Positions 1-38,015 of a DNA stretch of 38,015 nucleotides are shown here, one piece after another. A model generated the notes under the pieces. It worked only from the letters and a program-made list of their open reading frames with translations, was not told where the DNA came from and did no database searches. This stretch comes from Hyphomicrobiales bacterium (lineage in GTDB: Bacteria; Pseudomonadota; Alphaproteobacteria; Rhizobiales; Hyphomicrobiaceae). The stretch is taken from contig RXJK01000054.1 of NCBI GenBank assembly GCA_003963125.1, forward strand, positions 1 through 38,015. The letters are read 5' to 3'. How positions within the stretch are numbered: position 1 is the stretch's first letter; every line of letters starts with the position of its first letter. Made by a program: the position numbers and the translations under genes.

Positions 1-10
1 GGGTTCTTTC

Positions 11-38
11 GACAGCCGGGCTATGCCCGGCTGTCTTT
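11..38 (+). terminator. Stem-loop (11-bp perfect stem) upstream of livH, likely terminator/attenuator of an upstream gene
   Basis: gacagccgggc-tat-gcccggctgtc followed by tttctt. Confidence 0.6.
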
Positions 39-61
39 CTTCGCTCAGACTGCTTGGTCCG

Positions 62-1012
62 ATGGCCGAACTTCTTATCATTTCGACCTTGAACGGCGTG
101 CTGTTCGGCATGCTGCTGTTCCTCATGGCGAGCGGGCTCACGCTCATCTTCTCCATGATGGGCGTGCTCAATTTCGCGCACGCGAGCTTCTATATGCTCG
201 GCGCCTTCTTCGGCTTCCAGATCGCGCGCTGGGCCGGCTTCTGGCCGGCGCTGATCATCGCGCCGATCCTCGTCGGCGGTGTCGGCATGCTGATCGAGCG
301 CTTCGGTCTGCGTAACGTGCACAAGCACGGCCACGTGCCGGAGCTTCTTTTCACCTTCGGCCTCGCCTTCGTCATCGAGGAAGTGGTGCAGATGATCTGG
401 GGCAAGGCGCCCGTCGATTTCCGCGTGCCGGCGCTCCTCGACTTTCCCGCCTTCACCATCTTCGCCACCAACTATCCGGCCTACAAGCTGTTCATGCTGC
501 TGATCTCGGTGGCGATCTTCATCGGCCTGTTCGCCGTCCTGACGCGGACCCGCATCGGCCTCATCGTGCAGGCCGCGCTGACGCATCCGCACATGGTCGC
601 GCATCTCGGCCACAACGTGCCGCTCGTGTTCATGACGGTATTCGGCTTCGGCGCCGGACTCGCGGCCATCGCCGGCGTGATCGCTGGCCCTGCGCTGGTG
701 ACGCAGTCGAGCATGGCGGCGCTGCTCGGGCCCATTCTCTTCGTGGTTGTGGTCGTCGGCGGGCTCGGCTCGCTGCCTGGTGCCTTCGTCGCCTCGCTGC
801 TGATCGGCCTCCTGCAGACGTACGCAGTGTCCGTCAACGCCTCGATGGCGGATCTCCTGTCCTTCCTCAATTTCACCCCGGCGCCCGGCACGCTCCTGCG
901 TGACCTGTGGCAGGTGACGGTGGCGCAGATCGCGCCGATCCTGCCCTACATCCTCCTGGTGCTCGTCCTGATCTTCAAGCCAACCGGTCTCATGGGGACG
1001 CGCGACACATGA
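62..1012 (+). CDS. Branched-chain amino acid-type ABC transporter permease, LivH family (system 1)
   Basis: ORF translation MAELLIISTLNGVLFGMLLFLMASGLTLIFSMMGVLNFAHASFYMLGAF, typical LivH; followed by livM, livG and livF homologues. Confidence 0.9.
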   Translation: MAELLIISTLNGVLFGMLLFLMASGLTLIFSMMGVLNFAHASFYMLGAFFGFQIARWAGFWPALIIAPILVGGVGMLIERFGLRNVHKHGHVPELLFTFGLAFVIEEVVQMIWGKAPVDFRVPALLDFPAFTIFATNYPAYKLFMLLISVAIFIGLFAVLTRTRIGLIVQAALTHPHMVAHLGHNVPLVFMTVFGFGAGLAAIAGVIAGPALVTQSSMAALLGPILFVVVVVGGLGSLPGAFVASLLIGLLQTYAVSVNASMADLLSFLNFTPAPGTLLRDLWQVTVAQIAPILPYILLVLVLIFKPTGLMGTRDT

Positions 1013-2307
1013 CCGGCGACGTCGTGAAGGCCTCCATGGCGAGCGAGCGGGGTTTCTTTCCCACCGAGCTTTTCGCACGCTGGGGCGTGTGGGTCGCGCT
1101 TGCCGCGCTGCTGCTGGTGCTGCCGCTGGTGTTCAAGTCCGGCACCGCGCTGACGATGATGAGCCTGATGGGCATCGCCATCGTCTTTGCCCTTTCCTAC
1201 AACATGCTGCTCGGGCAGACGGGTATGCTGTCCTTCGGGCACGCTGTGTACTACGGCCTCGGCGCCTACCTCGTGGTGCACGCGATCAACATCGTCACCG
1301 CGCAGAGACTGCCGATCCCGCTGCCGCTGATGCCGCTGATCGGCGGGCTTTCCGGGCTGTTCTTCGGCATCCTTTTCGGCTGGGTTTCGACGAAGCGCTC
1401 GGGCACGGCGTTCGCCATGATCTCGCTCGGCCTTGCCGAGTTGGTCGGCTCCTCATCGCTCATCCTGCGCGGCTTCTTCGGCGGCGAGGAGGGTGTGACG
1501 ACCAATCGCGCCAAGCTCCTGCGTGTGTTCGACTGGAACTTCGGGCCCCAGATCCAGGTCTACTACCTGATCGCGTTCTGGTGCCTCCTGTGCATGTACC
1601 TCATGTACAAGATCACGCGCACGCCGCTCGGCCGCATGTGCAACGCCACGCGCGACAACGCGGAACGCGTGCAGTTCGTCGGCTACAATCCGCAGGTCGT
1701 GCGCTTCCTGGCCTTTTGCCTGTCGGGCTTCTTCGCCGGCATTGCCGGCGGGCTCGCGGCGATCAACTTCGAGATCGCCAACTCGGCGCTGTTCTCGGCC
1801 GTGCAGTCGGGCAACGTGCTGCTCGCCACCTTCATCGGCGGCGCCGGTTTCTTCTTCGGGCCGGTCATCGGCGCGGTGCTCGTCAGCTACCTGCAGGTGA
1901 TGCTGTCCGACCTCACGGAGGTCTGGCAGCTCTACTTCGGCCTGATGTTCATCGCGGTGGTGATGTTTGCCCCGCAGGGGCTTGCCGGCCTCATCATGAT
2001 GCACGCGACGCTCGTCAAGCGCGGCACGTTGATGAAAGTGCTGCCGTCCTATCTCGTGTCCTTCATTCCCGCGCTGGCGATGACGGCCGGGCTGATCCTC
2101 ATCATCGAGATGCTGTTCCGCATTTCCGTGAAGGAGGGCGAAGCCCTGGTGATCAGGCCGCTCGGCCTCAACATGCCGCCGACCAGTCCGGTGCTCTGGG
2201 GCGTCGCGCTGGTGCTTCTTATCGGCGGTGGCTTCCTGTTCCGCATGACGTGGCCCATGGTCAGCAACGCTTGGGGCCGCGCCACCAGCGAGGGAGCCGC
2301 GGCATGA
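1009..2307 (+). CDS. Branched-chain amino acid-type ABC transporter permease, LivM family, with long C-terminal extension (system 1)
   Basis: ATGA overlap with the upstream gene; LLGQTGMLSFGHAVYYGLGAY and IGGAGFFFGPVIGA motifs of LivM. Confidence 0.9.
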   Translation: MTGDVVKASMASERGFFPTELFARWGVWVALAALLLVLPLVFKSGTALTMMSLMGIAIVFALSYNMLLGQTGMLSFGHAVYYGLGAYLVVHAINIVTAQRLPIPLPLMPLIGGLSGLFFGILFGWVSTKRSGTAFAMISLGLAELVGSSSLILRGFFGGEEGVTTNRAKLLRVFDWNFGPQIQVYYLIAFWCLLCMYLMYKITRTPLGRMCNATRDNAERVQFVGYNPQVVRFLAFCLSGFFAGIAGGLAAINFEIANSALFSAVQSGNVLLATFIGGAGFFFGPVIGAVLVSYLQVMLSDLTEVWQLYFGLMFIAVVMFAPQGLAGLIMMHATLVKRGTLMKVLPSYLVSFIPALAMTAGLILIIEMLFRISVKEGEALVIRPLGLNMPPTSPVLWGVALVLLIGGGFLFRMTWPMVSNAWGRATSEGAAA

Positions 2308-3056
2308 GCGTCTCCGAGATCGAACTGAAGGGCCTGAAGAAGAGCTTCGGTCCGACGGAAGTCATCCGCGGCATCGACCTCAGCGTCGTCAAGGGCGAGC
2401 GGCACGCGATCATCGGGCCCAACGGGGCTGGCAAGTCGACGCTGTTCGGCCTCGTCAGCGGGCTCCTCAAGCCCACCTCCGGCGCCATCATGCTGAAGGG
2501 CCAGGACATCACGCCGCTGCCGCCGCATCTCATCAACCGGCGCGGGCTGTCGCGCAGCTTCCAGGTGACGAACATCTTTCACCGCATGTCGGTGTGGGAG
2601 AACGTGCGCTGCGGCGTCTTGTGGTCGATCGGACAGCGCTACCGGTTCTGGCGCGATGTCGACAGCTCGCCGGAGGCCAACGAGCGCACCGAGCGCATCC
2701 TGACGGATTTCAACCTGATCGACCGCAAGGACGTGCTGGCGGGCGTGCTCACCTATGCCGAGCAGCGCGCGCTGGAGATCGCGATCACGGTCGCGGGCGG
2801 GGCCGACGTCATCCTCCTCGACGAGCCGACGGCCGGCATGAGCCGGCACGAGACCGACCGCGCGGTCGATCTTATCCGCAAGGTGAGCGAGGGGCGCACG
2901 CTGATGATCGTGGAGCACGACATGAGCGTGATCTTCGGGCTCGCGGACCGGATCTCGGTGCTGGTCTACGGGGCCATCATCGCCACGGGTACGCCGGACC
3001 AGATCCGCAACGATCCCAAGGTCAAGGAAGCCTACCTCGGGCAGGAGGCGCACTGA
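2304..3056 (+). CDS. ABC transporter ATP-binding protein, LivG family (system 1)
   Basis: Walker A GPNGAGKST, Walker B VILLDEPTAGMS, H-loop IVEHD; ATGA overlap with livM. Confidence 0.92.
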   Translation: MSVSEIELKGLKKSFGPTEVIRGIDLSVVKGERHAIIGPNGAGKSTLFGLVSGLLKPTSGAIMLKGQDITPLPPHLINRRGLSRSFQVTNIFHRMSVWENVRCGVLWSIGQRYRFWRDVDSSPEANERTERILTDFNLIDRKDVLAGVLTYAEQRALEIAITVAGGADVILLDEPTAGMSRHETDRAVDLIRKVSEGRTLMIVEHDMSVIFGLADRISVLVYGAIIATGTPDQIRNDPKVKEAYLGQEAH

Positions 3057-3751
3057 TGCTCGAGGTGCGGGATCTGCACGCCTACTATGGCAAGAGCCAC
3101 ATCCTGCAGGGGGTGAACCTCCATGTGCGCGCGGGCGAGGTGGTGAGCCTCCTCGGGCGCAACGGCGTCGGGCGTTCGACGACGGTCAAGGCGATCATGG
3201 GCGAGGTGGAGCCCAAGGGCGAGATCCTGTTCAAGGAGCGCAACATCGCGGGGCTGCCGAGCTACCGTATCGCCCGCCTCGGCCTCGGCTACGTGCCGGA
3301 GAACCGGGACATCTTTCCGACGCTAACGGTGCGGCAGAACCTGCAGCTCGGTCTGAAGGACCCGAACAAGCCCGGCAAATGGCGCGAGGAGGACATGCTC
3401 GACATGTTCCCGAACCTCAAGCGCCGGGCCGATACGGCAGCCGGCGTGCTCTCGGGCGGCGAGAAGCAGATGCTCACCATCTGCCGCACGCTGATGGGCG
3501 ATCCCGACCTGATCATGATCGACGAGCCGACCGAAGGGCTGGCGCCGCTCATCGTCAAGCAGGTGGGCGAACTGATTTCGGAGATCGCGCGGCGCGGCGT
3601 GTCGATCCTGCTCGTCGAGCAGAAGCTGTCCATCGCGCTCGACATCTCGGCCCGGGTCTACGTCATGGGCCACGGCGCCATCGTGTTTGAGGGCACGCCC
3701 GCCGACCTGAAGTCGGCCGACGACGTGCGCCGCGAGTGGCTCGAGGTTTGA
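3056..3751 (+). CDS. ABC transporter ATP-binding protein, LivF family (system 1), with Arg in place of the Walker A Lys
   Basis: GRNGVGRSTT, LSGGEKQML, LIMIDEPTEGLAP; TGATG overlap with livG. Confidence 0.92.
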   Translation: MLEVRDLHAYYGKSHILQGVNLHVRAGEVVSLLGRNGVGRSTTVKAIMGEVEPKGEILFKERNIAGLPSYRIARLGLGYVPENRDIFPTLTVRQNLQLGLKDPNKPGKWREEDMLDMFPNLKRRADTAAGVLSGGEKQMLTICRTLMGDPDLIMIDEPTEGLAPLIVKQVGELISEIARRGVSILLVEQKLSIALDISARVYVMGHGAIVFEGTPADLKSADDVRREWLEV

Positions 3752-3823
3752 CCTCAGTCCGCAATGCAAACTTCCAGCGTCGACGAGGCTGCGGCTGAAG
3801 GAGGGCACAGTCTTCGAATTTGC

Positions 3824-3922
3824 GATCCCGGAATCCGTGCGCCAGCACGGCTATCCGGGATCTTTCAGCGTGTCATGAGGCACTACGGGGAAAGATCCCG
3901 GCTCTCGCTGCGCTCGGCCGGG
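3824..3922. repeat. Intergenic palindromic repeat, copy A (two tandem stem-loops)
   Basis: gatcccgga-at-ccgtgc-gcca-gcacgg-cta-tccgggatc (3824-3862) and cccggc...gccggg (3897-3922); similar to copy B at 24185-24290. Confidence 0.65.
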
Positions 3923-3961
3923 AAGGCATTTCTGAAAGGTGCGGTGCTCTCTCGAACAGCC

Positions 3962-4501
3962 TCAGCGGCCGAAGAGCCAGGCGAGGAGGCGCTGCCACCA
4001 GGACACTTTGGCCTTCTGCGTCGGCATGCCGGAGATCTCCGGCTCCTTGGGGCCGCCGACGACGGTGCCGAAGCGGTCGAAGAACTCGCCGGCCAGCTTC
4101 TTCGCGGTGGAATCGATGAGGCGGCCGCCGACCTGGGCGAGCTTGCCGCCGACATCGGCGTGGACCACGTAGGAGAGCAGCGTCGCGCCCGGGCCGTCGT
4201 CCTTCAGGGTCACCGTGGCACCACCCTTGGCGTGCCCTGCCATGCCGCCCGAGCCTTCGCCCGAGATCTTGTAGCCGTTCGGCGGATCGAGGTCGGACAG
4301 CGTGACCTTGCCGGCGAAGGTGGCCCGGACGGGCCCGACCTGCAGGAGCACCTTGGCGGTCATCTCCGTGTCGGACAGCTTCTCGATCGATTGGCAGCCC
4401 GGGATGCACTGGCGCAGGATCTCGGGATCGTTCAGCGCCGCCCAGACCTTTTGGCGGCTCGCCTCGATCCTCTGTTCGCCGGTCATGTCCATAGGGGCCA
4501 T
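3962..4501 (-). CDS. CoxG-family SRPBCC protein (carbon monoxide dehydrogenase subunit G-like)
   Basis: MTGEQRIEASRQKVWAALNDPEILRQCIPGCQSIEKLSD..., typical CoxG start. Confidence 0.88.
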   Translation of the reverse strand: MAPMDMTGEQRIEASRQKVWAALNDPEILRQCIPGCQSIEKLSDTEMTAKVLLQVGPVRATFAGKVTLSDLDPPNGYKISGEGSGGMAGHAKGGATVTLKDDGPGATLLSYVVHADVGGKLAQVGGRLIDSTAKKLAGEFFDRFGTVVGGPKEPEISGMPTQKAKVSWWQRLLAWLFGR

Positions 4502-4719
4502 CCTTTCGCTTTGGGCCGGACTATACCCGCCCCGGCACGGGCTGCCAGTGGAAACGGGGCGCCGCCGCCGCGCCTCCTTCTGCCCGCGGGCGTGGTAACC
4601 AAGTTCTTCGCCTCAATCGGATTTTTGACGTCCGGCCGTACCGTTCCGTATAAAGTCAAATTGTCGGGCAATTTCTCGCTCAACATAAATTGGGCCGCTT
4701 GAAGCCCTAAAAGGCGCGC

Positions 4720-5175
4720 ATGCGTTGGGCGTATTTCCTGCCTGTGGTCGCCAGCGCCGTGGCTCTCGCCCTGATCTCGGGCTGTTCGGGGGCCGCGGGC
4801 CCGACGTTTTTCCCCGGCCTCAAAAATCCTGCGGATGAGGAGAAGGCGGAAGAGAAGGCGCCGGAGCCTGCCTGCAAGACCACGAGTTCGTGCGCCGGCG
4901 TTCTGAAAAAGCTCGTGGCGCAAAAGGATCGCTCGTGGGTGGGCAAGCCCGTCGCGCCGGAAGGCTACAGCGACGGCACGCGGCTCTTTGCCTATCGCGC
5001 GCTGCGCAAGAAGATGACCTGCCCTGAAATCGAGCGCGCGGTCGATGAGACTGCCTCGGCACGCAGCAAGCTCAGTGGCGAGAGCAATGCCGCCGTGCGC
5101 GCACTGATGGGCAAGGTCAACACGGAACTGCGCGCCGAGCGGCTCGCGCGCTGCCGGCACAAGCCCACCGGCTGA
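4720..5175 (+). CDS. Hypothetical lipoprotein
   Basis: N-terminal signal with lipobox ALISGC; no recognisable domain. Confidence 0.6.
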   Translation: MRWAYFLPVVASAVALALISGCSGAAGPTFFPGLKNPADEEKAEEKAPEPACKTTSSCAGVLKKLVAQKDRSWVGKPVAPEGYSDGTRLFAYRALRKKMTCPEIERAVDETASARSKLSGESNAAVRALMGKVNTELRAERLARCRHKPTG

Positions 5176-5255
5176 GTAAGGGACGCCGGGTCTCCTTGCC
5201 CGCCGGCTATCGCCTGTGCTTGATGCCCTCTCCACCGCAGAGGGCTTTCGCGATC

Positions 5256-5666
5256 ATGACCGACTTGAGTGCCGTCCATGCAGGTCTCACGGGCTCCGTC
5301 ACGCTGCTTGTCGGCGCGGAACAGACGGCGCCGCGCATCGGCAGCGGGCTCGTCCCCGTGCTGGCGACGCCGGTGATGATCAACCTCATGGAAGCGGCCG
5401 CCCTGAAGGCTGTCGAGCATCTCCTGCCGCCCGGGCACCAGAGCCTCGGCATCCATCTCGACGTGAAGCACTTTGCCGCGACACCCGTCGGCATGCGCGT
5501 GACGGCGACCGCGGAAGTCACGTCCGTCAATGGCCGCAGCGTTACCTTCAAAGTGAGCGCGGCGGACGAGCGAGAACTCGTCGGCGAGGGCAGTCACGAG
5601 CGCGTCGTCGTCAACGTGGCGCGCTTCGACCAGCGCGTGCAGAAGAAGCTCGCGCCGCCGGCGTGA
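5256..5666 (+). CDS. Hotdog-fold thioesterase family protein (FlK-like)
   Basis: GSGLVPVLATPVMINLMEAAALKAVEHLLPPGHQSLGIHLDVKHFAATPVGMRV pattern. Confidence 0.8.
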   Translation: MTDLSAVHAGLTGSVTLLVGAEQTAPRIGSGLVPVLATPVMINLMEAAALKAVEHLLPPGHQSLGIHLDVKHFAATPVGMRVTATAEVTSVNGRSVTFKVSAADERELVGEGSHERVVVNVARFDQRVQKKLAPPA

Positions 5667-5678
5667 TCACGGCCGCGG

Positions 5679-6710
5679 CTATTTCAGGTCGTTCTTGAAC
5701 TCCGCGACAAGCGCGTCCACACGTGTCTTGTTGAGGCCCGACTTCAGCAGCAGCGCTTCGTATTCCTTCACGGGGTCGGCAGCTGCGGCGCTGCGCGTGA
5801 GAACGGGCGCGGGCGCGCCCGCGGAGGCCACGGGACGGCCGCCGTTCGCCGGGTAGACGCGCGCCATGAATTCCCTGTCGGCTTCGGAGATCTCGAAGTT
5901 CGTCTGCACGTAGCAGGCGCTCTTCTCGCCCTGCTTGAAGAGCCACGGCGGCAGGCTGTAGTGCATGATCGACTTGCGATCGACCTCGGTGGCGTTGAGT
6001 TCGGGCGCCTCGGAATACTGCTTGAAGTTGCGGATCGTCTGCTCGCGGGGCCAGCCGCGCAGTGCGCCGTACGCCATCACCGCTTCCTCGTAGTACTCGG
6101 CGCCGCAGTTGGCCTTGGGGCTCTGGTGCTCGTGGAGAAGGCCCAGCGCGTGGCCGAACTCGTGCAGGATGAGGCGCCGGGCCTCGGCCTCGGGCATCGA
6201 CTGGCCTTCGCGGTTCACGGGAAGCTGGTCGCGGCCGAGGTAACTCAGATTGAGCGAGTGCTCGTCCTTGCGGCTCAAGGTGCCGAGCGCCGACCAGAAG
6301 CCGGACTTGGGGCCGCTGTCCACGAAGTCGACCTTGATGGCCTCGCTGTTGTCGCCCTTGCAGGAGCGCAGATTGCCGGGCTCGCCGAATTCCAGTTTCA
6401 CGTTGGCGTAGCGCATCCATTCGGAGGCGTACTTGGCGACGCGCTCGCGCGCGGCTGGCGTGCCGGAGCGGAAGCAGACCTTGATGAGTTCGCCGGGCTT
6501 CCAGGTGAGCGTGCGGACGACGACGGCGCGCAGGGCGCTGCGTGTGGCTGCGGGCGCCTCAGGGGGGGCGAGGCGGCCGAGATCGGGATAGAGGGCCTTG
6601 TTGTACTGTGCCGCGCACGGCTGGTCGTAGGTATCGGCGTTGACCTGCTGGGCGGATAGCGGAAGCGGCAGGAGGAGAAACGCAATCGTCCCGAACATCA
6701 GCCTGCGCAT
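5679..6710 (-). CDS. Secreted astacin-like (M12A) zinc metalloprotease
   Basis: HEFGHALGLLHEHQ (HExxHxxGxxHE) plus SIMHYS Met-turn; signal peptide MRRLMFGTIAFLLLPLPLSAQQ. Confidence 0.85.
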   Translation of the reverse strand: MRRLMFGTIAFLLLPLPLSAQQVNADTYDQPCAAQYNKALYPDLGRLAPPEAPAATRSALRAVVVRTLTWKPGELIKVCFRSGTPAARERVAKYASEWMRYANVKLEFGEPGNLRSCKGDNSEAIKVDFVDSGPKSGFWSALGTLSRKDEHSLNLSYLGRDQLPVNREGQSMPEAEARRLILHEFGHALGLLHEHQSPKANCGAEYYEEAVMAYGALRGWPREQTIRNFKQYSEAPELNATEVDRKSIMHYSLPPWLFKQGEKSACYVQTNFEISEADREFMARVYPANGGRPVASAGAPAPVLTRSAAAADPVKEYEALLLKSGLNKTRVDALVAEFKNDLK

Positions 6711-6858
6711 GCAGGATCTCCTCGCCACGCAATACGGGGGGCGGCGGCCAATGCGGCCACCGGACGGCTTACAGGTTGCTTGCGGATTATAGCCAGATTT
6801 CGACAGGGCGCTGTGGCGCGCCCCGAAGCTGATTAACGGCGGGTTGGCCGGGCCTTCC

Positions 6859-7326
6859 TCAGGCTGCGGCCTTTTCCGGCGGCGGCAGCACGGCCTCGAT
6901 GGCGATGATGCTGATCAGGCGGCCTTCCATAGCGATCACGCCGCGCACGAAGCGCTTGGCCATGTCGGAGGCGACGTCGGGGGTCGGCTGGATCTCTTCC
7001 TCGGTGACCGTGAAGATATCCGAAACGCCTTCGACCAGAAGGCCGGCGATCTGCGTGCCCGACTGGGCGACCATGATGGCGTGGCGGGCGGTGGGCTCGG
7101 CAGCGGGGTAGCCGAGGCGCGAGGCGAGGTCGACGATCGGCAGGACCGTGCCGCGCAGATTGATTACGCCGCGCACGAACTCGGGGGCCTGCGGGAGCGG
7201 GGTCGCCATGGTCCAGCCGCGGATCTCGCGCACCGACATCACGTCGACGCAGAACTCCTGGCCGCCGATGCGGAACGCGATCAGCTCACGCTTGCCGTTG
7301 GCGCCTGCCTTGCCGGTCAGATTCAT
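6859..7326 (-). CDS. cheW: Chemotaxis coupling protein CheW
   Basis: ELIAFRIGGQEFCVDVMSVREIRGWTMATPLPQAPEFVRGVINLRGTVLPIVDL. Confidence 0.9.
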   Translation of the reverse strand: MNLTGKAGANGKRELIAFRIGGQEFCVDVMSVREIRGWTMATPLPQAPEFVRGVINLRGTVLPIVDLASRLGYPAAEPTARHAIMVAQSGTQIAGLLVEGVSDIFTVTEEEIQPTPDVASDMAKRFVRGVIAMEGRLISIIAIEAVLPPPEKAAA

Positions 7327-7496
7327 CGACGCATTACTCCGCTGCAAGTCCGCCGGACCGATACAACCGGACGGCACGTTGGGATGCGTCAGGGTAGCGC
7401 GAAATGGTTTAGAAGTTTTCCCATCCGTTATCGCCCGGTGGCCCGGTCGGCGCGTGGAATTGGGGCCGAATTCGCGGCCATTCACGAAATGGCGAC

Positions 7497-7525
7497 AAAA
7501 AACCCCGGCGCGGAGGCCGGGGTTT
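7497..7525 (-). terminator. Rho-independent terminator of the phasin gene
   Basis: Minus strand: aaaccccggcctccgcgccggggtttttt; 10-bp stem and U-tract. Confidence 0.8.
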
Positions 7526-7549
7526 CAGATCGATGAAATTCGGGCCCGT

Positions 7550-7999
7550 TCAGGCGCCGGGCTTCAGCGTGCGCGTGGCGGCCGCCTGGACCTTCTCGAA
7601 GACGTGCTGGGCGGCGCGGGCCGAGAGGTCGAAGAACTCCTTCGTCTGCTCCTGGGCCTGGCTGCTCAGCGTCTGCACGAACTCGTGCTGGAGGCGGGCG
7701 ATCTCCGGGATGGACTTCGCGGCGGCGATGGAGGCGGCGGCGGCGAACGTCGCTTCGGCCGTGGCCTGGGCGTTCTGGACGAGCTTTTCCTGAAGCATCT
7801 TCGTGCTGCCCCAGGCCGTGTCGGCGATCTCGGTCATGGCCTTGGCGTTGTCGTGGACCGCGCTCGTGCCCTTGGTGAAAAGGTCACGCGACTGGGCAAC
7901 GCTCTGCTGGGCAATCGCCGCCACGTTCTCGGGAACGCGCAAGTCGGCAAGGAAACGCTCGGGGTTGGCGAAGGCTTGGGAGTCGGGGGCGCGGTTCAT
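7550..7999 (-). CDS. Phasin family protein
   Basis: FVQTLSSQAQEQTKEFFDLSARAAQHVFEKVQAA, amphipathic phasin-like helices. Confidence 0.8.
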   Translation of the reverse strand: MNRAPDSQAFANPERFLADLRVPENVAAIAQQSVAQSRDLFTKGTSAVHDNAKAMTEIADTAWGSTKMLQEKLVQNAQATAEATFAAAASIAAAKSIPEIARLQHEFVQTLSSQAQEQTKEFFDLSARAAQHVFEKVQAAATRTLKPGA

Positions 8000-8225
8000 G
8001 GCTCGTCCGTCTATGGTTCTTGGGGGCACATACTGCCCAAGGGCCCGGCAATGGTCCCGTTCGGCAGCGCGGATGATGTTGGCATCCATGCGGTTAGACA
8101 GTAACAATTCAGCAGTATAACGATCTTTTGTGCGACGCAACATAAAAATATCGCAATGCGGCTGGCTGCCCACGTGATAGGCAGACAACCAACGCCCCGC
8201 CAAAAACCAACTCGGGAGGCTTCCC

Positions 8226-8432
8226 TTGGACGAGCTCAAGCTCGATCGCGCTGCCATGGGCAAACTCGGCAAGGCCCTGTCCTTCATCTGCGGCGCTGAC
8301 CACCCGGCGACGAAGGCCCTGTCGCTGGCGGCTGAAACCGGCGACGCCAAGGACATCAAGCAGGCGCGCGTCCAGTTCATGCGGCTGAAGCCGGCGGACC
8401 GGAAGGCTGCCCTGACCATGCTCTCCGACTAG
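8226..8432 (+). CDS. Conserved small hypothetical protein (68 aa, TTG start)
   Basis: GGGAGG upstream of a TTG start; compact helical sequence in the gap between divergent genes. Confidence 0.55.
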   Translation: MDELKLDRAAMGKLGKALSFICGADHPATKALSLAAETGDAKDIKQARVQFMRLKPADRKAALTMLSD

Positions 8433-8454
8433 CCCTGAAAGACCAGCAAGTCTC

Positions 8455-9372
8455 ATGCCGTCCACCGTCTCGCGCCTCGGGCACAGCCTTTTCGCGCGTC
8501 CGATCCCATTGCTGCTCCTCGCCATGCTGTCCTGGTCCGGCAACACGATTGCCGGCCGGCTTGCGGTGGACGAGATCTCGCCGCTGCTGCTCGTCTCGCT
8601 CCGCTGGGTCGGCGTGATCGGCGCGCTGTGGCCGTTCTACGGGGCGGAGGTGAAAGCGCAGTGGCCCGCCATGCGGCCGCGGCTCGGGTGGCTGGTGCTG
8701 ATGGCGACCTTCGGCTTCACCATCTTCAACGTGCTCTACTACTACGCGGCGCGATCGACGAGCGCCGTCAACCTCGGCATCCTGCAAGGCTCCATGCCGA
8801 TCTTCGTGATGGCTGGCACCATCGTCATGCTCGGCACGCGGCCGACGCGGTTGCAATGGGCCGGCGCGCTCATCACCACGCTCGGCGTGCTGCTGGTTGC
8901 GACGCAGGGCAACCCGATGGCGCTCATCCACCTCTCGATCAGCCGCGGCGACGGGCTGCTGCTGATCGCGTGCCTGTTCTATTCGCTCTACACGGTCGCG
9001 TTGCGCGACAGGCCGCCCATGCAAGGCGCGGTGTTCTTCACGATGCTGGCCGCGGTCGCCGCGATCACGTCGCTGCCGCTCATTCCGCTGGATTGGCTGA
9101 CAGGCGGTTTGCACTGGCCCACGTGGAAAGGCTGGCTGATCGCGGTTTACGTCGCGATGTTTCCATCGTGCCTCGCGCAGCTCTTCTTCCTGCGCGGGGT
9201 CGATCTGGTCGGGCCATCGCGCGCCGGCGTGTTCATGAACCTGGTGCCGGTGATGTCGGCGCTGCTCGGCGTCGGGCTCCTCGGCGAGCCGTTCCGCTGG
9301 TACCACGCCGTGGCGATGGTGCTGGTGTTCACGGGGATCTGGATCGCGGAGCACACCAAGCGGGTCGGCTGA
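8455..9372 (+). CDS. DMT family (EamA domain) transporter
   Basis: Two EamA repeats; MLSWSGNTIAGRLAVDEISPLLLVSLRW. Confidence 0.9.
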   Translation: MPSTVSRLGHSLFARPIPLLLLAMLSWSGNTIAGRLAVDEISPLLLVSLRWVGVIGALWPFYGAEVKAQWPAMRPRLGWLVLMATFGFTIFNVLYYYAARSTSAVNLGILQGSMPIFVMAGTIVMLGTRPTRLQWAGALITTLGVLLVATQGNPMALIHLSISRGDGLLLIACLFYSLYTVALRDRPPMQGAVFFTMLAAVAAITSLPLIPLDWLTGGLHWPTWKGWLIAVYVAMFPSCLAQLFFLRGVDLVGPSRAGVFMNLVPVMSALLGVGLLGEPFRWYHAVAMVLVFTGIWIAEHTKRVG

Positions 9373-9391
9373 GCCGGAAGGCTTGGCCGAG

Positions 9392-9931
9392 TTACGCGTC
9401 GGCCGTCGCGATGCGGTCGAAGGCGAAGCTCCGCGGGGTGCGGACTGCATAGGTCTGCACCGTATGGAACGAGTTGCGCAGCAGCACGCGCACACCCTCG
9501 TTCTGCTGGTTCTGGTCGCTGGCGCTGACGAGCAGCGCGATGGCGCTCTGGTTGAAGTGCTCGTTGAGCTTGCGGCACAGCTCTTCGATGAGGTGGCTCG
9601 AGGGACCGGTCGCCTCGCCCTTCTGCTCGGCGGTGGCCTGCGCGATCAGCATGCGCAGCAGGATGCCGGACGTCGCCAGCACCTCGATGTCGTCGGAGAG
9701 CCACGGCAGAAGCTGGCGCTCCCGCTTGTAGAGGGCGCGGCCCGTGCGCGGCATGAGCGGGCCGTCCGGGCGACGCACCAGTTCGTTGAAGGCCGAGCAG
9801 GTCCCGAGAAGGCAGAGCTCGCGATTGGTGAAGCCCGCCTGATGCAGTTCGGCAATGGCGCGCTCCAGCGGCGGGCAGGAGTCGAAGACCCCTACCGAAA
9901 GCCACAAGGTGCTGCTGCCTGCCTGCGCCAT
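9392..9931 (-). CDS. Hypothetical protein, probably co-transcribed with the FixK-like gene
   Basis: ATG at 9931, 50 bp after the crp/fnr gene stop; N-terminus GVFDSCPPLERAIAELHQAGFTNRELCLLG resembles general-stress (YflT-like) N-termini. Confidence 0.6.
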   Translation of the reverse strand: MAQAGSSTLWLSVGVFDSCPPLERAIAELHQAGFTNRELCLLGTCSAFNELVRRPDGPLMPRTGRALYKRERQLLPWLSDDIEVLATSGILLRMLIAQATAEQKGEATGPSSHLIEELCRKLNEHFNQSAIALLVSASDQNQQNEGVRVLLRNSFHTVQTYAVRTPRSFAFDRIATADA

Positions 9932-9981
9932 TGCAGTTGTGCCTGGGACTGTCTTTCTTGCGAGGTGACGACGGGAGTGGC

Positions 9982-10695
9982 TCAGCCTGCCTCGCCCTGC
10001 GCGAGATCCTCCAGGGCATCCATATCGAGCACGTGCACCTGGGTGCATTGCGCGAGGTCAATGATTTTCAGTTGGCGCAGCTTGGTGAAGGTGCGGCTCA
10101 CGGTCTCGATGGTGAGGCCGAGGAAGTCGCCGATGTCGGAGCGGGTCATGGGCAGGTCGATGATGGTGTGGCCGTCCTTGGCGCGACGGCCGCGGCGGGC
10201 CATGGCGAGCAGGAACGCGGCGAGGCTTTCCATGGCCGTGCGCTGGCCGGTCGTGAGCAGGAGATCGTGGGCGGCTGCCAGTTCCTGGGCCGCTGCCTCG
10301 TAAAGCTTGAAGCCGAATTCCGGATCGGTGCGGGCGATGCGCTGGGCGAGGCTCCAGGGCAGGATGCGCAGTTCGGAGTTCTTGGTCGCCTGGGCGTTGA
10401 ACTGGTGCTCGGCGCTGGAGCCGAGGCCGATCAGGTCGCCGGCGTACGCGAAGCCCAGAACCTGGCGGCGGCCGTCCGGCATGACCTTGTAGAGGCACAC
10501 CGCACCCGACTCGAGGCGGTAGAGGTTGGCGCGCGGATCACCTTCCGTGAAGACGTGCTCCTTGGCGCCGAAGGAACGCAGCGGCGCGCGAGACAGGTGA
10601 CCTTCGAGGCTCGAGGCCGACGGGGCGGGCGCGTTGCGCAAGGCGGAGGCGCGCGCGGTGTCGAAGGTCGGGGAAGCCTGAGCATGTGCCAGCAT
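9982..10695 (-). CDS. Crp/Fnr family transcriptional regulator, FixK-like (no Fe-S Cys cluster)
   Basis: cNMP-like domain; HTH TRSDIGDFLGLTIETVSRTFTKLRQ with E..SR recognition helix; only two Cys in the protein. Confidence 0.88.
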   Translation of the reverse strand: MLAHAQASPTFDTARASALRNAPAPSASSLEGHLSRAPLRSFGAKEHVFTEGDPRANLYRLESGAVCLYKVMPDGRRQVLGFAYAGDLIGLGSSAEHQFNAQATKNSELRILPWSLAQRIARTDPEFGFKLYEAAAQELAAAHDLLLTTGQRTAMESLAAFLLAMARRGRRAKDGHTIIDLPMTRSDIGDFLGLTIETVSRTFTKLRQLKIIDLAQCTQVHVLDMDALEDLAQGEAG

Positions 10696-10766
10696 CTGAA
10701 GCTCCAGTGGTCGAGATCAACTGGAGCGCAGAAAAACAGGCCTGCGCTGTAGGCTTTCGCCGCGAT

Positions 10767-10782
10767 TGTAATTTTTTGTAAC
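10767..10782 (-). promoter_or_regulatory. Direct-repeat operator candidate (K-box-like) upstream of the fixK-like gene
   Basis: Minus strand GTTACA-aaaa-ATTACA, 10-bp period, ~72 bp upstream of the start codon at 10695. Confidence 0.5.
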
Positions 10783-10909
10783 AGCGCGCGGAATTGCGCG
10801 CCGCTTTACGCGGCAATCCCAACAGACGGTCGGGCTGGCGGCAGGGCGTGGTTAAAATCCTTCGGCCTCTCAGGGTGTTAGGTGCGATGGGCCATCGCTC
10901 GCGACGCGC

Positions 10910-10923
10910 TTGCGCCAAGTCAA
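10910..10923 (+). promoter_or_regulatory. Degenerate FNR/FixK-like box upstream of uspA
   Basis: TTGCGccaaGTCAA; one consensus half-site; 72 bp upstream of the uspA ATG. Confidence 0.3.
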
Positions 10924-10995
10924 GGACGCGGCGGCACGAGGGGCTAGCCTGCATTCCAAGGACCGGCATCGGCCGGCATCGCGGAGGATGGCAGC

Positions 10996-11430
10996 ATGTT
11001 CAAGCATGTCCTGATTGCAACGGACGGGTCGGAACTCGCAGGCAAAGGCGTCGTCGCGGGATTCGAACTCGCCAAGACGGTCGGCGCCAAGGTCACGGTG
11101 GTGATCGCGATCGAGCCCTGGAAATCGATGATCGTCGGGGAAGCGGCCTTCTCATTCCCCCTGGAGGAGTACGAGAAGGCGGCTGCCGAAACGGCAGCGA
11201 CCGTCCTGAACGCGGCCAAGCAGCTCGCGGACAAGGCGCAGGTGGCCTGCGAAACGCTGCATGTCACGAATTTCCCGGCCGAGGGCATCGTCGAGACGGC
11301 AGAGGCAAAAGGCTGCGATCTCATCGTGTTGACGTCGCACGGCCGCCGCGGACTGGCGCGGGCGTTCCTCGGCAGCCAGGCCACGCGGGTGCTGACGCTG
11401 AGCAAGGTGCCGGTGCTCGTCTACAAGTAG
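10996..11430 (+). CDS. Universal stress protein (UspA family)
   Basis: MFKHVLIATDGSELAGKGVVAGFELAK; SHGRRGLARAFLGSQATRVL. Confidence 0.92.
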   Translation: MFKHVLIATDGSELAGKGVVAGFELAKTVGAKVTVVIAIEPWKSMIVGEAAFSFPLEEYEKAAAETAATVLNAAKQLADKAQVACETLHVTNFPAEGIVETAEAKGCDLIVLTSHGRRGLARAFLGSQATRVLTLSKVPVLVYK

Positions 11431-11486
11431 CGGCCCTGGCGCCGTTGCGACGGCAACTCGGTCCCTTAAGGCTCAGGCTACGCTCG

Positions 11487-11513
11487 GCAAAGGGTGCGTT
11501 GGCGCACCTTTGC
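11487..11513. terminator. Stem-loop between uspA and the response regulator
   Basis: gcaaagggtgcg-ttgg-cgcacctttgc, near-perfect stem; no strong T-tract. Confidence 0.4.
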
Positions 11514-11571
11514 TTGCCCGATCTATGTCGGTACTTCACACTGCGTGCATCGTCAGCTAGCAGAAGCCGCG

Positions 11572-12300
11572 ATGGTGCCACGCAGCCAAATCCTCGTCGT
11601 CGACGACGAGCCCGAGATTCGCGCGCTCCTGCGCAAGTGCTTCGAGCGCGACGGCTTCGCCGTGTCCGAGGCCGGCTCGGGCGCGGAGATGCGCGCGCGG
11701 ATCGAAGACAAGGACCTAGCGCTCGTCACCCTCGACCTGACGCTCGGGGGCGAAGACGGGCTGGAGCTTGCCCGCGAGATCCGGGCGACGCGCAACGTGC
11801 CCATCATCATGATCACGGGCAAGGGCGACACCATCGACCGGGTGGTCGGGCTCGAACTCGGCGCCGACGACTACATCGCCAAGCCCTTCCAGTTGCGCGA
11901 AGTGCTGGCGCGCGTGCGGGCCGTCCTGCGCCGCTACGCGGGCGCGGAGACGACGGCCGCTTCCGGATCGAAGGACGAGGACGAGGAGCGCTACACGTTC
12001 GAGGACTACCTGCTCGACGTGGGCCGCCGCGAACTGACTTGCGCCGGAAAGCCGTGCGAGCTGACGACGGCGGAATTCAACCTGCTGCACGTGTTCGTGC
12101 GGCGGCCGCGCCGCGTGCTGTCGCGCGACAACATCATGGACATGCTGAAGGGGCACGAGTGGTCGCCGCTCGACCGCTCCATCGACGCACTGGTCGGCCG
12201 GCTGCGCAAGCGGATCGAGGCGGATTCCAACAGTCCGCAGCTCATCAAGACCGTGCGCGGGGTCGGCTACGTGTTCACGGCGGATGTCGCGCGCCCATAG
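11572..12300 (+). CDS. OmpR/PhoB-family response regulator (candidate FxkR-type)
   Basis: Receiver ILVVDDEPEIRALLRK, LDLTLGGEDGLEL, ITGKGD, GADDYIAKPF; winged helix LIKTVRGVGYVF. Confidence 0.9.
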   Translation: MVPRSQILVVDDEPEIRALLRKCFERDGFAVSEAGSGAEMRARIEDKDLALVTLDLTLGGEDGLELAREIRATRNVPIIMITGKGDTIDRVVGLELGADDYIAKPFQLREVLARVRAVLRRYAGAETTAASGSKDEDEERYTFEDYLLDVGRRELTCAGKPCELTTAEFNLLHVFVRRPRRVLSRDNIMDMLKGHEWSPLDRSIDALVGRLRKRIEADSNSPQLIKTVRGVGYVFTADVARP

Positions 12301-12312
12301 AGCGCGGCTTAT

Positions 12313-14424
<2,112 letters not shown>

Positions 14425-14460
14425 CTCGGTCGTCGCCCGGTGCGCCGGCTTTGGTCGAGC

Positions 14461-15825
14461 CTAGACGCCGACGGAGTGCTTGGCGCGAGAGCGGGCGAGG
14501 TAGGCATCGAACCGGGCGCAGATGCTGCGGACAAAGTGACGCCCACGCTCGGTGATGCGGAAGCCGTCGGCGGTGCGCTCGAGCAGGCCGTCGCGGTCCT
14601 CTCGCAGAGCGTCCTCGGCGATAGCGACGAGGTGCTCGCCAGCCTCCCCGTAGCGGGCCCGCAGCGCGTTCGCGGAGAAGGCGAGGGAGCACATCAATTC
14701 CTTGATGACCCAGCCGCGCATGCGGTCGTCGTCGGTGAAGGCCAGCCCCTTGGCGGTTGCGAGGCCGGTTGCGGCCACGCTGCGCGCGTAGTCGGCGGAC
14801 GACACGGCGTTCTGGACGAAGCCCTGGGGCAGCTGGCCGATGGCGGAGGCGCCGAGGCCGATCAGCGTCTCGACGGTGTCGCTCGTATAGCCCTGGAAAT
14901 TGCGGTTGACGGTCGCCTTGGCGAGTTCGTCGTCGGGCCTGGCGAAGTGGTCGAGGCCGACGCGGACGTAGCCGGCCTGCACGAGGCGCTGGGCCATGTG
15001 CTGGGCCTGTGCGTAGCGCGCCGTCACGTCGGGGAGCAGTGCCTTCGGGATCAGGCGCTGCTGGCGCAAGCGCTCGGGAAGATGCGCGTAGCCGAAGATG
15101 GCGATGCGGTCCGGGGCGAGGCCGATCACCTGGGTGATCGTGTCGTCCACGCTCTCGACGGTCTGCAGCGGCAGGCCGTACATCAAGTCGATGTTGATCG
15201 AGCGGATGCCGCGCGTTCGGAACGTGTCGACGACGCGGGCCGTGGCCGCGAACGACTGCATGCGCCCGATCGCCTTCTGCACCTCGACGTGGAAGTCCTG
15301 GACGCCGAGCGAGACGCGGGTCACGCCCGCATCATGCAGGGCCTCGGCGCGAGACGCATCCAGATCGCGCGGATCGATCTCGACGGCGAACTCGGCGTCC
15401 TCGGCGAGATGGAAGTTTGCGCGCAGGGCCTGCGCGAGCGTGCGCACATCGTCGGCTGACAGAATATTCGGCGAGCCCCCGCCCCAATGCATATGAGCCA
15501 CGCGGTGCCGCGACGGCATGAGACTGCCAACGTAGGTGATCTCACGCTGCAGCGCCTCGAGATAGCTCGCCACCGGACGATATTGGCGCGTCGCCTTGGT
15601 GTTGCACCCGCAGTACCAGCACAGCGCCGTGCAGTAGGGAATGTGCACATAGAGCGAGAGCGTCTCGTCCTGCGGCAACTCGACAAGCCATTGCTCGTAC
15701 TGGGCCGCTGAGACGGCCGGCGTGAAATGCGGGGCCGTGGGGTAGCTCGTGTAGCGCGGCACGGGCGCCGCATGCCTTCGAATGAGGTCGGCGTCGACGG
15801 GCACGTCTCGCATTCCACTGGACAT
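14461..15825 (-). CDS. hemN: Oxygen-independent coproporphyrinogen III oxidase HemN
   Basis: HIPYCTALCWYCGCNT radical-SAM motif, APVPRYTSYPTAPHF N-terminus, GLPLQTVESVDDT. Confidence 0.93.
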   Translation of the reverse strand: MSSGMRDVPVDADLIRRHAAPVPRYTSYPTAPHFTPAVSAAQYEQWLVELPQDETLSLYVHIPYCTALCWYCGCNTKATRQYRPVASYLEALQREITYVGSLMPSRHRVAHMHWGGGSPNILSADDVRTLAQALRANFHLAEDAEFAVEIDPRDLDASRAEALHDAGVTRVSLGVQDFHVEVQKAIGRMQSFAATARVVDTFRTRGIRSINIDLMYGLPLQTVESVDDTITQVIGLAPDRIAIFGYAHLPERLRQQRLIPKALLPDVTARYAQAQHMAQRLVQAGYVRVGLDHFARPDDELAKATVNRNFQGYTSDTVETLIGLGASAIGQLPQGFVQNAVSSADYARSVAATGLATAKGLAFTDDDRMRGWVIKELMCSLAFSANALRARYGEAGEHLVAIAEDALREDRDGLLERTADGFRITERGRHFVRSICARFDAYLARSRAKHSVGV

Positions 15826-15903
15826 ATCCTGCCTCGCCGGTCGTTGCGGTGTGTGGCTCTTGCTCCCTCCTGACTTCGTGTCGCGGATGGGGGTCTTACA
15901 TCC

Positions 15904-15917
15904 TTGATCTGCGTCAA
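15904..15917. promoter_or_regulatory. FNR/FixK box (anaerobox) in the divergent hemN/ccoN intergenic region
   Basis: TTGATctgcGTCAA, matches TTGAY-N4-RTCAA. Confidence 0.8.
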
Positions 15918-16014
15918 AGCCCCGAAGGCCCCCGAAGGACGAGATGGGGGCGCTTACCAAGGGCGTGAAAATCGCGTGGCTCGCGCGCGCGCACGCCGCC
16001 GACGGAGGGGAGCA

Positions 16015-17673
16015 ATGACAGCCAAACGAGAGGCGCTGACCGCCTTTTCAGACGTATTCACAGTATTCTCGATGGTCCTCATGGCGGCGATCGGTTTCGT
16101 CATCATGATCGGGGCCAAGGACCCGGCCTTCGCATTCCACGGGTTCCTGTTCCTGGCTGGCGGCATCGCCGGCGGCATTTTCGTTCTCAGCCACTCGTTC
16201 GGAAAAGGCGATTGGCACGGCAGCGCGGACGAGTATCTCGACGGTCCCAGCAAAGTGGCCACCCTCATGGCCGTGTTCTGGGGCATCGCCGGCTTCCTGG
16301 TGGGCCTCGTGCTCGCCCTGCAGCTCGCCTTCCCGATGCTGAACTTCGACCTCCCCTGGATCAGCTTCGGGCGGCTGCGTCCGCTGCACACCTCGGCGGT
16401 GATCTTCGCGTTCGGCGGCAACGTGCTGCTCGCGACGTCGTTCTACGTCGTGCAGCGCACCTGCCATACGCGCATCGCGGGACGCTGGGCGCCCTGGTTC
16501 GTGGTGCTCGCCTTCCAGCTCTTCATCGCGATCGCCGGCACGGGCTATCTCCTCGGCATCACGCAGGGCAAGGAATACGCGGAGCCTGAATGGTACGCCG
16601 ACCTGTTCCTCACCGTGATCTGGGTCGTGTACCTGCTCGTGTTCCTCGGCACGCTCATCAAGCGCAAGGAACCGCACATCTACGTGGCGAACTGGTTCTA
16701 CCTCGCCTTCATCGTCACGGTGGCGATGCTGCACCTCGTCAACAACGCGCCGATCCCGGTGAGCTTCCTCGCGCCGAAGAGCTATATCGTGTACTCGGGC
16801 GTGCAGGATGCCATGACGCAGTGGTGGTACGGCCATAACGCGGTGGGCTTCTTCCTCACCGCCGGCTTCCTCGGCATCATGTACTACTTCGTGCCGAAGC
16901 GCGCCGAGCGGCCGGTCTACTCCTACCGCCTGTCCATCGTGCACTTCTGGACCCTGATCTTCCTCTACATCTGGGCGGGTCCGCACCATCTGCACTACAC
17001 GGCGCTTCCCGACTGGGCGCAGACGCTCGGCATGACCTTCTCGATCATGCTGTGGATGCCCTCGTGGGGCGGCATGATCAACGGCCTCATGACGCTGTCG
17101 GGGGCATGGGACAAGCTGCGTACCGATCCCGTCATCCGCCTGCTCGTCGTGTCGGTCGCCTTCTACGGCATGTCGACCTTCGAAGGCCCGGTGATGAGCA
17201 TCAAGGCGGTGAACTCGCTGTCGCACTACACGGACTGGACCATCGGCCACGTGCACTCGGGTGCGCTCGGCTGGGTGGCGATGGTGTCGTTCGGTGCGAT
17301 CTACTGCCTCGTGCCCTGGCTGTGGGGCCGCCGCGGCCTCTACTCGATGCGTCTCGTCGAGTGGCACTTCTGGCTCTCGACGCTCGGCATCCTTCTCTAC
17401 ATCACCGCGATGTGGGTGTCGGGCATCACGCAGGGCTTGATGTGGCGCGCCTACGACAAGCTCGGCTTCCTGCAGTACTCGTTCATCGAGACGGTGGAAG
17501 CGATGAAGCCCTACTACATGATCCGTGCGGTCGGCGGCCTGCTGTTCCTGCTCGGCGCCCTGATCATGGCCTACAACATCTGGCGTACGGTGCGCGGCGA
17601 TGAATCCGCCGACATCGCGGAGCAGCCCAAAATCGCTGCCGCTCCCGGCCTGCGCCTTTCTCCTGCGGAATAG
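16015..17673 (+). CDS. ccoN: cbb3-type cytochrome c oxidase subunit I
   Basis: Multi-TM haem-copper oxidase; [39 protein letters not shown] ggaggggagca before the ATG. Confidence 0.96.
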
Positions 17674-17685
17674 GGGCAACTCCAC

Positions 17686-18411
17686 ATGAAACACGAATTC
17701 TTCGAGAAGAACTCGATCCTGCTGTTGGTCGGCATCCTCGTGATGGTGTCCATCGGCGGCCTCGTGCAGATCGCCCCGCTGTTCTGGGTCGACAGCACGA
17801 TCGAGAAGGTGAAGGGCATGCGGCCCTACACGCCGCTGGAGCAGGCGGGCCGCGACATCTACGTGCGTGAAGGCTGCTACAACTGCCACAGCCAGATGGT
17901 GCGCACGCTGCGCGACGAGGTGGAGCGGTACGGCCACTACAGCCTCGCCGCGGAGAGCATGTACGACCATCCCTTCCAGTGGGGATCGAAGCGGACGGGA
18001 CCGGATCTCGCCCGCATCGGCGGCAAGTACTCCGACCAATGGCAGCGCGAGCACCTGATCAATCCGCGTTCCGTCGTGCCGGAGAGCATCATGCCGGGAT
18101 ATCCCTGGCTCGCGAAGAAGCTCGAGGCGTCCGACATCGTGGACAAGATGAAGACGCTGAAGCTCGTCGGCGTGCCCTACTCCGAGGAGATGATCGAGAA
18201 GGCGAAGGCGGATCTCGCCGCACAGGTGCAGTCGGAAGGCCGTGCCGTGCGCGATCTCCTCAAGCGCTACCCGAAAGCCAAAGTCGGCAAGTTCGACGGC
18301 AAGGCGGACGCCGAGCCGACCGAACTCGACGCCCTCATCGCCTACCTGCAGATGCTCGGCACGCTGGTCGATTTCGCCACGTTCGATGCGTCCGGTCCGA
18401 ACCTGAGGTGA
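17686..18411 (+). CDS. ccoO: cbb3-type cytochrome c oxidase subunit II
   Basis: [13 protein letters not shown] haem c motif; [20 protein letters not shown]. Confidence 0.96.
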
Positions 18412-18415
18412 GATC

Positions 18416-18595
18416 ATGACGTACGACGTGATCGCGACCTTCAGCCAGGTCACCTCGCTGCTGATGTTCGTGGCGATGTTCCTTGGGGTGCTGGTCTACG
18501 CGCTGTGGCCGAGCAACGGCCAGCGCTTCGAAGTGGTGCAACGCCAGGCGCTCGACCTTGACAAGTCCGAGCTCAGAATACGGGGGCGCAAATGA
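18416..18595 (+). CDS. ccoQ: cbb3-type oxidase subunit IV/CcoQ (59 aa; below the ORF-track cutoff)
   Basis: Hand translation MTYDVIATFSQVTSLLMFVAMFLGVLVYALWPSNGQRFEVVQRQALDLDKSELRIRGRK; sits between ccoO and ccoP; ATGA overlap with ccoP. Confidence 0.92.
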   Translation: MTYDVIATFSQVTSLLMFVAMFLGVLVYALWPSNGQRFEVVQRQALDLDKSELRIRGRK

Positions 18596-19461
18596 CGACC
18601 AACCGCGAGATCGATGCCGTCACAGGCGTCGAAACCACAGGACACGTATGGGACGGCATCAAGGAGCTGAACAAGCCCCTGCCCAGGTGGTGGCTCCTCA
18701 CCTTCTACGCCACCATCGTGTGGGCCATCGGCTACTGGGTCGTCTACCCGGCGTTCCCGACGCTGACGAGCTACACGAAGGGCATCTGGAACTACAGCCA
18801 GCGCGAGACGGTCGCCAAGGACGTCAGCGCGGCGCGCAGTGCGCAGTCGGGCTACCGCGACAAGCTCGCGGCCACCCCGCTCGATGACGTGAAGAAGGAT
18901 CCCGACCTCCTGCGCTTTGCGGTTGCGGGTGGCGGCGCGGCCTTCCAGACCAACTGCGCGCCCTGCCACGGCCGCGGCGCACAGGGCTTTGCCGGCTATC
19001 CCAACCTCAACGACGACGACTGGCTGTGGGGCGGCACCCTCGCGGACATCGAGAAGACGCTGCAGGTCGGCATCCGTTCCGACCACAAGGACGCGCGTGC
19101 CACGCAGATGCCGAAGTACGGCCTCGAGAAGCTGCTCGACGAGAGCCAGATCTCGGATGCGGCCGAGTTCGTGCTCAAGCTTTCGGGCCAGAAGTTCGAT
19201 GCCGCCGCAGCCGATCGCGGCGCCAAGACCTTCACCGAGCAGTGCGCGGCGTGCCACGGCCCGGCAGGCAAGGGCATGCAGGAGCAGGGTGCGCCGAACC
19301 TCACCGACGGCATCTGGCTCTACGGTGGCAGCAAGGCTGCGATCGTGGAGAGCATCCGGACAGGCCGCGGCGGCGTGATGCCGGCGTGGGGTGGCCGTCT
19401 CGATCCTGTGACGCTGAAATCGCTTGCGGTTTATGTGCACAGCCTCGGCGGCGGCAAGTAG
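18592..19461 (+). CDS. ccoP: cbb3-type cytochrome c oxidase subunit III (dihaem)
   Basis: Two CxxCH motifs (NCAPCHG, QCAACHG); HVWDGIKELNKPLPRWWL N-terminus. Confidence 0.96.
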   Translation: MTTNREIDAVTGVETTGHVWDGIKELNKPLPRWWLLTFYATIVWAIGYWVVYPAFPTLTSYTKGIWNYSQRETVAKDVSAARSAQSGYRDKLAATPLDDVKKDPDLLRFAVAGGGAAFQTNCAPCHGRGAQGFAGYPNLNDDDWLWGGTLADIEKTLQVGIRSDHKDARATQMPKYGLEKLLDESQISDAAEFVLKLSGQKFDAAAADRGAKTFTEQCAACHGPAGKGMQEQGAPNLTDGIWLYGGSKAAIVESIRTGRGGVMPAWGGRLDPVTLKSLAVYVHSLGGGK

Positions 19462-19506
19462 ACCGTCTCGTCACGGGGGCTCACGATGCGAAGTGGAGCG
19501 AGAGAC

Positions 19507-19740
19507 ATGTGCTGCAGCTGCGGATGCGCATTGGCAGTGGCCATGGCCGAGGCCGAAGAGAAAGCCCGGATCAGGCTCTCCTCCACACGCAGCGTGAGCG
19601 CCCTGGCCGGGCCTGAGATGAAGGAGACGCAGGGCGGGCGCCCTGCGAGAGGATGGGAAGCGCTGAAGCAGTCGCTGCGCGTGTTCGTCGAGCGTCCGAT
19701 GCCAGATCATGCGAGCCGGAGCCTTGCGAGGCCCGCATGA
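19507..19740 (+). CDS. Small hypothetical protein with Cys-rich N-terminus (MCCSCGC...), possible gene between ccoP and ccoG
   Basis: GGAG upstream of the ATG at 19507; stop overlaps the ccoG start as ATGA (19737-19740). Confidence 0.45.
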   Translation: MCCSCGCALAVAMAEAEEKARIRLSSTRSVSALAGPEMKETQGGRPARGWEALKQSLRVFVERPMPDHASRSLARPA

Positions 19741-21251
19741 CCAAGATGATGAGGTCGATCATTCCTGCAACCATCCAGGCGGCACCGGGCATCGACCAGC
19801 ACGATGCCCGCGCCGTCAACAGCGCCGAGAAGCGCTCGCTCTATTCCAGCCGTCAGAAGATCCACCCCAAGCGCGCGGGCGGCACGTTCCGGCGCATCAA
19901 GTGGATGGTGATGCTCGTCACGCTCGGCATCTACTACGCGCTGCCGTGGCTGCGCTGGTACCGCGGGCCCGATCTTCCCGATCAGGCCGTGCTGCTCGAC
20001 ATGGCGCACAACCGGTTCTTCTTCTTCTTCCTCGAGATCTGGCCGCAGGAGTTCTACTTCGTGACCGGGCTCCTGGTGCTCGCGGCGCTGGGCCTGTTCC
20101 TGGTCACCTCGATGGCGGGCCGCGTGTGGTGCGGCTACACCTGCCCGCAGACGGTCTGGACCGACCTGATGATCGCGGTCGAGCGCTTCTGGCAGGGCGA
20201 CCGCAACCAGCGCATCAGCCTCGACAAGAAGCCCTGGGGCCTCGAGAAGATTTTCAAGAAGAGCATGACGCACGTGACGTGGGCCGCCATCGGCGTGCTC
20301 ACGGGCGGCGCCTTCATCTTCTACTTCGAGGATGCGCCGACGCTTGCTCGCGACCTGTTCGCGGGAACGGCACCCGCCATCGCCTACCTGTTCCTCGGGA
20401 TCTTCGCGGCCACCACCTATCTCCTCGGCGGCATCGCGCGCGAGCAGGTCTGCATCTACATGTGCCCGTGGCCGCGCATCCAGGGCGCGATGGTCGACCA
20501 CGAGACGCTGCTCGTCTCCTATCGCAAGGAGCGTGGCGAACCGCGCGGGCCGCACAAGAAGGGCGATACCTGGGACGATCGCGGCGACTGCGTCGACTGC
20601 AAGGCCTGTGTGGCCGTCTGCCCGACGGGGATCGATATCCGCGACGGCTCGCAGCTCGAATGCATCCAGTGTGCGCTGTGCATCGACGCCTGCAACGACA
20701 TCATGGGCAAGATCGGGCGTCCGAAGGGGCTCATCGCCTACGATACGATCGCCAACCAGGAAGCCGCGGCCGTCGGCAAGACTGCGCCACTGAAGCTGAT
20801 CCGGGCGCGCACCATCCTCTATGCCGTGGTCATGGGGGTCGTCGGACTCGTGATGCTCGCGGCACTCAGCCTGCGCACGACGCTTGAAGTGAATGTCCTG
20901 CACGATCGCAACCCGCCGTACGTGCTCCTGTCGGACGCCTCGGTGCGCAACGGGTACGTGGTCAAGGTCCTCAACAAGTTGCACGAGCCACATACGTACC
21001 GGCTCGAAGCCCGCGGGCTCGACGGCGCGCAAATCTCGATCCTCGGCGTTGACAATTCTCAAGGCGTGAAGGTCAGCACCGATGATCTAAGGGAGCTCAG
21101 GGTCTACGTGACGGTGCCGAAGGACCGCCTGGCGACACTTGCCGACGCCACCAACTTCAGCTTCGTCGTCAAGGACATGGCGACGGGACACGAGGTGGCC
21201 CGCAAGACGCTGTTCCAGAAGCCTGCAGGCGCTGGGAACGCTGGGAACTAG
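19737..21251 (+). CDS. ccoG: Cytochrome c oxidase accessory protein CcoG (FixG/RdxA-like)
   Basis: CGYTCPQTVWTDL; ferredoxin motifs CVDCKACVAVCPTGIDIRDGSQLECIQCALCIDAC. Confidence 0.95.
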   Translation: MTKMMRSIIPATIQAAPGIDQHDARAVNSAEKRSLYSSRQKIHPKRAGGTFRRIKWMVMLVTLGIYYALPWLRWYRGPDLPDQAVLLDMAHNRFFFFFLEIWPQEFYFVTGLLVLAALGLFLVTSMAGRVWCGYTCPQTVWTDLMIAVERFWQGDRNQRISLDKKPWGLEKIFKKSMTHVTWAAIGVLTGGAFIFYFEDAPTLARDLFAGTAPAIAYLFLGIFAATTYLLGGIAREQVCIYMCPWPRIQGAMVDHETLLVSYRKERGEPRGPHKKGDTWDDRGDCVDCKACVAVCPTGIDIRDGSQLECIQCALCIDACNDIMGKIGRPKGLIAYDTIANQEAAAVGKTAPLKLIRARTILYAVVMGVVGLVMLAALSLRTTLEVNVLHDRNPPYVLLSDASVRNGYVVKVLNKLHEPHTYRLEARGLDGAQISILGVDNSQGVKVSTDDLRELRVYVTVPKDRLATLADATNFSFVVKDMATGHEVARKTLFQKPAGAGNAGN

Positions 21252-21260
21252 GAGAACGAC

Positions 21261-21767
21261 ATGAGCCCGACGGTACTTCCCGCGCGGCGCGAGCAAGGCC
21301 TCAAAGGCGGGCACGTGCTCGCGGGGTTTCTCGCCTTCTTCGGGATCATCTTCGCCGTCAACGGCTCGATGATCTACAACGCGGTGACGACCAACGCCGG
21401 CCTCGTCGCCAACGAGCCCTACCGCAAGGGCTTGCACTACAACGAACGCATCGCCGCCGACGAGCGGCAGGCGCAATTGCACTGGAGCGACGGCGTCTCG
21501 CTCGTCCGCAGCGGCGCTCTCGAGATCACGTTCGCTGCCGGCGATGGCGCGCCTGTGAGTGGGCTCATCGTCAAGGCGGTCGTCGGGCGTCCCGCGACCA
21601 ATCGCGAGGACAAGCCGGTGACCCTCACAGAGACGACGCCCGGCACCTATGTCGGTGACGCCGGTGCGCTCGAAGCGGGCGCGTGGCTGCTGTCGTTCGA
21701 AGCCTTCCAAGGCCAGGCCGCGGAGCCCAGCTACCGCGCGCGGAGGCGCCTATGGCTCAAGCCCTGA
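21261..21767 (+). CDS. ccoH: FixH/CcoH family protein
   Basis: GGHVLAGFLAFFGIIFAVNGSMIYNAVTTNAGLVANEPYRKGLHYN. Confidence 0.93.
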   Translation: MSPTVLPARREQGLKGGHVLAGFLAFFGIIFAVNGSMIYNAVTTNAGLVANEPYRKGLHYNERIAADERQAQLHWSDGVSLVRSGALEITFAAGDGAPVSGLIVKAVVGRPATNREDKPVTLTETTPGTYVGDAGALEAGAWLLSFEAFQGQAAEPSYRARRRLWLKP

Positions 21768-23959
21768 GTGCGCCCGCCGCCGACGAGATTGCAGCGCGCG
21801 ACGCCGCCAAGCTGAACGAGCGCAGCGCGCAGACGATCACCCTTGCCGTCGAAGGCATGCATTGCGGCGGCTGCTTGCGCAAGGTCGAGACGGCCTTGAT
21901 GAACGTGCCGGGCGTTGCCGGCGCACGCGCCAATCTCTCCGCGCGCCGCGTGACGGCGCTGGTGAAGGGCGCCGACGTCAACTCGGTCGCGCTGATCGAG
22001 GCGCTCGGCAACGTCGGCTTCAAGGCCGCCGATCTGCCGATCGACCGTATCAAGCCGCTCGAAGGCGCGGACGATGCCCTGCTGCGCCGCATCGGCGTCG
22101 CGGGCTTTGCGGCCATGAACATCATGCTGCTGTCGGTGTCGGTGTGGGCCGGCCATGGTGACATGAGCCCGTCCATGCAGAGCCTGTTCCACTGGGTCTC
22201 TGCGCTGATCGCGTTGCCGGCCGTCGCCTACGCAGGGCAGCCGTTCTTCCGTTCGGCGCTCGACGCCTTGAAGGCCGGCCGGGTCAACATGGACGTGCCG
22301 ATCTCGCTCGGCGTGTGCCTGGCGACCGCCATGAGCTTCTACCAGACCATGCGCGGCACCGAGCACGTGTTCTTCGACGCCGCCGTCACGCTTTTGCTGT
22401 TCCTGCTCATCGGGCGCTATCTCGATCAGGCCGTGCGCGTGAAGGCCGCGAGTGCCGCTGCCAACCTCTTGGGCCTGCGCGGTGGTGCGGCCACTATCGT
22501 CGATGCAGAGGGCAAGACGAGCCGCGTCGCGGCCCACAAGATCGTGCCCGGCATGCGGGTGCTCACGGCGTCCGGCGAACGCTTTGCGGTGGACGGCCGC
22601 CTCGTCGAGGGCGCGGCGGATGTCGACGAAAGCCTCATCACCGGCGAGACGACCCCGCGTGCGGTGAGCCAGGGCGGGCGCGTCTACGCCGGCACTGTCA
22701 ATCTCTCCGGCCCCGTCTTGAGCGAAGCGACGGCGACGGACCAGAACACGCTGCTCGCCGAGATCAGCCGGCTGATGCTCGCGGCCGAGCAGGCGCGCGG
22801 GCGCTACGTGCGTCTCGCCGATCGTGCCGCGCGCATGTATGCGCCGGCCGTGCATGCCCTGGGGCTCATCACCTTCGTCGGCTGGATGCTGGCGGGGCAG
22901 GGCTGGGAGATGGCGCTGACGGCGGCCATCGCCGTGCTGATCATCACGTGCCCCTGCGCGCTGGCGCTCGCCGTGCCGGCCGTGCAGGTCGCGGCCAGCA
23001 GCCGCCTGTTCGGCATGGGCACGCTGCTCAAGGCGGCAGACGGGCTCGAACGGCTGGCTGAGACCGATACCGTGGTCTTCGACAAGACAGGAACCGTGAC
23101 GCTCGGCGAACCGCAGCTCGTCGACCCCGATGCGATCGACAAGGCTGTCCTTGCGCGCGCGGCCGCGCTCGCCTCCGTGAGCCGGCACCCGTATGCGCGC
23201 GCCGTCGTGCGGGCGGCGCAGGCCTCGGGGCTTTCCGTTGCTGCGCTGTCCGACGTGCGCGAGGTTGCGGGCTTCGGTCTGGAGCGCGTGAGCAATGGGA
23301 CCAGCGAACGCCTCGGTTCGGCTGCCTGGGTCGGCTTCACGGCGCCTGCCGACGGGCGCTCCGGCGTCTACTACCGCGCGGCGGATGGCTCGATCACGCT
23401 TCTCGCTTTCGAGGACCGCATCCGGCCTGATGCCAAGGAGGTCATGGAGACCCTGAAGGCGGCCGGCTACCGGATTGAGATGCTGTCCGGCGACCAGAAG
23501 CCCGTCGTTGAGGCCGTTGCCTCGGCGTGCGGGATCGACACGTGGACGGCTGCCGCGTCGCCGGCCGACAAGATCCATCGTCTCGAAACGCTCGCCGCCG
23601 AGGGCCGCAAGGTGCTCATGGTCGGCGACGGCCTCAACGATGCGCCTGCGCTCGCCGCCGGCCACGCCTCGCTGTCGCCGACGACCGCCGCGGATGTCTC
23701 TCAAGTGGCGGCCGACGGTGTGTTTCAGGGCGAGCGACTGGCGCCGATCCTCGAAGCGATTGCCGTTGCGCGGGCGACGCGACGCATGTCCTTACAGAAC
23801 TTCGCGATCGCCATCGGTTACAATGCGCTATTCGTGCCGCTCGCCATGGCGGGCTACGTGACGCCGCTGATCGCCGCGATCGCCATGTCGGCGTCGTCGA
23901 TCGCGGTCACGGTCAACGCGGTGCGGCTGCGCACCATGAAGCTGGAGCTTGCGCCATGA
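21752..23959 (+). CDS. ccoI: Cu+-translocating P-type ATPase CcoI (FixI)
   Basis: HMA domain EGMHCGGC; TCPCALALAVP; DKTGTVT; GDGLNDAPAL. Confidence 0.95.
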   Translation: MAQALSAPAADEIAARDAAKLNERSAQTITLAVEGMHCGGCLRKVETALMNVPGVAGARANLSARRVTALVKGADVNSVALIEALGNVGFKAADLPIDRIKPLEGADDALLRRIGVAGFAAMNIMLLSVSVWAGHGDMSPSMQSLFHWVSALIALPAVAYAGQPFFRSALDALKAGRVNMDVPISLGVCLATAMSFYQTMRGTEHVFFDAAVTLLLFLLIGRYLDQAVRVKAASAAANLLGLRGGAATIVDAEGKTSRVAAHKIVPGMRVLTASGERFAVDGRLVEGAADVDESLITGETTPRAVSQGGRVYAGTVNLSGPVLSEATATDQNTLLAEISRLMLAAEQARGRYVRLADRAARMYAPAVHALGLITFVGWMLAGQGWEMALTAAIAVLIITCPCALALAVPAVQVAASSRLFGMGTLLKAADGLERLAETDTVVFDKTGTVTLGEPQLVDPDAIDKAVLARAAALASVSRHPYARAVVRAAQASGLSVAALSDVREVAGFGLERVSNGTSERLGSAAWVGFTAPADGRSGVYYRAADGSITLLAFEDRIRPDAKEVMETLKAAGYRIEMLSGDQKPVVEAVASACGIDTWTAAASPADKIHRLETLAAEGRKVLMVGDGLNDAPALAAGHASLSPTTAADVSQVAADGVFQGERLAPILEAIAVARATRRMSLQNFAIAIGYNALFVPLAMAGYVTPLIAAIAMSASSIAVTVNAVRLRTMKLELAP

Positions 23960-24117
23960 CCGCTCTTGCTTGGCTCATTCCCTGCGCGCTGGCCCTCGGT
24001 GGCCTCGGCCTCGCGGCCTTCCTGTGGGCGCTCAACTCGGGGCAGTTCGAAGATCTCGAAGGCGCCGGCTGGCGCGCGCTGGAAGACGTGTCCCCGAGCG
24101 AAGACAAGCGCGGTTGA
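23956..24117 (+). CDS. ccoS: cbb3-type oxidase assembly protein CcoS
   Basis: MTALAWLIPCALALGGLGLAAFLWALNSGQFEDLEGAGWRAL; ATGA overlap with ccoI. Confidence 0.93.
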   Translation: MTALAWLIPCALALGGLGLAAFLWALNSGQFEDLEGAGWRALEDVSPSEDKRG

Positions 24118-24184
24118 CGCAGCGCCGCAGCGAATACCACCAGCTGAGTAGGCGGGTTTTGTATCCGTGTGCCCGTCCGCTCGT

Positions 24185-24290
24185 GTCATCCCGGAACGTG
24201 CGCAGCTCGTATCCGGGACCCAGGGGCCACGGTACCGACAGCCGCCCTGGGTCCCGGCGCTACGCGCTCACGCGCTCCGGCCGGGATGAC
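24185..24290. repeat. Intergenic palindromic repeat, copy B
   Basis: Termini GTCATCCCGG/CCGGGATGAC; internal 13-bp perfect inverted repeat ccgggacccaggg (24213-24225)/ccctgggtcccgg (24245-24257). Confidence 0.75.
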
Positions 24291-24352
24291 AGTGTGGTCT
24301 GGACAAGCACCCTTCGCTCGCCCTGCAGAGGGAGCGTGTGAACTGCGGATCT

Positions 24353-25996
24353 TCAGTTCGCGCCTTCGAGGAGGCGGCGGGCGATGACCTGGGCCTGGAT
24401 CTCGGCGGCGCCCTCGAAGATATTGAGGATGCGCGCGTCGCACAGCACGCGGCTCACGGGATACTCGAGCGCGAAGCCGTTGCCGCCGTGGATCTGCAGC
24501 GCATTGTCGGCGTTGGCCCAGGCGATGCGGGCGGCGAGCAGCTTCGCCATGCCGGCTTCGAGATCGCAGCGGCGGCCCTGATCCTTCTCGCGCGCGGCGT
24601 GATAGGTGATCTGGCGCGCGATCATGGTCTCGACCGCCATCATGACGATCTTGTTCGACACGCGTGGGAACGAATAGATCGGCTTGCCGAACTGGTTGCG
24701 CTCGAGCGCGTACTTGAGCCCGAAATCGAGGGCGCACTGGGCGACGCCGATGGCGCGCGCCGCCGTCTGGATGCGCGCGGCCTCGAAGGTCGTCATCAGT
24801 TGCTTGAAGCCCTGGCCTTCGACGCCGCCCAAAAGCTGGCTCTTCGGCACCTCGAAGCCGTCGAAGGAGATGTCGAACTCCTTCATGCCGCGATAGCCCA
24901 GCACCTCGATCTCGCCGCCGGTCATGCCTTTCGCGGGGAAGGGATCCTCATCGGTGCCGCGCGGCTTCTCGGCGAGCAGCATGGACAGGCCCTTGTAGCC
25001 CTTCTCGTTCGGGTTGGTGCGCACGAGCAGCGTCATCACGTCGGCACGTACGGGATGTGTGATCCAGGTCTTCTGGCCGGTCACTTTGTAGACGTCGCCC
25101 TCCAAGACCGCGCGGGTCTTCAGCGAGGCGAGGTCCGAGCCGGTGTTGGGCTCGGTGAAGACGGCCGTCGGCAGGATTTCGCCGGACGCGATCTTCGGCA
25201 GGTACTTGGCCTTCTGCTCGGGCGTGCCGGCGCCGAGGATCAATTCGCCCGCGATTTCGGCGCGGGTGCCGAGCGAGCCGACGCCGATATAGCCGCGCGA
25301 CAGCTCCTCCGAGACGAGGCACATGGCTTCCTTGCCGAGGCCCATGCCGCCGAATTCCTCCGGCATGGTCAGCGCGAACACGCCGAGTTCGGACAATTTG
25401 GCAAGGACTTCGAGCGGGATGTAGTCGTTCTTCAGATGCCACTCGTGGGCGTGCGGGATCACTTCCGCCACACAGAACTTGCGCATCTCGTTGCGCATGG
25501 CTTCGAGCGTCTCGTCGAGGCCGCTGTCGCCGAAGGTGATGACGCCCGGCTGGTCGGCGATGAGTTTCGCGACCTTCGCCTTCAAGGCGTCCGACTGGCC
25601 GGCCTCCACGAGGTCGGCCGTTTCGTCCTCGAAGCGGCGCACCTCGGCGCGGGAGACACCGAGCGCAGGCAGGCGCACGACCTCGTTCTGGCTCATGGGG
25701 ATGCCGCCAGCGATCTGAGCGAGGTACTCGCCGAAAGCGATGGCGAGGAGGGCGCTCTCCATCTCGCCGAGGCGGCCCTGTTCGGACAGGCGTTCCGCCC
25801 AACCGAGCATCTGGCGCAGGGCTTCCACGTAAGTCGCAAGCCAGGCGAGGCCATGCGCGGGGGCCTGGGCGCCGTCGAGACCGGCGGGACCGTCGACGGC
25901 CGTGCGGACCGCGCTGCGCGCCACGTGCAGCATCCGTTCGCTCGCCGCCACGGCCTGGGCATAGCGTGCGAAAGGTGCGGCGGTGGGGGCGGTCAT
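24353..25996 (-). CDS. mcd: Acyl-CoA dehydrogenase with long N-terminal extension, probable (2S)-methylsuccinyl-CoA dehydrogenase
   Basis: ACAD motifs (AVFTEPNTGSDLASLKTRA, GFALEYPVSRVLCDARILNIFEGAAEIQ); ~150-aa extra N-terminal domain characteristic of Mcd. Confidence 0.7.
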   Translation of the reverse strand: MTAPTAAPFARYAQAVAASERMLHVARSAVRTAVDGPAGLDGAQAPAHGLAWLATYVEALRQMLGWAERLSEQGRLGEMESALLAIAFGEYLAQIAGGIPMSQNEVVRLPALGVSRAEVRRFEDETADLVEAGQSDALKAKVAKLIADQPGVITFGDSGLDETLEAMRNEMRKFCVAEVIPHAHEWHLKNDYIPLEVLAKLSELGVFALTMPEEFGGMGLGKEAMCLVSEELSRGYIGVGSLGTRAEIAGELILGAGTPEQKAKYLPKIASGEILPTAVFTEPNTGSDLASLKTRAVLEGDVYKVTGQKTWITHPVRADVMTLLVRTNPNEKGYKGLSMLLAEKPRGTDEDPFPAKGMTGGEIEVLGYRGMKEFDISFDGFEVPKSQLLGGVEGQGFKQLMTTFEAARIQTAARAIGVAQCALDFGLKYALERNQFGKPIYSFPRVSNKIVMMAVETMIARQITYHAAREKDQGRRCDLEAGMAKLLAARIAWANADNALQIHGGNGFALEYPVSRVLCDARILNIFEGAAEIQAQVIARRLLEGAN

Positions 25997-26095
25997 GGAC
26001 GGGATCTCCTGGCGAGCCTGCATACGTGCGTGCACCGCACAATAACGTGGAAAGCCCGGCGCGCAACGCCCGGCTGCGGCGGCATGGCGGCGCGA

Positions 26096-27127
26096 CTAGG
26101 AGCGGTTCCAGGCCTTGAGGAGCTGGCTCAGGCGCGCGGCTTTCTCGCGGCCCTCGTCCTCCGACTTCGCCGTCTCGGCGCCGTCGGCTTGGGGCGGCGG
26201 TGTGCCCGTGACGCGGCGAACGACCGTCACTTCGGCCTCTTCGGCCGGGGCCTGGGTGATGGGGCGCGGCACCTGGTCTTCGGCCGTGAGGCGCTGCAGG
26301 AAGGGTTTGCGTTCTGGCGCCGGCTTGCGGACGGCCGCTTTCGTCGGCGCCGTGGAGGGGCTCAGCAGGAACGCCAGGTCCTCAGCGGCGAGCGGTACGG
26401 AGTGCGTATTCTCGTGTTCAGCGGGATCTTTCGCGCCGGCGAGCCGCTCGCTGAGACCGCCGCGGCGCGGCTTGCGGTCGAAGGCAGCGGCACGGCGGCG
26501 CGCCTCTTCCAGTTGCTCGGCGCTGACGGGTTCGACTTCAGGAATGTCGAGCAGCCGGTCGATGGCGCGTGTGGCGCGGGCGCCGACGGCTGCAGCTTCG
26601 TCGGTCGGCTCGGCAACGCTGGCTTCACGCTCGACGAGTTCGAGCTCCTCGCGAATGAGGTTGGCCAGTTCCTCGGGCAGCTCGTAGTGCGCGGCGAGGT
26701 CGTCCGGCGGAGGAGATGGAGCTGCCGCCTCCACGGGCGGGTCGGCCGTGGCGATCGGGGCGGGCACGAGAGGCTCGTCCGGGCTCGCCAACTCCTGCGG
26801 GGGCACTTCGGCCGCTGGGGCCGGTTCCGGCGCATGGGGAGGAGGGGCATCTTCTTCCGTGGCCACCTCGTCGACCGGCTGGGGATCCTTGGCGCGCAGG
26901 AGGTCGGTGACGTCCTTCACGTCCTTCCAGGCACGGTAGACGGGGTTGGCCTCCAAGGCGAGACGCAGCCGGGTATTGCGGGCGTCCATCGCGGCAGGAT
27001 CGGCCACATCGGCGGACACCGGCTGATTGAGCGCACGCCAATGCTCATCGTGCCGCAACTCGCCTTCCAGGCGCTTCATAGCCTGGTCGAGAATCGAGAG
27101 CTTTGCCTCGAGCTCGAGCGCTGGCAT
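26096..27127 (-). CDS. Hypothetical protein, Pro/Ala/Glu-rich, probably disordered
   Basis: Long ORF with low-complexity middle; no domain recognised. Confidence 0.55.
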   Translation of the reverse strand: MPALELEAKLSILDQAMKRLEGELRHDEHWRALNQPVSADVADPAAMDARNTRLRLALEANPVYRAWKDVKDVTDLLRAKDPQPVDEVATEEDAPPPHAPEPAPAAEVPPQELASPDEPLVPAPIATADPPVEAAAPSPPPDDLAAHYELPEELANLIREELELVEREASVAEPTDEAAAVGARATRAIDRLLDIPEVEPVSAEQLEEARRRAAAFDRKPRRGGLSERLAGAKDPAEHENTHSVPLAAEDLAFLLSPSTAPTKAAVRKPAPERKPFLQRLTAEDQVPRPITQAPAEEAEVTVVRRVTGTPPPQADGAETAKSEDEGREKAARLSQLLKAWNRS

Positions 27128-27394
27128 CAGCGTCTCCTGTGCGCCGAGAATCGTTGCCGCATGCCATCAACATACGGACGAACGCGGAATTTGCCAGTCC
27201 GGCCGCGCCGCCGACGCTCACGGATTATCAGAGGTTGCGGAATATTGCTGACGCACGCGATGGATTTGCACCACCACACCGGCTAAGTGACGGGGAAACT
27301 CGACGACGCATGAAGGCGTCGTTAAGGTCCGCCACCTTTCCCTCCGGCGGCGCTGTAAAGCCAGCGCTGCACCCCGGGCGGCTTGGAGCAGCGC

Positions 27395-28369
27395 ATGTTC
27401 TTCCGGCAGATCAAGACCGTCGTGCAGGCCTTCCGCGAACTGTTCGCGGACAGCGGCTTCTCGATGGCTGGCGCCGTGGCCTTCGCGTTCGTGCTGTCGC
27501 TGTTCCCGTTCTGCATTTTCCTCGGCGCGCTCGCGGGTTATTTCGGTGGCGAGGCGCTCGCCCGGCAGGCGGTCAACCAGTTGTTCGAGATGGCGCCGAA
27601 GCCCGTAGTCGAGGCCATTGCGCCCGAAGTCATGAAGGTGATGGGGCGCAGCCGCTTCGACCTCCTCACCTACGGCGCCTTCATCGCGCTGTTCTTTGCC
27701 ACCGGCGCCATCGAAAGCTTGCGGGCGGCGCTGAATGTGGCCTACCGCGTGAAGGAGCGCCGGCCGTACCCGGTGTGCGTGCTTGAAAGCTGCGGGTTCG
27801 TGATACTCAGCGCTGCCGGCATGCTGGTGCTGGCCTGGGGCATCGTCGTCGGCCCGCAGGTCGCCTCGCACCTGAAGCCGACGTGGCTTTTGTGGCTCGC
27901 CGACAATTCGTGGATCGCGCTCATCACACGCTACATCATCGTCACGGTCGGCGTCGCCGGCCAGCTGATGGCCTATCACCTTTGGCTCGCGGCCGGTAAA
28001 CGCCGCATCGCCGACGTCTGGCCCGGCGTGCTGATCAGCATGGTGCTGCTCATCCTCGCCGCGCAGCTCTTCGCGCGCTGGCTGACGATCAGCGATTACT
28101 CGCGCTTCTACGCGGGGCTCACGCAGATCATGAGCGCCCTCGTTTTCTTCCAGATGAGTTCGGTGATCGTCATCCTCGGCGCCGAGATCAACCGGGGCAT
28201 CATGGAGATGAAGCGCAAACTCGCGGCGGCGCACGACCTGCTCGATGCGCGCTATCCCGAGCCGCCGACGCGCGAAGCCTTCGTCGCGCAGAACGACGAC
28301 GGCGGCCCGCACGGCGCCAGCGGGCCGTTCAACCCGGGATACGCACGGGCAGGTACTCGTAACCCCTGA
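27395..28369 (+). CDS. YihY/virulence factor BrkB family membrane protein
   Basis: GAVAFAFVLSLFPFCIFLGALAGYF; LRAALNVAYRVKERRPY; YRFYAGL-like region. Confidence 0.88.
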   Translation: MFFRQIKTVVQAFRELFADSGFSMAGAVAFAFVLSLFPFCIFLGALAGYFGGEALARQAVNQLFEMAPKPVVEAIAPEVMKVMGRSRFDLLTYGAFIALFFATGAIESLRAALNVAYRVKERRPYPVCVLESCGFVILSAAGMLVLAWGIVVGPQVASHLKPTWLLWLADNSWIALITRYIIVTVGVAGQLMAYHLWLAAGKRRIADVWPGVLISMVLLILAAQLFARWLTISDYSRFYAGLTQIMSALVFFQMSSVIVILGAEINRGIMEMKRKLAAAHDLLDARYPEPPTREAFVAQNDDGGPHGASGPFNPGYARAGTRNP

Positions 28370-29600
28370 CGAAGCTCGAGTAGACGCGGCGCGGTTCGCC
28401 GACGACCTCGATGCGCTCGAAGCGCTTCAGGATCTCTTCCCAGATGATCTTGAGCTGCAACTCGGCCACGCGCATGCCGAGGCAGCGGTGGATACCGAAG
28501 CCGAACGACATGTGATTGCGCGGGTTCGTACGGTCGATGATGAAGCGGTCCGGCTGCTCGATCACGGCTTCATCGCGGTTGCCCGAAGCGTACCACATCA
28601 CGACGCGGTCGCCCTTGCGGATGGTCTTGCCGCCGAGTTCGGTGTCCTCAGTCGCGGTGCGCCGCATGTGGGCGAGCGGCGTCTGCCAGCGGATCACTTC
28701 CGGCACGAAGCTGTCGACCAGCGCCGGGTTCGCCAGCAGCTTTGCGTACTGGTCCGGGTTCTCGTTCAGTGCCAGCACGGAGCCCGACATGGAATTGCGG
28801 GTCGTGTCGTTGCCGCCGATGATGAGCAGCATCAGGTTGCCCATCAGGTTCTCGCGGTCCATGGCGCGGGTTGCTTCTGCATGCGCCATCATGGAGATGA
28901 GGTCGGGCTTGGGCTCCTGGCGCGCGCGCTCGGCAAAGAGCTTCGCGAACGCGACGTAGCAGTCTTCGAGCTCCGCCATGCGCTGCTCTTCGTTCTCGAC
29001 CACCTTGGATTTCGGCAGCGCGGTCGCGACGTCGGACCAGCGGGTGAGCTTGCGGCGTTCCTCCCAGGGGAAATCGAACAGCGTCGCCAGCATCTGCGTG
29101 GTGAGTTCGATCGAGACGCGCTCGACCCAGTTGAAGGTTTCGTTTCGGGGCAGGTTGTCGAGCACGCTCGCCGATCGCTCACGGATCAGCACGGCCATCT
29201 TGGCGAGGTTGGGTGGCGTGAACAGGGGCTGCACGGACTTGCGCTGCGCGGAATGCTTCGGCTCGTCCATGGCGATGAAGCTCGGCCATTCGTACTTCGG
29301 ATCGACGTCGCGCAGCATGATGCCGCCGAGGCGCACGTCGGAGGAGAAGATTGCCGGGTTCGTCTCCACGTGCATGATGTCGTTGTAGCGGGTCACCGAC
29401 CAGTACTCGCCGACCGGGCTCGCGGTGCAGTAGTGGACCGGCTCCTCCTTGCGCAGGCGCTCGAAGAAGGGCCACACGGTGTCGGTGCGGAAAAGCTCGG
29501 GGTTGCCGACGTGGAACTGCGACAGCGGCAGGCTGTAGGCCATGCGGCGCGCCTTGTCCTGCAAGTCCAGGCGCTCCTCGCGCGTCAAGGTCGCGAGCAT
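28329..29600 (-). CDS. Cytochrome P450
   Basis: Haem-binding FGFGIHRCLGMRVAELQ; I-helix GGNDTTRN; EVIRWQTP (ExxR). Confidence 0.93.
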   Translation of the reverse strand: MLATLTREERLDLQDKARRMAYSLPLSQFHVGNPELFRTDTVWPFFERLRKEEPVHYCTASPVGEYWSVTRYNDIMHVETNPAIFSSDVRLGGIMLRDVDPKYEWPSFIAMDEPKHSAQRKSVQPLFTPPNLAKMAVLIRERSASVLDNLPRNETFNWVERVSIELTTQMLATLFDFPWEERRKLTRWSDVATALPKSKVVENEEQRMAELEDCYVAFAKLFAERARQEPKPDLISMMAHAEATRAMDRENLMGNLMLLIIGGNDTTRNSMSGSVLALNENPDQYAKLLANPALVDSFVPEVIRWQTPLAHMRRTATEDTELGGKTIRKGDRVVMWYASGNRDEAVIEQPDRFIIDRTNPRNHMSFGFGIHRCLGMRVAELQLKIIWEEILKRFERIEVVGEPRRVYSSFVRGYEYLPVRIPG

Positions 29601-29716
29601 CGTGATCCTCCCGTCTTACCGGCCGTCTTGTTGGTTGACGTAAAGGATAAGGCAGGTGCGCGGGGTTTGCCAATGGTGCGCGGGACGTCGAGTCCTTCCG
29701 ATCCCGTTTGTCCTGT

Positions 29717-30064
29717 TCAGTACGGGTTGCTGGCTTCCAAAATCTCCTGGCCCATCAGCGCGCACGATCCCTGGATGCGGGCGTAGATGAAGCGCATCCG
29801 GTAGGTCCCCTTGTAGATGTGCGACGTGACCTCCAGCACATCGAATTTGCCGTTTCCTTTCAGGGCGCTGATGGGTGGCAGGACGCGGGCGGTGGTGCCG
29901 TCGTCGACCGTGGGCAACGGGGTTTTGTCCTCGAAGTGGAAGCGGAGCAGCTTCTTGGCGCGGGCGGTCGCGTCGCCGGCGCAGGGATGGTCCTGCGCGT
30001 GGGCCGGCAGTGCCGCCGCGATCGCACACACAAGGGAGGCAGCAAACCAAGTCTTCAAGGCCAT
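29717..30064 (-). CDS. Small secreted hypothetical protein
   Basis: Signal peptide MALKTWFAASLVCAIAAALPAHAQ; two Cys in the mature part. Confidence 0.65.
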   Translation of the reverse strand: MALKTWFAASLVCAIAAALPAHAQDHPCAGDATARAKKLLRFHFEDKTPLPTVDDGTTARVLPPISALKGNGKFDVLEVTSHIYKGTYRMRFIYARIQGSCALMGQEILEASNPY

Positions 30065-30117
30065 CGACGGCTCCATCGCTCCAGCAATGCGGCCGTCTCG
30101 GTTTCAGGCGCGGCCGG

Positions 30118-30750
30118 TTACGCCTTCTTACGTGGCGGCGGAGCGGTGTTTTTGTATGACGGCCGCTCGCTGAGTTTGGCCACATAGGCCTGCAGGTTCG
30201 GGAACTTCGCCAGGATTTCCGCTCCCTGCGGGAAGTTTCCAAGGGTCGCCAGCATCGGCAGCACGTTCATGTCGGCATAGGTGAGGCCGTTGCCGACGAG
30301 ATAGCCTGTCGGCGTCACGGCCTTGTCGAGGGCCGCGCAAACGTTCTCGATCTGCGGGAGTGCGGCGGTGATCTTGGCCGTGTCGGGGCCCTTGGCCTTG
30401 TCATAGAAGACCGAGGGCACGACGAACTCGCGCATGATCCAGCGGTCGACCTTGACGTTGCCGAACGAGACCCACTGCTCCACCTGGGCGCAGCCCACCG
30501 TGTCCTCGGGGATGAACTTCGGGCCCGGGAAGGCCTTGTCGATGTAGGTGGCGATGGCCTTGCTCTCGAACAGCTGGACATCGCCGTGGCGCAGGCATGG
30601 CACCTGGCCCGCGGGATGGATAGCCTTGATCTCGTCGCACTGCGGGGCGAGCGGGTTCAGCGTGTAGGCGACGCCCTTCTCCTCGCACAGCATGCGCACG
30701 CTGCGGACGTAGTTGCTGAATGCCACCCCCAGGATTTCGAGCTTCGCCAT
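30118..30750 (-). CDS. Glutathione S-transferase family protein
   Basis: FSNYVRSVRMLCEEKGVAYTLNPL; HPAGQVPCL; LFESKAIATYIDKAF. Confidence 0.92.
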   Translation of the reverse strand: MAKLEILGVAFSNYVRSVRMLCEEKGVAYTLNPLAPQCDEIKAIHPAGQVPCLRHGDVQLFESKAIATYIDKAFPGPKFIPEDTVGCAQVEQWVSFGNVKVDRWIMREFVVPSVFYDKAKGPDTAKITAALPQIENVCAALDKAVTPTGYLVGNGLTYADMNVLPMLATLGNFPQGAEILAKFPNLQAYVAKLSERPSYKNTAPPPRKKA

Positions 30751-30768
30751 GAATCAATTCCTCCGCTT

Positions 30769-31557
30769 TCAGACGATTTTTATGGACATATCGGGCAGGC
30801 CTTCGATCTTGCAGAGCAACGTGTCGCCGACGACGACCGGCCCGACGTTCTCGGGCGTGCCGGAATAGATGATGTCGCCCGCCATCACCTCGTTGGCTTC
30901 CGACAGCTTGGAGATCTGCTCGGCGACGCTCCAGATCATGTGGGCGAGCGTCGCGTCCTGCTTCACGGTGCCGTTGACGGCGAGCGAGATGCGGCCCTTG
31001 GTCGGATGCCCGACCATCTCCACCGGATGGATGGGGCCGATGGGGGCGGAGCGATCGAACGACTTGCCGATTTCCCATGGCTTCTTCTGGTCGCCCATGG
31101 CGCGCTGCAGGTCGCGGCGGGTCATGTCGAGCCCCACGGCATAGCCGAAGACGTGGTCGAGCGCCTTGTCGATCGGGATATCGCGGCCGCCGGACTTCAG
31201 GGCGACGACCAGCTCGCATTCGTAATGGTAGTTTTTGGTGAGCGTGGGATAGGGGTGATCGACGATGCCGTTGGCCGGCACGAGCTGGATGGCGTCGGTC
31301 GGCTTCTGGAAGAAGAAGGGCGGCTCGCGCGTGGGGTCCGAGCCCATCTCGCGGGCGTGGGCGGCATAGTTGCGGCCGATGCAGTAGATGCGGCGAACCG
31401 GGAACTGCTCCTCGCGCCCGACGATCGGGATCAGCGTCTGCTTGATGGGGAACAATGGCTTGGCGGCCGTCTGGGCGTGCACCGTGCCGCCCAGAGCCGT
31501 AGCGCCTGCCAGCAAAGCGCCGCCTGACAGCAGCGCGCGTCGAGCCACATCCGTCAT
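30769..31557 (-). CDS. Fumarylacetoacetate hydrolase family protein (fumarylpyruvate hydrolase-like) with N-terminal Tat/Sec-like signal
   Basis: RRIYCIGRNYAAHAREMGSDPTREPPFFFQKPTDAI; GYAVGLDMTRRDLQ; N-terminus MTDVARRALLSGGALLAGATALGGTVHAQ. Confidence 0.88.
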   Translation of the reverse strand: MTDVARRALLSGGALLAGATALGGTVHAQTAAKPLFPIKQTLIPIVGREEQFPVRRIYCIGRNYAAHAREMGSDPTREPPFFFQKPTDAIQLVPANGIVDHPYPTLTKNYHYECELVVALKSGGRDIPIDKALDHVFGYAVGLDMTRRDLQRAMGDQKKPWEIGKSFDRSAPIGPIHPVEMVGHPTKGRISLAVNGTVKQDATLAHMIWSVAEQISKLSEANEVMAGDIIYSGTPENVGPVVVGDTLLCKIEGLPDMSIKIV

Positions 31558-31708
31558 GTCCTGTCTCCGTCCCTAGAACCGATCCTGCGGGTCTATCGTC
31601 CGCGGCATGCGGTGTCAGCCTCGCTCTTGCGACGAGGTTCTTTGAAATTATTGCCTGTTCGGATGGAGGCAGCAATCGCCTTCGCGATGGCCGTCCGCCT
31701 ACGGCCTC

Positions 31709-33130
<1,422 letters not shown>

Positions 33131-33134
<4 letters not shown>

Positions 33135-34192
33135 GCCGGCTTCTCCACGGCGACGGGTTCGACGGACGCAGGCACTTTGCGGCGGCGCATGCGCTCGGAG
33201 AAGATGCTGACGACGCCGGCGGGTCGCCACAGGCAGATGGCGAGGATCAAGAGCCCGTAGATGATAAGATCGATCGTCTTGCCGGTGCCGCCGAGCCAGA
33301 TACGGCTGTATTCCGACAGGGGCACGAGGATCGCCGCGCCGACAGCGGGGCCCCAGAGCGTGCCGCTGCCGCCGAGCACCGTCATCAGAACGACGATGAC
33401 GGAGATGTCGGTCGAGAAGACGCGTTCGGGGTCGAGGACGAGGATGTACTGCGCATAGAAGGAGCCTGCGACGGCCATCATGGCGGCGGAGAGCATGAAC
33501 GCCATCACCTTGTGGCGTGCGACGGCGATGCCGAGGCTCGCGGCCGCATCGGGTTCGTCACGCACGGCCGTCAGGCGGAAACCGAAGCGGCTGCGGCGCA
33601 GGTACCAGACGAGGGCGAAGCCCAGCGTCGCGGCGCCGAGGGCGAGGTAATAATACGATACCTTGCCGACGTGGAACTGCAGATCCCACCACGGCGAGCC
33701 GCGCTTGATGGGGTAGATCATGCCGGACGCCGCGCCCACATACTCCCAACGCTGGAAGATGATCTGCACGCTCGAGCCGATGAGCAGCGTTGCGATCGCG
33801 AAGTAGTGGCCCTTGAGGCGCAACGTCGGCAGGCCGACGAGCATGGCCGCGATTGCCGCCGCGATCATGCCGAGGAGGACGCCGATCCACGGCGTGCCGC
33901 CGAACTTCACGACGACGACGCCCGTCGCATAGGCGCCGATGCCGAAGAACATCGCGTGGCCGAGGCTGATCTGCCCCGAGATGCCGGCCATGACGTTCCA
34001 GGCCTGCGCCATCAGCGCGTAGAGGAAGATCATGATCATGACGTGGTGCGAGAACGTCGAGGTGCCGGCCAGCGGGAAAACCACGAGGGCAATGGCGAGC
34101 AGGGCGCCGAGTGCGATCGCCCACACGGGCGGACGCGGCCAAAGCGGTTCGGCCCGAGCTGCCTCGAGAAGACGCGTCTTATCGGTCGTCAT
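33131..34192 (-). CDS. ABC transporter permease, LivM family (system 2)
   Basis: MAGISGQISLGHAMFFGIGAYATGVVV; overlaps livG start. Confidence 0.93.
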
Positions 34193-34195
34193 GGA

Positions 34196-35059
34196 TCAGA
34201 ACCTGCCGAACAGACCAGTGGGACGAGCGATGACGACGGCGAGGTAGAGACCGAACACGACGAGCGCCTTGTAGGAGGGATCGAACAGCACGCCGCCGAT
34301 GCTCTCCACGAGCCCGATCAGCACGCCGGCGACGAGGCTGCCGAGAATGCTTCCGAAGCCGCCCAGCGCCACCGCCACGAAGGCGAGCGTAGCAAAATTC
34401 ACGCCGACATCCGGAAAGATGTAGAAGAATGTCGAAAGCATGCTGCCCGCGACGCCGACACAGCCGAGGCCGATGGCCCAGCCCAGCGCCGACATGCGCT
34501 CCGTCGGGATACCCATGACCGCGGCGGCCTGCCGGTCCTGCGCGGTGGCCTGAAGTGCCAGGCCCGTCTCGGTGCGCGTGACGAAGAGCCACAGCAGGAT
34601 GAAGGCCAAGAGGCAGATGCCGCCGGCCACGAGTTGCGGTTGCCCGATGAATATTCCACCAGCCTGAACGCGGCCCGCGATCCAGGGATTGGTGATCGTA
34701 CGAAAGTCCGGAGACCAGAGGAACTGTGCGCCCGCGCGCAGCGCGACGGCGAGCCCGAATGTGCCGCAGACTTGGGCAAGCATCGGCGCGGTCAGCAGTC
34801 TCCGGATGATCCCGTAGTGCACGGCGAGACCGCTCAGGCCAAGGATGATCACCACGAGAGGCAATGAAATGAGGGGATCGAGGCCCAGCACCCAGAACCA
34901 GAACGATGCGAACATGGCGAGCATGAGAAACTCGCCATGTGCAAAATTTACGATCTCCATGAGCCCAAAAATCAGGCTCAGGCCTACGGCGACCAACGCG
35001 TAGATGAGGCCCATGAGAAGGCCGCTGACGACGGCTTGGATGAGGACTTCGCTAGACAA
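34196..35059 (-). CDS. ABC transporter permease, LivH family (system 2; TTG start)
   Basis: SSEVLIQAVVSGLLMGLIYALVAVGLSLIFGLMEIVNFAHGEFLML. Confidence 0.92.
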   Translation of the reverse strand: MSSEVLIQAVVSGLLMGLIYALVAVGLSLIFGLMEIVNFAHGEFLMLAMFASFWFWVLGLDPLISLPLVVIILGLSGLAVHYGIIRRLLTAPMLAQVCGTFGLAVALRAGAQFLWSPDFRTITNPWIAGRVQAGGIFIGQPQLVAGGICLLAFILLWLFVTRTETGLALQATAQDRQAAAVMGIPTERMSALGWAIGLGCVGVAGSMLSTFFYIFPDVGVNFATLAFVAVALGGFGSILGSLVAGVLIGLVESIGGVLFDPSYKALVVFGLYLAVVIARPTGLFGRF

Positions 35060-35082
35060 TTGACGAACGCTCCAGAAACACG

Positions 35083-35106
35083 GCGTAATCCGGCCCGACG
35101 TTACGC
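35083..35106. promoter_or_regulatory. Inverted repeat in the divergent livH/SBP promoter region
   Basis: GCGTAA-N12-TTACGC. Confidence 0.35.
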
Positions 35107-35126
35107 ACCTAAAAGGAGTGAGGTCA

Positions 35127-36389
35127 ATGAACCCCTTGAAACTCGCTTGCGCAGCGGCCGTGCTTTTTGCCGGCACCGTTGCGGCGCAAGCCCAAGAGGA
35201 AGTCCGCATCGGCGGGCTGTACCCGTTGTCGGGTCCGGTCGCGCAGGTCGGTATCGATGCCGTCGCTGCCCTGAAGACGGTTGTCGAGATCGTTAACGAG
35301 GGCGCCGATCTCCCACTTCCACTCGCCAAGTCGAAAGGCTTGCCGGGGCTCAAGGGTGCGAAGATCAAACTCTTCATCGCCGACCACCAGGGCAAGCCCG
35401 AAGTCGGCCTCAGCGAAACGGAACGCCTCATCACGCAGGACAAGGTGCACGCCATGATCGGCGCGTACTTCTCCTCCGTCACGGTGGCCGCGAGCCAGGC
35501 AACGGAGCGTGCCGGCGTGCCCTTCATGAACGGCTCGTCGACCTCGCCTGCACTCACCGAGCGCGGCTTCCAGTTCTTCTTCCGCACCACGCCGACGGAT
35601 GAAGATTTCTCGAAGCTGATGTTCGACTTCATGAAGGATCTGTCCGCCAAGACGGGCAAGAAGATCGAGAGCGTGTCGCTCTTCCACGAGGACACGGCCT
35701 ACGGGTCCGACAGCGCGAAGGTGCAGAATCGTCTCGCCAAGGAGCAGGGCTACAAGGTTCTCGAGGACATCACCTACAAGGCGCAGACGACGTCGCTCTC
35801 CTCGGAAGTGCAGCGCCTGAAGGCTGCCAACGCCGACGCGTTGCTGCCCTCCTCCTATACGTCCGACACGTTCCTGCTGCTCCGGACGTCGAAGGAACTC
35901 GACTACAATCCCAAGCTGATCGTGGCGCAGAATGCGGGCTTCACCGATCCCACGTTCATCAGCACGATGGGCAAGGACGCGGAAGGCGCCATCACGCGCT
36001 CGCCCTACAACGGCGATCTCGCCAAGCGCATTCCGCTGATCACGAAGGTCAACGAGATCTTCAAGAAGCACTCGAACGGTCGCGACCTGTCCGACGTGCC
36101 GGCGCGTGAGGTCACGGCCATGTTCACGCTGCTCGATGCGTTCAACCGCGCCGGCTCGACCGACCCGGAGAAGGTGCGTGCGGCACTGGCGGCGACGGAC
36201 ATCCCGCCCGATCAGCTGATCGTTCCCTACAAGGGCGTGAAGTTCGACGCGAAGGGGCAGAACACCCTGGTGCGACCGATCCTGATGCAGGTGCAGAAGG
36301 GCGCCTACTGCACGGTCTATCCGTTCGAGCTTGCGAGCTGCGACGTGCAGTATCCGATCCCGACGTGGGCCGAGAAGGCGAAGATGTAA
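35127..36389 (+). CDS. Branched-chain amino acid-type ABC transporter substrate-binding protein (system 2)
   Basis: Signal peptide; EEVRIGGLYPLSGPVAQVGIDAVAALKTVVE; SD aaaaggagtgaggtca. Confidence 0.93.
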   Translation: MNPLKLACAAAVLFAGTVAAQAQEEVRIGGLYPLSGPVAQVGIDAVAALKTVVEIVNEGADLPLPLAKSKGLPGLKGAKIKLFIADHQGKPEVGLSETERLITQDKVHAMIGAYFSSVTVAASQATERAGVPFMNGSSTSPALTERGFQFFFRTTPTDEDFSKLMFDFMKDLSAKTGKKIESVSLFHEDTAYGSDSAKVQNRLAKEQGYKVLEDITYKAQTTSLSSEVQRLKAANADALLPSSYTSDTFLLLRTSKELDYNPKLIVAQNAGFTDPTFISTMGKDAEGAITRSPYNGDLAKRIPLITKVNEIFKKHSNGRDLSDVPAREVTAMFTLLDAFNRAGSTDPEKVRAALAATDIPPDQLIVPYKGVKFDAKGQNTLVRPILMQVQKGAYCTVYPFELASCDVQYPIPTWAEKAKM

Positions 36390-36412
36390 GCACTTCGCTT
36401 TGAGGTGAAACG

Positions 36413-36450
36413 AGGCCTCGCGCGGCAACGCGCGGGGCCTTTGTGTTTTT
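36413..36450 (+). terminator. Rho-independent terminator after the substrate-binding protein gene
   Basis: aggcctcgcgcg-gcaa-cgcgcggggcct then ttgtgttttt. Confidence 0.85.
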
Positions 36451-36461
36451 GGGCGGCCTGC

Positions 36462-37145
36462 TCAAGCCCGACCGGTGAAGACCGAAAATTCCAAGCCACC
36501 GTCGAAGGGAAGGGTCATGCTCGTGAAGCCGCGAGCTGGATCGCGCACGAATGCCAGGTAGTCCGCATAGTCGGACCTCTGGATTTGCGTGTTGTCGCAG
36601 ACGACCACGGCACCGGGCCGCAGGTGCGGGGCAACGAGCTCGATGGCTGCGCGTGCGTAGCGGATCCAGATGTCGACCAGGACGAAATCGATCGCAGGCG
36701 GCAGCGTCTTCAGGGTCTCGCGGAAATCGCCCTCGCGCAGGTCGATGAGATCGGCCACGCCGGCGGCAGCGAAGTTGGCGCGTGCTTGCGCTGCTTTCGA
36801 CGGCTCGTACTCGGTCGCCACGACAATGCCTTCGCCACCCAGCGCGGCGAGGTTGGCGCGAACGGCTGCAGCCAGATAGAGCGTTGAGACGCCGAACGAG
36901 GTACCGATTTCAATGACGCGTCGGGCGCCCGTCGCGCGGCAGAGCCGGGTGCAGAACTCCGCCTTGTCTCTGTCGAGCGCCACCAGCTTGTCGCGCCGAA
37001 AGGTTTTCAGATCCTCTTCCGATACGGTCGAACCGGCGGCTCTGCGATCGGCTTCGAAGGCTGCGAGCGCCGCGGTCTGCGCGTCGCTGAGGGCGTGCAG
37101 GCGCGAGAGCACACCTTGCAGGGCGGGATCGGTGGTCAACGGCAT
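36462..37145 (-). CDS. Class I SAM-dependent O-methyltransferase
   Basis: ARRVIEIGTSFGVSTLYLAAAVR; VVATEYEPSKAAQARANFAAAG; DFVLVDIW. Confidence 0.88.
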   Translation of the reverse strand: MPLTTDPALQGVLSRLHALSDAQTAALAAFEADRRAAGSTVSEEDLKTFRRDKLVALDRDKAEFCTRLCRATGARRVIEIGTSFGVSTLYLAAAVRANLAALGGEGIVVATEYEPSKAAQARANFAAAGVADLIDLREGDFRETLKTLPPAIDFVLVDIWIRYARAAIELVAPHLRPGAVVVCDNTQIQRSDYADYLAFVRDPARGFTSMTLPFDGGLEFSVFTGRA

Positions 37146-37149
37146 GGTG

Positions 37150-37230
37150 CTCCCTTCGCTGGCATGACCCAGGCAGGTTCGACGGGTGTGATCTCAGCCC
37201 GCACGTCGCGGGCACCCCGGTGTCCTCACC
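37150..37230 (-). promoter_or_regulatory. TPP riboswitch (THI box) immediately upstream of the O-methyltransferase gene
   Basis: Minus strand: ggtgaggacaCCGGGGTGCCcgcgacgtgcggGCTGAGAtcacACCCGTcGAACCTGcCTGGgtcATGCCAGCGaAGGGAgcaccATG; matches thiM/thiC-type aptamer conserved blocks. Confidence 0.9.
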
Positions 37231-37273
37231 CTCGCAGCAACGGGTGCGCGCGGCAAGTGCTTCAGCATGAAGT

Positions 37274-37816
37274 TTACGAGGAGCGCAACGTTGCGCGCTG
37301 TGATCTTTGTGCGCGCTTGGCTGGCCTCGGCGCCGCAGATGCTTTCACCGGCAGCGGCAGCTTCGTCGTCTGCTTGAGGCGGTCGAGGACGATCGAGGAG
37401 CGGACCTGCGCCACGCTGCCGTGCGGCAGCAGCACGTCGTTGAGGATGCGCGAAAGTCTTTCGAGGTCGGGCACGATGAGCTTCATCAGGTAGTCGGCCT
37501 CGCCGGTGAGGGAGTAGGCCTCCTGCACTGCGTCGAGACCGTCGATCAGCTTCTGGAAGCGGCGCGAATTGTCCGGGGAGTGCGCGGCGAGGCGGACCTG
37601 CACGAACACGGTGATGCGCAGGCCTAACGCCTCGGCGGACAGGCACGCCCGATAGGCCTCGATGATGCCCTGGGCTTCGAGGGCCGCGCGCCGGCGCGAG
37701 CATTGCGAGGGCGATAGCCCCGCCTTCTCCGCGAGTTCGAAATTGGTCAGACGGCCTTCGTCCTGCAGCGCTGCCAGGAGCCGCAGGTCGATCTCGTCGA
37801 TGCTCGATGTTTGCAT
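37274..37816 (-). CDS. Lrp/AsnC family transcriptional regulator
   Basis: IDEIDLRLLAALQDEGRLTNFELAEKAGLSPSQCSRRRAALEAQGIIEAYRA. Confidence 0.93.
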   Translation of the reverse strand: MQTSSIDEIDLRLLAALQDEGRLTNFELAEKAGLSPSQCSRRRAALEAQGIIEAYRACLSAEALGLRITVFVQVRLAAHSPDNSRRFQKLIDGLDAVQEAYSLTGEADYLMKLIVPDLERLSRILNDVLLPHGSVAQVRSSIVLDRLKQTTKLPLPVKASAAPRPAKRAQRSQRATLRSS

Positions 37817-37946
37817 GTTTTCATTCCAAAACGCACGAACTGTGCGGTATAGGACTGCCATTCGACGTGAATGCAAGCACATTGCAGGCCGTGTGCGCTA
37901 GTCTGATTTGCATCGGAAATTGCAGCGCCAGCCACGAGGACGCGCC

Positions 37947-38015
37947 ATGGGCCCCTTCCCGCACGATGCTCTGCCTGCCGCAATCAGCGCCGCCAACCCC
38001 GCCGGCACGGATGGA
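37947..38015 (+). CDS. hpd: Probable 4-hydroxyphenylpyruvate dioxygenase, 5' end only (runs off the window)
   Basis: Translation MGPFPHDALPAAISAANPAGTDG resembles alphaproteobacterial HppD N-termini; divergent Lrp regulator. Confidence 0.65.
   Translation, partial: MGPFPHDALPAAISAANPAGTDG

Follow-up and report, generated by a model that had tools for sequence, protein, structure and literature searches.

In a 38,015-nt stretch of a Hyphomicrobiales genome (contig RXJK01000054.1; here called the window), a solitary gene for a SAM-dependent O-methyltransferase (OMT) is probably fronted by a thiamin pyrophosphate (TPP) riboswitch of the thiO subtype, through which TPP represses translation of the enzyme. 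TPP riboswitches normally shut down vitamin B1 genes. They predict thiamin genes well, and a leader found before an unrelated gene is readily written off as an orphan. The case described here combines a known riboswitch class and a known mode of control with an unexpected target gene. TPP as the ligand, OFF logic, and translational control of the OMT are predictions; the pairing of aptamer and OMT is itself retained across three genomes that belong to two families.

Aptamer and target gene in the window

The Rfam TPP model (RF00059) matched positions 37229 to 37134 of the minus strand with 56.4 bits and an E value of 1.3e-08, and TPP was the sole RNA family matched by cmscan with the Rfam library in the whole window. 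The initial annotation had recognized a TPP riboswitch from its conserved blocks and had proposed the Rfam model on this strand as a check; the score lies above the gathering score of 54.3 and confirms the identity. The conserved core (37218 to 37151) is complete in the cmscan alignment and the leader table (GGGGUG, UGAGA, ACCC, GAACCUG, P5, and CG.AGGGA), and its blocks follow one another on the minus strand in the order originally described, i.e., GGGGT (37218 to 37214), P3 (37213 to 37197), TGAGA (37196 to 37192), ACCC (37187 to 37184), GAACCTG (37180 to 37174), the CTGG/CCAG strands of P5 (37172 to 37169/37162 to 37159), and AAGGGA (37156 to 37151).

The aptamer departs from the model at two sites, the P1 stem and J4/5. 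The difficulty of seeing a P1 pairing by eye had a real basis: three of the five P1 pairs of the model fail in the cmscan alignment, and no contiguous helix longer than 1 bp flanks the core. In place of the AU of the Rfam consensus, J4/5 has a lone C (C37173); it comprises two nucleotides in all 149 other TPP cores among the matches listed when 397 genomes of the order were scanned.

The last block has the position required of a ribosome-binding site. AGGGA (37155 to 37151, minus strand), the 3' strand of P4, is also the presumed Shine-Dalgarno sequence of the OMT, as suggested from the first; the spacer GCACC (37150 to 37146) sets it 5 nt from the ATG at 37145. The OMT gene (minus strand, 36462 to 37145; 227 amino acids) alone follows the aptamer. 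The absence of an adjacent thi gene, already remarked upon, is thus upheld, and the target is not a gene of thiamin biosynthesis, salvage, or transport. The OMT is intact, with matches to Methyltransf_24 (PF13578; 67.5 bits) and Methyltransf_3 (PF01596; 42.9 bits) above their cutoffs, and it keeps all residues that are invariant across 20 aligned homologues.

Recurrence of the pairing and the one-nucleotide J4/5 subtype

Two further genomes carry the pair. Among the 397 genomes scanned, one other (G648) has a close OMT orthologue, and a scan of 214 genomes of the genus of G648 gave a second (in G912); both genomes belong to a different family of the same order as the window, and their OMTs are 59 to 61% identical to the window OMT. 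A TPP element lies directly on the OMT start codon in each, with a one-nucleotide J4/5 and no P3a in G648 and with the same J4/5 deletion and a retained P1 (GCUU/AAGC) in G912. RF00059 scores above the cutoff in all three OMT leaders (window, 56.4 bits; G648, 58.1 bits; G912, 69.7 bits), and the AGGGA/start codon layout of the window is repeated in the other two. Conservation of the pair in relatives, which the initial annotation had put forward as a check, was therefore found in G648 and G912 and not in most of the homologues fetched: no TPP element occurs in the flanks of 24 OMT homologues from genome contigs (19 of them at 49 to 64% identity) or with a more distant homologue, G1025, in the scan of the genus of G648.

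The three OMT leaders have in common a P3 pattern and a CC preceding GGGG that occur in none of 39 thi leaders, which argues for one origin and against independent capture. In the OMT tree, the three aptamer-bearing proteins fall within one clade of eight, together with five members lacking the aptamer, and are not grouped with one another; the well-supported branches force at most one change. We infer either a single origin followed by losses or a transfer of the TPP-OMT unit between families.

Outside the OMT leaders, the shortened J4/5 is a common feature of thiamin leaders. A pattern search detected one-nucleotide J4/5 cores in 54 of 229 genomes of the family of G648 (f35), and all 39 leaders read (L176 to L194 and L200 to L219, with OMT leaders excluded) precede thiO or thiS-thiG, these genes having been named by eye from sequence with Pfam agreement for one of each (DAO, ThiS, and ThiG). 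Like the OMT leaders, they have no P3a and a one-nucleotide J4/5, P5 is CTGG/CCAG in nearly all, and in most of them the start codon lies a few bases after AGGGA. They differ from the OMT leaders in target gene and in lacking the P3 pattern and CC linker of the latter. Since the deletion is common in thiO and thiS-thiG leaders, it represents variation within the TPP family, i.e., an ordinary thiamin leader subtype, and is not a sign of a new ligand. By sequence, the OMT leaders are assigned to this thiO-type TPP subtype. A TPP subtype of this lineage, with a one-nucleotide J4/5 and the ribosome site inside the core, can score near the Rfam cutoff and so be missed. A separate observation concerns the end of an IMG/VR contig (L196, 8004 to 8031), which matches the 3' half of a TPP core with the shortened J4/5, lacks a clear 5' half, and is possibly host DNA.

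Proposed translational control and alternative readings

A mode acting directly on the ribosome site has been described for TPP riboswitches ("direct translation attenuation" [Barrick and Breaker 2007, PMC2258182]). The window shares with these riboswitches the core blocks, an above-cutoff score, and AGGGA as a Shine-Dalgarno sequence inside the aptamer core with the ATG just after it; it differs in that its target is not a thiamin gene, P1 is missing, and J4/5 is one nucleotide short. In the mechanism that we propose, AGG(G) would serve at once as the 3' strand of P4 and as the Shine-Dalgarno sequence. Plentiful TPP would bind the aptamer, P4 would close over AGGGA, and ribosomes would be unable to start on the OMT; with scarce TPP, the ribosome site would be free and the OMT would be made.

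Several observations weigh against control by TPP. When leaders of 114 nt are folded, that of the window has the TPP fold as its predicted minimum; this fold costs 2.0 kcal/mol in G912 and 5.9 kcal/mol in G648, compared to 0.2 to 4.2 kcal/mol in ten thi leaders. The stability of the window fold does not exceed that of shuffled sequences (z, 0.45), however, and a fold other than that of TPP is preferred with longer flanks; folding is therefore weak evidence. In addition, most OMT homologues have no aptamer, the tree does not group the three that do, and these three are the only members known. Finally, P1 is absent from the window and G648 leaders. This stem is kept by nearly all thi leaders of f35 (37 of the 39 have 4 bp or more) and, among the OMT leaders, by that of G912 (likewise 4 bp or more), whereas those of the window and G648 have no more than 2 bp; the window leader may consequently switch weakly or not at all.

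The main rival reading, in which switching is weak or absent, starts from this loss: a thiO-type 5' untranslated region with a good Shine-Dalgarno sequence would have been recruited and kept, and in the window and G648 the loss of P1 would have abolished regulation or made it weaker. The short or missing P1 and the score of the window leader close to the cutoff are consistent with such a capture. Nevertheless, a plain ribosome-binding site would have no need of UGAGA, P2, P3, P4, P5, and the loop blocks, all of which are kept; P3 shows compensatory changes among the OMT leaders (e.g., C-G in the window to U-A in G648), and G912 retains P1. We regard recruitment for ribosome binding as improbable, though worth keeping in view.

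Conservation of the core bears on a second alternative, raised in the initial annotation, that the aptamer is a functionless relic left from a deleted thi gene, or that it was moved to the OMT by a recent rearrangement. This was favored at first because of the P1 and J4/5 defects and because the genus has neither the OMT nor a second TPP element. It was set aside, and is now strongly disfavored as an unlikely explanation, on the identical junction in G648 and G912. The three OMT aptamers are 81 to 85% identical to one another, while the likeness of the 120 nt upstream of them is at the level of shuffled sequences and their proteins share 59 to 65% identity, with 39 to 40% identity at third codon positions. 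Barring three independent captures, an unselected leader would lose its core over such divergence, and a one-nucleotide J4/5 is normal for thiO leaders.

J4/5 sits in the pyrophosphate-binding part of the TPP aptamer, as seen in crystal structures, and a one-nucleotide J4/5 might thus recognize a compound other than TPP, e.g., a phosphorylated precursor or the product of the OMT. An altered ligand was considered when G648 proved to share the deletion, which is common to all three OMT leaders, and was dropped once the deletion was found to be common in thiO and thiS-thiG leaders: it occurs in the 54 f35 genomes, and the 39 leaders read precede thiazole synthesis genes, whose riboswitches would be expected to bind TPP. 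A change of ligand is thus very unlikely. An assembly artefact, conceivable in a draft genome of 410 contigs, or a chance match has a negligible probability given the E value and the same junction in two other genomes, one of which (G912) is assembled as a single contig. Control of the OMT by TPP is the reading that we retain.

Genomic setting and possible role of the methyltransferase

Upstream of the riboswitch lies a gene for an Lrp/AsnC-family regulator (minus strand, 37274 to 37840; Pfam), which belongs to the surroundings and lies outside the TPP-OMT unit. In the present genome, as in four relatives, the Lrp-type gene is paired with a divergent hydroxyphenylpyruvate dioxygenase (HPPD) gene (PF14696), and neither an OMT nor a TPP element accompanies the pair in the four relatives. 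Genomes of the same genus contain no OMT of this subfamily and at most one TPP element each. The bare Lrp/HPPD pair in relatives and the absences across the genus identify the TPP-OMT unit as an arrival in this species.

The region adjoining the OMT (window positions 30118 to 36389) encodes a branched-chain-type ABC transporter (two permeases, two ATPases, and a substrate-binding protein), an FAH-family hydrolase, and a GST; these genes and the Lrp/HPPD pair could belong to aromatic amino acid catabolism. In another genome of the genus (G005; L107, 10373 to 12199), Lrp and HPPD are separated by a gene whose product is a TPP-dependent ferredoxin oxidoreductase (POR_N and TPP_enzyme_C), likely of the indolepyruvate type.

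The source genome has a second TPP element (C102:50160-50272; 65.8 bits), which lies 113 nt before the contig end and runs into a response-regulator-like gene there. No thiC was found in the source assembly. In genomes of the same genus that hold both on one contig, the TPP element precedes thiC, in some cases separated from it by a small gene. This order and the contig end suggest that thiC of the source genome is probably in an assembly gap, and the idea that the aptamer was orphaned by thiC loss was rejected on the same grounds. Across the family of the window, a non-thi gene often comes between the TPP element of the thiC operon and thiC itself; it encodes either a small membrane protein or one resembling a response regulator (L054, L116, L117, L114, L106, L049, and L043). 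A degenerate TPP element with a changed UGAGA region (L135; G030:C93:21398-21485; 37.5 bits) stands upstream of a gene for a small membrane protein and thiC.

The OMT family carries an invariant DIW and DN motif across the 20 aligned homologues, which we take to resemble that of catechol-type O-methyltransferases. The solved relatives are distant, and all are named methyltransferases, mostly putative O-methyltransferases. The SAM-binding motif and the DN active-site region align with those of Family 3/Methyltransf_24 O-methyltransferases (PDB 8c9v and 6jcl), from which the OMT differs as a distinct subfamily with invariant DIW and DN and, in a profile search, no NCBIfam name.

A role of the enzyme in thiamin metabolism, as proposed in the initial annotation, was not borne out by its homologues. 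The 19 homologues at 49 to 64% identity have no TPP element, none of the thi marker proteins used was found near any OMT homologue apart from generic ABC transporter matches, and no informative conserved neighborhood surrounds them. The search for homologues inside thi operons likewise found none beside the thi markers tested. Plasmid homologues are <60% identical, and no thi gene was seen among the neighbors of the best of them.

A partial precedent exists in the bacimethrin/thiaminase I operons of paenibacilli, in which, as in the window, a SAM methyltransferase is under a predicted TPP riboswitch (PMC5627462). By gene content, the two differ in that the methyltransferase of these operons is located among thi and bacimethrin genes, whereas the OMT is solitary; no bacimethrin partner (thymidylate synthase homologue, glycosyltransferase, pyrimidine kinase, or thiaminase I) was recognized on visual inspection of the genes surrounding the OMT in the window or in G648. 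A literature search of open-access papers found no published TPP riboswitch governing a lone O-methyltransferase.

The recurrent pairing suggests an unrecognized link between the OMT and thiamin. Tentatively, and with considerable doubt, we postulate that the OMT may act in thiamin biology, for example with a precursor or breakdown product of thiamin as its methyl acceptor, or in the synthesis or inactivation of a bacimethrin-like methoxy antivitamin; it would then be a TPP-controlled enzyme newly placed in the thiamin regulon and passed between bacterial families with its switch. The retention of the pairing through deep protein divergence in three genomes singles out one particular enzyme that may take part in the metabolism of thiamin or of antivitamins.
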